The translations under genes and the position numbers were made by a program. Below the pieces are notes generated by a model that made no database searches, was not told where the DNA came from, and saw only the letters and a list, made by a program, of their open reading frames with translations. This document shows, piece by piece, positions 1 through 60,051 of a stretch of 60,051 nt of DNA. The stretch is from Halothiobacillus sp. (GTDB taxonomy: Bacteria > Pseudomonadota > Gammaproteobacteria > JAAZVP01), in contig JAAZVP010000008.1 of the NCBI GenBank assembly GCA_018623495.1, forward strand, positions 1 through 60,051, written 5' to 3'. Each line of letters opens with the position of its first letter. Within the stretch, counting starts at the first letter, position 1.

Positions 1-156
1 GTCGACGTCCTCGACGCCCAGCGCGCCCAGCTCGAGGCCCGCCGCGACCTGGCCGTCGCCCGCTACAACTACCTCCTCAACGGCCTGCGACTGAAAAAGG
101 CCGCCGGCTCGCTGGCCAAGGAGGACCTGATGGGCATCAACCAACTGCTCGACTGA
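1..156 (+). CDS. tolC: TolC-family outer-membrane efflux protein, C-terminal end only
   Basis: Only the last 51 codons are in the window; the 5' part lies to the left. The visible tail (VDVLDAQRAQLEARRDLAVA, then RYNYLLNGLRLKKAAGSL) matches the end of TolC-type trimeric outer-membrane channels, where a DAQR..L..A..D...ARY.YL helix is followed by L.LK.AAG.L. TolC proteins form the exit duct of type I secretion and RND efflux systems. The next gene starts 17 bases downstream on the same strand. Family is confident from the tail; the particular transport system served cannot be known from this fragment. Confidence 0.85.
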   Translation, partial: VDVLDAQRAQLEARRDLAVARYNYLLNGLRLKKAAGSLAKEDLMGINQLLD

Positions 157-173
157 ACCGGGAGCCCGGGCCC

Positions 174-725
174 ATGCTCAACGACGCCGGCGACTCGGTC
201 CTGCTGGTCATCGACATCCAGGACCGCCTGGCCGCGGCCATGGAGGCGGACGACCGGGAACGCGTGGTGGCCGCCGGCCGGCGGCTGGCACACACCGCCG
301 GCCTGCTGGACGTGCCGGTGATCGCCAGCCGCCAGTATCCGCGGGGCCTGGGGGAAATGGACGCCACGCTGGCCGCCGAGCTGCCCGCGGCGACCGGGGT
401 CTTCGACAAGACCTGCTTCTCCTGCTGCGCCCAGCCCGACCTGCGGGCCCGCCTGGAGGCCACCGGCCGCCGGCAGGTGGTGGTCTGCGGCATGGAGACC
501 CACGTCTGCGTCCTGCAGACCGCCCTGGAGCTCGCCGCCGCCGGCTTCGCCCCTTTCGTGCCCGCCGACGCCACCTGCTCGCGCAGCGCCGACCACCACG
601 CCAATGCCCTGGACCGCCTGCGCCAGGCCGGGGTGGTGGTCAGCAACAGCGAATCGGTGCTCTTCGAGTGGCTGCGGGATGCCTCCCACGCGCAGTTCAA
701 GACGGTGTCGAAGCTGGTTCGCTGA
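174..725 (+). CDS. Isochorismatase-family cysteine hydrolase
   Basis: 183 residues, typical for the isochorismatase-like (nicotinamidase/YcaC) fold. The N-terminal strand VLLVIDIQDRL carries the catalytic Asp. VVVCGMETHVCVLQTALEL near residues 102-120 holds the nucleophilic Cys region (the family GxxTxxCV pattern, here GMETHVCV). A Lys in DKTCFS is a candidate third catalytic residue. YcaC-like and hydrolase-2-like members act on small amides, but the substrate cannot be told from sequence. The ATG has a GGAG about 10 bases upstream. It sits between a tolC-like gene and an lpxL-like gene, which start 17 and 5 bases from its ends, so co-transcription is likely. Confidence 0.85.
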   Translation: MLNDAGDSVLLVIDIQDRLAAAMEADDRERVVAAGRRLAHTAGLLDVPVIASRQYPRGLGEMDATLAAELPAATGVFDKTCFSCCAQPDLRARLEATGRRQVVVCGMETHVCVLQTALELAAAGFAPFVPADATCSRSADHHANALDRLRQAGVVVSNSESVLFEWLRDASHAQFKTVSKLVR

Positions 726-729
726 TCCC

Positions 730-1632
730 GTGCCCCAACCCGCTCACCGACGCTTTCTCCATCCCCGCCACTGGCCCACCTGGCTGGGCCTGGGCCTGCT
801 GTGGCTGGCCCGCAACCGCGGCCCCCGCGGCCGGCGGCGCATCGGCCGCCACCTGGGCGCGCTGGTGCGGGTGCTGCTCCCCGCTCGCCGGCGCGTGGTG
901 GCCACCAACCTGGCGCTGGCCTTCCCGGAGAAAGACCCCGCCGAGCGCAAGGCGCTGATGCACGCCAACTACCGCGAGACCGGCACCGCCCTGCTGGAGG
1001 GGGCCACTGCCTGGTGGGGGCGGGACGCGGCGATCGGCGCGGTCCGCTTCGAGGGCTGGGAGCACGTGGAACGGGCGGCGGCCACCGGCCGCGGCATCCT
1101 GCTGATCGGCAGCCACTTCGTGGCCCTGGAGATGAGCGGGCGGATCTTCGCCCGGCGCATGCCCACCAGCGTGGTCTACAAGCCGGCCCGCAACCGGCTG
1201 TTCGACGCGGTCATGTACCGGGCCCGGGCACGGCGGTTCGCCAACGTCATCCGCAACACCGACCTGCGCACGCTGGTCCGCGAACTCAAGGCCGGGCGCG
1301 TGGTCTGGTACGCCCCCGACCAGGACATGGGCCGGCGCCAGTCGGTCTTCGCGCCCTTCATGGGCGTGCCCGCCGCCACCCTGACCACCACCACCCGCAT
1401 CCTGCGCATGACCGGTGCCACGCCGCTGGGCTACTTCCCCGTCCGCGAGCCCGACGGCTACCGCATCGTGATCACCGAGATGCCCGGCATGACCGGCGCG
1501 GACGCGCAGGCGGATGCCGAGGCCATGAACGCCCGGATCAGCGCCATGATCCGCGAGCACCCCGAGCAGTACTTCTGGCTCCACCGGCGCTTCAAGACCC
1601 GGCCGAAGGGCGAGCCGAGGATCTACCGGTGA
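730..1632 (+). CDS. lpxL: Lipid A biosynthesis lauroyl/myristoyl-type acyltransferase (LpxL/HtrB family)
   Basis: 300 residues from a GTG at 730; the frame is open upstream but that part overlaps the preceding gene, and about 300 residues is the usual family size. SHFVALEM near residue 120 is the HX4(D/E) catalytic motif of late lipid A acyltransferases, followed by VYKPARNRLFD and WYAPDQDMG, both typical of LpxL/LpxM/LpxP. A hydrophobic N-terminal stretch would anchor it to the inner membrane. These enzymes add a secondary acyl chain to Kdo2-lipid IVA, which fits the Kdo transferase gene converging on it. Whether it is LpxL- or LpxM-like is not resolved. Confidence 0.88.
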   Translation: MPQPAHRRFLHPRHWPTWLGLGLLWLARNRGPRGRRRIGRHLGALVRVLLPARRRVVATNLALAFPEKDPAERKALMHANYRETGTALLEGATAWWGRDAAIGAVRFEGWEHVERAAATGRGILLIGSHFVALEMSGRIFARRMPTSVVYKPARNRLFDAVMYRARARRFANVIRNTDLRTLVRELKAGRVVWYAPDQDMGRRQSVFAPFMGVPAATLTTTTRILRMTGATPLGYFPVREPDGYRIVITEMPGMTGADAQADAEAMNARISAMIREHPEQYFWLHRRFKTRPKGEPRIYR

Positions 1633-1741
1633 GCCGGTGAGCCGGTGAGCCGCGAGCATGGGCCCGGTTCGGGTGCCGTCAAGCCAGAGGGCGGGCCCTC
1701 CCCTGCAGCGCGCCTGCAAGCCCCGAGCGGGCGTGCGGGAA

Positions 1742-3007
1742 TCATTCCCCGAGCTCGCGGCCGATGCGTTCCAGCAGCCGCTCCAGCGTCCCCCGGTTGG
1801 CCTCCACCACCCCACGGGCCCTTGCCCCGGCATCGTGACGCGCGGCCGCGTCGTCGAACCAGTCCCCCAGGGCCGCGGCCAGCCCTCCCGCGTCGGCCAC
1901 CTCCCGGGCCCCGCCCGCGGCCATCAGCGCGGGGTAGACGCCGGCGAAGTTGAACCAGTGCGGCCCGGTGAGCACCGGCAGCCCCAGGGCGGCGGGCTCG
2001 AGCGGGTTGTGCCCGCCCACCGCCACCAGGCTGCCGCCGACGAAGGCGCAGTCGGCGGCGGCGAACAGCCGGGGCAGCTCGCCCATGGTGTCTCCCAGAT
2101 AGACCGGGTCGCCCGCCGCCGGCCAGGCGTCCCGGCTGCGCCGCGGCGGCGGCCAGCCGGCCTCGGCACAGCGGTCGGCCACGGCGTCGAAGCGCTCCGG
2201 GTGGCGCGGCACCAGCACCAGCAGGGCATCGGGATGGGCAACCCGCAGGCGACGGTGGGCGGCCAGCACGACCTCGTCCTCTCCAGAGTGGGTGCTCGCC
2301 GCCACCCAGACCGGGCGCCCGTCCCCCAGCCGCTGTCGCAGCCGGGCACCCTCGGCCACCGCCTCGGCCGGCACCTCGAGATCGAACTTGATGTTGCCCA
2401 CCGCGGCCACCCGCCCGGGCGGCGCGCCCAGGTCCACGAAACGCTCGGCATCGGCGCCCTCGCGGGCGGCGATGCCGTCCACGCAGCCGAGCACCTCCCG
2501 GGTGAGCGGCCCCAGGCGGGCATAACCGCGCGCCGAGCGCGCCGACAGCCGGGCGTTGAGCAGCAGCAGCGGGATGCCGCGGCGCCGGCAGCCGTGGAAG
2601 AGATTGGGCCAGAGCTCGGTTTCCATCACCAGCGCCAGGCGGGGCCGGGCTCGGTCGAGAAAGCGGCGCACGGCACCCGGCCAGTCGAAGGGCAGGTAGA
2701 CGTGCTCCACGGCTTCGCCGAAGCGCCGGCGCAGCTCGTCGGAGCCGGTGGGGGTGGTAGTGGTCACCAGCAACCGGTGAGCCGGGTAGTCCTCCAGCAG
2801 CCGCCGGATCAGCGGGGCCGCGGCCACCACCTCGCCCACCGAGACCGCGTGCAGCCAGATCCGCGGCGCGTCGACGAACGCCGGCCCCAGTCCCAGCCGC
2901 TCGCCCCAGCGACGGCGGTAGGCGGGGTTGGCCCGACCGCGCCAGGCCAGGCGCAAGAACACCAGCGGGGCGAGCAGGTAGAGGATCAGGGTATAGAGGC
3001 CGCGCAC
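1742..3007 (-). CDS. waaA: 3-deoxy-D-manno-octulosonic acid (Kdo) transferase
   Basis: 421 residues, normal for WaaA/KdtA. It opens with a membrane anchor (LYTLILYLLAPLVF) and has the GT30 features RRRWGERLG, IWLHAVSVGEVVAA, LLVTTTTPTG and, in the C-terminal half, GGSLVAVGGHNPLEPAALG. It transfers Kdo from CMP-Kdo to lipid IVA on the inner face of the inner membrane. The start is a GTG one base after the hldE stop, so it is the last gene of the leftward LPS operon and is probably translationally coupled to hldE. It converges on the lpxL-like gene across 109 bases with no clear intrinsic terminator. Confidence 0.95.
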   Translation of the reverse strand: MRGLYTLILYLLAPLVFLRLAWRGRANPAYRRRWGERLGLGPAFVDAPRIWLHAVSVGEVVAAAPLIRRLLEDYPAHRLLVTTTTPTGSDELRRRFGEAVEHVYLPFDWPGAVRRFLDRARPRLALVMETELWPNLFHGCRRRGIPLLLLNARLSARSARGYARLGPLTREVLGCVDGIAAREGADAERFVDLGAPPGRVAAVGNIKFDLEVPAEAVAEGARLRQRLGDGRPVWVAASTHSGEDEVVLAAHRRLRVAHPDALLVLVPRHPERFDAVADRCAEAGWPPPRRSRDAWPAAGDPVYLGDTMGELPRLFAAADCAFVGGSLVAVGGHNPLEPAALGLPVLTGPHWFNFAGVYPALMAAGGAREVADAGGLAAALGDWFDDAAARHDAGARARGVVEANRGTLERLLERIGRELGE

Positions 3008-3008
3008 C

Positions 3009-4436
3009 TCAGCCCTCGGCGCCCTGGATCCGCTGGATCATCGAGGTGGTGGAGAAACCCTCGCGAAAGCCCAGGATCACCACCTCGCCGCCGGCGGCGC
3101 GCACGCAGTCCCCGCCGGCCACGTCCCCGGGGGCGTAGTCGCCGCCCTTGACCAGCAGGTCGGGCCCCAGGCGACAGATGAGTTCGCGCGGGGTGTCCTC
3201 GGCGAAGGGCACGACCCAGTCCACCGACCGCAACCCGGCGAGCACGGCCATGCGCTGCTCGAGGGGATTCACCGGCCGCTCCGGGCCCTTGAGCCGGGCC
3301 ACCGAGGCGTCGTCGTTGACCGCCACCACCAGCCGGTCGCCCAGCCGCGCGGCCTCCTCGAGGTAGGCCACGTGGCCGGGATGGAGGATGTCGAAGCAGC
3401 CGTTGGTCATCACCACCCGCTCGCCCCGCCGGCGGGCCTCGGCCAGCAGGACCTCCAGCCGGCCGGGCTCCACGACGCCGTGCTCGCCCGCCGGGCCGGC
3501 GACGGCCTCGCCCAGCTCGGCGGCGGAGACGCTGGCGGTGCCCAGCTTGCCCACCACCAGCCCGGCGGCCAGGTTGGCCAGCATCGCCGCCCGCTCGGGC
3601 GTCTCCCCGGCACCCATGGCCGCGGCCAGGACCGCCACCACGGTATCCCCGGCCCCGGTCACGTCGAATACCTCGCGGGCGCGGGCCGCGAGGTGCAGCG
3701 GCTCGACGCCGGCAACCACCAGGCTCATGCCCGCCTCGCTGCGGGTGACCAGCAGCCCCCCGATCCCGGTCTCGGCCAGCAGGGCCCGGCCGCGCTCGGT
3801 CAGCTCGGCCTCGTCGGCGAAGGCCCCGGCGGCCTGCTCGAACTCGGCGCGGTTGGGGGTGACCAGGGTGGCCCCCGCGTAGGCGCCGAGATCGGCGCGC
3901 TTGGGATCGACGATCACCGGCCGGCCCCGCTCGCGGGCGGCGCGGATGAAGGGTCGCGGGTCGGCGAGCGCGCCCTTGGCGTAGTCGGAGAGCACCACCA
4001 CGTCGCAGTCGGCCAGGGCGGCCTCGAAGGCCGCGAACAACCGGGCCCGGGCGGCCGCCGGCAGGGGCTGCTCGAAGTCCAGGCGGATGAGTTGCTGGTG
4101 ACGGGAGAGGACCCGCAGCTTGGTGATCGTGGGCCAGTCCTCCACCGGCACCAGCGCGGCGCGGCAACCCTCGGCCTCCAGCCGGCCGGCCAGCAGGTGC
4201 CCGGCCTCGTCCTCGCCCACCGGGCCGACCACGGTGGCCGCACCGGCCAGGGCGGCGACGTTGACGCCCACGTTGCCGGCCCCGCCCACGCGCTCCTCGG
4301 CCTCTCCCACCCGCACGACGGGCACCGGCGCCTCCGGGGAGATGCGCCCGGTGTCGCCGTGCCAGTAGCGATCGAGCATCACGTCGCCCACCACCAGGAC
4401 GCGCACGTCAGCGAAATCGGGAAGGCTCAGGGTCAT
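3009..4436 (-). CDS. hldE: Bifunctional D-glycero-beta-D-manno-heptose-7-phosphate kinase / heptose-1-phosphate adenylyltransferase
   Basis: 475 residues, the full length of HldE (RfaE). The N-terminal ribokinase-like domain (about 1-320) has VLVVGDVMLDRYWHG, RISPEAPVPV and the anion-hole motif DVTGAGDTVVA. The C-terminal nucleotidyltransferase domain has TNGCFDILHPGHVAYLEEA and the closing segment near EGFSTTSMIQRIQ. It makes ADP-D-glycero-beta-D-manno-heptose for the inner core, the donor for the heptosyltransferase encoded three genes away at 5567-6616. It lies between a GT4 gene (42 bases upstream) and waaA (1 base downstream). Confidence 0.97.
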   Translation of the reverse strand: MTLSLPDFADVRVLVVGDVMLDRYWHGDTGRISPEAPVPVVRVGEAEERVGGAGNVGVNVAALAGAATVVGPVGEDEAGHLLAGRLEAEGCRAALVPVEDWPTITKLRVLSRHQQLIRLDFEQPLPAAARARLFAAFEAALADCDVVVLSDYAKGALADPRPFIRAARERGRPVIVDPKRADLGAYAGATLVTPNRAEFEQAAGAFADEAELTERGRALLAETGIGGLLVTRSEAGMSLVVAGVEPLHLAARAREVFDVTGAGDTVVAVLAAAMGAGETPERAAMLANLAAGLVVGKLGTASVSAAELGEAVAGPAGEHGVVEPGRLEVLLAEARRRGERVVMTNGCFDILHPGHVAYLEEAARLGDRLVVAVNDDASVARLKGPERPVNPLEQRMAVLAGLRSVDWVVPFAEDTPRELICRLGPDLLVKGGDYAPGDVAGGDCVRAAGGEVVILGFREGFSTTSMIQRIQGAEG

Positions 4437-4478
4437 GGCGGAAACGGTCTCCGTGGGACGGTTGATCCGGCGGGACGA

Positions 4479-5570
4479 TCAGCGCCCCGCCTCGAGCACC
4501 TCGCGGTAGACCGCGAGATTGCCGATCACCATGGTATCAATCGAGAAGGCCTCGCGGATGCGCTCGCGCCCCCGCCGACCCATGGCGAGGCGGCCGGGCT
4601 CGTCCGCCAGCAGCCGTGCCACCGCCGCCTCCAGGCCGGCCACGTCTCCCGGGGCCACCAGCAGCCCGGTCTCGCCGTCGGCCACGGCCTCGGGAATGCC
4701 GCCGGCCCGGCTGGCGACCACCGGCACGCCGGCCGCCTGGGCCTGCAGCAGGGCGATGCCCAGCCCCTCCATGTCCGCCGGGTGGACCAGCAGGTCGAGA
4801 CAGGGGAGAAAGCGGGCCAGGTCCCGGCGAAAGCCGGCGAAGACCACCGCGCCCCCGAGGCCGCGCTCTTCCACCTCGCGGCGCAGCGCCGCCTCGTGGC
4901 CCCCGCGGCCGAAGAAGACCACCCGCAATCCCGGGTGGCGCTCCACCAGGGCGGGCAGCGCGGCCAGCAGGTGCCGGTGGCCCTTGCGCGGGATCAGCTG
5001 GGCGACGACCCCGAGCAGGGGGCCGTCGCCGGCGATGCCCAGCTCGCCCTCCAGCCGGTCCCGGTCGCAGTCGCGGTCGAAGGGGGCGGCGTCCAGGGCA
5101 CTGCGCACGCAGACCACCCGCCCCGGCTCCACCCCCTCGGCCAGCAGCACCTCGCGGATGCCCTCCGAGATGGTGATGACCCGGTCGAAGAGCCGGTACT
5201 TGAGACGGGCCACCCAGGCACGCTCGGGGTTGTCCACCCGCCGGGAGAGCACGCAGGGCACACCCTCGAGGCGCGCGGCGATCCCCCCCAGGATGTCCGC
5301 TCCCCGGCGGCTGTGGACGTGCACCAGCTCCACGCCCTGCGCGCGGATCAACCGGCGCAGCCGCCCCACCAGGGCGAGATCCAGGTCGCCCTTCATGGGC
5401 ATCTCCACCACCCGGGCCCCGGCCCGGCGCCCTTCCTCGGCCACCGCGGCACCCTCGGGGCAGGCGAGCAGGTTGTCCACGTCCCGCTCGGCGAGCCCCT
5501 CGAGCAGCCAGGCCACCTGGCGGGCCCCGCCGTAGAGGTGTCGGCCGGCCTCCACGTGCAGGACCCTCAC
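4479..5570 (-). CDS. GT4-family glycosyltransferase (LPS core type)
   Basis: 363 residues from a GTG at 5570 that overlaps the TGA of the upstream heptosyltransferase gene (GTGA arrangement). The N-terminal Rossmann half starts MRVLHVEAGRHLYGGARQV, a typical acceptor-side motif of GT4 LPS transferases. The C-terminal half has VAQLIPRKGH and the donor-binding EX7E segment EGLGIALLQAQAAGVPVVAS. HSRRGADILGG near residue 95 is also typical of WaaG-like GT4 enzymes. The sugar added is unknown; position next to a heptosyltransferase and hldE suggests a core sugar. The frame stays open far upstream inside the heptosyltransferase gene, but that extension has no family similarity. Confidence 0.88.
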   Translation of the reverse strand: MRVLHVEAGRHLYGGARQVAWLLEGLAERDVDNLLACPEGAAVAEEGRRAGARVVEMPMKGDLDLALVGRLRRLIRAQGVELVHVHSRRGADILGGIAARLEGVPCVLSRRVDNPERAWVARLKYRLFDRVITISEGIREVLLAEGVEPGRVVCVRSALDAAPFDRDCDRDRLEGELGIAGDGPLLGVVAQLIPRKGHRHLLAALPALVERHPGLRVVFFGRGGHEAALRREVEERGLGGAVVFAGFRRDLARFLPCLDLLVHPADMEGLGIALLQAQAAGVPVVASRAGGIPEAVADGETGLLVAPGDVAGLEAAVARLLADEPGRLAMGRRGRERIREAFSIDTMVIGNLAVYREVLEAGR

Positions 5571-6616
5571 GGACCCGCCTCCAGCAGGGGCCGGGCGGTG
5601 GCCATCACCTCGTCGGGGGTGATCCCGCGCATGCAGGTGAAGGCCCCGCCGCAGGTGGGATTGCGCCGGCAGGGCGCGCAGTCGAGGTCGTGGTAGATGA
5701 CCCGCCCCGTCGCGGTGGCGGTGTCGAGGTACGGGCGGGTGGAGCCGAACAGGCAGACCGTGGGCCGCCCGAAGGCGTGGCCCATGTGGGTGAGGCCGGT
5801 GTCCACCCCCACCACCAGCCGGGCGTCGCGGATGATGGCCGCCGCCTCCTGCAGGCCGGTCTCGCCCACCAGGTCCACCACCCCGTCGACGGCCAGCGGC
5901 CGGGCTGCCTCGCGGTCGCCGGGACCACCGAGCATCACCACCGCCAGCCCCAGCTCCTCGCGGATCCGCTCCACCAGGCCCGCCCAGTGGTCGTTGAACC
6001 AGTGCTTCTGCGGCCGGGTGGTGAAGGGACAGACGACGGCGTAGCGGCGATCCGGGCAGTGCCGCTCCAGCAACCGCCCGGCGGCGGCCTCCGCGGCCGC
6101 ACCGATCCCCACCTGCATCCGGAAGTCGTCGACGGGCAGGCCCAGCGCGCCGGCCAGGTGCAGGTACTCCGAGCCGATGCGCTCGGGCGACCCGCCGAGG
6201 GGAACCACCCGCGTCATCAGCCAGCCGCTGCCCTCGCGCGAGCCCAAGCCGACCCGCTCCGGGGCCCCGGAGAGCCGTGCCAGCCCGCCGCTCTTCAACA
6301 GCCCCTGGAGGTCGATGGCCAGGTCGAAGTCCCGTTGCCGGAGCTCGCGGCGCAGCGCGCGAAACCGCCCCCAGAGCCCGCCGAAACGGCGCCGCTTCCA
6401 GAGCGCGCGCCACTCCCCCTTCGGCCAGGTGATCACCTCGTCCAGCTCCGGGTGATCGGCCAGCAGCGCCCGTGACTCGGGCTGCACCAGCCAGGCGATG
6501 TGGGCCCGGGGATAGCGCCGGCGCAGGGCGTGGACCAGGGGCGAGGCCATCACGATGTCGCCGATGGCCGACAGGCGGATGACCAGGATGCGGCGGGGAT
6601 CAGAGGGCATAGCCAT
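5567..6616 (-). CDS. GT9-family ADP-heptose:LPS heptosyltransferase
   Basis: 349 residues, close to WaaC/WaaF/RfaF. The start RRILVIRLSAIGDIVMASPLVHALRR is the classic GT9 N-terminus (first 20 residues from the RRIL). DLAIDLQGLLKSGGLARLS follows, and the C-terminal half has VVGVDTGLTHMGHAFGRPTVCLFG, the conserved donor-site D.G..H...A...P...LFG pattern. CAPCRRNPTCGGAFTCM near the end matches the Cys-rich tail often seen in WaaC-like members. It adds heptose from ADP-heptose to the inner core. It overlaps the sulfotransferase gene upstream by 17 bases and the GT4 gene downstream by 4. Heptosyltransferase I versus II is not decided. Confidence 0.92.
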   Translation of the reverse strand: MAMPSDPRRILVIRLSAIGDIVMASPLVHALRRRYPRAHIAWLVQPESRALLADHPELDEVITWPKGEWRALWKRRRFGGLWGRFRALRRELRQRDFDLAIDLQGLLKSGGLARLSGAPERVGLGSREGSGWLMTRVVPLGGSPERIGSEYLHLAGALGLPVDDFRMQVGIGAAAEAAAGRLLERHCPDRRYAVVCPFTTRPQKHWFNDHWAGLVERIREELGLAVVMLGGPGDREAARPLAVDGVVDLVGETGLQEAAAIIRDARLVVGVDTGLTHMGHAFGRPTVCLFGSTRPYLDTATATGRVIYHDLDCAPCRRNPTCGGAFTCMRGITPDEVMATARPLLEAGP

Positions 6617-7538
6617 GGGCCTCCAGTGCCAGCCCGGTGCGCCGGGCCAGCCATCGGTTGGACTCGGCGTAACGCGCGCGGATCAGGGCCACGTTCTGCC
6701 GGCCCAGCAGGCGCTGCGGTGCCACCGGGGCGCCCAGGCCGGGCAGCCGGTCGAGCCGTTCCAGCAGGCTGCCACGCAGCTTGTAGAGGAGCGGCAGGTG
6801 CAGCCAGCAACGCTTGTAGAGCAGGTCGCGGTAGGTGAAGTGGTTGAGCAGCCGCGCCAGCGGCAGCACGCCCCGGCCGTAGGGCGGGTTGGGGCGCGTG
6901 TCGCCCAGCCCGTCGAGGTCCACGTCGAGCTCCAGGCGGCGAACGTAGTCCTCCAGGAAGGCCCGGTTGTCGCGCCGAAAATCCTCGTAGGCGAAGACCT
7001 GCACCCGCTCGCGGCCGAACAGCGTGTCGTAGTGGTCCACCAGGGCGGCATAGTCGAAGTGGGCGAAGTCGAACAGCGCCGCCTTGGCCGGCTGGAAGCC
7101 CGACTCGGGCAGGTAGCGCCCGGGGTGCAGGTAGCGGTTCACACCGTGGGTGCCGCCCTCCTTGACGTACTGCTTGTAGGCCGAGGCGATCATGTCCACC
7201 TGTTCGCGCACGAAGATCACCACCTGCGCCTCGGGCAGCACGGTCGCGATCCTGCGGGCGATCTCGCGGGTGAAGCAGCCGTAGAGCCCGCCGGTGTGGA
7301 TGTTGCCGCTGAGCTCCTCCTCGCAGAGGATCACCCGGCGCCGCCGATCCAGCCCCAGGGCCTCGCGGGCGCGCTCGGGATCGAAGTGCAGTCCGCTGTC
7401 GGCGAGAAAGGCCTGCCGGGCCCGTTTGCGGTGGAGGTACTCGGCATTGGTCACCGCGGGATAACAGACCTTCTGGAACCAGTTGGTGGCGGTCTTGTGA
7501 TAGCCGATGTGGACGATGCTGGGGAGCCTAGGCGCCAT
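6600..7538 (-). CDS. Sulfotransferase-family protein
   Basis: 312 residues from an ATG at 7538. IVHIGYHKTATNWFQKVCYP at residues 7-26 is a 5'-phosphosulfate-binding loop of PAPS-dependent sulfotransferases (H.G..KT.T). VVIFVREQVDMIASAYKQYV is the matching 3'-phosphate-binding segment (R....AS.Y). A CEEELSG segment between them is also common in this class. It overlaps the O-antigen ligase gene upstream by 11 bases and the heptosyltransferase downstream by 17, so it belongs to the leftward LPS operon. A glycan acceptor in the LPS is inferred from context; the family also contains tyrosine and small-molecule sulfotransferases. Confidence 0.8.
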   Translation of the reverse strand: MAPRLPSIVHIGYHKTATNWFQKVCYPAVTNAEYLHRKRARQAFLADSGLHFDPERAREALGLDRRRRVILCEEELSGNIHTGGLYGCFTREIARRIATVLPEAQVVIFVREQVDMIASAYKQYVKEGGTHGVNRYLHPGRYLPESGFQPAKAALFDFAHFDYAALVDHYDTLFGRERVQVFAYEDFRRDNRAFLEDYVRRLELDVDLDGLGDTRPNPPYGRGVLPLARLLNHFTYRDLLYKRCWLHLPLLYKLRGSLLERLDRLPGLGAPVAPQRLLGRQNVALIRARYAESNRWLARRTGLALEAHGYAL

Positions 7539-8850
7539 GCACGGCCTCCCGGCCCGTCGGCCGGTACAACCGGGCCGAGAGGGCCCAGCCACTGAGCATG
7601 GCCAGGACCGCCAGGCCGTGGGCATCGTCATGCCGGACCTGGGCCAGGCTCACGACCAGGAAATAGACGCCGGCGGCCGCGAGAAACAGCGCCGCCCCCG
7701 GGCCGAGGCCCCCTGCCCGACGGGCCCGGCGCGCCGCGGCCACCAGCGCCACCGCCAGCCCCGCGAGCAGCACCAGCCCCACCAGCCCGAGCTCCACCCA
7801 GGCCTGCAGGTAGAGGTTGTGAAAATGCGGCAACGGCGGCAACCCGGGGACCGCCCCGATCAGGGCCCGGGCACTGCCCGGCCCCCATCCCAGCAGCGGG
7901 TGCTCGGCGATCCGCTCGCCGGCCGCCAGCCACATGTGCACGCGGCTGCCGATGCTGGTGACCTCCACGGCCGCGAAGTCCAGCGCCAGCACCTTCTCGA
8001 TCGTGCCCCATTCCTGCGCCAGGCGCTCGGCCACCACGCCGGAGCCGAGATAGGCCGGCACCGCCAGCAGCAGGGCGAGGCCCGCCGCGGCGTGCCACAG
8101 GTGCCGGCGGTCCAGGGCCGCCGCGTGCCGGCGCAGGAGGATCGCGCCGACCACCGGCAGCACCAGCGCCAGACCCAGCCAGGAGGAGCGGGACTGGTTG
8201 AAGACGATCGCCAGCACCAGCAACAGCGAGAGGGCGGCCAGCAGGATCCAGCCGGCCACCCCCAGGACCGGGCGCTCGCGCCAGCGGGCACCGAGGGCCG
8301 GGACCAGGCAGGCCAGCCCGATCAGCGCCAGCGACAGGTACACTCCCGGGCCGTTGTTGCCCAGGCCGAAGGTGGCGCGCTCACCCGCCAGGTAAGCCGC
8401 CAGCCGCCCGGGGGTCAGCCCGCCGAGCACGGCGAGCACCAGCGAGACCAGCGCCAGCCCCAGCATCAGCCCCGCGCGCCGCCGGTCGCCGCCCAGGGCG
8501 ATTGCCACCACCAGCGTGGGCAACCCGCTGAATGCCAGCCACTGCCCGAGTCCGCGATCGGCATTGGCCGCCCACGGGGCCTGGTCGGCCCGGATCGCCG
8601 CCAGCAGGAGATAGACCACGACCAGCAGCGTCAGCCAGGCGAAGGGCTCGCCCCGGAGCCGCTGCCAGGCGGCCGGCCCCTGCAACAGCGCCGCGACCAG
8701 CAGGACCACCAGCGCCGCGTTCACCTCGCCCGTGCCCCGGGTGTAGCCCAGCGCCAGCAAGACCAGCCCGAGCAACCCCAGCAGGGCCGCCAGGCGCTCC
8801 CGGGGCCCCCGGGACTCGCGACCGAAGAGCAGCGCGGGCAGGGGATGCAT
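7528..8850 (-). CDS. O-antigen ligase / polymerase family membrane protein (Wzy_C)
   Basis: 440 residues from an ATG at 8850, with about 11-12 hydrophobic segments. A large periplasmic loop carries LGWGPGSARALIG and FHNLYLQAWVELGLVGLVLL, the Wzy_C signature (H N.YL....E.G..G) shared by WaaL ligases and Wzy polymerases. Ligases join undecaprenol-linked O-antigen to lipid A-core in the periplasm. Context with waaA, hldE and heptosyltransferase favours ligase. No clear ribosome-binding site precedes this ATG; a GTG at 8895 in the same frame would add 15 residues. The gene ends in TAG, which overlaps the following sulfotransferase gene. Confidence 0.85.
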   Translation of the reverse strand: MHPLPALLFGRESRGPRERLAALLGLLGLVLLALGYTRGTGEVNAALVVLLVAALLQGPAAWQRLRGEPFAWLTLLVVVYLLLAAIRADQAPWAANADRGLGQWLAFSGLPTLVVAIALGGDRRRAGLMLGLALVSLVLAVLGGLTPGRLAAYLAGERATFGLGNNGPGVYLSLALIGLACLVPALGARWRERPVLGVAGWILLAALSLLLVLAIVFNQSRSSWLGLALVLPVVGAILLRRHAAALDRRHLWHAAAGLALLLAVPAYLGSGVVAERLAQEWGTIEKVLALDFAAVEVTSIGSRVHMWLAAGERIAEHPLLGWGPGSARALIGAVPGLPPLPHFHNLYLQAWVELGLVGLVLLAGLAVALVAAARRARRAGGLGPGAALFLAAAGVYFLVVSLAQVRHDDAHGLAVLAMLSGWALSARLYRPTGREAVHGA

Positions 8851-8974
8851 TTCGCCGGGCGGGGGCGAGGGGGTTGCAGGATGGTCTTGGTCCACGAGAC
8901 GGCGCACAGGCTCTGGGTTATACTGGTTCGCTTCCGGGCCGCCGGCCCGGTCCATTTCCAACGACGCCAAGCGC
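8851..8974. promoter_or_regulatory. Divergent intergenic region between the two LPS operons
   Basis: These 124 bases separate the leftward ligase-waaA operon from the rightward glycosyltransferase operon, so both promoters should lie here. The only clear AT-rich block is GGTTATACTGG near 8917-8927, which can be read as a -10 element on either strand (TATACT rightward, TATAAC leftward). No convincing -35 box pairs with it at 16-18 bases, so the assignment is weak. Confidence 0.35.
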
Positions 8975-10153
8975 ATGCCCACCGGCCCCGACCCGAACTC
9001 CCCAGGACCCGCGATCGGCCACCGTGTCTGCATCTTCATTCCCAGCTTCGGCGACGGCGGCGTCGAGCGCATGCTGGTCAACGCTGCACGCGGCATGGCC
9101 GAGCAGGGCGCGGAAGTGGACTTCATCGTCCGCCACGCGGGAGCGCCCTATCTCGAGTGGCTGCCGAGGGGCGTGAACGTCCTCGAGTTCGGCGATGCCG
9201 GGCGGCGTGAACTCACCCGGCGCCTGGAGCGCCATCTCGGTGAGCGCCGGCCGCGGGCCGTGGTCTCGGCAAAGGGCCTCGATGATAACATAGCGCTGGC
9301 CGCGAAAGGCGCGGCGCCGGCCGGTACGCGCTTCTTCCTGCGACCGGGGACGGCGGTCTCCGCGCGCCTCGACAACCGCCGCACCCACCCCCTGCGACGC
9401 TGGTGGAAACTGCGCCGCATGCGACACCTGTATGCCCGCGCCGACGGGGTGATCGCGGTCTCCCACGGGGTGGCCGAGGAGATCCGGCAGGCCACCGGCA
9501 TCGACGCCGACCGCATCCGGGTGGTGCGCAATCCCAACATCACCCCCGAGCTCGAGACCCTCGCCCGCGAACCGGTGGAACACCCCTGGCTCGGCGAGGA
9601 CCAGCCACCCCTGCTGGTCGCCATGGGGGGGCTGCGGCGGCAGAAGGACTTCCCCACCCTGATCCGGGCCTTCGCTCACCTGCGCGCCGAACGCCCCGCG
9701 CGCCTGCTGATCCTCGGGCGTGGCCGCCAGGAGGACCGCCTGCGGGAACTCGCGCAGCGGCTCGGGGTCGGCGAGGACGTCGAGCTGGGCGGCTTCGCCG
9801 CCAACCCCTATCCCTATCTCGCCCGGGCCTCACTGTTCGTGCTCTCCTCGCTCTGGGAGGGCTCGCCCAACGTGCTCACCGAGGCCCTGGCACTGGGCAC
9901 GCCGGCCGTCGCCACCGACTGCCGCAGCGGGCCCCGCGAGATCCTCCAGCAAGGACGGTTCGGGCCACTGGTGCCCGTGGGCGACGCACCCGCCCTGGCC
10001 GAGGCGATGGCCCGCACCCTGGACGACCCGCTGCCCGCGGCCACGCTGCGCTCGGCCACCGAGGCCTACACCATGGAAAGGAGCGCCCGCCGCTACCTGG
10101 AGGTCCTGGGGGTCGAAGCGTCACCACCCGTCGCCGGGGAGGACCGGCCGTGA
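8975..10153 (+). CDS. GT4-family glycosyltransferase, first of four related copies
   Basis: 392 residues. N-terminal half: VCIFIPSFGDGGVERMLVNA, the GGVER acceptor-side motif of many GT4 enzymes. C-terminal half: GGLRRQKDFPTLIRAFAHLR, LGRGRQEDRLRELA, then LWEGSPNVLTEALALGTPAV holding the EX7E donor-site motif, and DCRSGPREIL. These nucleotide-sugar-dependent retaining transferases act at the inner face of the inner membrane. It is first in the rightward operon and its stop overlaps the GTG of the next gene (GTGA). Its C-terminal half closely resembles the three other GT4 genes at 10150, 13071 and 14174. Donor and acceptor are unknown. Confidence 0.9.
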   Translation: MPTGPDPNSPGPAIGHRVCIFIPSFGDGGVERMLVNAARGMAEQGAEVDFIVRHAGAPYLEWLPRGVNVLEFGDAGRRELTRRLERHLGERRPRAVVSAKGLDDNIALAAKGAAPAGTRFFLRPGTAVSARLDNRRTHPLRRWWKLRRMRHLYARADGVIAVSHGVAEEIRQATGIDADRIRVVRNPNITPELETLAREPVEHPWLGEDQPPLLVAMGGLRRQKDFPTLIRAFAHLRAERPARLLILGRGRQEDRLRELAQRLGVGEDVELGGFAANPYPYLARASLFVLSSLWEGSPNVLTEALALGTPAVATDCRSGPREILQQGRFGPLVPVGDAPALAEAMARTLDDPLPAATLRSATEAYTMERSARRYLEVLGVEASPPVAGEDRP

Positions 10154-11256
10154 AGCCGCGGATCGCCATCCTGCTGTCCTCGCTCGCCGACGGCGGCATC
10201 GGCAAGATGCGCACGCATCTCGCCAACGAGTTCGCCCGCCGCGGCTACCCGGTGGACTTCCTCCTCGGCAACCTCGAGGGCCGGTACCTGGCCCGGCTCG
10301 ACCCGGCGGTCCGGGTGATCCACCTGGGCACCTCGCACGCGCTCACCGGGGTTCCCCGCCTGGCCGCCTACCTATGGCGCAACCGCCCCGAGGTCCTCCT
10401 GACCCAGCGCGTCCGCGTCAACGTCATGGCCCTGCGGGCGCGCCGCCTGGCGCGCAGCGCCACGCGGGTCTACGTCACCACCAACACCAACGTCTCCACC
10501 CAGCTGGCGAGCCTCGCCCCGGCCAAGCGCGACCGACAGCGGGCCCGCATGCGCCGGCACTACCCGCGCAACCACGGCATCTTCGCCGTCTCCCGCGGGG
10601 TGGCCGACGACACGGCCGACCTGCTGGGGATGCCCCGCGAACGGGTCCGGGTGCTGCGCAACCCCACCGTCACGCCGGCGCTCTTCGAGGAGGCCCGCCG
10701 GCCGCCCAGCCACCCCTGGTTCGCGGACGGTGGCGGACCGGTGATCATGGGCATGGGCCGGCTGGAACCGCAGAAGGACTTCGCCACCCTGATGCGCGCC
10801 TTCGGCCGGCTGCACGCCGCCGTCCCCGGCGCGCGCCTGGTGATCTTCGGCGAGGGCGCGCTGCGGGGCGAGCTGGAGACCCTGGCCGACGAGCTGGGCA
10901 TCGCCGATGCCGTCGACCTGCCCGGCTTCACCGACCGGCCCTACACCCACCTCGCGCATGCCGACGTGTTCGTGCTCTCCTCGCGCTGGGAGGGCTCGCC
11001 CAACGCGCTCACCGAGGCCGTGGCACTGGGCACACCGGTGGTGGCCACGGACTGCCCCGACGGCCCCCGGGAGATCCTCGACGGCGGCCGCCACGCGCCC
11101 CTCGTGCCCATGGGCGACACACCCGCCATGGCCGCGGCCATGCAGGCCATGCTCGAGACCCCGCCCCCGCGGGAACGGCTGCAGGCGGCGGCCGGCGCCT
11201 ACCATGCCGACCGCAGCGCCCGGGCCTACCTCGAGGCGATGGGACTGGAGGGCTGA
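10150..11256 (+). CDS. GT4-family glycosyltransferase, second of four related copies
   Basis: 368 residues from a GTG at 10150 overlapping the previous TGA by 4 bases; the frame is open far upstream but only as a shadow of the preceding gene. The N-terminus (RIAILLSSLADGGIGKMRTH) is a variant of the GGVER loop with GGIGK. The C-terminal half has GRLEPQKDFATLMRAFGRLH, FGEGALRGELETLA and RWEGSPNALTEAVALGTPVV with the EX7E motif, then DCPDGPREIL. The altered acceptor loop relative to its neighbours suggests a different acceptor, which is inference. Three bases separate it from the asparagine synthase gene. Confidence 0.9.
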   Translation: MKPRIAILLSSLADGGIGKMRTHLANEFARRGYPVDFLLGNLEGRYLARLDPAVRVIHLGTSHALTGVPRLAAYLWRNRPEVLLTQRVRVNVMALRARRLARSATRVYVTTNTNVSTQLASLAPAKRDRQRARMRRHYPRNHGIFAVSRGVADDTADLLGMPRERVRVLRNPTVTPALFEEARRPPSHPWFADGGGPVIMGMGRLEPQKDFATLMRAFGRLHAAVPGARLVIFGEGALRGELETLADELGIADAVDLPGFTDRPYTHLAHADVFVLSSRWEGSPNALTEAVALGTPVVATDCPDGPREILDGGRHAPLVPMGDTPAMAAAMQAMLETPPPRERLQAAAGAYHADRSARAYLEAMGLEG

Positions 11257-11259
11257 TCG

Positions 11260-13074
11260 ATGTGCGGCATCGCCGGCCTGATCATGCGCGACGGACAGCC
11301 GGACCACGGCCGGCTGGAGACCGCCGCGCGCCGCCTGCGCCACCGCGGCCCCGACGACATGGGCGTGCACGTCGAGGGCCCCGCGGGACTGGTGCACACC
11401 CGCCTGTCCATCGTCGACCTCGCCGGTGGCCACCAGCCCCTGGAAGACCCTGCCGGCGAGCGCCTGCTGGTGGCCAACGGCGAGATCTACAACGCCCCCG
11501 AGCTGCGCCGGGCCCACGCCCGCGAGGGCATCCGGCCGCGCACGCGGTCCGACTCCGAGAGCATCCTGCATGCCCACGCCCTGCGCGGGGTGGAGGGCGT
11601 CGCCGAACTCCACGGGATGTTCGCCTTCGCCCTCTTCGACCGCCGCGACGGCAGCCTCCTGCTCGGCCGCGACCGGCTGGGCATCAAGCCCCTCTACGTC
11701 GCCCGCCTGCCCGACCGGGTCGCCTTCGCCTCGGAGCTCAAGGCCCTGCTGGCCCTGCTGCCGCAGACCCCCGAGCTCGAACCCGGCGCCATCGCCGAGT
11801 TCCTGGAGAACCAGTTCGCCAGCGGGCGCCGGACCGTCTTCCGGGGCATCGAGCGACTGGAGCCGGGCACCTGCCTGCGGGTGGATGCCGGGCTGCGCAC
11901 CCGGACCCATCGCTACTGGTCCCCGCTCGCCGTGGAGCCCCGGGAATGCTCCGCCGACGAGGCGCTGGAGGCCTTCGAGCCGCTCTTCGACCGGGTCATC
12001 CGCGAGCACATGCGCGCCGACGTGCCCTTCGGCCTGTTCCTCTCCGGCGGCGTCGACTCCGCCACCCTGCTCGCCGCCCTGGCCGAGCGCACCGACACGC
12101 CCCTGCAGACCTTCTCGGTGGGCTTTTCCGGCAGCCGCATGGCGGACGAGCTGGACGCCGCCGGCCGGCTGGCCGACCACTTCGGCACCCGCCACACCCG
12201 GCTGGAGCTCTCCCGCGAGCAGGTCTTCGGCCGGCTGGTCCACGCCATCTGGGCCACCGACGACCTGATGCGCGACTACGCCACCCTGCCCACCTCGCTG
12301 CTCGCCGAGACCGCGGCCCGGGGGCTCAAGGTGGTGTTCTCCGGCGAGGGCGGCGACGAGGCCTTCGCCGGCTACCGCCGCTATCGGCCGGGCCCGGAAC
12401 GCCGCCTCAAGGCGCTGCTGCGCCCCGGCACCGGCGGCTTTCGCACCCGCGGCCAGTGGCGCCCCGGCCGGGCACGCCGGACGCTGGGGCCGGCCCTCTA
12501 CCGCGCCCGCCGACAGCGGCGCGCACCCTTCGCGCGGGCCTGGGGGGCCACGCCGGCCGGCTGGTCGGCGATCCAGCGGGCCCAGTACACCGACCTGGTC
12601 ACCGCCCTGCCGGACAACCTGCTGGTCAAGACCGACCGGATGCTGATGGGCTTCGGCCTGGAGGGCCGGGTGCCGTTCTGCGACCACCGGATCGTCGAGT
12701 TCGGCCTGGGGCTGCCGGACGGGCTCAAGCTCCACGGCCGCGAGGGCAAGTGGCTGCTGCGCCGGTTCGCCGAGCGCCGACTCCCCGCCGGCCACCTGGA
12801 CGCCCCCAAGCGCGGCTTCCACGTGCCGGTGGGCGAGTGGCTCCGGGGCGACTTACTCGCCCGGCTGGGCGAGCGGCTGCAGGCGAACCGGGCCATCCGC
12901 ACCTGGTTCCGCCCCGAGGGCGTGGCAGAGCTGGTGCGCACCCAGCAACGCCGGGGCAATGCCGCCCGCGAACTCATGGGCTTGGCCCAGTTCGCCATCT
13001 GGCACCACCTGCTGGTGGACTCGCCCGGGACCGTTCCCGGCCCCTTCGAAGACCCGCTGGACTGGCTCGCATGA
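11260..13074 (+). CDS. asnB: Glutamine-hydrolysing asparagine synthase-family amidotransferase
   Basis: 604 residues. The chain starts MCGIAGLI, so after Met removal the N-terminal Cys is the glutaminase nucleophile; HRGPDDMG, RLSIVDLAGGHQPL and NGEIYN are glutaminase-domain motifs (about 1-200). The synthase domain has LFLSGGVDSATLLAAL, the PP-loop ATPase signature, and GEGGDEAFAGYRRY. It lies between pairs of glycosyltransferase genes, 3 bases after one and overlapping the next by 4 (ATGA). In glycan clusters such enzymes often amidate a uronic or amino-acid-modified sugar rather than free aspartate. That role is inferred, and ordinary asparagine synthesis cannot be excluded. Confidence 0.92.
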   Translation: MCGIAGLIMRDGQPDHGRLETAARRLRHRGPDDMGVHVEGPAGLVHTRLSIVDLAGGHQPLEDPAGERLLVANGEIYNAPELRRAHAREGIRPRTRSDSESILHAHALRGVEGVAELHGMFAFALFDRRDGSLLLGRDRLGIKPLYVARLPDRVAFASELKALLALLPQTPELEPGAIAEFLENQFASGRRTVFRGIERLEPGTCLRVDAGLRTRTHRYWSPLAVEPRECSADEALEAFEPLFDRVIREHMRADVPFGLFLSGGVDSATLLAALAERTDTPLQTFSVGFSGSRMADELDAAGRLADHFGTRHTRLELSREQVFGRLVHAIWATDDLMRDYATLPTSLLAETAARGLKVVFSGEGGDEAFAGYRRYRPGPERRLKALLRPGTGGFRTRGQWRPGRARRTLGPALYRARRQRRAPFARAWGATPAGWSAIQRAQYTDLVTALPDNLLVKTDRMLMGFGLEGRVPFCDHRIVEFGLGLPDGLKLHGREGKWLLRRFAERRLPAGHLDAPKRGFHVPVGEWLRGDLLARLGERLQANRAIRTWFRPEGVAELVRTQQRRGNAARELMGLAQFAIWHHLLVDSPGTVPGPFEDPLDWLA

Positions 13075-14177
13075 TCGACCGCGCCCGCATCGCCTGCCTC
13101 TTCGCCACCTCCGGTCACAGTGGTGTCGACCGCATCGTGCAGCGGCTGCTGCCGGCGATCGCCGCCCGCGGTCACGCGGTGACGCTGTTCCGGCTGCGCC
13201 ACCACGGCCCGGCCGTGGAACCGGCACCGGGGCTGGAGGTGGTGGAACTGGACGCCGCTCACGTGGCCACCGCCGGCCGCGAGCTGGCCCGCCGGCTCCG
13301 CACCCTGCGCCCGGACGTGCTGCTGGCCGACAAGGACCGCGTCAACCGCCTGGCACGCCGCGCCCTGGACCGCGCCGGGGTGGACGCCCGCCTGGTGATG
13401 CGCAACGGCACCACCGTGAGCGTCGACCTCGCCCGCCGCAAGCCCCTCGACCGCTGGCTCCAGCACCGATCCATGCGCCGCACCTACGACCGCGCCGACG
13501 CCGTGCTCATGCCCTCGCGGGGCGCGGCCGACGACTTCGCCCGGGTCACCGGCCTGGCGCGCGAGCGCATCCGCGTGGTGCCCAGCCCGGTGGTGGACGA
13601 CACCCTCTTCCAGCGCGCCGAGGAACCCGTGGAGCACCCCTGGCTCGCCGGCAAGGACCGGCCGGTGATCCTCGGGGTGGGCGAGCTGGGCGCGCGCAAG
13701 GACTTCGCCACCCTGCTGCGGGCCTTCGCCCGGCTGCGCGCCGAGCGGCCCGCGCGGCTGATCATCCTCGGGCGCGGCAAGCGCCGCGAGGCCCTGCTGG
13801 CCGAGGCCGAGGCCCTGGGCGTGGCCGCGGACGTCGACCTGCCGGGGTTCGACCCCAACCCCTACCGCTACATGGCAAGGGCCGACGCTTTCGCCCTCGC
13901 CTCCCGCTGGGAGGGCCTGGGACTGGTACTGGTGGAGGCACTCGCCCTGGGCACGCCGGCGGCGGCCACGGACTGTCCCAGCGGCCCGCGGGAGGTCCTC
14001 GACGACGGCCGGCTCGGCCCGCTGGTGCCCGTGGGTGACGACGCCGCCCTGGCCGCCGCGCTGCACCAGCTGCTCGCGCACCCCCCGCTTCCCGGGACAC
14101 TGCAGGCCGCCGCCCGGCCCTACACCGTGGAGGCCAGCGTGACCGCCTACCTCGAGGCCATGGGGGTCGCGCCTTGA
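13071..14177 (+). CDS. GT4-family glycosyltransferase, third of four related copies
   Basis: 368 residues from an ATG at 13071 (ATGA overlap with asnB). The N-terminus RIACLFATSGHSGVDRIVQR has SGVDR in place of GGVER. The C-terminal half has GELGARKDFATLLRAFARLR, LGRGKRREALLAEA and RWEGLGLVLVEALALGTPAA. The EX7E glutamates are kept, but the segment between them is GLGLVLV instead of GSPN.LT as in the other three, so the donor pocket may differ. DCPSGPREVLDDGR follows. Its stop overlaps the TTG start of the next gene. Confidence 0.9.
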   Translation: MIDRARIACLFATSGHSGVDRIVQRLLPAIAARGHAVTLFRLRHHGPAVEPAPGLEVVELDAAHVATAGRELARRLRTLRPDVLLADKDRVNRLARRALDRAGVDARLVMRNGTTVSVDLARRKPLDRWLQHRSMRRTYDRADAVLMPSRGAADDFARVTGLARERIRVVPSPVVDDTLFQRAEEPVEHPWLAGKDRPVILGVGELGARKDFATLLRAFARLRAERPARLIILGRGKRREALLAEAEALGVAADVDLPGFDPNPYRYMARADAFALASRWEGLGLVLVEALALGTPAAATDCPSGPREVLDDGRLGPLVPVGDDAALAAALHQLLAHPPLPGTLQAAARPYTVEASVTAYLEAMGVAP

Positions 14178-15271
14178 GCCGCCTGGCCGTGTTCACCTCC
14201 TTCTCCGGCGCCGGCGGCGTGGAACGCATGGTGATGAACCTGGTGCGCGAGTTCGCGCGCCGCGGGATCGCGGTGGACCTGCTGGGCATCCGCTGCGACA
14301 GCGCCCACCTGCGCGACGTGCCCGGCAACGTCCGCCTGCGGCCCCTGCGGGCGAGGCATTCGCGCACCAGCGTCGGCGAGCTGGCCGACTACCTGGAACA
14401 CGAGCGCCCCGCGGCCCTGCTGGTGGCCAAGGACCGCCCCGGTCGGGCCGCCCTGCGCGCCCGACGCCGGGCCCGCGTGGACTGCCCGGTGGTGATCCGC
14501 CTGGGCACCAACCTCTCCGCGGCCCTGGAGGGGCGCCATCCCCTGGCCCGCTGGCTGCGCACCGCGCCCATGCGCCGCGCCTACCGGCAGGTGGACCGGG
14601 TGGTGGCGGTCTCCGAGGGCGTGGCCGGAGACACCCGCCGGATCACCGGCCTGCCCGCCGGGCGCGTCACGGTCATCCGCAATCCCGTGATCACCCCGGA
14701 CCTGGCCCGGCGGGCCACCGCCCCCTGCCCCCATCCCTGGCTCGAGGACGGCAGGGCCCCGGTGCTGATGGCGGCCGGGCGGCTGACCCGGCAGAAGGAC
14801 TTCACCACCCTGGTCGAGGCCTTCGCCCTGCTGCGCCGGCAACGCCCGGCACGGCTGGTGATCCTCGGCGAGGGCCGGCTGCGGGGCGACCTGGAGCGTC
14901 GTATCGGGGCCCTGGGGCTGGCCGGGGACGTGATCCTGCCCGGCTTCACCGACAACCCCTACGCCTGGATGGCCCGCGCCGACGGCTTCGTTCTCTCGTC
15001 GCGCTGGGAAGGTTCGCCCAACGTGCTCACCGAGGCCATGGCCCTGGGCACGCCGGTGGCCGCCACCGACTGCCCCAGCGGCCCCCGCGAGGTGCTCGAC
15101 GACGGGCGGGTCGCGCCCCTGGTGCCGATGGGCGACCCGGCCGCCCTGGCCGACGCCATGGGGCGGATCCTCGACCGGCCACCGGAACCCGCGGACCTGC
15201 AAGCGGCGGTGGCCGACTACCGGGCCGACAACAGCGCCGACCACTACCTGCGGGTGCTGGGGCTCCGTTAA
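14174..15271 (+). CDS. GT4-family glycosyltransferase, fourth of four related copies
   Basis: 365 residues from a TTG at 14174, inside a TTGA overlap with the previous stop; the coupled position makes this rare start believable. N-terminus LAVFTSFSGAGGVERMVMNL has the intact GGVER motif. C-terminal half: GRLTRQKDFTTLVEAFALLR, LGEGRLRGDLERRI, RWEGSPNVLTEAMALGTPVA (EX7E) and DCPSGPREVLDDGR, nearly the same as the first and third copies. Last glycosyltransferase of the rightward operon, followed after 32 bases by a sulfotransferase gene. Confidence 0.9.
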   Translation: MSRLAVFTSFSGAGGVERMVMNLVREFARRGIAVDLLGIRCDSAHLRDVPGNVRLRPLRARHSRTSVGELADYLEHERPAALLVAKDRPGRAALRARRRARVDCPVVIRLGTNLSAALEGRHPLARWLRTAPMRRAYRQVDRVVAVSEGVAGDTRRITGLPAGRVTVIRNPVITPDLARRATAPCPHPWLEDGRAPVLMAAGRLTRQKDFTTLVEAFALLRRQRPARLVILGEGRLRGDLERRIGALGLAGDVILPGFTDNPYAWMARADGFVLSSRWEGSPNVLTEAMALGTPVAATDCPSGPREVLDDGRVAPLVPMGDPAALADAMGRILDRPPEPADLQAAVADYRADNSADHYLRVLGLR

Positions 15272-15303
15272 ACTGCCCCCTCCCGCCAACCCCGAAACCG
15301 CCG

Positions 15304-15966
15304 ATGCTGCTCGTCCACCGCTACCGCTTTCTCTTCGTCCACATCGCCAAGACCGGTGGCACCAGCGTGCGGGCGGCACTCAACCCCCTGCGCTGGCGCG
15401 ACCCGCTCTACTACCTGGCCTGGCCCTGCCAGCGGCTGAGCCATCTCACCGGCCACCGGCTGGGCACCAAGTTCCCGCGCCACGCGCGGGTGATCGCCGC
15501 GCGGGAGATGCTGCCCGACGACTACTTCGACGGGCTATTCAAGTTCGCCTTCGTGCGCAACCCCTGGGACCTGCAGGTGAGCTCCTGGCACCACATCCGC
15601 CGGGAGCGCCCCCACCTGCTGGAGGGCATCCGCGACTTCGGGCATTTCCTGCGCTGGAAGCTCGACCCGGAGCGCCCCTGGCAGTACCACGTGGATACCT
15701 CCATCCAGCTCCAGAGCGACTACCTGGTCGACCTCCACGGCCAGGTGATCGTCGACTTCATCGGCCGCTACGAGCGGCTGGAGACAGACTTCCGGGCGGT
15801 CTGCGAACGCATCGGCCGACCCCGGCTGCGCCTGCCCCACAAGCGCAGGGCGGCGGACCGCAAGGCGGACTACCGAAGCTACTACGACGACCAGACGGCC
15901 GCGCTGGTGGCCGAGCACTTCCGGCAAGACATCGAGATCCTCGGCTACCGGTTCGATCCGGACTGA
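15304..15966 (+). CDS. Sulfotransferase family 2-like protein
   Basis: 220 residues, the usual size of small Sulfotransfer_2 proteins. RFLFVHIAKTGGTSVRAAL at residues 8-26 is the phosphosulfate-binding loop (H..K.GGTS), and FAFVRNPWDLQVSSWHHI near 81-98 is the 3'-phosphate-binding segment (RNP.....S). These enzymes use PAPS to sulfate carbohydrates; bacterial members are usually in surface-polysaccharide loci. It ends the rightward glycosyltransferase operon, mirroring the different sulfotransferase in the leftward operon. The acceptor is unknown. Confidence 0.82.
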   Translation: MLLVHRYRFLFVHIAKTGGTSVRAALNPLRWRDPLYYLAWPCQRLSHLTGHRLGTKFPRHARVIAAREMLPDDYFDGLFKFAFVRNPWDLQVSSWHHIRRERPHLLEGIRDFGHFLRWKLDPERPWQYHVDTSIQLQSDYLVDLHGQVIVDFIGRYERLETDFRAVCERIGRPRLRLPHKRRAADRKADYRSYYDDQTAALVAEHFRQDIEILGYRFDPD

Positions 15967-16152
15967 AACAGCGGCAAGCTCAGGACGGTGGGGCGGGGGG
16001 CGATCGTGTGGCCGGGAGACGGGGCCGTTGACGATGAAACCGGCGGTCCGTCGCGGGCAGATGCCGGGTCTCGCGAGCCAGGCCCGCTCCTGCGACGGGC
16101 ATCCTGAATGCGCGTCAGGCGAAAGCCTCTTCCAGCTTCAGGCTTCCCGCCC

Positions 16153-16180
16153 CGAAGACGAGGGTCACTCCTCGTCTTCG
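16153..16180. repeat. Perfect 11-bp inverted repeat at the end of the zinc-finger gene
   Basis: CGAAGACGAGG at 16153-16163 pairs perfectly with CCTCGTCTTCG at 16170-16180 around a 6-base loop. The right arm encodes the acidic C-terminal residues and the loop contains the stop codon region of the leftward zinc-finger gene; the left arm is downstream. No U-run follows on either strand, so it is not a standard intrinsic terminator. It may stabilise the 3' end of the ilvE-zinc-finger mRNA. Confidence 0.5.
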
Positions 16181-16389
16181 ACCAGCTCGTAGATCGCCCC
16201 GCAGTAGATGCACTGGGCGCGGCCGCCGTTCTCCTCGACGGGGATGTAGACGCGGGGATGGGAGTCCCACAGGCTGGCACCGGGCATGGGGCAGTGGATG
16301 GGCAGGTCCGAGTGGTGGACCCGGATCACCCGCTCCTGGTTGGGGGTGTCGAAGTCCTGGGGATGGGACGCGGTATCGGGATTGGTCAT
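16165..16389 (-). CDS. Small zinc-finger domain-containing protein (zf-CHCC type)
   Basis: 74 residues. The spacing of HCPMPG, with its Cys and the preceding His, and the later CIYCGAIYEL pair matches the zf-CHCC domain known from the mitochondrial complex I subunit NDUFS6 and from short bacterial proteins. RVIRVHHSDLPIHCPMPG is a typical core. The last residues are strongly acidic (EDEE). It follows ilvE by 16 bases on the same strand and is probably co-transcribed; the same small gene often lies beside ilvE in gammaproteobacteria. Its function is not established. Confidence 0.85.
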   Translation of the reverse strand: MTNPDTASHPQDFDTPNQERVIRVHHSDLPIHCPMPGASLWDSHPRVYIPVEENGGRAQCIYCGAIYELVEDEE

Positions 16390-16405
16390 GGCTGCCTCCG
16401 CCGGG

Positions 16406-17329
16406 TCATTCCACGTGGGTGAGCCACTCGCCGTGCGTGGGGTGGCGGCCCTCGACGAGATCGAAGTACATGGACTGGAGCCGCTGGGTGATCGGCCCCC
16501 GGCTGCCCTCGCCGATGGGCCGGTTGTCCACTTCGCGGATGGGGGTCACCTCGGCGGCCGAGCCGGTGAAGAAGGCCTCGTCGGCGATGTAGACCTCGTC
16601 GCGGGTGAGGCGCTTCTCCACCACCGGCACGCCGATCTCCGCGGCCAGCGCCATCACGGTGTTGCGGGTGATGCCGTCGAGTGCCGAGGTGAGGTCGGGG
16701 GTGTAGATGGTGCCGTCGCGGACGACGAAGATGTTCTCCCCGCTGCCCTCGGCCACGTAGCCCTCGTTGTCCAGCAGCATGGCCTCGTCGTAGCCGTCGG
16801 CGACGGCATCCTGCAGGGCCAGCATGGAATTCATGTAGTTGCCGTTGGCCTTGGCCTTGCACATGGTGATGTTCACGTGGTGGCGCGTGAACGAGGAGGT
16901 CTTGATGCGGATGCCCCGCTCCATGTTCTCCGCGCCCAGGTAGGCGCCCCACTCCCAGGCGGCGATGATGCAGTGGACGCGGAGGTTCTCGGCCCGCAGC
17001 CCCATGCCCTCGGAACCGTAGAAGCACATGGGCCGGATGTAGGCACTGCCCAGCCCGTTCTTGCGCACCGCCTCGATCTGCGCCCGGTTGAGCGTCTCCG
17101 CGTCGTAGGGCATGGGCATCCTGAGGATCTTGGCGGAGTTGAACAGGCGCCGGGTGTGATCCTGCAGGCGGAAGATGGCCGGACCCCGATCGGTGGCGTA
17201 GGCGCGCACCCCCTCGAATACGCCCATGCCGTAGTGCAGGGTGTGGGTGAGCACGTGCACGTTGGCCTCGCGCCAGGGCACCATCTCACCGTCGAACCAG
17301 ATCCAACCGTCTCGATCCGCCATCGGCAT
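16406..17329 (-). CDS. ilvE: Branched-chain amino acid aminotransferase
   Basis: 307 residues, the standard length of class IV PLP aminotransferase IlvE. It begins ADRDGWIWFDGEMVPW, has LHYGMGVFEGVRAY and GLGSAYIRPMCFYG, and the PLP Lys lies in KAKANGNYMNSMLA. GYDEAMLLD and the class IV signature EGSGENIFVV follow, then DEAFFTGSAAEVTPI. It makes Leu, Ile and Val from their keto acids. The start at 17329 is preferred to 17323 because an AGGAGAG sits 6 bases upstream. It lies 137 bases downstream of glnE, with a possible CATAAT -10 box around 17398-17403. Confidence 0.97.
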   Translation of the reverse strand: MPMADRDGWIWFDGEMVPWREANVHVLTHTLHYGMGVFEGVRAYATDRGPAIFRLQDHTRRLFNSAKILRMPMPYDAETLNRAQIEAVRKNGLGSAYIRPMCFYGSEGMGLRAENLRVHCIIAAWEWGAYLGAENMERGIRIKTSSFTRHHVNITMCKAKANGNYMNSMLALQDAVADGYDEAMLLDNEGYVAEGSGENIFVVRDGTIYTPDLTSALDGITRNTVMALAAEIGVPVVEKRLTRDEVYIADEAFFTGSAAEVTPIREVDNRPIGEGSRGPITQRLQSMYFDLVEGRHPTHGEWLTHVE

Positions 17330-17465
17330 GCGGCTCTCTCCTGTTCAGCCTGTGGGGGGCCCCGGCCGGCGGCCGGGCACGAAATTCAAGAGGGCGTATT
17401 ATGCCACAGCGACCCCGCGCCGTCCCGTGCGGGTCGGGGCCGGATCACGCGCCGTTCACGCCCCT

Positions 17466-20348
17466 TCATTCGGCCATCACCTCGCCCCAGATGCGGCGCA
17501 CGCCCTCGCGGTAACCCGCGTATTCCTCGGGCCGGCCCACGGTGGGCTGGCCCTGCAAGGCCAGGCGATGGGTACGGTTGCGCAGGTCGCGGTAGGCGTC
17601 GATGAGCAGCTCGGCATCCGCGTCCGGCAGCAGGTCCTCGGCGGCCAGGGTCTGCAGCAGGCGGATGTTGTCGGTGTATTCGAGCAGCTTGGGGTGGTCG
17701 GCGGCGTGGGCCAGCACCAGGAACTGGACCATGAACTCGATGTCGGTGATCCCGCCCGGGCCGTGCTTGAGGTGGAACTGGCCCTCGCGGGCGGTATCGA
17801 GTTGCTGGCGCATGCGTTCGCGCATCCGGGTCACGTCGCGCAGCAGGGCCCCGCGGTCGCGGGGCTGGCCCAGCACCTCGGCGCGGATGCGCTCGAAGGC
17901 CTCGCGCAGATGCGGGCTGCCGGCCACCATGCGCGCCCGCACCAGGGCCTGGTGCTCCCAGGTCCAGGCGTCGTTCGCCTGGTAGAGCTCGAAGGCCCGC
18001 AGGCTGCTCACCAGCAGTCCCGCGGCCCCGTTGGGTCGCAGGCGCGTGTCCACCTCGTAGAGCACGCCGGCACGGGTACGCACGCCGAGGAAATGGATCA
18101 CCCGCTGGGCCAGGCGGGCGAAGAAACTGGCGTTGTCCAACGGCTTGGCGCCGTCGGTGTAGGCCTGCTCGCCCTCGCTGTCGTGGAGAAACACCAGGTC
18201 GAGGTCCGACCCGTACCCCAGCTCGATGCCGCCCAGCTTGCCGTAGGCGACGATCCCCAGCGAGGGATGGCGTGTCTCGCCGTCCACCCGGCAGCCGGGC
18301 CGTCCGTGACGGCGGCCGAGGATGCCCTCGGCAAGCCCCAGCACGCGCTGGATGATCACCTCGGCGATATCGGTGAGCCGGTCGGAGACCTGCATCAGGC
18401 GCATGGCATCGGCCAGGTCGGCGGCCGCCACCCGCAGCACGCTGCTCTGGCGGAAATGCCTGAGGGCGTCGAGCTGCTGTTCCTGGTCGTCGGGTTCGAT
18501 GCGCGACAGCGCGAGATCCAGTTCCTCCTCGAGCTCGGCCCGCTGCGGCGGGGCGTAGAGCGTGCGGGGATCGAGCAGCTCGTCGAGCAGGATCGGCTGG
18601 CGGGCGATCAGCTCGGTGACCCAGATGCTGTCGGCACACAGCCGCACCAGCTGGGACAGGGCCATGGGATTCTCCACCAGCAGGGCCAGGTAGACCGTGC
18701 GCCGGGCGATGGCCTGGATCACCTTGACCAGCCGTTCGAGGGTCTCCTCCGGGGCCTCGTTGCGCCCGGCGGCCCGCACCAGCAGCGGCATGAGCTGGTC
18801 CATGCGCCGGCGGCCCACCTCGGTCATGGCGCGGTAGGCATGGCCGGCGCGCACCTGCTCGAGCAATGCCTCGGCCCGGCCCGGATCGGCAAAGCCCATT
18901 TCCGCGAGCAATGCATCCGCCCGCGAGTCGGCCAGGGTGCCCCGCCAGAGCCGGTCCACCTCGGTCTCTTCCTCGTTCTCGGCCGCCTGCGGGGCGGCGA
19001 ACACCTGGCGAAAGTGCTCGTGGACCGTGGCCATCCACTCGCGCAGGCGGCTCTCGAAGGCGGGCCAGTCGGCGAATTCCATGGCGAGCGCCAGCCGGGC
19101 CCGCTCGGTCTCGTCCTCGGGCAGGGCCTGGGTCTGGCGGTCGTAGGCCATCTGCAGGCGGTTCTCGGCCCGGCGCAGGAAGTCGTAGGCGGACTTGAGC
19201 TCGCTCACCGCGAAGGCCGGCAGGTAGCCGGCCTCGCCGAGGTAATCCAGCACCGGCAACAGGCGCCGCCCCTGGAGCTCGTGCTCGCGGCCACCGCGGA
19301 TCAGCTGGAAGGCCTGGCCGACGAATTCCACCTCGCGGATCCCGCCCGGGCCCAGCTTGAGGTTGTCGGCCATGCCCTGGCGCTGGATCTCCTTCTCGAT
19401 CATCGCCTTCATCTCCCGCAGGCGGGCGAAGGCGCCGTAATCGAGATAGCGCCGATAGACGAAAGGCTGCAGGGTCTTGAACAGCTCCGCCCCGGCATCG
19501 CGGTCACCGGCGATCACCCGGGCCTTGATCAGGGCGTAGCGCTCCCATTCCCGGCCCTGGGTGGCATAGTAGGCCTCCATGGCGTCGAAGCTGAGCGCGA
19601 GCGGCGCGCCTTCCCCGTTGGGCCGCAGCCGCATGTCCACGCGGAAGACGAAACCGTCGGCGGTCTGCTGGTCGATCACCTGGATCAGGCGCTGGCCGAG
19701 CTTGGTGAAGAACTGCGAGTTGGCCAGCGGCCGGCGGCCGTCGGTCTCGCCCTCCTCGTCGAAGGCGAAGATCAGGTCGATGTCGGAGGAGTAGTTGAGC
19801 TCCTCGCCGCCCAGCTTGCCCATCCCCAGCACCACCAGGCCCTGGGCCTCGCCTTGCGCGTTGCGCGGCTGGCCATGACGCTCGGCGAGCCAGGCGTGCA
19901 GGCGCACGAGGGCGGCATCGACGCAGGCATCGGCCAGCCAGGACAGGCCGGTGAGGACCTCCTCGGTGCCGGCGAGACCGGCCAGGTCGCGCCAGGCGAT
20001 GCGCACCATCTCGCGGCGCCGGAAGCGGCGCAGGCGGGCCATCAGCTCCGCCTCGTCGGCCACCCCCTCGAGCTCGGCCTCCAGCCGTTGGCGGATCTCG
20101 CCCGGAGCGGTGAAGGCGCGCTCCAGGTCGCCACTGGCGAGCAGCGCCTCGAGCAGGCCCCGGTCGCGGCAGGCCTGGGCGACGAAGGGGCTCGAGCCCC
20201 ACACGTGGGCCAGGCTCTGCCAGGCCGCCCCCGCGTCCTGGAGCCGCCGGGCGGCGTCGGGACGCGCCTCGACCAGGGCCTCCCAGGCCTGTTCCACCTC
20301 GCGGGCCAGTGCCGCGGGCAGGCGGTCGATTCCGGGTATCTCGCTCAT
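17466..20348 (-). CDS. glnE: Bifunctional glutamine synthetase adenylyltransferase / adenylyl-removing enzyme
   Basis: 960 residues, as expected for GlnE. The N-terminal adenylyl-removing half has GKLGGEELNYSSDIDLIFAF, a nucleotidyltransferase motif with paired Asp. The C-terminal adenylyltransferase half repeats it as YGKLGGIELGYGSDLDLVFL. Both active sites look complete, and MRLRPNGEGAPL and TRLRPNGAAGLLV follow each. GlnE adenylylates glutamine synthetase and removes the AMP in response to PII state. The start (ATG 20348) is preceded by GAGGA; upstream in-frame codons lack family similarity. The glnE-ilvE order is common in gammaproteobacteria. Confidence 0.97.
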   Translation of the reverse strand: MSEIPGIDRLPAALAREVEQAWEALVEARPDAARRLQDAGAAWQSLAHVWGSSPFVAQACRDRGLLEALLASGDLERAFTAPGEIRQRLEAELEGVADEAELMARLRRFRRREMVRIAWRDLAGLAGTEEVLTGLSWLADACVDAALVRLHAWLAERHGQPRNAQGEAQGLVVLGMGKLGGEELNYSSDIDLIFAFDEEGETDGRRPLANSQFFTKLGQRLIQVIDQQTADGFVFRVDMRLRPNGEGAPLALSFDAMEAYYATQGREWERYALIKARVIAGDRDAGAELFKTLQPFVYRRYLDYGAFARLREMKAMIEKEIQRQGMADNLKLGPGGIREVEFVGQAFQLIRGGREHELQGRRLLPVLDYLGEAGYLPAFAVSELKSAYDFLRRAENRLQMAYDRQTQALPEDETERARLALAMEFADWPAFESRLREWMATVHEHFRQVFAAPQAAENEEETEVDRLWRGTLADSRADALLAEMGFADPGRAEALLEQVRAGHAYRAMTEVGRRRMDQLMPLLVRAAGRNEAPEETLERLVKVIQAIARRTVYLALLVENPMALSQLVRLCADSIWVTELIARQPILLDELLDPRTLYAPPQRAELEEELDLALSRIEPDDQEQQLDALRHFRQSSVLRVAAADLADAMRLMQVSDRLTDIAEVIIQRVLGLAEGILGRRHGRPGCRVDGETRHPSLGIVAYGKLGGIELGYGSDLDLVFLHDSEGEQAYTDGAKPLDNASFFARLAQRVIHFLGVRTRAGVLYEVDTRLRPNGAAGLLVSSLRAFELYQANDAWTWEHQALVRARMVAGSPHLREAFERIRAEVLGQPRDRGALLRDVTRMRERMRQQLDTAREGQFHLKHGPGGITDIEFMVQFLVLAHAADHPKLLEYTDNIRLLQTLAAEDLLPDADAELLIDAYRDLRNRTHRLALQGQPTVGRPEEYAGYREGVRRIWGEVMAE

Positions 20349-20376
20349 GCTCGTCCTCGTGCAGCGGTTTCTCGGG

Positions 20377-20886
20377 CTATCCCACCGTGTCGGCCCGGTC
20401 GGTCGCGGCCGGCCGGCGGCGGGGCGCAACGCGCCGCTCGATGCGCTCGATCACGGCGGCCTCGCGCAGCAGCCGGTCGAGGCCGACGGGGGCGTCGTCG
20501 GCGCGCGGCAGTTCCAGGTGACGCAACCGCGCCAGCCAGCCCTGCAGCCGCAGGTACTCGCGCCCGCCCAGGTGCGGTGCGGCGGCGTGCAGGCCGCGAT
20601 CGAGGTGGGCCCAGGCCTCCGCCCGCCCCCGGGCCAGCAGCAGCTGGCCGTAGGCCAGTTCCAGCCGCGCCGTCTCCACGGCGTCCGGGGCGGTGGCCGC
20701 GAGGCTCCGGTAGGCCGCTTCCGTCGGCTTGCCCGCCAGGCCCTCCAGCACCAGCTCGCGTACCCGCAATCGATGGCGCTGCAGCGCATCCGGGTGGGCC
20801 CGCAGCCGCTCGCGCACGGTCGCCAGCGCGTCGGCCCGGGCCGCGGGCTCGATGGGCCGGGCCTGCCAGTCGCCGAGGCCGGGCAT
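20377..20886 (-). CDS. Hypothetical protein, alpha-helical, unknown function
   Basis: 169 residues from an ATG at 20886 that overlaps the stop of the upstream gene by one base (ATGA). I do not recognise a family. The protein is rich in Ala, Leu and Arg with amphipathic helices; AYGQLLLARGRAEAWAHLDR and GREYLRLQGWLARLRHLELP resemble tetratricopeptide-like helix pairs but are too few to call. No signal peptide or membrane segment is seen. It lies between a conserved-looking 141-residue gene and glnE (28 bases to its start), so it may share the glnE transcript. Confidence 0.65.
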   Translation of the reverse strand: MPGLGDWQARPIEPAARADALATVRERLRAHPDALQRHRLRVRELVLEGLAGKPTEAAYRSLAATAPDAVETARLELAYGQLLLARGRAEAWAHLDRGLHAAAPHLGGREYLRLQGWLARLRHLELPRADDAPVGLDRLLREAAVIERIERRVAPRRRPAATDRADTVG

Positions 20887-21311
20887 CACTCCTCGGCGTA
20901 GCTGCGCTTGCAGATGGGGGTGTCGTCCGGGTGCTCGACGCTGCGGGCCACGGCATGCACCAGGTCGCTGATCTCGGCGCCGCTCAGCACGCCCATCAGC
21001 TTGCCCATGATCGCCGGATCGACCCGCGCCAGGGTGCGCCGACCGTCCTCGAGCTCCACGTGGATGCCGGCGACGCGCAGATCCTCCTCGCCGGTCTCGG
21101 CCTCGAGTTCCTCGCGGCTGTCGTCGAGCAGGCCGTCGTAGTAGGCGTCGATCTCGTCCCAGAGCGCCTCGTCGATCTCGTCGCTGATCCTGATGTTGCG
21201 AACGTGCTCGTTGACCGGGTCGGATTCCACCCGCGCGGACAAACCGCGCTGTTCGACGAAACGCTGGAAACGCTCGCAGGTGACGGGATCGAAGAAGATG
21301 TAGTCGAGCAT
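20886..21311 (-). CDS. Hypothetical acidic protein, unknown function
   Basis: 141 residues. It starts MLDYIFFDPVTCERFQRFVE and is rich in Asp and Glu (IDEALWDEIDAYYDGLLDDS). The middle part (VAGIHVELEDGRRTLARVDP, then AIMGKLMGVLSGAEISDLVHAVARSVE) suggests a small alpha/beta domain followed by a helix. No metal motif, signal peptide or membrane segment is evident. It is first of a leftward run leading to glnE and is coupled by a one-base overlap to the next gene. I cannot assign a function. Confidence 0.75.
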   Translation of the reverse strand: MLDYIFFDPVTCERFQRFVEQRGLSARVESDPVNEHVRNIRISDEIDEALWDEIDAYYDGLLDDSREELEAETGEEDLRVAGIHVELEDGRRTLARVDPAIMGKLMGVLSGAEISDLVHAVARSVEHPDDTPICKRSYAEE

Positions 21312-21325
21312 TCGCTCCTCCCTGA

Positions 21326-23316
<1,991 letters not shown>

Positions 23317-23387
23317 CCGCGCAAGGCGCGCATCGACAAGGCCCGGCAGGCTCCTGCCGGCCCCCGCCGGGCGCACCCGCCAACAAA

Positions 23388-23416
23388 AAGGCCCGCCGGT
23401 TTCCCGGCGGGCCTTT
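23388..23416. terminator. Bidirectional intrinsic terminator between aroE and soxD
   Basis: A 12-bp perfect stem (AAGGCCCGCCGG at 23388-23399 with CCGGCGGGCCTT at 23404-23415) around a TTTC loop is flanked by A-rich sequence on the left and T-rich on the right. It can stop both the rightward hemB-aroE transcript and the leftward soxC-soxD transcript. Confidence 0.88.
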
Positions 23417-23442
23417 CTTCATCCGGCGATGGCCGGTGACGA

Positions 23443-24129
23443 TCAGTCGCGCTTGGCCTTCTCGACCTCGCCGACGCTCACGTCGCCGATGACCGCCTTG
23501 CCCTTGACCTCGATTTCCTTGCCTGCATAGCAGTTCTTCATGCAGCGGTCGTTGTCGACGTCCGGGCGCGGATCGGTGTAGTACTGCTCTTCCATGGGCA
23601 TTTCGACGTTCTTGATGAACTCCGCGTCGATGGGCTCATCGGTCCAGCCGATCACCTCGGCCAGATACAGCACGTAGCCGGTGACCGCGTAGGACTGGTC
23701 GTCGCTCAGGCTGGCCGGCGCGAAGAACGGCATCGCGCGGCGGATGTAGTCGTACAGGGTGGGTGCGTGGCCCCAGAAGTTGTTGATGCCACGGATGCCC
23801 ACGGTGTCCTCACCGCTCTTGGCGGCCTCGATGAACTCCTCCTTGGGCGCGCCCAGCATCTTCGGGTAGCCCTTGGCGCCCTCGCCGAACTCGCCGTGAC
23901 ACATGGCGCACTGGGCGAGATAGATCTCTTCGCCCTGCATCAGGGTGCCGGAACCCTCGGGCAGGTTCTCACCGTCGAAGTAGACGCTGATGTCCCAATC
24001 GGCGATGGCCTTCTCGGTGACCGGCGTGCCCACGTTGGTCACTTCCTCCGCGGCAACCGGGCCGGCGGAGAGCGCCAGTGCGGCGGCGGCCCCGATGGCG
24101 CTCAGCTTAAACATATTTGACTTGGACAT
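23443..24129 (-). CDS. soxD: SoxD-like c-type cytochrome subunit of sulfite/sulfur dehydrogenase
   Basis: 228 residues with a Sec signal (FKLSAIGAAAALALSAGPVA, cleavage near AEE). One haem motif, CAMCH, lies near residue 73; GINNFWGHAPTLYDYIRRAM and PFFAPASLSDDQSYAVTGYV are typical of the SoxD/SorB cytochrome c family, with Met axial candidates in these segments. DRCMKNC near the C-terminus is an extra Cys pair. It accepts electrons from the molybdopterin subunit in the periplasm. It starts 23 bases inside the end of soxC and has an AGGT ribosome-binding site. SoxD proteins can have two haems; only one is seen here. Confidence 0.87.
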   Translation of the reverse strand: MSKSNMFKLSAIGAAAALALSAGPVAAEEVTNVGTPVTEKAIADWDISVYFDGENLPEGSGTLMQGEEIYLAQCAMCHGEFGEGAKGYPKMLGAPKEEFIEAAKSGEDTVGIRGINNFWGHAPTLYDYIRRAMPFFAPASLSDDQSYAVTGYVLYLAEVIGWTDEPIDAEFIKNVEMPMEEQYYTDPRPDVDNDRCMKNCYAGKEIEVKGKAVIGDVSVGEVEKAKRD

Positions 24130-25465
24130 TTTTCACCTCGCCGTTCTTCTCAACCTTCCAGACCTGAATGGCGTTCTTGTGGTAGATGCTGTTGGTGCCG
24201 CGCTTGGCCTTCAGCTGCTGCAGGGTCGGCTGCACGTAGCCGGTCTCGTCCTGCACGCGGCTCATCACCAAGGCCTCTTCGCCATTCCACTCCCAGGGCA
24301 GACGGAAACGGGTCAGGCACTTGCTCAGCACCGGCTCCTGGAGCTCGGCCTCGTGCCAGTTGCGACCCCCGTCCACGGAGACGTCGACGCGCTTGACCTT
24401 GCCGCGACCGGACCAGGCGATACCGCGGATCTCGTGGAAGCCCTTTTCCTTGAGACGCTTGTCCGGGCACGGGTAGGTGACCACGGAGTTCGCCTCGTTG
24501 ATCAGGGTGAACTGGCGGATCCGGCCGTCGGGCATCGCGTCGGTGTAGTGCCGCGTCTCCTGGTAGGTGACCAGCGGCTTGTCGGTGAACTTGATGCGGC
24601 GCAGGTACTTGATGGAGAGGTTGGCCTCGGTACCCGGGACCACCAGGCGCAGCGGGTAGCCCTGCTCGGGACGCAGCGCCTCGCCGTTCTGGGCGTAGGC
24701 GACGATGATGTCCTTGTAGATCTCGTCGGCGTCCGGCACCGGCTTGCCGAACTGGTCCTTGGCGCCGGGCAGCGGGATGGAACGCTGCAGGGCGGAACCG
24801 TCCATGCCCTCGGCGTAGAACCAGGTGGCATCCGGGCTCACGCCCAGGTATTCCATCAGGGTGGTCAGCTTGACGCCGGTCCACTCGGAGCAGCTGAGCA
24901 TGCCGTGGGTGAACTGCATGGAGTCCATCTGCACGCCGCGCCACTCCATCGCGCCGTTGGCCGGGCACTCCATGAAGTGGATCTTGGAGGTCTGCGGCAT
25001 GCGCTTGAGGTCCTCGACGGTGAAGACCATGGGCTTCTCGACCATGCCGTGGACCGCCATGCGGTGATCCTTGGGATCGATGTCGACGGCGCCGGAGTGA
25101 TAGCGCTCGAAGTGCAGGCCGTTGGGCGTGATGATGCCCTCGAGGTCCTGGAAGGGGGTGAAGCTGATGGAGGCGATGGTGTCCGCCGTCAGCCACTCCA
25201 CGTTACGACGCAGCACGTGCGACTCGTACTTGGAAGGCTTGCCGTAGGGAACGCTGACCACGCCCCGGCCCAGCTGCTTGACGCGCGGGGGCTCGATGGG
25301 ATCGGTGATCTTGTCCTTGGCCTGGGCGCCGGCGCTGCCCGCCAAGACGGCACCGCCGGTGAGGGCAGCACCCTTGCGGAGGAACTTACGACGGCCTTCG
25401 GAGGCCACCTTTTCTTCCGCAGCAGTCACGCGCGGCGACTGGGTGTCGTTGAATTTGTCTGACAT
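24107..25465 (-). CDS. soxC: SoxC-like molybdopterin subunit of sulfite/sulfur dehydrogenase
   Basis: 452 residues with a twin-arginine signal (RRKFLRKGAALTGGAVLAG), so it is exported folded. In the sulfite oxidase-type Moco domain, HFMECPANGAMEWRG holds the expected Mo-ligand Cys (about residue 167). MLSCSEWTGVKLTTLMEYLG is characteristic of SoxC. The C-terminal dimerisation domain follows (KVKRVDVSVDGGRNWHEAEL). With SoxD it oxidises sulfite or SoxY-bound sulfane sulfur. No other sox gene is in the window, so an independent sulfite dehydrogenase role is possible. It has an AGGAG site before the ATG and is transcribed away from moaE. Confidence 0.92.
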   Translation of the reverse strand: MSDKFNDTQSPRVTAAEEKVASEGRRKFLRKGAALTGGAVLAGSAGAQAKDKITDPIEPPRVKQLGRGVVSVPYGKPSKYESHVLRRNVEWLTADTIASISFTPFQDLEGIITPNGLHFERYHSGAVDIDPKDHRMAVHGMVEKPMVFTVEDLKRMPQTSKIHFMECPANGAMEWRGVQMDSMQFTHGMLSCSEWTGVKLTTLMEYLGVSPDATWFYAEGMDGSALQRSIPLPGAKDQFGKPVPDADEIYKDIIVAYAQNGEALRPEQGYPLRLVVPGTEANLSIKYLRRIKFTDKPLVTYQETRHYTDAMPDGRIRQFTLINEANSVVTYPCPDKRLKEKGFHEIRGIAWSGRGKVKRVDVSVDGGRNWHEAELQEPVLSKCLTRFRLPWEWNGEEALVMSRVQDETGYVQPTLQQLKAKRGTNSIYHKNAIQVWKVEKNGEVKNVQVKYV

Positions 25466-25830
25466 TGCTCACTCCTGCACGTTGGCAATCACTACTGGCG
25501 TAAGGAGAACCTTACCCGGAAGCGGGCCGCCGACGCGGCGGCCGTTCCCAAGAACCGGTCCGCACTCCGGTCCTTCCCGGTACTCGACGAACGTCGAGCT
25601 CGGGCACCAATCTGGCTAGCCCGATAGTCTCTCGCCGGGCAATGGCTGATTCAATAAGAATTTTTTTACCCTCGATAAACAGGCTTACCATTGCCGCGAG
25701 AAGAGGCTAACCGAAGATTACAATATCAGCAATCACTAATGCATATGCCGCATCAACACCCCGCCGCGCTTTTGTCATCCCGTGCGCGCGGTGGTGAAAT
25801 GACGCCGCAGGCAACCCCGGAGCCCCGCCC
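25466..25830. promoter_or_regulatory. soxC-moaE divergent intergenic region with a long inverted repeat
   Basis: These 365 bases hold no gene. The part from about 25610 to 25760 is much more AT-rich than its surroundings. Within it CTCGC-CG-GGCAATGG (25631-25645) pairs with CCATTGCC-GCGAG (25688-25700): 13 base pairs with a 2-base bulge, enclosing an AT-rich 42-base loop that contains a run of seven T. Promoters for both the soxCD and moaE operons must lie here; a TACAAT near 25717 is a weak -10 candidate for moaE. Confidence 0.5.
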
Positions 25831-26295
25831 ATGATCCGAGTACAGACCGAGGCCTTCGACGTCGGCCACGAGACCACCCGCCTCCACCGGGGCCACCCCG
25901 GCGTGGGCGCCGTGGCGACGTTTCTGGGCACCGTTCGCGACATCAATGCCGAGCACTCGGTTTCCGCCATGACCCTGGAGCACTACCCGGGGATGACCGA
26001 GAAGGCACTGGAGGCCATCGAGGCCGAGGCCCGCGAGCGCTGGGCGCTCGACGGCGTGACGGTGATCCACCGGGTCGGCCCGCTCGAACCGGGCGACCCC
26101 ATCGTCTTCGTCGGGGTGGCCAGCCGCCACCGCGGCGAGGCCTTCGCCGCCTGCGAGTTCATCATGGATTTCCTCAAGACCCGCGCCCCCTTCTGGAAGA
26201 AGGAACAGACGCCCGCGGGCGCGCGCTGGGTGGATGCCCGCGAGAGCGACGAGACCGCCCTGGCCCGCTGGCGCGAGGAGGACCCGACATGCTGA
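25831..26295 (+). CDS. moaE: Molybdopterin synthase catalytic subunit
   Basis: 154 residues, typical of MoaE. VGAVATFLGTVRD, LEHYPGMTEKAL, HRVGPLEPGDPIVFVGVASR and HRGEAFAACEFIMDFLKTRA are family motifs, and the catalytic Lys lies in FLKTRAPFWKKE. With MoaD it inserts the dithiolene sulfurs into cyclic pyranopterin monophosphate. No moaD is visible in the window. It overlaps moeA by 7 bases and is transcribed divergently from soxC, a Moco enzyme. Confidence 0.96.
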   Translation: MIRVQTEAFDVGHETTRLHRGHPGVGAVATFLGTVRDINAEHSVSAMTLEHYPGMTEKALEAIEAEARERWALDGVTVIHRVGPLEPGDPIVFVGVASRHRGEAFAACEFIMDFLKTRAPFWKKEQTPAGARWVDARESDETALARWREEDPTC

Positions 26296-27473
26296 CCGTG
26301 GAACAGGCCCTGGAAACCCTGCTGGCCGACGCCGCCCCGCCCGACCGGCCCGAGACGGTGCCGCTCGCCGCGGCACGGGGCCGCGTGCTCGCGGAGTCGG
26401 TCACCGCCGACGCCGACATACCCGGCTTCGACAACTCTGCCCTCGACGGCTATGCCCTGCGAACCGGCGACCTGCCGGCCACCGGCGGGCGCCTGCCCGT
26501 GAGCCAGCGCATCCCCGCGGGCACGGCCGCCGAACCCCTGGCCGCCGGCACGGCCGCGCGGATCTTCACCGGCGCCATGGTCCCGCCGGGCGCCGATGCC
26601 GTGATCGCCCAGGAATGCACCACCGCCGGGGACGACTCGGTGCTCGTCCCCGAGCCACCCGCACCCGGTGCAGCCATTCGCCACGCCGGCCACGACATCC
26701 CCGCCGGCCGCACGGTCCTGGAAGCCGGCCACCGGCTCCGTCCCCAGGACATCGGCCTGGTCGCCTCGCTGGGGCGTGCCGAGGTCCGGGTACACCGCCG
26801 GCTGCGCGCGGCCGTCTTCACCACCGGCGACGAGCTCCTCGAACCCGGCGAGCGGCCGTCGCCGGGCCGCATCTTCGACGCCAACGGCCCCATGCTGGCC
26901 GCCCTGCTGGATTCGGTCGGCGTGGCAGTGGCCGACCTCGGCCGCGTCCCCGACACCCTCGAGGACACCATCGAGACCCTGGAGCGGGCCGCGGACGCGG
27001 ACGTCATTCTCACCACCGGTGGCGTCTCGGTGGGAGAGGAGGACCACATCCGCCGGGCCGTGGAACGCCTGGGCGAGATCCGCGCCTGGCGCGTGCGCAT
27101 GAAACCCGGCAAGCCGCTGGCCTACGGCCGGGTGGGCGACACGCCCTTCCTCGGCCTGCCGGGCAACCCGGTCTCGGCCTTCGTCACCTTCGGTCTGTTC
27201 GCCCGTCCCTTCCTGCTGGCCTGCCAGGGGGTTCGCGACACCCGGCCCCTGGTGCTGCCGGCCATCGCGGGCTTTTCCCACCCCGCCGGGGAGCGCCGCG
27301 AATACCTGCGCGCCCGCCTGCAGGGCGGCCGCCTGGCGCTCTATCCCAACCAGAACTCCGGGGCGCTGTCCTCCACCAGCTGGGCCGAAGGCCTGGCCGT
27401 CGCCCCCGAGGAAAGGCCCGTTGACCCGGGCGACCCGGTCGATTTCATTCCGTTCGCCGCCTTGCTGAACTGA
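26289..27473 (+). CDS. moeA: Molybdopterin molybdenumtransferase
   Basis: 394 residues. It has FDNSALDGYALR, RIFTGAMVPPGADAVI, FTTGDELLEPG, FDANGPMLAALL and the MoeA/MoaB core TTGGVSVGEEDHIR. MKPGKPLAYGRVG and FLGLPGNPVSAFVTF follow. MoeA inserts molybdate into adenylylated molybdopterin to finish Moco. It overlaps moaE and precedes moaC by 12 bases. Confidence 0.96.
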   Translation: MLTVEQALETLLADAAPPDRPETVPLAAARGRVLAESVTADADIPGFDNSALDGYALRTGDLPATGGRLPVSQRIPAGTAAEPLAAGTAARIFTGAMVPPGADAVIAQECTTAGDDSVLVPEPPAPGAAIRHAGHDIPAGRTVLEAGHRLRPQDIGLVASLGRAEVRVHRRLRAAVFTTGDELLEPGERPSPGRIFDANGPMLAALLDSVGVAVADLGRVPDTLEDTIETLERAADADVILTTGGVSVGEEDHIRRAVERLGEIRAWRVRMKPGKPLAYGRVGDTPFLGLPGNPVSAFVTFGLFARPFLLACQGVRDTRPLVLPAIAGFSHPAGERREYLRARLQGGRLALYPNQNSGALSSTSWAEGLAVAPEERPVDPGDPVDFIPFAALLN

Positions 27474-27485
27474 GGAACCCACCCC

Positions 27486-27986
27486 ATGACCCGACTCACG
27501 CACATCGACGAAACCGGCGCGGCCCGCATGGTGGACGTCGGCGCCAAGGACGACACCGAGCGCACCGCGGTGGCCCGCGCCTTCGTCCGCATGCAGCCCG
27601 AGACCCTGGAAATGATCACCGAGGGCGGCTTCGAGAAGGGCGACGTGCTGGGCGTGGCCCGCATCGCCGGCATCCAGGCGGCCAAGCGCACCGCCGACCT
27701 CATCCCCCTGTGCCATCCCCTGATGCTCACCCGGGTCGAGGTGGACCTCCAACCCGTCACCGACGCCAGCTGCGTGGCCGTCACCGCGACCTGCGCCCTG
27801 CGCGGCAAGACCGGCGTGGAGATGGAGGCGCTGACCGCCGCCTCGGTGGCGGCCCTCACCGTCTACGACATGTGCAAGGCCGTCGACCGGGGCATGATCA
27901 TCGACGACCTGCGGGTGATCGAGAAGCGCGGCGGCAAGTCCGGCCACTGGCGCCTGGAGGGCGAGGCGCTGGAAAACCTCGACTGA
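27486..27986 (+). CDS. moaC: Cyclic pyranopterin monophosphate synthase
   Basis: 166 residues. [52 protein letters not shown] and [11 protein letters not shown] are the standard MoaC motifs; the catalytic Lys pair is present, including [10 protein letters not shown] near the end. It converts the MoaA product, 3',8-cyclo-GTP, to cyclic pyranopterin monophosphate. It ends the moaE-moeA-moaC run, and 361 bases then separate it from moaA. Confidence 0.97.
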
Positions 27987-28347
27987 TCCCCGGCGATCCG
28001 CGCGGTTTTCCGCCAGGCGCTATGTTTTCCCTTGCATAACGCCCGCCACTCGCCTATCGTTATGTTTCCCGGGGAACAGCGCCCGCTCCTGCACGTTGGC
28101 GATCCGCACCTTGCTCCCCGGCATGGCACGGACTGACCGCCCCGGCCGGCCGCACCCGGCCGGGGCCAGGGCAGGCCCCGCGACCCCCATCCAGGGGATG
28201 GGCAGGGTTTCTGCCCGCGACTTCGGACAACGCAAGCGGCTGCCCGGCGCCACCGGGGCCACCGGCGGCGCCGGGGACAAGCGGCCTTTGGGTCGCTTCG
28301 CCGGTTGCTGCATTATCAAACGCTAATATTCCAATCGGGTGCGGTCC
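27987..28347 (+). promoter_or_regulatory. moaC-moaA intergenic region
   Basis: This 361-base stretch between two genes of one pathway contains no believable gene. Near its start are three CGYTATG-type boxes (28018-28064, listed separately). A GC-rich hairpin-prone block covers about 28139-28290 (for example CCCCGGCCGG with CCGGCCGGGG near 28140-28166). The last 40 bases are AT-rich with TAATAT at 28324, a weak -10 for moaA. The length suggests moaA has its own promoter or leader. Confidence 0.5.
28018..28064. promoter_or_regulatory. ModE-like repeated boxes upstream of moaA
   Basis: CGCTATG (28018-28024) and CATAACG (28035-28041) form an inverted pair with a 10-base spacer. A second CGTTATG (28058-28064) starts 40 bases after the first. 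The first and third continue alike, as CGYTATGTTT(T)CCC, so they are direct repeats about four helical turns apart. ModE operators of enterobacteria contain a similar GTTATAT/ATATAAC symmetry. Assignment to ModE or another molybdate regulator is inference from similarity and context. Confidence 0.4.
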
Positions 28348-29328
28348 ATGTCATCCCTGATCGATCCCTTCGGCCGGAAAATCGAGTACCTGCGTCTGTC
28401 GGTCACCGACCGCTGCGACCTGCGCTGCTTCTACTGCATGCCGCCCGGCTTCAAGGACTTCGAGGAACCCGAGCACTGGCTCACCTTCGACGAGGTGGAG
28501 CGCGTGCTGGGAGTGATGGGCGAGATGGGCCTGGAACGGCTGCGCATCACCGGGGGCGAACCCCTGGTGCGCAAGAACGTCACCGACCTCGTCGGCCGCG
28601 CCCGGGCCATCGACGGCATCCAGGACATCTCCCTGTCCACCAATGCCACGCGCATGGACAAGCATGCCGAGCCACTCAAGGCGGCCGGCCTCGACCGCAT
28701 CAACGTCAGCCTAGACACCCTCGACCCCGAAACCTTCAGGGAGATCACCAAGGGCAAGGTGGAGAAGGTGATCGACGGCCTGATGGCCGCCAAGGCCGCC
28801 GGTATCGGGCCGATCAAGATCAACATGGTGATGATGAAGGGCATCAACGACGACCACGTCGAGGACATGGTGCACTTCTGCATGGAGCACGGCTTCACCC
28901 TGCGCCTGATCGAGACCATGCCCATGGGCGACACCGGCCGCGACGCCACCGACCTCTACGTGGACCTGCAGACGGTGAAGAAGCGCCTCGCCGAGCGCTT
29001 CGACCTGGTGCCCAGCGTGATGCCCGGGGGCGGCCCGGCCCGCTACATGAAGGTGGCCGGATCCCGGACCCGCATCGGCTTCATCACCCCCATCTCCCAG
29101 CACTTCTGCGAGACCTGCAACCGCATCCGCATGAGCGTGGACGGCACCCTCTACATGTGCCTGGGCCAGGAGCACAACTACCCGCTCCGGCCCCTGCTGC
29201 GCCGCGGCATCCCCGACGACGAGCTCAAGGAGGCCCTGATCTCGGCCATCGCCCTCAAGCCCGAGCGCCACGAGTTCGTCGAGAAGCCCGAGCAGGTCAT
29301 CCGCTTCATGTCCATGACCGGCGGCTGA
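28348..29328 (+). CDS. moaA: GTP 3',8-cyclase (radical SAM)
   Basis: 326 residues from the ATG at 28348; a GTG three codons earlier is possible. DPFGRKIEYLRLSVTDRCDL leads into the CX3CX2C cluster motif RCDLRCFYC. RITGGEPLVRKNV and LSTNAT are radical SAM motifs. The second, C-terminal cluster has HFCETCNRIRMSVDGTLYMC (CX2CX13C). It rearranges GTP to 3',8-cyclo-7,8-dihydro-GTP, the first Moco step. The C-terminal GG of many MoaA proteins is present (MTGG). It is followed after 11 bases by a deacetylase gene. Confidence 0.97.
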   Translation: MSSLIDPFGRKIEYLRLSVTDRCDLRCFYCMPPGFKDFEEPEHWLTFDEVERVLGVMGEMGLERLRITGGEPLVRKNVTDLVGRARAIDGIQDISLSTNATRMDKHAEPLKAAGLDRINVSLDTLDPETFREITKGKVEKVIDGLMAAKAAGIGPIKINMVMMKGINDDHVEDMVHFCMEHGFTLRLIETMPMGDTGRDATDLYVDLQTVKKRLAERFDLVPSVMPGGGPARYMKVAGSRTRIGFITPISQHFCETCNRIRMSVDGTLYMCLGQEHNYPLRPLLRRGIPDDELKEALISAIALKPERHEFVEKPEQVIRFMSMTGG

Positions 29329-29339
29329 CCCACCGCCCC

Positions 29340-30200
29340 ATGCACGTCGCGGTCCTGACCTACCACGCCATGAACATCGATGGCGACGGCTACGACGACA
29401 ACGATCACGTGGCCCTGGCCAGCGACCTCGACTACCTGGTCGAGCGGGGCTTTCTGTTCCTGCCCGCGATTCGCCTGGTCGAGATCCTGAGAAGCGGCAA
29501 GGTTCCCCGCGCCCTGCGCGGCAAGGCCGCCGTCACGCTCACCTGCGACGATGGGTCCGACTACGATTTCCGCGACCTGGAGCACGAGCGCCAGGGCCGG
29601 CAGAAGGGCTTTCACACCCTCCTCGAGGAACGCGATCCCGGCTCGAACCGCTGGAACCCCTGGGCCTCGCCCCTGCGCCGACCGCAGATGACGAGCTTCG
29701 TGGTCGCCTCTCCGGAGGCCCGCTCGATCCTGGATCGCAAGTGCATGACGGGGCGCTCGCGCTGGCAGGACGACTGGTGGGGGGAGGCACTTGCCAGCGG
29801 CCTCATGCACCTCGGCAACCACAGCTGGGACCATCTCAACGAGGCCCTGCCCCGGGTCGCGCACAGCCGGCAGACCAAGGGGGACTTTTTCGCCGTGGAC
29901 AACCCCGAGGATGCCGACCGCCAGATACTGCGCGCACGGGAATACATCCGCGAGCGGGCGCCCAACCCCGCGGACCGGCTGTTCGCCTATCCCTATGGCC
30001 ACGTCAGTCCCTTCCTGGCCGACGAATACTTCCCCGCCGACGAGCAAGAGCACGGCATCCTCGGGGCCTTCTCCACCGAGCCGGCCTACGTCACGCCGGC
30101 CACCGACCCCTACCGCATCCCCCGCTTCGTCTGCGGCTGCCATTGGCACGATCCCGCCGGGTTCCGCGCCATCGTCGACCGCTCGCGCGTAGACGGCTAG
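29340..30200 (+). CDS. Polysaccharide deacetylase-family (NodB-like) protein
   Basis: 286 residues. HVAVLTYHAM is the usual N-terminal strand. VTLTCDDGSDYDF aligns with the TFDDG motif, keeping both Asp (base and metal ligand) but with Cys for Phe. LGNHSWDHL supplies the H(S/T)xxxH metal-ligand motif, and LFAYPYGHVS the RxPY/G-type segment. These are CE4 metal-dependent N- or O-deacetylases acting on glycans. No signal peptide is evident, so a cytoplasmic glycan-precursor role is possible. It follows moaA by 11 bases, probably by chance of operon assembly. The gene ends in TAG formed by a CTAG at 30197-30200. Confidence 0.8.
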   Translation: MHVAVLTYHAMNIDGDGYDDNDHVALASDLDYLVERGFLFLPAIRLVEILRSGKVPRALRGKAAVTLTCDDGSDYDFRDLEHERQGRQKGFHTLLEERDPGSNRWNPWASPLRRPQMTSFVVASPEARSILDRKCMTGRSRWQDDWWGEALASGLMHLGNHSWDHLNEALPRVAHSRQTKGDFFAVDNPEDADRQILRAREYIRERAPNPADRLFAYPYGHVSPFLADEYFPADEQEHGILGAFSTEPAYVTPATDPYRIPRFVCGCHWHDPAGFRAIVDRSRVDG

Positions 30201-30307
30201 AGGGCCGCCCTGGTGACGGGAACGACGGCCGCTCACCGCGAGCCGCGCGCCGCGGACAGGACCCTTGGCGGTCCGGCAGAGGCACGATCGATTCGCGCAG
30301 AGGGTCC
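30201..30307. repeat. 107-bp repeat bounded by CTAG, related to the end of the 620-bp element
   Basis: The interval between the two convergent genes is bounded exactly by CTAG (30197-30200 and 30308-30311). Read on the minus strand from 30307, about 95 bases match the left end of the element at 50100: GGACCCTCTGCGCGAATCGA, then GTGCCTCTG, then the hairpin GGACC-GCCAA-GGGTCC and a shared block ending GGCCGTCGTTCC. It looks like a short non-autonomous insertion with a 4-bp CTAG target duplication. The other end shows only weak inverted similarity. Confidence 0.7.
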
Positions 30308-30910
30308 CTAGAAGGGGCCGACCGCCTCCACCTCACGGATGCGACGGCGCTTTTCCCCTTCCGGCAGTGGCCTGTTCCAGATGACCACCAGGTGCGGGTG
30401 GTCCACCGGACGGTAGCCGACCCGCAGATCCACCTTGCGGGCCCGGGCATCGCCGACGTAACCCCACAACGCCGTGGCATCGGAAAGCGCGTCCACGCTG
30501 TAGCGCAGGAGGCATTCGGAGATGCCGCCCAGCCGCCGAAGCCGCTCACGATGTTCCCGGGACATGCGGCGATAGGCGCGCTCGTCGATCACGAAGCCGC
30601 CGCCGAGATAGCTGTCGCCGAAGGGGGCGTGATGGACGTATCCCACGGCCCGCAGCGTTTCCGGCGCCTCGTCCGGCCGGTGGAAGGCAACGAAATGACG
30701 ACCCTGTTCCGGGGGCGGCCCCCCGAACTTCCGCCGGAACAACGCACCGATGAAGAAATCGGCGCAATCGACCTCGCTACAGGCGAGGACCCCCTCGACC
30801 ACCTCGCCGCCGGCCCGCGCCGCTACCGCGGCGGGTCCGGCTCGGTGGAGACCTTCCGCCTCGCGCGCATCCTGCCCGCCGAAGAGCCACCGCCGAAGCC
30901 TGTCCAGCAT
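30308..30910 (-). CDS. Hypothetical protein, possible GNAT-like fold
   Basis: 200 residues from an ATG at 30910 that overlaps the hemY stop (TGATG); a GTG one codon upstream is also possible. I recognise no family with certainty. HFVAFHRPDEAPETLRAVGY and GDSYLGGGFVIDERAYRRMS resemble the strand-turn pattern of some acyltransferase-like folds, and ALWGYVGDARARKVDLRVGY follows. No signal peptide or membrane segment. It is last of a leftward run after hemY. Its TAG stop lies in the CTAG bordering the 107-bp repeat, so the native C-terminus may have been altered by that insertion. Confidence 0.65.
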   Translation of the reverse strand: MLDRLRRWLFGGQDAREAEGLHRAGPAAVAARAGGEVVEGVLACSEVDCADFFIGALFRRKFGGPPPEQGRHFVAFHRPDEAPETLRAVGYVHHAPFGDSYLGGGFVIDERAYRRMSREHRERLRRLGGISECLLRYSVDALSDATALWGYVGDARARKVDLRVGYRPVDHPHLVVIWNRPLPEGEKRRRIREVEAVGPF

Positions 30911-32265
30911 CACGTGCCCCCCAAGGCCCGTGCCGCGGCCCGGGCGTTCTTGATGCAGTCGGAGACCGAGATCCCGCCCAGGTAGGAGGCGCGCAGCTCC
31001 AGGCCCGGCAGGCCCTCGAGGCGATCCTCGATGCGCCGCTCGCGGTCGAGGTGGCCCAGCTCGTATTGCGGGATGGCCCGCGGCCAGTAGTTGACCTGCC
31101 GCATCACCGGCTCGCCGTCGATACCCAGCAGCCCGGCGAGGTCGGCATGTACCTGGGCGGCCATGCCCGCCGTGTCCATCTCCGCCACCTGCGGATGCTG
31201 TCGCCCGCCGAGAAAGGCGGTGAGCAGCACGTGGTCGTCCGGGGCCCGACCCGGGAAGAGCGTGCTGGAGAACAGGGCCCCCAGCGTCTCCACCCCTTCC
31301 CGCCGAGGGATCAGGAAGCCGAAACCGTCCAGGGCATGCTCCACCTGGTCGCGGCGATACCCCAGCGCCACCGAGGCCACCGCCGGGTAGACGATGGCCT
31401 CCAGCTCCGCGGCCAGCTCGGCGTCGTGCTCGCCCAGCAGGCGGGCGGCCCCGGCCGCCGGCAGGGCCAGCACCACGCGCCGGGCGGCGAAGGTCCGGCC
31501 ATCGGCGACCACCCGCCAGCCCTCGTCCTCGCGCTCCAGGCGCTCCACCGCGGCCTGCAGGTGCAGGCGCTCGCCCAGGGAGTCGGCGATCGCCCTCGGC
31601 AGGGCCTGCAGCCCCTCGGTGAACGAGATCATCCGGCCACCCGGGCCGGCACCGCCCCGGTGCTTTTCGAACAGCATCTTCTTGAGCGCCCCCAGCAACA
31701 GCGAGCCATGCTCGCGCTCGAGCGCATGGACCCTGGCCGTGGCCGCGCGCACCGACAGGCGCCGCGGATCACCGGCATAGACGCCGGAAACGAAGGGGTC
31801 GATGGCCCAGTCGAGGAACTCGCGGCCCAGGCGCCGGGTGACGAAATCCGCCACGCTCTCCTCCACCTCCGCCCGGCCGAAGAAGGGTTCGGCCAGCAGG
31901 CGCAGCTTGCCGCGGGCGGAGAACAGCGGCGTGCGGATGAACTGGCCCGGGCTCGCCGGCAGCGGGATCAGCGCGCCATGCTTGCAGACGTAGCGTCGGC
32001 GCGCCAGGCGGTTGGCCTCCACCCGCGCATCGACCAGCCCCACGCCCTCGATCAGCTCGTCGATGGTCGGATCGTTGACCAGCAACGAGTTGGGACCGGA
32101 CTCCACCAGAAAGCCCTCGTGTTCGGCCGTGCCCATCGCCCCGCCGGGCTGGTTCCCGGCCTCCAGTACGGCCACGTCCACGCCGCCGCGCTGCAGCCAC
32201 CAGGCCGTGGCCAGGCCGGAAATGCCCCCGCCCACGATCAGCACGTCATGCCTTGTCTCGACCAT
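30910..32265 (-). CDS. hemY: Oxygen-dependent protoporphyrinogen oxidase (HemY/PPOX type)
   Basis: 451 residues from an ATG at 32265 (AGGCGG upstream). DVLIVGGGISGLATAWWLQR is the FAD-binding N-terminus. VESGPNSLLVNDPTI, FVSGVYAGDPRRLSVRAA and the C-terminal YLGGISVSDCIKNARAAA fit PPOX, with the last being the second FAD-contact region. It oxidises protoporphyrinogen IX to protoporphyrin IX. Many gammaproteobacteria use HemG or HemJ instead, so the HemY type is worth noting. It follows the EamA transporter gene by 22 bases. Confidence 0.93.
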   Translation of the reverse strand: MVETRHDVLIVGGGISGLATAWWLQRGGVDVAVLEAGNQPGGAMGTAEHEGFLVESGPNSLLVNDPTIDELIEGVGLVDARVEANRLARRRYVCKHGALIPLPASPGQFIRTPLFSARGKLRLLAEPFFGRAEVEESVADFVTRRLGREFLDWAIDPFVSGVYAGDPRRLSVRAATARVHALEREHGSLLLGALKKMLFEKHRGGAGPGGRMISFTEGLQALPRAIADSLGERLHLQAAVERLEREDEGWRVVADGRTFAARRVVLALPAAGAARLLGEHDAELAAELEAIVYPAVASVALGYRRDQVEHALDGFGFLIPRREGVETLGALFSSTLFPGRAPDDHVLLTAFLGGRQHPQVAEMDTAGMAAQVHADLAGLLGIDGEPVMRQVNYWPRAIPQYELGHLDRERRIEDRLEGLPGLELRASYLGGISVSDCIKNARAAARALGGT

Positions 32266-32287
32266 CGTCTTCACCCGCCTGCAGGAT

Positions 32288-33190
32288 TCATGGGTTGGCC
32301 CGCCGTCCCCGGTGCCAGCGGTGCAGGGCCGGCCACTGGTAGACCAGCAGGGCCAGCAGGATCAGCACCGAGCCGGCGAGGGTGCGCCCGGAGAAGGCCT
32401 CGTCGTTGAAGAGTATTCCCAGCAACATGGCGGCCACCGGCGTGACCAGGGGAATCAACGCCATGCGCGAGGCCTCCACGTGGCGCAGGGCATGAAAGTA
32501 CCACATGAAGGCCAGCACCGAGCCGAACAGCGCCAGGTAGACGATCGAGGCCAGCGCCTGGCCGGTGAGCGGCCCGGGGGCCGGCATGCCGATGGCCAGC
32601 CAGGTGAGGCCGTAGAACGGCAGCGACATCAGCAACCCCCCGGTGGCCACGCTGCTCCCGTCCAGCCCGCGCCCGACGCGCTTGACCCAGACGGTGCTGC
32701 CCGAGTGAAACAGCATCCCCGCGAACACCGCCGCCACGCCCAGCCAGCCGCGACCGCCGACGGCCAGCTGGTGGGCGAAGATCAGCACCAGCCCGCTCAC
32801 CCCCAGGATCATGCCGACGATGCGCAGGGGCGTGAGGCTGCGCTCGTCGAGCACCACCGCCGCGATCAGGGCGGTGGCCACGGGCATCAGGCCGAAGACC
32901 ACGGCCAGCACCCCCGAGGGGATGTACTGTGCGCCCCAGTAGACGCAGACCATGTTGCCGAACAGCGACAGGGCGGCGGCCAGGTAGGTGTGCAGCGCCC
33001 GGCGGTGCCAGGGGAGCGACCGCCCCAGCAGCCGCAGCAGCAACAACGCGCCGAGGGCACCGATGGCCATGCGGATGGCGGCACCGAAGAACGGACCGGG
33101 CCCCTCGCCACTCCACTTGATCGCCAGCGGCGTGGTGGACCAGACCAGGATCACGCCCAGAAAGGGCAGCAGCACGGAAGCGGGCCGCAT
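32288..33190 (-). CDS. EamA/DMT-superfamily transporter
   Basis: 300 residues with about ten hydrophobic segments in two repeats, the 10-TM EamA architecture. LPFLGVILVWSTTPLAIKWS opens the first repeat and GVAAVFAGMLFHSGSTVWVK the second. LVTPVAAMLLGILFNDEAFS is the typical end of the second EamA unit. Substrates of such proteins are varied amino acids, metabolites or drugs and cannot be read from sequence. ATG at 33190 is chosen because the upstream frame codes a non-homologous Arg- and Cys-rich stretch. It lies 61 bases downstream of an amino acid permease gene. Confidence 0.88.
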   Translation of the reverse strand: MRPASVLLPFLGVILVWSTTPLAIKWSGEGPGPFFGAAIRMAIGALGALLLLRLLGRSLPWHRRALHTYLAAALSLFGNMVCVYWGAQYIPSGVLAVVFGLMPVATALIAAVVLDERSLTPLRIVGMILGVSGLVLIFAHQLAVGGRGWLGVAAVFAGMLFHSGSTVWVKRVGRGLDGSSVATGGLLMSLPFYGLTWLAIGMPAPGPLTGQALASIVYLALFGSVLAFMWYFHALRHVEASRMALIPLVTPVAAMLLGILFNDEAFSGRTLAGSVLILLALLVYQWPALHRWHRGRRANP

Positions 33191-33251
33191 CGCGGGTCTC
33201 CAGGCCGGGAAAACGCCCATTCTAACGCCCGCGGCCGTCTCGCGGAAAAGC

Positions 33252-34457
33252 TCAGACCAGCCGCGAGAGCAGCAGCCCGGCACTCGAGGCGAGACCGATC
33301 CAGGGCACCCAGAGCGGCACCGCGCGCACCCCCGGCGCCCGGCCCTGCACGTGGCGGATGCGGATCAGCGCGGCATTGACCAGGATGAAGAGCGTCAGGA
33401 TCAGGTAGCTCGTCCCCTCGGCCAGGCGGACCAGCGGCATCCACAGGGCCAGCCCCAGCACCACCGCGCTCACCAGACCGGTGGCCAGCACGGGCGTGCG
33501 GGTGCGGGGGTGGACCCGGGCCAGGCCGCCGGGCAGCCAGCCCGAGCGGGCCATGCCGTAGAGCACCCGCGAGGCCATGATCATCTGGATCAGCGCGCCG
33601 TTGACCACGGCAAACAGGCTGATCACCGTGATCGCCACCGGCTCGCGGTCCGTGGCCTCGGCATAGATCAGCGCCAGCGGTGCATCGCTGGCGCCCAGCC
33701 GGTCCACCGACAGCGACAGCACGGCCACCGCGGTGACCAGGGCGTAGAGGACGGCGGCGACCAGCAGCGCGCCGATCATCGCCGGCGGGAAGGCCCGTTC
33801 CGGCGCACGCACCTCCTCGGCGATGTTGACCATGTCCTCGAAGCCGATGAAGGCATAGAAGGCCAGGAAGGCACCCAGCAGGATCCCCTCGCCGACGCCG
33901 GGCTCGAGCAGGACGGGTGCCGCGTGGACGAATTCGGCCAGGTCGGCGAACCCGTCCCGGGCCACCCAGACCACCAGCAGCAGCCCGCCCACCTCCACCA
34001 GCGTGAACAGCGCCGCCAGCCAGAGCGACTGGCGGATGCCCCAGGCCGCCACCCCGCCCAGGGCCAGCACCAGCAGGACCAGCACGACGGCCTCCGGCCA
34101 CGGGAAGAACACCTGGAAGTAGCCCACGAACCCCCGGGCGATGGTGGCCGCCGAGATCACCCCAGCCCCGGCGAGCAGCAGCCCCACCACCCGCGAGAGG
34201 GCATCGCGACCGAAGGCCTCGCGGACGTAGACCGCCTCGCCCGCGCTCACCGGGAACCGGGCCGCCAGCTCCGCGTAGGCGAAGGCCGTGAACCCGGCGA
34301 CCACCGCGGCGAGAAAGAAGGCCAGCGGGGCGAACAGGCCGGCCTCGCCCACCACCTTGCCGATGAGCACGTAGATGCCTGCCCCCAGGATGTTGCCCAG
34401 GCCATAGAGCAGCAGGAAAGGCAGCGAGACGGCCCGGCGCAGTCCGGAATCAACCAT
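33252..34457 (-). CDS. APC-superfamily amino acid permease
   Basis: 401 residues and about twelve hydrophobic segments. LLLYGLGNILGAGIYVLIGK is the APC helix-1 motif (G..IGAGI), and FLAFYAFIGFEDMVNIAEEV is the helix-6 region (AF.GFE....AEE), both conserved in the family. GMARSGWLPGGLARVHPRTR precedes the later helices. The substrate is unknown; cationic or neutral amino acids are usual. ATG at 34457 is chosen since the helix-1 region starts soon after. It is divergent from the NDUFA9-like gene. Confidence 0.9.
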   Translation of the reverse strand: MVDSGLRRAVSLPFLLLYGLGNILGAGIYVLIGKVVGEAGLFAPLAFFLAAVVAGFTAFAYAELAARFPVSAGEAVYVREAFGRDALSRVVGLLLAGAGVISAATIARGFVGYFQVFFPWPEAVVLVLLVLALGGVAAWGIRQSLWLAALFTLVEVGGLLLVVWVARDGFADLAEFVHAAPVLLEPGVGEGILLGAFLAFYAFIGFEDMVNIAEEVRAPERAFPPAMIGALLVAAVLYALVTAVAVLSLSVDRLGASDAPLALIYAEATDREPVAITVISLFAVVNGALIQMIMASRVLYGMARSGWLPGGLARVHPRTRTPVLATGLVSAVVLGLALWMPLVRLAEGTSYLILTLFILVNAALIRIRHVQGRAPGVRAVPLWVPWIGLASSAGLLLSRLV

Positions 34458-34624
34458 GGCGGGGACCGCGCGGGCGGACGGGCAAGCGGCGCAGGGGCAT
34501 CGCGGAACCTTCTTGGCCGGATGAAGTTTTCGCCGAATTAGTATAGATTTGCCCGCCGGGTCATGCATTTGGCCGCCATCGATCACCCCGGGGCGGCAGC
34601 GGCAAAGCGGAGGACGATCACGTC

Positions 34625-35584
34625 ATGAGGATCGAGAACGTCTGCATCCTGGGCGGCACGGGATTCGTGGGCCGGCAGCTGGTCAACCGACTCCACGAGG
34701 CCGGCAAGCGCGTGCGCGTGCTCACCCGTCATCCCGCGCGTCACCGCGAGCTGCTCGTCCTGCCCCGGGTGGAACTGCGCGAGGCCAACGTCCACGACCC
34801 CGAGACCCTCGAGCGGGAGTTCCAGGGCCAGGATGCGGTGATCAACCTCGTGGGCATCCTCAACCCCGCGGGCCGCAAGAGCGGCGGCTTCCAGCGGGCC
34901 CACGTGGAGCTCGCCGAGAAGGTGATCGGCGCCTGCAACGCCGCCGGCGTCTCCCGGCTGCTGTACATGAGCGCCCTGCATGCCGACCCGGACGGCCCCA
35001 GCCAGTACCTGCAGAGCAAGGGCCGGGCCGAGGCCATCGTCTTCGAGCAGGCGGGCGAGGTGGCGGTGACCGTCTTCCGCCCGTCGGTGATCTTCGGTCC
35101 CGGCGACGGCTTCCTCAACCGTTTCGCCGGCCTGCTGCGCACCCTGCCCTGCAGTTTCCCGCTGGTGCGCGCCGATGCCCGCTTCGCCCCGGTCTTCGTC
35201 GGCGACGTGGCCAACGCCTTCCACGACGCGCTGGAGGACGAGGCCACCTTCGGTCAGCCGATCCACCTCTGCGGACCCAAGACCTACACCCTGCGCGAGC
35301 TGGTGGAATACACCCGCGAGCTCACCGGCCAGCGCAACGTGATCATCGGCATCCCCGGCGGACTGGCGAAGATCCAGGCCTGGTTCCTGGAGAAGGTCCC
35401 CGGCAAGCCGCTCACCCGCGACAACCTGCGCTCCATGGACGTCGACAGCGTCTGCCCGGAGGGCACCCGTGCCCAGCCCACCGCCCTGGAAGCGGTGGCA
35501 CCGCTCTACATCGGCCGGCGCAACCTCCGCTCGCGCTACTACGCCTTCCGCGAACGCGCCGGCCGCAACGGCGAGCTGGACTAG
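34625..35584 (+). CDS. NDUFA9-like atypical SDR / NAD-dependent epimerase-type protein
   Basis: 319 residues. NVCILGGTGFVGRQLVNRLH is the N-terminal NAD(P)-binding loop of atypical short-chain dehydrogenases. VINLVGILN and VSRLLYMSALHADPDGPSQY fit the complex I NDUFA9-like group, where the YxxxK catalytic pair is often modified (here YLQSK). Bacterial members are linked to quinone or respiratory metabolism, but their reaction is not established. It stands between divergent and convergent transporter genes and appears monocistronic. Confidence 0.85.
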   Translation: MRIENVCILGGTGFVGRQLVNRLHEAGKRVRVLTRHPARHRELLVLPRVELREANVHDPETLEREFQGQDAVINLVGILNPAGRKSGGFQRAHVELAEKVIGACNAAGVSRLLYMSALHADPDGPSQYLQSKGRAEAIVFEQAGEVAVTVFRPSVIFGPGDGFLNRFAGLLRTLPCSFPLVRADARFAPVFVGDVANAFHDALEDEATFGQPIHLCGPKTYTLRELVEYTRELTGQRNVIIGIPGGLAKIQAWFLEKVPGKPLTRDNLRSMDVDSVCPEGTRAQPTALEAVAPLYIGRRNLRSRYYAFRERAGRNGELD

Positions 35585-35598
35585 GCCACCGGCCGGTC

Positions 35599-36720
35599 TC
35601 AGCGGCTGCCGGCCAGCCGCCGGCGCACCGGCCGGATCGCCAGCACGAGCAACACGAGTGCTGCCGGCCAGCTGATCCAGGCCGGCAGCATGGCGTGTTC
35701 GCGGGCCTCGGCCACGGAGATGCCCAGGCCGGTCGCGGCAAGCACGGCATCCAGGGCCAGGCCCAGCACCACGCTGGTCACCGCCAGTCCCGCCAGGTAG
35801 ACGGCCAGCGTGCGCCGCCCCAGCTCCCGGCCGATGATCGCCAGGCCGGCGAAATTCGTCGCCGGCCCCACCAGCAGGAAGACCAGCGCCGCGCCCGGCG
35901 AGACCCCGGCGAGCATCATCGCCGCGGCCAACGGCGTGGAGGCCGTGGCACAGACGTACATGGGGATGCCCACCACCAGCATGGCCAGCATCGCCCACGG
36001 ACCGCCACCCCACTCCGCCAGCGCCCCCGGCGGCACCAGGTAGGCCACCAGGCCCGCCACCACGATGCCCAGTGCCAGCCAGCCGGCGATGTCGTCGAGC
36101 ATGGTGCTCAGGGTATAGCCGATGCCCCGCTTCCAGCCCGGCTCCCGCGTCTCGGCGGTTTTCTCTTCCGAGCTGCCGGAACCGCAGGCCTCGGGCCCGG
36201 GAGCGGCACCGCAGCACCCGGCCGTGTCGCCGGTCGCCTCCGCCGCGCCAGCGCCGCAGCAGCCGGCGCCCTCCGGCTCCGGGCCGGGCCGCGCCGCGGC
36301 ACGCTCGGGCACCAGTGCCGCCGCCAGGCCGGTGAGCAGCGCCGTTGCCAGCGCGGCCACCGGCCGCACCACCGCCATCAGGGGCCCCATCAGGGCATAG
36401 GTCACGGTAATCGAGTCCACGCTGGTCTCGGGCGTGGAGATGAGAAAGGAGACCGTGGCCCCGCGCGAAGCGCCGTTGCGCCGCAGGCCCAGCGCCACCG
36501 GCAGGACGCCGCAGGAGCACAGCGGCAGGGGCGCCCCCACCAGCGCCGCGCGCAGGGGTGCACCCGCGCCGCCATCCCCCAGCCAGGCGGACATGCGGGC
36601 CTCGGGGATATAGCCCTTGATCAGCCCGGCCACCACCAGCCCGAGCAGCAGCCACACCGCGGTATCCAGGTAGACCGACCAGATGCTGGCCAGCAGTTCG
36701 CTCACTGCCTGCATGTGCAC
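35599..36720 (-). CDS. SO_0444-like Cu/Zn efflux permease (DUF318 family)
   Basis: 373 residues with about eight to ten hydrophobic segments. LLGLVVAGLIKGYIPEARMS and ALVGAPLPLCSCGVLPVALG are the permease motifs, the second with the conserved PLCSCG. A central soluble loop (about 150-200) is rich in Cys and Gly, with two CCG motifs and a third Cys region (EACGSGSSEEK), a likely metal-binding segment. The second half repeats the pattern (VGIPMYVCATASTPLAAAMM). Members of this group have been linked to copper or zinc export. It is convergent with the NDUFA9-like gene 14 bases away. Confidence 0.8.
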   Translation of the reverse strand: MHMQAVSELLASIWSVYLDTAVWLLLGLVVAGLIKGYIPEARMSAWLGDGGAGAPLRAALVGAPLPLCSCGVLPVALGLRRNGASRGATVSFLISTPETSVDSITVTYALMGPLMAVVRPVAALATALLTGLAAALVPERAAARPGPEPEGAGCCGAGAAEATGDTAGCCGAAPGPEACGSGSSEEKTAETREPGWKRGIGYTLSTMLDDIAGWLALGIVVAGLVAYLVPPGALAEWGGGPWAMLAMLVVGIPMYVCATASTPLAAAMMLAGVSPGAALVFLLVGPATNFAGLAIIGRELGRRTLAVYLAGLAVTSVVLGLALDAVLAATGLGISVAEAREHAMLPAWISWPAALVLLVLAIRPVRRRLAGSR

Positions 36721-37081
36721 TCCCGTGGTTTTGCCTCCAGCCTAACCGCTGGCCGGGCACAGAAAAGGTTCATCGCACTTTGCCGTGAAACAGGAGGCAT
36801 ATTAGCGACGTGACAGGGATTTCGCGCACCGTTTGGGCCGAGCCTTTTTTCGACACTTGCTGCCAGGTGCGCGAGGCACCCTCTATTGCTTGCCCAACAG
36901 AAAGTACCCTTCGATCCGGGCACCCCGGCACCTTGGGCCTCCGGCGACGAAGCAAGGCGCAGGGGCCCCGCGGGCGCAACGATCAACCGCCCGAGAAGAC
37001 CGAACCAACGGCAAATGGCCCGGGGCACCTGGCGTCCTTGCCGCCTTGGCGAGGAATGTCACGCCAAAGTGCGATGGAGCA
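36721..37081. other. Intergenic region upstream of the metal permease gene
   Basis: No gene is supported in these 361 bases; the open frames that cross them are low-complexity and unlike any family. Most of the stretch (36771-37076) is the interval bounded by 18-bp inverted repeats. The permease promoter is probably in 36721-36900, which includes a run of T at 36844-36849, but no clear box pair was found. Confidence 0.5.
36771..37076. repeat. 306-bp interval with 18-bp terminal inverted repeats (MITE-like)
   Basis: CATCGCACTTTGCCGTGA at 36771-36788 and TCACGCCAAAGTGCGATG at 37059-37076 are inverted copies with 17 of 18 bases matching. The enclosed 270 bases encode nothing recognisable and include smaller hairpins such as GGTGC-CTCGC-GCACC. 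The form fits a miniature inverted-repeat element or a remnant of an insertion sequence. No convincing target duplication is visible. Confidence 0.6.
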
Positions 37082-37107
37082 CAAAAAACCCGGGCGATCG
37101 CCCGGGT
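37082..37107 (-). terminator. Intrinsic terminator of the host-attachment-family gene
   Basis: Read leftward, a perfect 10-bp self-complementary stem (ACCCGGGCGA with TCGCCCGGGT, 37088-37107) is followed directly by TTTTTT (37083-37088 region on the plus strand as A-run). It lies 20 bases past the stop of the 37127-37612 gene. Confidence 0.85.
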
Positions 37108-37126
37108 CGTGCGGCGCCGATCCGGC

Positions 37127-37612
37127 TCAGAGCTTTTCGGGCAGGTGCTTGCGGATGGCCTCGGGGGAGAGCCGGGTGTAGTCCTTGTCCATCTCCTCGA
37201 CCACGGCCTTGCCGACGTGGTCGGAGAAGACCTCGCGCAACTGGCCCAGGAAATGGCCCGGCGCGACGACATACAGCCGCCCGAAACGATTCGCCTTGAC
37301 GGCCCGGTCCAGCTCGTCGCCGATCTCGCGGGCGAACCGGAGCGCCTCGTCGCGCTTGAGCTCCTGGGGATTGCCGACACCGTGGGCGCCCCGCTCGGCG
37401 GACTCCTTCTGCATCCCGGGTTCGTCGCTGGCCAGGTCGGCCGAGTCGACGCGGACGGCGGGGTTCTCCAGGTCGATCACCTCCTCCAGCACCCCGCGCA
37501 AGGCCCCGTTCTCGGAAGGTGCGTACAGCGACCCCCCGACCTGCTTCTGCGTATCGTCCACGGCGAAGAACCGGGCGCGGCCGGCGTCGGCGACAACGAC
37601 CCATGTGTCCAT
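37127..37612 (-). CDS. Host-attachment-family protein
   Basis: 161 residues. It opens TWVVVADAGRARFFAVDD, the hallmark of the Host_attach family first described from an Agrobacterium gene needed for binding to plant cells. FGRLYVVAPGHFLGQLREVF and VGKAVVEEMDKDYTRLSPEA are further family motifs, and the fold resembles release-factor-1-like domains. In free-living bacteria the role is unknown, so the name should not be read as a host association here. It is monocistronic, with its own terminator and no closely spaced neighbour. Confidence 0.85.
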   Translation of the reverse strand: MDTWVVVADAGRARFFAVDDTQKQVGGSLYAPSENGALRGVLEEVIDLENPAVRVDSADLASDEPGMQKESAERGAHGVGNPQELKRDEALRFAREIGDELDRAVKANRFGRLYVVAPGHFLGQLREVFSDHVGKAVVEEMDKDYTRLSPEAIRKHLPEKL

Positions 37613-37707
37613 AGCAATCTACCTCGCGAGTTCCGAACGTTCAGTTCCAGAATAGACCACCCGCCAGCGAACCGTGACGCGTGGCCCGGCTTCCAGCCTA
37701 CCAGACG

Positions 37708-37737
37708 CAAAAGGGCCCCGCCGATGGCGAGGCCCTC
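37708..37737 (-). terminator. Intrinsic terminator of the groES-groEL operon
   Basis: Leftward past the groEL stop, AGGGCCTCGCC and GGCGGGGCCCT form a stem with a 3-base loop (37712-37736), followed by a short T-run (AAAA at 37709-37712 on the plus strand). Position and form fit a rho-independent terminator. Confidence 0.75.
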
Positions 37738-37762
37738 CGGGATCGAAAGGGTGGGTCGGGGC

Positions 37763-39421
<1,659 letters not shown>

Positions 39422-39490
39422 CTATTGTCTCCAGATTCTTTCAAGCCTGTGTTCGATTCACCTGCCGGCGGCGCCGGCTCGGGAGCGGGT

Positions 39491-39781
39491 TCAGTCCTCG
39501 ATGACTGCCAGGACGTCGCTCTCGCTCATCATCAGAAGCTCGTCGCCGTCGACCTTGACGTTGGTGCCGGCATACTGGCCGAAGAGCACCTTGTCGCCCT
39601 TCTTGACGTCGAGCGCCTGGCGCTCGCCCTGGTCGTTCTTCTTGCCCTCGCCCACGGCGATGACCTCGCCCCGGTTGGGCTTCTCCGTGGCGGTGTCGGG
39701 GATCACGATGCCGCCGGCGGTCTTGCGTTCTTCTTCCACGCGCTTGACGAGCACACGATCATGCAAGGGACGGATGTTCAT
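39491..39781 (-). CDS. groES: 10-kDa co-chaperonin GroES
   Basis: 96 residues, normal length. [20 protein letters not shown] is the standard N-terminus and the mobile loop is [37 protein letters not shown] and [11 protein letters not shown] close it. It caps GroEL. The promoter and CIRCE operator are 75-102 bases upstream, and no other chaperonin gene is nearby. Confidence 0.99.
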
Positions 39782-39829
39782 CGAAAAGCTCCTCAGCTTC
39801 GGTTTCCATCTGGAATGGGAACGAGTTTG

Positions 39830-39856
39830 TTAGCACTCGACCTTGGTGAGTGCCAA
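39830..39856 (-). promoter_or_regulatory. CIRCE operator of groES-groEL
   Basis: TTAGCACTC (39830-39838) and GAGTGCCAA (39848-39856) with a 9-base spacer match the CIRCE consensus TTAGCACTC-N9-GAGTGCTAA with one change. CIRCE is the binding site of the HrcA repressor. It starts at the -10 box of the promoter, where HrcA would block transcription and where it is also transcribed into the leader. HrcA itself is not in the window. Confidence 0.93.
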
Positions 39857-39883
39857 TCTTAAGGATGAAAAACGGGGAGTCAA
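39856..39883 (-). promoter_or_regulatory. Sigma-70-type promoter of groES-groEL
   Basis: On the minus strand, TTGACT (39878-39883) and TAAGAT (39856-39861) are separated by 16 bases. The -10 box touches the CIRCE operator, as in HrcA-regulated chaperonin genes. No sigma-32-type box is evident. Confidence 0.8.
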
Positions 39884-39961
39884 GCCGCGGCCGGGCCGCT
39901 TCCGGCCAGCTCCCTGCAGCCTAGATGGAGACATTCGGGCGGGTTTCAAGAGGGGCGGACG

Positions 39962-39993
39962 AAAAAAAATTTCCCGGCCCGCCGCGCGCGGCG
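39962..39993 (-). terminator. Possible terminator after fxsA
   Basis: Leftward from the fxsA stop, a self-complementary CGCCGCGCGCGGCG (39980-39993) is followed after 10 bases by a run of eight T (A-run at 39962-39969). The gap between stem and T-run is long for a standard intrinsic terminator, so this is tentative. Confidence 0.4.
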
Positions 39994-39994
39994 T

Positions 39995-40438
39995 TCAGTC
40001 ACGCTCGTCGGGCTCCACCCGACCCTCGATGACGCGGCCGCCGCCGGCCCCCGGGCCGCCGCGGGGCGGGCCGCCGCGATGGTCGGTGACGATCATGCGC
40101 CGCAACAGCCGGCGGATCAGCCAGCGACGGGTGGGCGGGATGAGAAAGAGCAGCCCCAGGCCGTCGGTGAGAAAGCCGGGAAACAGCAACAGCATGCCGC
40201 CCAGCCCCACGGCGACTCCCTCCAGCGCCTGGACGGCGGGCACCTCGCCGCGCTGGGCGGCGCGCTGCATCCGCTGCATGGTGGAAAAGCCCTGGGCGCG
40301 CATCATGGCCAGGCCCCACATCGCCGTGCCCACCACCAGCACCACGGTGATCAGGGCACCGATCTCGCTGCCCACGCGGATCATCACGTAGAGCTCGACC
40401 AGTGGAACCAGCAGGAGAAGGATCGGCAACAGGCGCAT
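39995..40438 (-). CDS. fxsA: FxsA-family membrane protein
   Basis: 147 residues from an ATG at 40438; the longer upstream frame codes an unrelated Arg-rich segment. RLLPILLLLVPLVELYVMIR opens with the FxsA pattern (membrane segment ending PLVE...). GALITVVLVVGTAMWGLAMM is the second, and LGGMLLLFPGFLTDGLGLLF the third and fourth membrane segments with the conserved PGF.TD. The C-terminal tail is Gly-, Pro- and Arg-rich. E. coli FxsA overproduction eases T7 exclusion by F; its normal role is unknown. The gene is often found near groES-groEL. Confidence 0.9.
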   Translation of the reverse strand: MRLLPILLLLVPLVELYVMIRVGSEIGALITVVLVVGTAMWGLAMMRAQGFSTMQRMQRAAQRGEVPAVQALEGVAVGLGGMLLLFPGFLTDGLGLLFLIPPTRRWLIRRLLRRMIVTDHRGGPPRGGPGAGGGRVIEGRVEPDERD

Positions 40439-40614
40439 GGGAGTCGGGGTACCTCGGGCGCGGGCAACGGAACCGCGGTGTAAAACGCGCATTCTAATGG
40501 GTATGATGGACGACGATTCCCAGCTAAGCTCTCGGCAGGGAGGCCGCCGGCGCGGCCGAGAATCCGCGTGCTCAAGGGCCCATCCTGCCACAACGAACCA
40601 CCGGGAGGGCAACC

Positions 40615-40947
40615 ATGGACCAGACCGACCACATGCTCGTCCTGACCACCCTCCCCGACCGGGAGAGCGGTCTGCGCGTCGCCGGCCAGTTGCTCGAGGA
40701 GCGGCTGGTGGCCTGCGCCAGTGTCGGCGCCGAGATGACCTCGGTCTACCGCTGGCGCGGCGAGACCCACACCGACCCCGAGGTCCAGCTGACGCTCAAG
40801 ACCCGGCGCGACCGCTGGAACGAGCTGGAGAAACGCGTGCTCGAGCTGCACCCCTATGAAGAGCCCGAGCTGCTCGCCCTGCCGGTCACCGGCAACCGTA
40901 CCTACCTGAGGTGGATGGACGAATGCGTAGCTCAAACCCTGCCCTGA
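40615..40947 (+). CDS. cutA: Divalent cation tolerance protein CutA
   Basis: 110 residues. LEERLVACASVGAEMTSVYR is the CutA core (L...LAACV....SVY.W), followed by QLTLKTRRDRWNELEKRVLE and HPYEEPELLALPV. CutA is a small trimeric protein linked to copper tolerance; its mechanism is not settled. It has a GGAGGG ribosome site and its end overlaps the dsbD start by 25 bases. A cutA-dsbD pair near groESL is typical of gammaproteobacteria. Confidence 0.96.
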   Translation: MDQTDHMLVLTTLPDRESGLRVAGQLLEERLVACASVGAEMTSVYRWRGETHTDPEVQLTLKTRRDRWNELEKRVLELHPYEEPELLALPVTGNRTYLRWMDECVAQTLP

Positions 40948-43199
40948 CGCTGATCGCCCTGCTCGGCCTGCTGGTCGCGGGGCTCCCTGCCCACGCGCTC
41001 GAGGAGGGCGAACTCCTCGAGCCCGGCAAGGCCTTCCAGATGGAGGCGGAGGCGACCGCCCCGGACCGCGTCGAGGCGCATTTCGACGTCGCCGAGGGCT
41101 ACTACCTCTACCGCGACCGCATCGAGTTCAGCCTCGCCGGCGACGGCGCCCGGCTGGATGCCACCGAGCTGCCGCCGGGGCATACCAAGCAGGACGACCT
41201 GTTCGGCGAGGTCACCATCCTCGACGGCTCCTTCGACGCCGGCCTCGCGCTGGCCGGCGAGGACCTCGCGGGCCGCTCGGTCACCCTGCGCGCCAAGTAC
41301 CAGGGCTGCGCCGAGGCGGGCGTGTGCTACCCGCCCATCGAGCGCGAGATCGACCTGGCCCTGCCCGCCGGCGGCTCGGCCACCGCCGAGATCGCGGCCA
41401 TGGGCGAGGCCATGGATGCCGGCGGCGGCTTCCTCGAACCCGACCAGGCCTTCGCCCCGGAGGTCACCGCCGGCGCCGACGGCATCCACGTCCACTTCGA
41501 CATCGCCGACGGGCACTATCTCTACCGCGACAAGATCGAGCTCGGCCTGGCCGGCGACACCCCGGTCACCGCCGGCGAGGCCGACATCCCGGCAGGCAAG
41601 GAGAAGAACGACCCGTTCTTCGGCCTGATCCACATCTTCGAGCACTCGTTGGACCTCACCCTGCCGGTGGGCAACCCCAGCGGCAGCGACCAGCCGGTGA
41701 CCCTGGTGCTGGGCTACCAGGGCTGCTCCGAGGCCGGCCTGTGCTACCCGCCCGAGGAAAAGCGCTTCGACGTCACCGTGCCCGCCGGCGCCAGCACCGC
41801 GGCGGCCGCACCGGCCGAGGATGGCGCGCCGGCCGGAAGCGACCCGGCAAAGGCTGTCGATGGTGCGGCGGCGAACGACGATATGGTCTCCGAACAGGAC
41901 CGCATCGCCGCCACCCTCGCCGGCGGCAACTTCTGGCTGGTGGTGGCCACCTTCCTCGGTTTCGGCCTGCTGCTGGCCTTCACGCCCTGCGTCTTCCCCA
42001 TGATCCCCATCCTCTCGGGGATCATCGCCGGCCAGGGCGCGGGCATCACCACCCGCAAGGCCTTCACGCTCTCGCTGGTCTACGTGCTGGCGATGGCGGT
42101 GACCTACACCGTGGCAGGCGTGCTTGCCGGGCTGTTCGGCTCCAACATCCAGGCGGCCTTCCAGAACCCCTGGATCATCGCCAGTTTCGCCGCGATCTTC
42201 GTGGCCCTGTCGCTGTCGATGTTCGGCTTCTACGACCTGCAGCTGCCCCACGGCCTGCAGAGTCGCCTGACCGAGATCTCCAACAAGCAGGAAGGCGGCA
42301 GCCTGATCGGCGTGGCGATCATGGGCCTGCTCTCGGCGCTGATCGTCGGTCCCTGCGTGGCCCCGCCGCTGGCGGGCGCGCTGATCTACATCGGCCAGAC
42401 CGGCGATGCCGTCCTCGGCGGCTCGGCGCTGTTCGCCATGAGCCTGGGCATGGGTCTGCCGCTGATCGCCATCGGCACCTCGGCCGGCAAGTTCCTGCCC
42501 AAGGCCGGCGGCTGGATGGACGCGGTCAAGGCGGTGTTCGGCGTGCTCATGCTGGCGGTGGCGGTCTGGATGCTCTCGCGCATCCTGCCGGGCACCGTCA
42601 CCCTCGCCCTGTGGGCGGTGCTGGTCATCGTCTCGGCGGTCTACATGGGCGCGATGGAACGCATCCCCGAGGACGCCAGCGGCTGGCGGCGCCTGTGGAA
42701 GGGCCTGGGCGTGGTCCTGCTGGTCTACGGCGCACTGATGCTGATCGGCGTGGCCGCCGGCGGCAAGAACCCGATGAAGCCGCTCGCCGTGCTGGACGTC
42801 GCTGGCGGCGGCCAGGCCACCGAGCAGGCCCATCTCGACTTCGAGCGGGTGGCCGACGTCGACGCGCTGGAGGCCCGACTGGCACAGGCCGCCGAGGCCG
42901 GCCAGCCGGTGATGCTCGACTACTACGCCGACTGGTGCGTGTCCTGCAAGGAGATGGAGGAGTACACCTTCTCCGACCCCGGCGTGCAGGCCCTGCTCGA
43001 CGACGTGCTGCTGCTGCAGGCGGACGTCACCGCCAACTCGGCTGCCGACAAGGCGCTGCTCCAGCGCTTCGACCTCTTCGGCCCGCCGGCGATCCTGTTC
43101 TTCGACGCCGACGGCAACGAGCGCAAGAACTACCGCGTGGTGGGCTTCATGAAGGCCGAGGCCTTCCGCGAGCACGCCCGCAAGGCCCTGGAACTGTGA
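40923..43199 (+). CDS. dsbD: Thiol:disulfide interchange protein DsbD with duplicated N-terminal domain
   Basis: 758 residues, longer than the usual 560-620. After a signal (LTLIALLGLLVAGLPAHA) there are two tandem periplasmic alpha domains, about 27-145 and 155-290. Each has its own redox pair: YQGCAEAGVCYPP (Cys129, Cys135) and YQGCSEAGLCYPP (Cys268, Cys274). The membrane beta domain (about 325-610) carries its Cys pair in FTPCVFPMIP (356) and GPCVAPPLAG (478). The C-terminal thioredoxin-like gamma domain has WCVSCKEME (Cys672, Cys675). It moves electrons from cytosolic thioredoxin to periplasmic thiol proteins. ATG 40923 is chosen; a GTG at 40911 is also possible. Confidence 0.95.
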   Translation: MRSSNPALTLIALLGLLVAGLPAHALEEGELLEPGKAFQMEAEATAPDRVEAHFDVAEGYYLYRDRIEFSLAGDGARLDATELPPGHTKQDDLFGEVTILDGSFDAGLALAGEDLAGRSVTLRAKYQGCAEAGVCYPPIEREIDLALPAGGSATAEIAAMGEAMDAGGGFLEPDQAFAPEVTAGADGIHVHFDIADGHYLYRDKIELGLAGDTPVTAGEADIPAGKEKNDPFFGLIHIFEHSLDLTLPVGNPSGSDQPVTLVLGYQGCSEAGLCYPPEEKRFDVTVPAGASTAAAAPAEDGAPAGSDPAKAVDGAAANDDMVSEQDRIAATLAGGNFWLVVATFLGFGLLLAFTPCVFPMIPILSGIIAGQGAGITTRKAFTLSLVYVLAMAVTYTVAGVLAGLFGSNIQAAFQNPWIIASFAAIFVALSLSMFGFYDLQLPHGLQSRLTEISNKQEGGSLIGVAIMGLLSALIVGPCVAPPLAGALIYIGQTGDAVLGGSALFAMSLGMGLPLIAIGTSAGKFLPKAGGWMDAVKAVFGVLMLAVAVWMLSRILPGTVTLALWAVLVIVSAVYMGAMERIPEDASGWRRLWKGLGVVLLVYGALMLIGVAAGGKNPMKPLAVLDVAGGGQATEQAHLDFERVADVDALEARLAQAAEAGQPVMLDYYADWCVSCKEMEEYTFSDPGVQALLDDVLLLQADVTANSAADKALLQRFDLFGPPAILFFDADGNERKNYRVVGFMKAEAFREHARKALEL

Positions 43200-43738
43200 C
43201 CCGCCCGCTGCACATCCTGTGCGCGGCCGGCCTGGTGCTCGCACTGGCGGCCTGCGGCCCCGGCGACGAGCGCGAGGATCCTTTCGGCGAGACCGCCGAG
43301 GCACCGGCCAGCGACGCCGTGGGCCAGCCGCGCCCCGCTTTGACCCTCGACGACCTCGGTGGGCGCAGCCACCACCTCGACGAGTGGAACGGCCAGGTGG
43401 TGCTGGTCAACTTCTGGGCCACCTGGTGCCCGCCCTGCCAGGACGAGATGCCGCTGCTCGACCGCCTGCACGCCCGTTACGAGGACGAGGGCTTCGCGGT
43501 CGTGGGCATCGCCATCGACCGGCGCGACAGGGTCGAGCAATTCGTCGAGGCCCACGGCATCGGCTTCCCTGTCCTGCTGGGCGACGCCGAGGCCGCCCGC
43601 AGCTCGGCCGACTTCGGCAACGCCTTCGGCGCCCTGCCCTTTTCCGCGGTGATCGACCGCGAGGGCATCATCCGCTTCACCTGGATGGGGCAGCTGCAGG
43701 AGGCCGAGGCCGTCGCCGCCATCGAACCGCTTTTGTGA
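43196..43738 (+). CDS. TlpA/ResA-like thioredoxin-fold lipoprotein
   Basis: 180 residues from a GTG at 43196 overlapping the dsbD stop (GTGA). The signal ends in a lipobox, LVLALAACG, so the protein is probably lipid-anchored in the periplasm. VNFWATWCPPCQDEMPLLDR holds the CPPC redox motif, and FGALPFSAVIDREG has the cis-Pro. Such proteins reduce specific periplasmic disulfides, for example in cytochrome c maturation. DsbD, encoded just upstream and co-transcribed, is the likely electron source. Confidence 0.9.
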   Translation: MTRPLHILCAAGLVLALAACGPGDEREDPFGETAEAPASDAVGQPRPALTLDDLGGRSHHLDEWNGQVVLVNFWATWCPPCQDEMPLLDRLHARYEDEGFAVVGIAIDRRDRVEQFVEAHGIGFPVLLGDAEAARSSADFGNAFGALPFSAVIDREGIIRFTWMGQLQEAEAVAAIEPLL

Positions 43739-43806
43739 CGGCGAGTGGCCGTTCTGGCGGCAAATGCGGCGAAATCCTGCCTTATTGACGCGTTCTTGCC
43801 CGCTGG

Positions 43807-43835
43807 TGGACAAGCACCGGCCGCTGGTGCAGAAT
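43807..43835 (+). promoter_or_regulatory. Candidate promoter of aroQ-accB-accC-prmA
   Basis: TGGACA (43807-43812) and CAGAAT (43830-43835) with a 17-base spacer, 30 bases before the aroQ ATG, agree with a sigma-70 promoter at 5 and 4 of 6 positions. It lies in the 126-base gap after the TlpA-like gene. Confidence 0.55.
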
Positions 43836-43864
43836 CGGACGCATTCTCCAGCGGATTGCCACGC

Positions 43865-44323
43865 ATGAACACGGTGCTGCTGCTCCACGGACCCAACCTC
43901 GACCGCCTGGGTCGCCGGGAACCGGAAAAGTACGGCCACCAGACCCTGGCCGACGTCGACGCGCGCATGCGCAGGCTGGCCGAGGCGGCCGGCTGGCGGC
44001 TCGAGAGCTTCCAGAGCAACGCCGAGCACGCGCTCATCGAGCGCGTCCATCGCGCCGGCGACGAGGGCGTGGACCGGATCATCATCAACCCGGCCGCCTT
44101 CACCCATACCAGCGTCGCCCTGCGCGATGCCCTCGCCGCCGTGGCCATCCCGTTCATCGAGGTCCACATCTCCAACGTGCACGCCCGGGAGCCCTTCCGG
44201 TGGCACTCGTATTTCTCCGACATCAGCAGCGGCGTGATCGCCGGGCTCGGTGTCACAGGTTACGAACTCGCACTGCAGGCGGTGACCGGCCCCCTGCAGG
44301 CCTCATTCGATAAAGGTTCCTGA
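43865..44323 (+). CDS. aroQ: Type II 3-dehydroquinate dehydratase
   Basis: 152 residues. [20 protein letters not shown] is the type II signature; the catalytic Tyr is in [24 protein letters not shown] and [18 protein letters not shown] follow, and [20 protein letters not shown] has the catalytic His. It dehydrates 3-dehydroquinate in the shikimate pathway. One base separates its stop from accB. Confidence 0.98.
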
Positions 44324-44324
44324 C

Positions 44325-44783
44325 ATGGATATTCGCAAGATCAAGAAACTGATCGAGTTGATCGAGGAGTCCGGCGTCGCGGAAATCGAGATCAAGGAGG
44401 GCGAGGACTCGGTGCGCATCAGCCGCCAGGGCGAACCGGCCCCCGCCCCCGTGGCCGCGACCGCCCCGCAGCCCGCGCCCGCAACGGCCCCCGCCGCGAC
44501 CCCCGAACCCGGGCCCGAACCCGCCGCCGATGAAGGCGGCATTCCCGAGGGCCACGTGGTCACCTCGCCGATGGTGGGCACCTACTACGAGGCCTCCGCG
44601 CCCGGCGCCAAGCCGTTCATCACCGTGGGCCAGCAGGTCAGCGAGGGCGACACCCTCTGCATCATCGAGGCCATGAAGATGTTCAACCAGATCGATGCCG
44701 ACAAGTCCGGCACCGTCAAGGCGATCCTGGTGGAGAACGGCCAGCCCGTGGAGTTCGAGCAGCCCCTCGTGGTCATCGACTGA
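44325..44783 (+). CDS. accB: Biotin carboxyl carrier protein of acetyl-CoA carboxylase
   Basis: 152 residues. The N-terminus ([20 protein letters not shown]) is typical, followed by a long Ala/Pro linker and the biotinyl domain with [12 protein letters not shown], where Lys is biotinylated. [14 protein letters not shown] is the BCCP thumb-containing loop. It carries carboxybiotin between AccC and AccAD in fatty acid synthesis. It is one base after aroQ and 33 before accC. Confidence 0.98.
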
Positions 44784-44816
44784 TCCCCGCGCCAACGCAA
44801 CGAACACGGGTTCCCC

Positions 44817-46166
44817 ATGCTGGAAAAGGTTCTCATCGCCAACCGGGGCGAGATCGCCCTGCGCATCCTGCGCGCCTGCCGCGAACTGGGCATCAAGACC
44901 GTCGCCGCCCATTCGTCCGCGGACCGCGACCTCAAGCACGTGCGCCTGGCCGACGAGTCGGTCTGCATCGGCCCGGCCTCGGCCACCGACAGCTATCTCA
45001 ACATCCCGGCGCTGATCTCGGCCGCCGAGGTCACCGACTCGGTGGCCATCCACCCCGGCTACGGCTTTCTCTCCGAGAACGCCGACTTCGCCGAGCGGGT
45101 CGAGGAATCCGGCTTCGCCTTCATCGGCCCGCGCTCGGAGAGCATCCGCCTGATGGGGGACAAGGTGTCCGCCAAGGAGGCCATGCGGGCCGCCGGCGTG
45201 CCCTGCGTGCCGGGCTCCGACGGCCCCCTGCCCGAGGATCCCGACACCAACATCGAGATGGCCCGCGAGATCGGCTACCCGGTGATCATCAAGGCCGCCG
45301 GCGGCGGCGGCGGGCGCGGCATGCGCGTGGTGCACACCGAGGCCCACCTGCTCAACGCCATCGAGATGACCCGCTCGGAGGCCGGCTCGGCCTTCGGCAA
45401 TCCCACCGTGTACATGGAGAAGTTCCTGGAGCGGCCCCGGCACGTGGAGGTCCAGGTGCTCGCCGACACCCACGGCAACGCCATCCACCTCGGCGAGCGC
45501 GACTGCTCGCTGCAGCGCCGCCACCAGAAGGTGATCGAGGAGGCCCCGGCCCCGGGCATCACCGACGCCCAGCGCGAGGAGATCGGTGCGCGCTGCGTGC
45601 GCGCCTGCCAGGAGATGGGCTACCGCGGCGCCGGCACCTTCGAGTTCCTGTTCGAGGACGGCGAGTTCTTCTTCATCGAGATGAACACCCGCGTGCAGGT
45701 GGAGCACCCGGTCACCGAGATGGTCACCGGCGTGGACATCGTCCGCGAGCAGCTGCGGGTGGCGGCCGGCCTGGAACTGGCCTACCGCCAGGAGGACATC
45801 CAGGTGCGCGGCCATGCCGTGGAATGCCGGATCAACGCCGAGGACCCGCGCAGCTTCATCCCCTCGCCGGGGCGCATCGACCAGTACCATGCCCCCGGCG
45901 GGCCGGGCATCCGCGTGGACAGCCATGTCTACAACGGCTACAACGTGCCGCCCCACTACGACTCCATGATCGGCAAGGTGATCGCCCACGGCCACGACCG
46001 GGGCACGGCGCTGGCGCGCATGCACGGCGCGCTCACCGAGCTGGTGATCGAGGGCATCAATACCAACACCACGCTCCAGCGCGAACTGGTGAGCGACGCC
46101 GGCTTCCAGGCCGGCGGGGTGGACATCCACTACCTGGAGAAGAAACTCCAGCGCAACAAGGACTGA
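44817..46166 (+). CDS. accC: Biotin carboxylase of acetyl-CoA carboxylase
   Basis: 449 residues. [20 protein letters not shown] is the standard start; [14 protein letters not shown] is the ATP-grasp glycine loop, and [20 protein letters not shown] the catalytic site. The length and order of motifs match E. coli AccC. It carboxylates the biotin of AccB using ATP and bicarbonate. It is followed by prmA after 6 bases. Confidence 0.99.
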
Positions 46167-46172
46167 GCCGGC

Positions 46173-47063
46173 GTGCCCTGGCTGCAGATCGCCTTCGACT
46201 GCGACCGCGAGCACCTGGAGGCCGCCGAGGGGGCGCTGGAGGCGGCCGGGGCCCTGTCGGTGACCCTCGCCGACGCCGCCGACGAGCCGGTGCTGGAGCC
46301 GGCCCCCGGCGCCATGCCGCTGTGGCGGGCCACGCGGGTCACGGCCCTGTTCGACACCGACGCCGACCTCGACGCCCTGCAGGCACGACTGCTGGCCGCG
46401 CTGGGCGTCGACCGGCTGCCGCGACTGGCGCTGGAGACCCTGGAGGACCGCGCCTGGGAGCGGGAATGGATGGCCCGCTTCCGGCCCATGCGCTTCGGCG
46501 AGCGACTGTGGATCTGCCCTTCCTGGAGCGAGCCGCCGGCGGCCGATGCGGTCAACATCCGGCTCGACCCCGGCCTCGCCTTCGGCACCGGCACCCACCC
46601 CACCACCGCGCTCTGCCTGGAGTGGCTGGACGCCCACCCGCCCGCAGACCGGACGGTGATCGACTACGGCTGCGGTTCGGGCATCCTCTCGCTGGCGGCC
46701 GCCCGGCTGGGCGCCGCCCGCGTGGTGGCCACCGACATCGACCCGCAGGCCCTCGCCGCCACCCGCAGCAACGCCGAGCACAACGGCATCGGCCCCGACG
46801 TGCTGGAAACCGGCCTTCCCGAGGCCCTGCCCGCGCTGCAGGCCGACCTGGTGCTCGCCAACATCCTCTCCGGCCCGCTGGTGGAGCTCGAACCGGTGCT
46901 CGCCCGCCACACCCGCCCGGGCGGGCGGATCGTGCTCTCGGGCATCCTCGCCGAGCAGGCCGAGCGCGTGGTCGCCGCCTACGGCGACGACTTCGAGCTC
47001 GACCCCCTGGCCCGCGAGGAAGACTGGGTGCGCATCAGCGGCCGTCGCCGGCCGGCTCCCTGA
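46173..47063 (+). CDS. prmA: Ribosomal protein L11 methyltransferase
   Basis: 296 residues from a GTG at 46173. The C-terminal SAM-binding domain has LDPGLAFGTGTHPTTALCLE and VIDYGCGSGILSLAAARLGA, then ANILSGPLVEL (NIL motif). The N-terminal substrate domain starts WLQIAFDCDREHLE. It trimethylates L11 at several residues. Its 3' end overlaps the convergent DUF3426-like gene by 29 bases. Confidence 0.97.
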   Translation: MPWLQIAFDCDREHLEAAEGALEAAGALSVTLADAADEPVLEPAPGAMPLWRATRVTALFDTDADLDALQARLLAALGVDRLPRLALETLEDRAWEREWMARFRPMRFGERLWICPSWSEPPAADAVNIRLDPGLAFGTGTHPTTALCLEWLDAHPPADRTVIDYGCGSGILSLAAARLGAARVVATDIDPQALAATRSNAEHNGIGPDVLETGLPEALPALQADLVLANILSGPLVELEPVLARHTRPGGRIVLSGILAEQAERVVAAYGDDFELDPLAREEDWVRISGRRRPAP

Positions 47064-47622
47064 CCCACCGCAGGAACCGCCCTCCGTCCCGGTCCCGGGG
47101 CACGAACCCGACCTCGAAGCCGCCCGAGATCTCGCCCGCGGGGACGAAGGCCAGCCAGACACCCACGGTCTCGCCGGGGCCGAGCACCCCGTCGACGGGC
47201 TCGCGGAGGTATTGCTCGGGCGTGAAGACGCGCTCCCCGGCCGGTGCCCCGGCGTTGTTGAACACCGCCAGTCGCAGGTCCGGCAGGTTGCGGGGCAGGG
47301 CCGCCGCGTTGTGGAAATCCCCCTCGAGGACGTAGGCATCCGGGCGCCCGGGGTGGTCGAACAGCCGGCGCTCGCCCATGCGGAAATCCGCCGGGCGCCC
47401 CGGCCAGTCGGGGGCCAGGCCGAGACGCCCGGCCTGTTCCACCACCATCGCCCGCAGGACCGGATCGCCCAGCAACCAGGCGGGGCGGAAGGCCAGGACC
47501 TCGACGACCAGCACGGCCGCCAGCAGGGTCACCGAGAGCAGCCAGGCCAGCCGCCGGGCGACACCGCGCCAGCCGCCGGCCCGGCGGGAAACCAGGAAAC
47601 CGCCGACCGCCCCGGTGTTCAT
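47035..47622 (-). CDS. DUF3426-like membrane-anchored protein
   Basis: 195 residues with one N-terminal membrane segment (LAWLLSVTLLAAVLVVEVLA). FRPAWLLGDPVLRAMVVEQA, DYLDVHD-free linker, then LEGDFHNAAALPRNLPDLRL and GERVFTPEQYLR-type segments match the DUF3426 domain. In many proteobacteria this domain follows an N-terminal MJ0042-type zinc finger and its gene lies just after prmA on the same strand. Here the gene is inverted, overlaps prmA's end and has no zinc finger. Its ATG overlaps the stop of the ubiquinone hydroxylase gene upstream. Function is unknown. Confidence 0.72.
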   Translation of the reverse strand: MNTGAVGGFLVSRRAGGWRGVARRLAWLLSVTLLAAVLVVEVLAFRPAWLLGDPVLRAMVVEQAGRLGLAPDWPGRPADFRMGERRLFDHPGRPDAYVLEGDFHNAAALPRNLPDLRLAVFNNAGAPAGERVFTPEQYLREPVDGVLGPGETVGVWLAFVPAGEISGGFEVGFVPRDRDGGRFLRWVREPAGDGR

Positions 47623-48842
47623 GTGCCGGTCAGCGGCCGGCCACGGGCCAGCCGCGGCCGATGGTCGTCGACGCCCATGGCGTGGCGCATCAGGCCCTGC
47701 TTGAGCGGGCCGATGCGGTCGGCGGCCGCGAGGGCCAGGTTGCGCCCCAGGCGCACCGGCAGGGGCTGGTCACCGAAGGCGCGGTAGAAGCCGTCCATGG
47801 CGGTCATCATCGCCAGGTTGTCACCGCGCCGGCTGCGCTCGTAACGGCGCAGGTCGGCGAGCGCCCCGGGGGAACGGCCGCGCCGGTGGGCGTCCACCAC
47901 CACCTCGGCGAGCGCGGCGGCGTCCATCACCCCGAGATTGACCCCCTGGCCGGCGAGCGGGTGGATGGTGTGCGCGGCGTCCCCGACCAGCGCCAGGTGG
48001 GGCGCGCAGTAGCGGTGGGCGTGCATCCGCCTCAGGGGGAAGCTCCCGCGGGCCTGCACCGCGGCGATGCCACCGAGACGCCCGGGGAAGGCGGCCTCCA
48101 TCTCGGCGGCGAAGGCCGCCGGCTCCAGCGCCAGCAGGCGGCGCACCTCGCGGGCGTTGTGGTACCAGACCATCGAGGCATGGGGACCGGAGAGCGGCAG
48201 GAACGCCTGCGGCCCGGTGGGCACGAAGCGCTGCCAGGTGATCTCCTGCTGGGGCAGGCGGGTCTCCACGGTGGCCACCAGGGCGTGCTGGGCGTAGTCC
48301 CACCCCCCGGTGGGCAGCCCCGCCAGCTCGCGAATGCGGGAACGGGCACCGTCGGCGGCGACCACCAGCCCGGCAGCGATCTCGCTGCCGTCGTCGAGTT
48401 GCAGGCGGGCCCCGTCCGCCTCCAGCGCCAGGCGCTCGGCGGCCGCGGGGCAGCGGAAGTCGAGGTTGTCGAAGCCCGCCATGGCCTCCAGCAGGGCCAG
48501 CTGCACCACGCGGTTCTCGACGATGTGGCCCAGCCATGGCTCGCCCAGGTCGGCGCTGTCGAAGGCGGTGGAGCCCCGCCCCTCGCCGTCCCAGACGGCC
48601 ATGTGGCGATAGGGACAGACCCGCCGGGCGCGCATCCCCGGCCAGGCCCCCACCGCCTCGAAGACCCGCTGGGAGCCCAGCGAGACCGCCGAGACCCGCA
48701 GGTCGTGCGGCTGTGCAGGGTCGAAGGGCCGCGGCTCGCGCGCCTCGACCACCAGCACCCGCAGGCCGGTCCCGCCCAGCGCGCAGGCCAGGGTGGCCCC
48801 CACCATGCCGCCCCCGGCGATCACCACGTCATACCGTTCCAT
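47619..48842 (-). CDS. UbiH/UbiF/VisC-family FAD monooxygenase (ubiquinone biosynthesis)
   Basis: 407 residues. YDVVIAGGGMVGATLACALG is the FAD-binding GxGxxG region. GLVVAADGARSRIRELAG is the middle DG motif and LALVGDAAHTIHPLAGQGVN the second FAD motif shared by UbiH, UbiF and UbiI. These enzymes hydroxylate the ring of ubiquinone precursors. Coming after ubiH in the pepP order it is most likely UbiI (VisC), but exact regiospecificity needs phylogeny. It overlaps ubiH by 14 bases. Confidence 0.9.
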   Translation of the reverse strand: MERYDVVIAGGGMVGATLACALGGTGLRVLVVEAREPRPFDPAQPHDLRVSAVSLGSQRVFEAVGAWPGMRARRVCPYRHMAVWDGEGRGSTAFDSADLGEPWLGHIVENRVVQLALLEAMAGFDNLDFRCPAAAERLALEADGARLQLDDGSEIAAGLVVAADGARSRIRELAGLPTGGWDYAQHALVATVETRLPQQEITWQRFVPTGPQAFLPLSGPHASMVWYHNAREVRRLLALEPAAFAAEMEAAFPGRLGGIAAVQARGSFPLRRMHAHRYCAPHLALVGDAAHTIHPLAGQGVNLGVMDAAALAEVVVDAHRRGRSPGALADLRRYERSRRGDNLAMMTAMDGFYRAFGDQPLPVRLGRNLALAAADRIGPLKQGLMRHAMGVDDHRPRLARGRPLTGT

Positions 48843-50091
48843 GCCCGTCCCTCCCGGTATCGATGGAACCTGCCGGCGCGAGCCCCAGCCCCAGGCGGGT
48901 CGCCGGGCCGGCCAGGCCCATGGCCTGGCGGGCCAGCCGGTGGCGCGCCGCGGGCAGGGCGTCCAGCGCCAGCAGCCCTGCCCCGCGCAGGGGCCCGAGG
49001 CCCGGCAGCGCGGTGGAAAACAGGTCCACCAGCCCCTCGGTAAAGCGCACCACCCGCCGGTAGTCCGGCCGGCGGCCGGCCGCGTAGTCCGCCAGCCAGC
49101 CGGGCTCGCCGGCATCCCGGCCCGGGGCGGCCGGGCCCAGATGCTCGGCCACCGCGGCCACGTCCCGCAGGCACAGGTTGAAGCCCTGCCCGGCCACCGG
49201 GTGCAGGCTGTGGACGGCGTTGCCCAGCAACAGCACGCGCCGGCCGTGGAAGCGATCCAGCAGCAACCGTTCCAGGGGATAGGCCACCCGCCGACCGGGC
49301 GAGTGGATGCAGCCCAGCCGATGACCGAAACGCGCCCCCAGGGCCTCGGCGAAGTCGGCATCGTCGAGTGCCGTCACCGTGCCGGCATCGGCGGCCCGGG
49401 CGGTCCAGACGGTGGCGTAGCGGTCCCCGCCCAGCGGCAGGAAGGCCAGCGGTCCGTCAGGGGTGAAGCGTTCGAAGGCCATGTCCGGGCGCGGGCGGCC
49501 GACGTGCACGTTGGCGAGGATGGCGGTCTGGCCGTAGTCGCGGCGCTCGCCGTCGAGACCGGCCAGCGCCCGCACCCGCGACTCGCGGCCGTCGGCCCCC
49601 ACCAGCAGGGCCGAATCCAGTCTCTCGGTGCTGCCGTCCGCGTGGCGCACCCCGGCCCGCACGCCGTCCTCCGCCGCGGTCATCGATTCCAGGCGCGCCG
49701 GGCAGATCCACGTGACGTTGGCCTGACCGGCCAGCGCGTCGGCCAGGGCCCGGCCGATCACGCGGTTGGTCACCACGTGGCCCAGGGCATCCACGCCTTC
49801 CTCGCGGGCGTGCAGGCGGGTCACGCCCAGGCGCCCCCGGTCGGAGACGTGGATGTGGCGGATGGGGGCGGCGGCCGCGGCAATCGCCGGCCAGACGCCG
49901 AGCCCGGCGAGGATGCGCCGGGAGCCCTCCGCCAGGGCGATGGCCCGGTCGTCGAAGCTCGGCTGGGCGCTCGATTCCAGGGGGTGGGCCTCGATCACGC
50001 CCACCTGCCACCCCAGCAGCCCCAGGGCGCGGGCGAGGCTCGCCCCCACCATGCCGCCGCCGACCACCAGGATGTCGAATCGCTTGGTCAT
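48829..50091 (-). CDS. ubiH: 2-octaprenyl-6-methoxyphenol hydroxylase UbiH
   Basis: 420 residues. FDILVVGGGMVGASLARALG is the FAD-binding start. SFDDRAIALAEGSRRILAGL is distinctive of UbiH. VGADGRESRVRALAG and LLLGNAVHSLHPVAGQGFNL are the DG and second FAD motifs. It hydroxylates C4 of the ubiquinone ring. In the usual pepP-ubiH-ubiI order it would follow pepP closely, but here 628 bases of hairpin-rich sequence intervene. Confidence 0.93.
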   Translation of the reverse strand: MTKRFDILVVGGGMVGASLARALGLLGWQVGVIEAHPLESSAQPSFDDRAIALAEGSRRILAGLGVWPAIAAAAAPIRHIHVSDRGRLGVTRLHAREEGVDALGHVVTNRVIGRALADALAGQANVTWICPARLESMTAAEDGVRAGVRHADGSTERLDSALLVGADGRESRVRALAGLDGERRDYGQTAILANVHVGRPRPDMAFERFTPDGPLAFLPLGGDRYATVWTARAADAGTVTALDDADFAEALGARFGHRLGCIHSPGRRVAYPLERLLLDRFHGRRVLLLGNAVHSLHPVAGQGFNLCLRDVAAVAEHLGPAAPGRDAGEPGWLADYAAGRRPDYRRVVRFTEGLVDLFSTALPGLGPLRGAGLLALDALPAARHRLARQAMGLAGPATRLGLGLAPAGSIDTGRDGHGTV

Positions 50092-50719
50092 GGGGCCATG
50101 GAACCTCTACACGAATGGATAGTGCCTCTGCGGGACCGCCAAGGGTCCTGTTCGCGGCGCGCAGCTCGCAGTGAATGGCCGTCGTTCCAGCTCCGCTGCG
50201 CTCCGCGCTCCGGCAGCGTGCGGAGCAACCTGTGTTGCTCCGGTCTGCCTGCGCCCTTTACCAGAGCTGCACAAATCCGCCGGGACCGATTCGCCAGGAG
50301 CGAATCGGGTCGTCCACAGGACGCCCGAAGGGCGAGTCCCAGGGACGGGGCGAGACAGCGGATTTGAACAGCCGGCAGGCTGGCCCGAAGGGCGGATGCC
50401 ACGGATGGCATCCGTAACCCGCAGATGGGCCCTTGGCGGCCCGTTCCAGCCTCGCGGGGCTCCGCGTTCACCGGGCTGCGGAGCGGCATTGAGTCGCTCC
50501 GGTCCCGGTTCACCCAAATGGGGCTTGCGGGTTTGCCCGCACTCTTGTTCATGCCGCACATCCGTGTGCGGCACCCTGTGGGCGCCTAAAGGCGTGCAAC
50601 CCGGCTTTCCGGCCGGGTTGTGCCCGGTCCTCGACGGTTAATCAGCCCGCCTCAAACCGGCGCCTCGACTGCGAACAAACCCGCAAGCCAGAGGCGCCAT
50701 CGATTCATGCAGAGGTTCC
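50092..50719. other. 628-base intergenic region between pepP and ubiH, almost wholly a structured repeat element
   Basis: No supported gene is here. Open frames on both strands (for example 50171-50641 plus and 50107-50574 minus) have no recognisable protein and run through the hairpins. Apart from eight bases by the ubiH ATG, the whole stretch is the element described at 50100-50719. It should be transcribed if pepP and ubiH share a promoter. Confidence 0.7.
50100..50719. repeat. 620-bp element with terminal inverted repeats and an array of hairpins
   Basis: The ends, 50100-50130 and 50689-50719, are imperfect 31-bp inverted repeats (GGAACCTCTRCAYGAAT, then GCCTCTG). Perfect or near-perfect stems inside are 50221-50242, 50284-50311, 50319-50339, 50393-50414, 50479-50501, 50553-50572 and 50597-50620. 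Two longer stems enclose some of these: 50272-50280 with 50358-50366 (9 bp) and 50522-50534 with 50677-50689 (13 bp). A roughly 63-bp module at 50183-50245 recurs at 50442-50504. CTAG follows the right end at 50720-50723. Confidence 0.8.
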
Positions 50720-52021
50720 CTAGTCCCGCATCCAGGCCTCGATCTCCTCGAGCGTCTTGGGCACGTCCGCGGTGAGGTTCTCGTGGCCCTCGCGGGTGAC
50801 CACCAGGTCGTCCTCGATGCGCACGCCCACGTGCCGGTAGGGCTCGGGGATGTCGGCGTCGCCGGGCACGTAGATGCCGGGCTCGATGGTCAGCACCATG
50901 CCCGGCTCCAGCTCGCGCCAGTCGCCGTCGATCTTGTAGTGGCCCACGTCGTGCACGTCGCGCCCCAGCCAGTGGCCCACCCGGTGCATGAAAAAGCGCC
51001 GGTGGGCGCCCGCCTCGATCAGCTCGGGCACTGCCCCGGAGAGCAGGCCCAGATCCACCAGGCCCTCGGTGATCACGCGGACGGCCGCCGCGTGCGGGGC
51101 GTCGAAGCTGCGCCCGGGGCGCACCTCGGCCATGGCGGCGTGCATGGCGTCGAGCACCAGCTGGTAGATCTCGGCCTGGGCGGGGGTGAAGCGGCCGTTG
51201 ACCGGGAAGGTGCGGGTGATGTCGGCGGCATAGCCGCGGTACTCGGCACCGGCGTCGATCAGCAGCAGCTCGCCGCCGTGGAGGATGTCGGCGTTGTCGG
51301 TGTAGTGGAGCACGCAGGCGTTGGCGCCGCCGGCGACGATCGCGGGGTAGGCCCAGCCGGCCCCCGCGCAGTGGAAGTCGTGCAGCAGGCCGGCCTCGAT
51401 CTCGCGCTCGGTGACCCCGGGCCGGCAGCGGCGCATGGCCGCCCGGTGGGCGTCCACGGTGATGGCGGCGGCATCGCGCAGGCACTCGAGCTCGTCCTCG
51501 GACTTGAACAGGCGCATCTCGTGGAGCCGCTCGCCCAGGTCGATGAACCGGGTGGGCGCGCGCACCCCGGCGCGGGCGCGGCCACGCACCGTCTCCACCC
51601 AGCCCATCACCCGCCGGTCGAGCTCGGGATCGCGGCCCACGGGATAGTGGACCTCTTCGCAGTCGGCGAGCAGGTCAGGCATGCGCTCGTCGAGCGCCTC
51701 CAGCGGCCAGGCGCGCTCGACCCCGTAGTCCCGCTCGGCACCCTCGGGGCCGATCAGGCGACCCTCCCACTGCTCGCGCTCGGGATCGCGCGGGTGGCAG
51801 AAGAGCTGGAATTCACCGTCCGGGCAGCCGGGACGCAGCACCAGCAAGGCATCCGGCTCGGGAAAGCCGGTGAGGTAGTCGAAGTCGGAGTCCTGGCGGA
51901 AGGGGTAGTGGACGTCGCGGTTGCGGACCCGCTCGCGGGCCGCGGGCAGGACGGCCACCGCGCCCTCGCCCAGCTGGGCGGCGAGGCGGCGGCGACGGCG
52001 CTGGAAACGGGAGTCGGGCAT
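50720..52021 (-). CDS. pepP: Xaa-Pro aminopeptidase
   Basis: 433 residues from an ATG at 52021 with GGAGGT five bases upstream; a start at 52036 lacks this. FRQDSDFDYLTGFPEPDALL is the N-terminal domain motif. LLIDAGAEYRGYAADITRTF gives two metal Asp residues, MHRVGHWLGRDVHDVG the His ligand region, and VLTIEPGIYV plus RIEDDLVVTREGHENLT the Glu ligands. It removes N-terminal residues before proline. It follows the UPF0149 gene by 24 bases, the usual order. Its TAG stop is formed by the CTAG at the edge of the 620-bp element, so its last residues could be altered. Confidence 0.95.
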   Translation of the reverse strand: MPDSRFQRRRRRLAAQLGEGAVAVLPAARERVRNRDVHYPFRQDSDFDYLTGFPEPDALLVLRPGCPDGEFQLFCHPRDPEREQWEGRLIGPEGAERDYGVERAWPLEALDERMPDLLADCEEVHYPVGRDPELDRRVMGWVETVRGRARAGVRAPTRFIDLGERLHEMRLFKSEDELECLRDAAAITVDAHRAAMRRCRPGVTEREIEAGLLHDFHCAGAGWAYPAIVAGGANACVLHYTDNADILHGGELLLIDAGAEYRGYAADITRTFPVNGRFTPAQAEIYQLVLDAMHAAMAEVRPGRSFDAPHAAAVRVITEGLVDLGLLSGAVPELIEAGAHRRFFMHRVGHWLGRDVHDVGHYKIDGDWRELEPGMVLTIEPGIYVPGDADIPEPYRHVGVRIEDDLVVTREGHENLTADVPKTLEEIEAWMRD

Positions 52022-52045
52022 CGGACCTCCGGGCATGGACGGGGA

Positions 52046-52603
52046 TCACTGCAGGGTCACGGGGGCCTGCGGCGCCGGCGGGTGGAGCTCGTCGCGCACC
52101 ACCAGCACGCCCACGCGCAGGTATTCCTCGATCTCGGCGAGGGCCGTCTTCTCCTCCTCGCTGCCCTCGGCCTCGGTCTCCACGTTGGCGAACTCGCGGA
52201 TGTCGTCGAGCACCTCGCGGGGCTCGCCCTTCAGGCGGGCCGGGTCCTTGCCGCCGCTGACCCCGTAGCCGTAGAGAAACCCCTGGCACCAGTCCGCCAG
52301 GGCACGCAGGCGCGCGCCCACGCCACCCTCCTCGGTGGGCAGCATGAGTTCGAGGGTCACGCCCTCGTCGTCGAATTGGGCCAGGGTCTGACCGTAGACG
52401 GCGCGCATGGCGTCGAGGTAGGCGCGGGAGCGGGTCGACTCCGGGTCCTCGGGGACCAGGATCTCGGCCATCCAGCGGCTGCGGTCCACCTGGCCGGCGC
52501 CACAGAGCATGCCGGCGAGCACCCCGTGGACCTCGGCGGCACCGGCGGGGGCCCCGGCATCGGCCAGGGCCCGGTCGAGTTCGGCGAAATTCATTTCCTG
52601 CAT
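52046..52603 (-). CDS. UPF0149-family (YgfB) protein
   Basis: 185 residues. AEVHGVLAGMLCGAGQVDRS and LADWCQGFLYGYGVSG are the family signatures (E.HG.L.G...G and W..GFL.G). LPTEEGGVGARLRALADWCQ precedes the second. E. coli YgfB is encoded next to pepP; its function is poorly known, though Pseudomonas YgfB has been tied to control of a peptidoglycan-recycling amidase. ATG 52603 or the ATG at 52594 could be the start. It is divergent from the coiled-coil gene at 52668. Confidence 0.9.
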   Translation of the reverse strand: MQEMNFAELDRALADAGAPAGAAEVHGVLAGMLCGAGQVDRSRWMAEILVPEDPESTRSRAYLDAMRAVYGQTLAQFDDEGVTLELMLPTEEGGVGARLRALADWCQGFLYGYGVSGGKDPARLKGEPREVLDDIREFANVETEAEGSEEEKTALAEIEEYLRVGVLVVRDELHPPAPQAPVTLQ

Positions 52604-52667
52604 TCGGCAAACATACCAGAGACGATCTAGAATGGGGTGCTTTGAACCCCTTGGGTCGTGGAAACCT

Positions 52668-52928
52668 ATGGCCAACCCTATCATTCGGACGGTGAATGAC
52701 AATCCCGCCCAACCGGCGCCGGACGCGGCCATCGAGCGCCTCGAGGACCGCGTCTCCGCGCTCGTCCAGGCGCTCGAGACCCAGCGCAACGAGAACGACG
52801 TGCTGCGCCGCGAGAACGCCGAACTGCGGGCCGCCCGCGAGGGCGCCGAGCGCCGCGTGCACGCGGCGCGCGAGCAGATCGAGCGGATGATCGAACAACT
52901 CAAGCGCACGGAGGCCGGCGATGAGTGA
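52668..52928 (+). CDS. Small coiled-coil protein (TIGR02449-like)
   Basis: 86 residues. After a short non-helical start, most of the chain from about residue 24 is one heptad-patterned coiled coil (AIERLEDRVSALVQALETQR, then NENDVLRRENAELRAAREGA). The family is encoded just before zapA in many gammaproteobacteria and resembles ZapB in form; a role with the division ring is inference. Its stop lies 8 bases inside zapA, so the two are coupled. An upstream ATG at 52632 would add 12 residues. Confidence 0.82.
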   Translation: MANPIIRTVNDNPAQPAPDAAIERLEDRVSALVQALETQRNENDVLRRENAELRAAREGAERRVHAAREQIERMIEQLKRTEAGDE

Positions 52929-53217
52929 TGCCCCGACAGTCCCGGTCACGGTCAACATCCTCGACAAGGACTACAAGATCGCCTGCCCGGAGGACGAGCG
53001 CGAGGCCCTCGAGGCCTCGGCGAGGCTGGTGGACGAGCGCATGCGCGAGATGCGCCGCCACACCCGGGTGGCCGGCAACGACCGCATCGCGGTGATCACG
53101 GCGCTCAACCTGGCCGGCGAGCTGCTCGCCCGCGGCGACGAACAGGCCGGACCCGACCCCCGGACCCGGGCCCGGATCGAGCGCCTGGCCGACCGGATCG
53201 ACGAGGCGCTGGGATGA
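52921..53217 (+). CDS. zapA: Cell division protein ZapA
   Basis: 98 residues, the usual length. PVTVNILDKDYKIACPEDER is the N-terminal globular start, and DRIAVITALNLAGELLA leads into the C-terminal coiled coil. ZapA binds and bundles FtsZ at midcell. It overlaps the coiled-coil gene and is followed by the 6S RNA gene, the conserved gammaproteobacterial order. Confidence 0.93.
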   Translation: MSDAPTVPVTVNILDKDYKIACPEDEREALEASARLVDERMREMRRHTRVAGNDRIAVITALNLAGELLARGDEQAGPDPRTRARIERLADRIDEALG

Positions 53218-53283
53218 TTCGCTCGCCCCGCCACCGCGGCCGGGGCGGAGCGACGAGCGGGGGCAACCGGGCGCGCCGACCGG

Positions 53284-53312
53284 TTGCCAGCGGCGGCGAA
53301 AGTCACTAATCT
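53284..53312 (+). promoter_or_regulatory. Promoter of the 6S RNA gene
   Basis: TTGCCA (53284-53289), a 17-base spacer and TAATCT (53307-53312) fit a sigma-70 promoter. The distance to the inferred RNA 5' end, about 7 bases, is right. Confidence 0.75.
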
Positions 53313-53318
53313 GTAATC

Positions 53319-53505
53319 GTCGTCTTCTGGGTTACTCGTGAGTAGTTTTTATTGCCCTCGAGCCTTAATCATCGACCTGGGGGACCTGCCGAAGGTGCTG
53401 TGTGCATGTCCGCGATGGCGGAAAGCCTGATGCGCCCGAGGCCGTCCCCACTTGAACCGCAGGTTCAGGGTCGGAATCTACAACGGTAATCCCGGAAGGC
53501 GGCCA
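53319..53505 (+). ncRNA. ssrS: 6S RNA
   Basis: About 187 bases between zapA and the 5-formyltetrahydrofolate cyclo-ligase gene, the conserved locus of ssrS. The closing stem is CTTCTGGGTTAC (53324-53335) with GTAATCCCGGAAG (53486-53498), one bulge. The 3' half contains CACTTGAACC and AGGTTCAGGGT, much like the E. coli 6S segment CCTTGAACCAAGGGTTCAAG. 6S RNA mimics an open promoter and binds the sigma-70 RNA polymerase in stationary phase. Ends are inferred and may be off by a few bases. Confidence 0.88.
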
Positions 53506-53518
53506 TTCTCCCTTCCCC

Positions 53519-54145
53519 ATGAGCGACACCCGTCCGAACCTGCGCCGCGAACTGCGAAAGCGACGCCGCGCCCTGTCCGCCGACCAGCGCCGGGCACGCC
53601 AGCGCCTGCTCGTCGACCACCTGGTCCATCACCGGCATTTCCGCAACAGTCGACGCATCGCCCTCTACTGGCCGGCCGACGGCGAACCCGACATCCGCGC
53701 CCTGGTGGCGCACCCCCTGGCCCGCCGCAAGCGCTTCTTCCTGCCGGTACTGGTGCCGTTCTCCAGCACGCCCATGTGGTTCGCCCCCTGGCGGCCCGGC
53801 GATCGCCTCGTGCCCAACCGCTTCGGCATCCCCGAGCCCGACCCCGGCGCCCGCCACCTGGTGGCCGGCCGGCTGCTGGACCTGGTGCTGATGCCGCTGG
53901 TGGGGTTCGACGAGGCCGGCAATCGGCTGGGCATGGGCGGGGGCTTCTTCGACCGCAGCTTCGCCTTCCTGCGCCACCGACGCCGCTGGTTCAAGCCGCG
54001 CCTGATGGGTACGGCCTTCGACTGCCAGGGCGTCGAGGGCCTGCCCCACCGGCCCTGGGACGTGCCCATGGACGCCCTGGCCACCGAGTCCGGCAGCCGG
54101 ATGTTCCGTCGTCAGTCGGCCCGGGGGGCGAGGAAGAGCGCGTAG
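53519..54145 (+). CDS. 5-formyltetrahydrofolate cyclo-ligase
   Basis: 208 residues. [20 protein letters not shown] is the N-terminal basic motif, and [16 protein letters not shown] the family GxGxGYYDR motif with Phe for Tyr. [20 protein letters not shown] precedes it. It converts 5-formyl-THF to 5,10-methenyl-THF using ATP. Its place after 6S RNA matches E. coli ygfA. The 3' end overlaps ilvA, which runs the other way, by 34 bases. Confidence 0.93.
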
Positions 54146-55644
54146 GCGGTGTTGTCGCGCTCGTCCCAGTACTGGTAGCCGAGATCCTCGAGAAAGGACT
54201 GGAAGGCGGGCTTCTCGGAATCCGGCACCTGGATGCCCACCAGCACCCGGCCGTAGTCGGCGCCGTGGTTGCGGTAGTGGAACAGGCTGATGTTCCAGCG
54301 CCGCCCGATGCGGTCGAGGAACTGCAGCAGCGCCCCGGGGCGCTCGGGGAACTCGAAGCGGTAGAGGATCTCGTTTTCCACCGAGGTGGAATGCCCACCC
54401 ACCATGTAGCGCACGTGCAGCTTGGCCATCTCGTTGTCGGTCATGTCGACCACGGGGTAGCCGCGCGCCTCGAGGGTCTCGTGGATGGCGCGCTTCTCCT
54501 CCTCGCGCCCGGCGATCTGCACGCCGACGAAGATGTGGGCCCGGTCGGGGTCGGCGAAACGGTAGTTGAACTCGGTGATCAGGCGCTTGCCGAGGATCTC
54601 GCAGAACTCGCGGAAGCTGCCCGGGCGCTCGGGGATGGTCACCGCGAACAGCGCCTCGCGGCGCTCGCCCAGCTCGGCGCGCTCGGCGACGAAGCGCAGC
54701 CGGTCGAAGTTGATGTTGGCGCCGCTGTTGATCGCCACCAGCGCCCCCGAGCGACGACCCTCGCGCTCGGCAAAGCGCTTCATGCCGGCCACCGCCAGCG
54801 CACCGGCCGGCTCGCTGATGGCGCGCGAGTCGTCGAAGATGTCCTTGATCGCCGCGCTCACCTCGTCGTTGGAGACCAGGATCACCTCGTCGACCACCTG
54901 GCGGGCGATGGGGAAGGTCTCGGCACCCACCTGGCGCACCGCCACCCCGTCGACGAACAGGCCCACCTGGTCCAGGCGCACCCGCTCGCCGGCATCCAGG
55001 GCGTGGTGCATGCTGGGAGCGTCGTCGGGCTCCACCCCGATCACCCGCACCCCCGGGCGCAGGGCCTTGATGCAGGCCCCGACCCCGGCCACCAGGCCGC
55101 CGCCGCCCACGGGCACGAACACCGCGTCGATGGGGTCCGGGTGCTGGCGCAGGATCTCCATGCCCACCGTGCCCTGGCCGGCGATCACGTCGGGATCGTC
55201 GTAGGGATGCACCAGTGCCGCGCCCTCGCGCTCGGCGAGCTCGCGGGCGTGGGCGTAGGCGTCGTCGTAGGCCTCCCCGTGCAGCACCGCGGTGGCCCCG
55301 CGGGCTCGGACCGCCTCGACCTTGATCTCGGGCGTGGTGGCGGGCATGACGATACGCGCCTCGATGCCCAGGATCTGCGCGGCCAGCGCCACGCCCTGGG
55401 CGTGGTTGCCCGCCGAACAGGCGATCACGCCCGGCACCCGGTTCTCGGTGACCTCGCGGTAGACCTTGTTGTAGGCCCCGCGACACTTGAAGGAGAAGAC
55501 CGGCTGGAGGTCCTCGCGCTTGAAGAACACCGGGCTGCCGAGCCGGCGCGAGAGCGCGGCTGCCGGCTCCAGCGGCGTCTCGCGGGCCGCGTCGTAGACG
55601 CGGGCGTTGAGGATGCGCTTGAGCAACTGGTCGATATCGGGCAT
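54112..55644 (-). CDS. ilvA: Biosynthetic L-threonine dehydratase
   Basis: 510 residues. The PLP Lys is in [13 protein letters not shown] and the phosphate loop is [28 protein letters not shown] is a substrate-binding motif. The last 190 residues contain two ACT-like regulatory repeats ([20 protein letters not shown] and [18 protein letters not shown]), typical of isoleucine-inhibited IlvA. It deaminates threonine to 2-oxobutyrate. ATG 55644 fits the family start; the open frame upstream has no similarity. Confidence 0.97.
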
Positions 55645-55791
55645 GGACCCCTGGAATGCGGTGGTGGCGAGACGCCCCAAGTTAGCCGAGCGGGCCCGCC
55701 CGCGTCCAGCGAAGCCGCCGCGCCGGGCATGACTTCCCGCCGGTCTGTGTTTATGATGCGGCCTATTTTCCGCATTCTTGGAGGAAGCCCC

Positions 55792-56448
55792 ATGAACCAG
55801 GACGAACTCAAGCGCCAGGCGGCCGCGGCGGCCGTGGAACACGTCCAGCCCGGCACCGTGGTGGGCGTGGGCACCGGCTCCACCGTCAACTTCTTCATCG
55901 ACGAGCTGGCCCGGATCAAGGGCCGCATCGAGGGTGCGGTCTCCAGCTCCGAGGCCTCCACCCGGCGCCTGCGCGAGCACGGCATCGAGGTCTTCGATCT
56001 CAACAGCGTCTCCGAAATCCCGGTCTACGTGGACGGGGCCGACGAGATCAACAGCGCCCTGCAGATGATCAAGGGCGGCGGCGGCGCGCTCACCCGCGAG
56101 AAGATCATCGCCCACATGGCCGACCGCTTCGTCTGCATCTGCGACCAGAGCAAGAAGGTGGACGTACTCGGCGCCTTCCCGCTGCCCATCGAGGTGATCC
56201 CCATGGCCCGCAGCATGGTCGCCCGCGAGACCGTCAAGCTCGGCGGCAGCCCGGTGCTGCGCGAGGACTTCGTCACCGACAACGGCAACGTCATCCTCGA
56301 CGTGCACAACCTCGACATCCTCGAGCCGGCGAAGATGGAGGACGAACTCAACAACATCCCGGGCATCGTCACCGTGGGCCTGTTCGCCCTCGACCCCGCC
56401 GACGTGCTGCTGATGGCCAGCCCCGACGGCGTGCAAAAGTTCGACTGA
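55792..56448 (+). CDS. rpiA: Ribose-5-phosphate isomerase A
   Basis: 218 residues. [17 protein letters not shown] is the substrate-binding start, [20 protein letters not shown] carries the catalytic acid region, and [10 protein letters not shown] has the Lys. DNGNVILDV closes it. It interconverts ribose 5-phosphate and ribulose 5-phosphate. A GGAGG lies before the ATG. It is divergent from ilvA, with 147 bases between them. Confidence 0.97.
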
Positions 56449-56519
56449 GCCGCATCGACCTCGCCCCGGCGGCCACCACGGCCGCCTCTTCCCTCCTGCG
56501 TACCGGGATTGACCGGCAA

Positions 56520-56795
56520 GCCGCTCTTGCGGCCGCGCCGGGTCTCACGGCATTCGAGCACCCACCCCCCGAAGCCGCCTGCAGAAGGGCGAAGTGCCCG
56601 GGCTCCACGGGCCGGCCGTCCCCGGCCACCGAGCGGCAGGCCCAGACCGCCGACGCGTTCCACGCCCACCTCACCCACATCCACACCGTCGCGGGGCGGA
56701 CGGCCCCGGCTGGCCGGGAGACCGCCAGCGCCAGGGAGGAACTGGCTCGACTGGCAAGCGAGCTCCGGGAACTGGTGGGCCAGTTCCGGGTCTGA
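56520..56795 (+). pseudogene. Probable C-terminal remnant of a methyl-accepting chemotaxis protein
   Basis: In one frame ending in TGA at 56793-56795, the last residues read EELARLASELRELVGQFRV. Many chemoreceptors end in just such an L..LA..L..LVG.F.. tail. The preceding part has only vague helical similarity, and no start codon with a ribosome site is seen. The frame is open back to the end of rpiA, so an unrecognised small gene is an alternative. The call rests on the tail alone. Confidence 0.4.
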
Positions 56796-56853
56796 TTCGA
56801 CCGCCTCGGCGCGGGTGGTGCCGGCGGAGGCGGACTCGGTCCCGCCCCCAGGA

Positions 56854-56872
56854 TGTACTACTCTTGTACAAT
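56854..56872 (+). promoter_or_regulatory. Inverted repeat and possible -10 box before the PAS-GGDEF gene
   Basis: TGTAC (56854-56858) and GTACA (56866-56870) are perfect inverted copies 7 bases apart, and TACAAT (56867-56872) overlaps the second arm, about 42 bases before the ATG. The arrangement suits repressor control, but no -35 box is evident. Confidence 0.35.
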
Positions 56873-56913
56873 AATGATTGCCGCCGCCGAATCGACCCGG
56901 GCCCTGCCAAACC

Positions 56914-59900
56914 ATGCATACCCTCTCGCTGCTCGCCTTCACACCCGATGCCCCGCCCCCCGAGACCGAGGCGTTTCTCAAGGCTCTGGACGGGATCTGC
57001 GAGCACGACCGCTTTCGGCGAAGCGACTCCCTGGCCGGGCTCGACCCGCGCCCGGACGTGGTCCTGCTGCCGACGGAGCGACCGGGTGACGCGCCCATCG
57101 AACAGGTCCACCGGGCCCTGCCCGACACGCCGGTCGTGCTGGTGCTTGCGGACGCGGAGGGCCCGGCCGAGACGCTGGCCGCGACCCGGGCGGCCGGTGC
57201 CCAGGACTACCTCGACGTCCACGACCGTGACCCCGCCCTCATCTGCCGGGTGGTCCGGAGCGCCCGCCTCCACCTGGAAAACACGCGCATCCGCGACCGC
57301 TACCGGATCCTGCTCGACCGCAGCCCGGACGGCTTCTGGATCAACGACCTCGAGGGCCGGATCCTCGAGGTCAACCCCGCCTATGCCGCGATGGTGGGTT
57401 ACCGCCCCGAGGCGATGCCCGGGATGGTCATCGGCGACCTCGAAATGGACGAGGACAGCGCCGCCACCCGCGCCCATATCCGCCGGATCCTGGAAACCGG
57501 CAGCGACCGCTTCCAGACGCGCCACCGCCACCGGGACGGCGGCGTGGTGCACCTCGACGTCAGCGCCCACTTGCTCGAGGAACACCAGCACCGGATCATG
57601 GCGATATTCCGGGACATCACCCAACAAAAGACCGTCCAGGCCGCCCTGGCCCACAGCGAGCGACGCTTTCGCGACGTCGCCACCGCGGCCGGGGAGTACA
57701 TCTGGGAAGTCGACCCGGCCGGTGTCTACCAGTTCGTCACCGATCCCGTGGAAGCGTTGCTCGGGCGTCCCCCAGCCGAGCTCCTCGGCCGCACGCCCTT
57801 CGACTTCATGCCCGCCGACGAGGCCGAGCGCGTCCGGGAACTGCTGGGGCGATGGGCGGACCGAAGACAGTCCTGGCAGGGGCTCGAACACCGCTCGATC
57901 CGTGCCGACGGCGGGATCGCCTGGCAGCGGGTCAGCGGCCTGCCCATGTTCGACGAGTACGGCCGGCTCACCGGCTTTCGCGGCACCGGGCGGGACATCA
58001 CCGCAGAAAAACAGGCCCAGGAGGCCCGGGCACGCCTCACCCAGCGGCTACGCCTGGCCACCCGGGCCGCCGGCCTGGGCATCTGGGACCTGGACCTGGA
58101 CAGCGGCCGGCTGGAGTGGGACGCCGGCATGTTCCGCATCTACGGCCTGGACGCCGAGCAGTTCGACCACTCCGTGGACACCTGGATACAGGCCCTCGCC
58201 CCGGAAACCGCCGAGCGCGCCACTGCCGACTTCCGGGCCGGCATGCGCTCGACCGCACCCTATGCCTCGGAATTCCGCATCCGCCGTGGTGACGGGAGCC
58301 TCCGCGACATCCGCGCCCTGGCCCAGGCGGTCCACGACGACACCGGCGAACCGGTACGGGTCGTGGGCATCAACGAGGACATCACCGACCAGCGCCTCGC
58401 CGAGCGCCGCCTGCGGGAACAGACCCGGCAACTCACCGCGGTGCTGGAGACGGCCGACGACGCGGTCGTCACCGCCGACAGCGACGGCCGGATCCAGTAT
58501 TTCAACCCGGCCGCGGAACGCATGTTCGGCCATCCGGCGGCGTCGATGGTGGGCGAATTCATCGAACGCCTCATGCCCGCCGGGCACTGGCAGCACCACC
58601 ATGATCCCGGTCATCGCCGCGAGGGGGACGCCCCGCGCCTGACGGGTCGGCGACGCGAGTTGCAGGGCATGCGCGCCGACGGCGAGGCATTTCCCGTCGA
58701 GCCCAACATCACCGACACCGGCATGGGGGAGCCCCGCCTCTACGTCGGCATCATCCGCGACCTCTCCGAGCGCAAGGCAGCCGAGAAGGCCCTGGCCCGC
58801 ATCCGGGAGAACCTCGCCGAGGCCCAGCGCATCGGCCAGATGGGCTCCTGGGTACTGGACCTGGGACGAAACCACCTCTGGTGGTCCGACCAGGTCTTTC
58901 GCATCTTCGGCGAGACCCCGCAGTCCTTCGACGCCACCTACGAGGCCTTCCTCCACGATGTCCACCCGGAAGACCGGGAAAAGGTCGAAGAACGGGTGCA
59001 GGCGGCCCTGGCCGGTCAACCCTACCGGGTCATCCACCGGGTCGTGGCCGGCTCGGGCGAACTGCGCTGGGTGGTCGAGCGCGGAGAGGTGGAGAGGTGG
59101 AATTCGGCGAGGGGGGGCGACCCCGTGCGCATGCGCGGAACCATCCAGGACATCACCGAGCGCCGCGAACTGGAACAGGCCCTGCGCCAGGAACGCAACA
59201 CCGCCCGGGGCATCATCAACAGCCTGCCGGGCATCTTCTACATGATCACCCCCGAGCCGCGCTTCACGCTCTGGAACCGCAACCTCGAGGAGGTCCTCGG
59301 GCTGGGGGCCGAGACCCTGTCCCGCATCGACCCGACCGAGATCATCGCCCCCGAGGACCGCGAATACGCCGGCCGCCTGCTGCGACAGGTGTTCGCCGAG
59401 GGCTTCGCCCGCTTCGAGACCCGCCTGTGCACCGCCGACGGCTGCCAGCCGCCCTACGACCTCTCCGCCTACCGGGTCGACCTGCCCGACGGCCCCCCTG
59501 ATGGTGGGCATGGGCATCGACATCTCCCGCCGTGTCGCCCTCGAAAAGGAGTTGCGCCACCTCGCCACCACCGACGGCCTCACCGGCCTCCAGAACCGCC
59601 GCGCCTTCCTCGAGCGGGTGGAAGAAGAACGCCAGCGGGCCGCTCGCTACGACAGCCCGTTCAGCCTGCTGATGATCGACGTCGACCACTTCAAGTCGGT
59701 CAACGACGAGCACGGTCACGAGGTCGGCGACCGCGTCCTGCGCCAGCTCGCCGACACCCTCCGCCACCTGCTGCGCGGGGGCGAGAGCCTCGGCCGACTG
59801 GGCGGCGAGGAATTCGCCGCCCTGCTCCCCGAGACCCCCGTCGACGGCCCGCCCGGGCCGCCGAGCGCATCCGCGCCCGGCTCGCCAAAACCCCCGTCCC

Positions 59901-60051
59901 CCTCGGGCAGGGCAACCTGGAGATCACCGTCAGCATCGGCGTGACCCAGTGGCTGGGCCCGGACGACCCCACCGAGGCCCTCTTCAAGCGCGCCGACGAC
60001 GCCCTCTACCGCTCCAAGGGCGAGGGCCGCAACCGCGTCACCCGCGCCTGA
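56914..60051 (+). CDS. Multi-PAS diguanylate cyclase with GGDEF core displaced by two compensating frameshifts
   Basis: The frame is open for 1045 residues. Residues 1-120 resemble a response-regulator receiver that has lost the phospho-Asp (PDVVLLP where PDVVLLD is usual). Six PAS units follow, starting near 129, 248, 377, 504, 634 and 763; IMAIFRDITQQK and VVGINEDITDQR are typical PAC ends. No membrane segment is seen, so it senses in the cytosol. From about 59484 to 59850 the GGDEF sequence (DGLTGLQNRRAFL, FKSVNDEHGH, LGGEEF) is in the +1 frame. The original frame then resumes with ITVSIGVTQW and DDALYRSKGEGRNRV. As written, the product would lack an active cyclase core. Confidence 0.85.
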   Translation: MHTLSLLAFTPDAPPPETEAFLKALDGICEHDRFRRSDSLAGLDPRPDVVLLPTERPGDAPIEQVHRALPDTPVVLVLADAEGPAETLAATRAAGAQDYLDVHDRDPALICRVVRSARLHLENTRIRDRYRILLDRSPDGFWINDLEGRILEVNPAYAAMVGYRPEAMPGMVIGDLEMDEDSAATRAHIRRILETGSDRFQTRHRHRDGGVVHLDVSAHLLEEHQHRIMAIFRDITQQKTVQAALAHSERRFRDVATAAGEYIWEVDPAGVYQFVTDPVEALLGRPPAELLGRTPFDFMPADEAERVRELLGRWADRRQSWQGLEHRSIRADGGIAWQRVSGLPMFDEYGRLTGFRGTGRDITAEKQAQEARARLTQRLRLATRAAGLGIWDLDLDSGRLEWDAGMFRIYGLDAEQFDHSVDTWIQALAPETAERATADFRAGMRSTAPYASEFRIRRGDGSLRDIRALAQAVHDDTGEPVRVVGINEDITDQRLAERRLREQTRQLTAVLETADDAVVTADSDGRIQYFNPAAERMFGHPAASMVGEFIERLMPAGHWQHHHDPGHRREGDAPRLTGRRRELQGMRADGEAFPVEPNITDTGMGEPRLYVGIIRDLSERKAAEKALARIRENLAEAQRIGQMGSWVLDLGRNHLWWSDQVFRIFGETPQSFDATYEAFLHDVHPEDREKVEERVQAALAGQPYRVIHRVVAGSGELRWVVERGEVERWNSARGGDPVRMRGTIQDITERRELEQALRQERNTARGIINSLPGIFYMITPEPRFTLWNRNLEEVLGLGAETLSRIDPTEIIAPEDREYAGRLLRQVFAEGFARFETRLCTADGCQPPYDLSAYRVDLPDGPPDGGHGHRHLPPCRPRKGVAPPRHHRRPHRPPEPPRLPRAGGRRTPAGRSLRQPVQPADDRRRPLQVGQRRARSRGRRPRPAPARRHPPPPAARGREPRPTGRRGIRRPAPRDPRRRPARAAERIRARLAKTPVPLGQGNLEITVSIGVTQWLGPDDPTEALFKRADDALYRSKGEGRNRVTRA
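59484..59850 (+). other. Frame-shifted GGDEF segment
   Basis: The first shift falls at a run of six C (59483-59488): one C too many, or two too few. The second falls within the G/C-rich 59840-59860, where one base seems missing. Between them the in-frame translation is Arg- and Pro-rich nonsense, while the +1 frame gives a good GGDEF core with GGEEF and RGGE at the usual I-site position (RxxD with Glu for Asp). An ATG at 59501 opens a 147-residue frame here, so separate translation is possible. Confidence 0.75.

Follow-up and report, generated by a model that had tools for sequence, protein, structure and literature searches.

A DsbD with two alpha domains in Halothiobacillus sp. belongs to a double-alpha type widespread in Gammaproteobacteria

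Introduction

What does a bacterium gain from a DsbD that carries two N-terminal redox domains in place of one? DsbD is a main known route by which reducing power reaches the oxidising periplasm in many bacteria. The question is raised by a gene on contig JAAZVP010000008.1 of Halothiobacillus sp. (GenBank assembly GCA_018623495.1), of which positions 1 to 60,051 of the forward strand were analysed; this whole stretch of 60,051 nucleotides is called the window throughout. An earlier note, made from the sequence without database searches, described the gene as encoding two tandem alpha domains where standard DsbD has one, and suggested that two outlets could serve two clients, perhaps including the TlpA-like lipoprotein encoded next, or pass electrons in series.

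Results

Domain layout of the window DsbD

The product of dsbD (40923..43199, + strand, as are all features given below) scores 740.1 bits against the NCBIfam DsbD model NF001419, for which the cut-off is 330. Every feature used here to assign a protein to DsbD is present: DsbD_N with a CxxxxxC pair, in this case in two copies, DsbD_TM with two cysteines, and a C-terminal thioredoxin-like domain with a CxxC motif. Cysteines are numbered from the ATG at 40923; a GTG at 40911 is an alternative start, and the Pfam residue numbers, which count from it, equal the ATG numbering plus 4. The protein begins with a likely signal peptide of 25 residues ending in AHA (40923..40997, read by eye). The first DsbD_N (alpha) domain, D1, follows at 41010..41357 (PF11412, E = 5.3e-26, 91.9 bits), with its active-site pair Cys129/Cys135 in the motif CAEAGVC (41307..41327). 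A linker predicted to be disordered (41358..41429) separates it from the second alpha domain, D2 (41430..41774; E = 1.7e-29, 103.2 bits), which has Cys268/Cys274 in CSEAGLC (41724..41744). Both matches exceed the curated PF11412 cut-off of 25 bits. The DsbD_TM membrane domain (PF02683, E = 1.3e-105; 41931..42587, residues 341–559 in Pfam's GTG numbering) contains Cys356 and Cys478, and C-terminal to it lies the thioredoxin-like gamma domain (42816..43181), which has the motif CVSC at 672/675, is recognised as a thioredoxin domain by Pfam and matches E. coli cDsbD (2fwe, E = 1.3e-36).

Two DsbD_N domains in one open frame, N-terminal to the membrane domain, define what we call the double-alpha architecture, and the window dsbD product is a DsbD with two genuine alpha domains. 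The earlier note had proposed a profile search as a check, and this search bears out the tandem domains; the complete CxxxxxC pairs stand at the cysteine positions that the note gave.

An AlphaFold2 model of the tandem alpha region, made with 101 aligned tandem regions, has a mean pLDDT of 91.2; D1 is above 90 in nearly all blocks, and D2 is likewise of high confidence. The alignment took 101 of the 105 double proteins described below, with L062, L152, L149 and L168 omitted as duplicates or near-duplicates. In the linker between the domains pLDDT is below 50 (model residues 125–139), which together with a pTM of 0.51 points to two well-formed domains without fixed mutual packing. A Foldseek search with the model returned DsbD N-terminal domains as all 18 of its best matches, and the solved structure nearest to D2 is that of Neisseria nDsbD (6dnv/6dps). 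Going by their cysteine motifs and the predicted folds, both alpha domains are apparently active.

Occurrence of the double-alpha architecture

Two DsbD_N domains in one frame were found in 28 of 82 Gammaproteobacteria genomes, evenly drawn with one per family code; 76 of the 82 have any DsbD_N match. Among 68 Pseudomonadota genomes of other classes, a set within a 90-genome phylum sample, none has two in one gene, and 23 have any match. The nearest relatives among the genomes compared (the best 80 of 461 confirmed), all from outside the window genome's own family and order, comprise 77 double and 3 single proteins, and the double ones among these best 80 include members of Thiocapsa, Thiorhodococcus, Marichromatium, Thiocystis, Thioalkalivibrio, Ca. 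Thiodiazotropha and Guyparkeria; Guyparkeria hydrothermalis and Marichromatium gracile are cultivable examples. Since the double form is common in Gammaproteobacteria, the window DsbD is an ordinary variant and no surprise: it is an ordinary member of a double-alpha type widespread in this class. Whether the outlets differ in their clients is a question that concerns that whole group, not the window gene in particular.

The earlier note had treated the arrangement as unusual and had itself named beforehand what would speak against this, a survey of DsbD architectures finding it common, which is what we find. Its remark that standard DsbD has one alpha domain holds for the E. coli and Neisseria proteins but not for the double-alpha genomes and relatives counted above. 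A search of the open-access literature, including the accessible portions of PMC7347389, PMC5403849, PMC5524982, PMC3914529, PMC9675693 and PMC8900818, turned up no account of a DsbD in which two alpha domains are catalytic.

Subtypes of the two domains and their history

The CxxxxxC pair is intact in all 105 D1, all 105 D2 and all 48 single domains compared. The 105 double proteins are the 77 nearest relatives, 27 from the class sample and the window protein, with at least three counted twice because they occur in both samples (L038/L168, L109/L149 and L107/L152). Judged from sequence, the D1 and D2 positions have diverged into distinct subtypes in most of these proteins. The residue before QGC is Ser in 81 of 105 D1 domains and Tyr in 92 of 105 D2 domains. 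The position aligned with cap-loop Phe70 of E. coli DsbD, which according to the available text of an eLife paper shields the active site (PMC7347389), is Phe in 82/105 D1 and 25/105 D2. The contrast is weaker in the 28 evenly drawn proteins, with Ser before QGC in 13/28 D1, Tyr in 22/28 D2, and the cap Phe in 16/28 D1 vs. 9/28 D2.

A FastTree domain tree places 97 of the 105 D1 domains within one clade. In a more careful tree of 88 domains, from which L143 was omitted for its aberrant cap loop, the main D1 clade consists of 28 D1 rows together with the single domain of locus L193 (L193_S; support 80/94), and the D1 label requires 9 changes; loci L001–L032 were not included in the trees. These changes and the composition of the D1 clade indicate that duplication, conversion or re-duplication probably took place more than once. 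In a tree of the membrane and gamma parts of 153 genes, the single and double forms must have interchanged at least 18 times; as many lineages also make do with one domain, the second alpha domain is dispensable. By profile score 39 of the 48 single-domain proteins are D2-like, making D2 the likely ancestral partner of gamma.

Two loci depart from the general pattern. The D1 and D2 domains of L113 (G001:C75) are sisters in the careful tree (100/87), likely through a recent re-duplication. L193 (G089:C9:90188-95229), a single-domain DsbD near the window clade, has a D1-like domain as its sole alpha domain (+18.1 bits), which suggests that D2 was lost there.

The first alpha domain of the window protein

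The window's own D1 matches the D2 profile better than the D1 profile by 9.2 bits, the sole clear case among the 105 (L159_D1 scores −0.4 on the D1-vs-D2 scale), and its residue before QGC is Tyr, while its cap position holds Leu. FastTree supports a D2-type placement (0.985), and the careful tree likewise puts this domain among D2 rows, with support of only 88/79. The membrane and gamma part of the protein is sister to that of Guyparkeria (0.93), as is, expectedly, the window D2 in the careful tree. An approximately unbiased (AU) test that forced the window D1 to join the local D1-type domains rejected this grouping at p = 0.040, the group having been picked after seeing a tree; a wider test allowing the window D1 anywhere in the main D1 clade gave no rejection (p = 0.27). 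A replacement of the window D1 by a D2-type domain is possible on this evidence. We offer only as a tentative conjecture the broader scenario in which D1 and D2 are sub-functionalised outlets with different client ranges across Gammaproteobacteria, and the window lineage swapped a lost D1-type domain for a second D2-type one. If true, this would be a natural outlet swap, open to comparison with Guyparkeria, a sister that has the D1–D2 form.

Neighbouring genes and possible clients

Upstream of dsbD, a CutA-like gene (40615..40947; NF041095, 97.1 bits, under the cut-off of 120) overlaps the dsbD start. Downstream, a gene with a GTG start (43196..43738) shares 4 bases with the stop end of dsbD; it encodes a TlpA/ResA-like thioredoxin-fold lipoprotein with an LAAC lipobox read by eye, and scores 90.3 bits against the ResA model, under its cut-off of 170. 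The two overlaps suggest a single transcript. No scs-like genes were seen by eye among the dsbD neighbours in the window.

The window genome contains only one strong DsbD_TM protein (the second match scores 27.9 bits), one DsbC_N match and 10 TlpA-like matches, the downstream neighbour included (weakest E = 5e-4). As the sole strong DsbD_TM protein, the window DsbD probably serves the one DsbC and several TlpA-like proteins. No CcmG above the family cut-off was found in this genome, which is 99% complete, so cytochrome c maturation may go by another route here or be absent.

Partner counts were compared between the 28 double and the 48 single-only genomes of the class sample, with the 6 of 82 that lack a DsbD_N match set aside; none of the p values is corrected for relatedness. 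The median number of CcmG/TlpA-like matches per genome is 9 for double vs. 5 for single genomes (9 vs. 6 when restricted by size, p = 3e-5), and DsbC_N is present in 27/28 vs. 35/48 (p = 0.013). CcmG presence does not differ between the groups (22/28 vs. 35/48, p = 0.78). These correlations with the double form may reflect lifestyle or genome size. A strict tie of the second domain to cytochrome c maturation was considered and rejected, with no difference in CcmG presence between the groups and none over the cut-off in the window genome.

Where there is room downstream in the class sample, a TlpA-like gene directly follows 21 of 27 double genes (26 of the 27 sampled doubles plus the window) and 14 of 45 single genes (Fisher p = 2e-4). 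Among nearest relatives with room downstream, it is next in 44 of 73 doubles and in all 3 singles. Once relatedness is taken into account, the supported branches provide only 4 independent comparisons, of which an average of 2.8 go the same way and 0.2 the opposite way (sign test, median p = 0.25). A link between the second domain and an adjacent TlpA gene was accordingly rejected, the association being lost on correction for relatedness. The connection to the adjacent lipoprotein raised in the earlier note is thus visible in the raw counts but not independently of shared descent; for the window DsbD itself it is suggestive, with gene neighbourhood as its one line of evidence.

Discussion

The reading we prefer, with a probability of roughly 0.7, is that this is an ordinary double-alpha DsbD in which one transporter feeds two parallel, partly specialised outlets. 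By homology to DsbD, electrons would pass from cytoplasmic thioredoxin to Cys356/478 of the membrane domain and on to the CVSC motif (672/675) of gamma. Gamma would then reduce one or the other of the two alpha domains, each on its own tether, at 129/135 or at 268/274. Direct reduction of both is the step that we infer, given that the linker is flexible, that the cysteines are conserved and that there are single proteins whose domain is D2-like or, in L193, D1-like. D1 and D2 would thus be parallel outlets to thioredoxin-fold clients, for example DsbC and TlpA-like proteins, and the two subtypes may prefer different clients. Two outlets for two clients is a plausible arrangement, and it fits the sequence differences between the subtypes.

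Tandem duplication might instead merely raise outlet capacity or local concentration and leave the clients undivided. Frequent gain and loss, to judge by the 18 or more changes in the 153-gene tree, would agree with such redundancy, as would the sister domains of L113 and the fold and cysteines that D1 and D2 have in common. Redundancy by itself does not predict that the two should be long-separated subtypes in most double proteins, as seen in the single clade holding most D1 domains and in the profile differences, and we consider it rather unlikely. A relay is also conceivable, in which gamma reduces the membrane-proximal D2, D2 reduces the distal D1, and D1 reduces the clients. The order of the domains along the chain suits this series, as does the predominance of D2-like domains among single-domain DsbDs, but we know of no case of exchange between alpha domains, the disordered linker and the pTM of 0.51 predict no fixed contact between D1 and D2, and the lone D1-like domain of L193 presumably works directly with gamma. 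The exchange partners of nDsbD given in the accessible text of PMC7347389 and in complex structures are, moreover, thioredoxin-fold proteins. Transfer in series, the other route suggested in the earlier note, is made less likely by the flexible linker in particular, and overall we regard it as improbable.

Returning to two parallel outlets, if the second is real in about one third of the sampled gammaproteobacterial families, the one-outlet picture drawn from E. coli is not general. The double-alpha DsbD would also be a simple system in which to ask how one transporter splits electrons among its clients.

Comparison with known systems

Like the DsbD of E. coli and Neisseria (alpha-TM-gamma), the window protein has three kinds of domain with all the catalytic cysteines, and its domains match the nDsbD and cDsbD structures; those proteins have one alpha domain, whereas the window DsbD has two. 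ScsB, of the Scs system, is likewise a DsbD-family transporter, in which only one of two N-terminal folds is known to carry a catalytic pair; in the window DsbD both do. The N-terminal part of ScsB was reportedly described by Furlong in 2018 as a tandem immunoglobulin-fold domain. The CcdA/Etrx system and Caulobacter ScsB-TlpA-PprX resemble the window in combining an electron transporter with TlpA-like thioredoxins, a pairing indicated in the window by gene neighbourhood only. To our knowledge, two alpha domains are not known from the transporters of either system. According to the accessible parts of the papers on them, in pneumococcal Etrx1/Etrx2 with CcdA and in Caulobacter ScsB-TlpA-PprX alike, a membrane transporter feeds TlpA-like periplasmic or surface thioredoxins (PMC5403849, PMC3914529).
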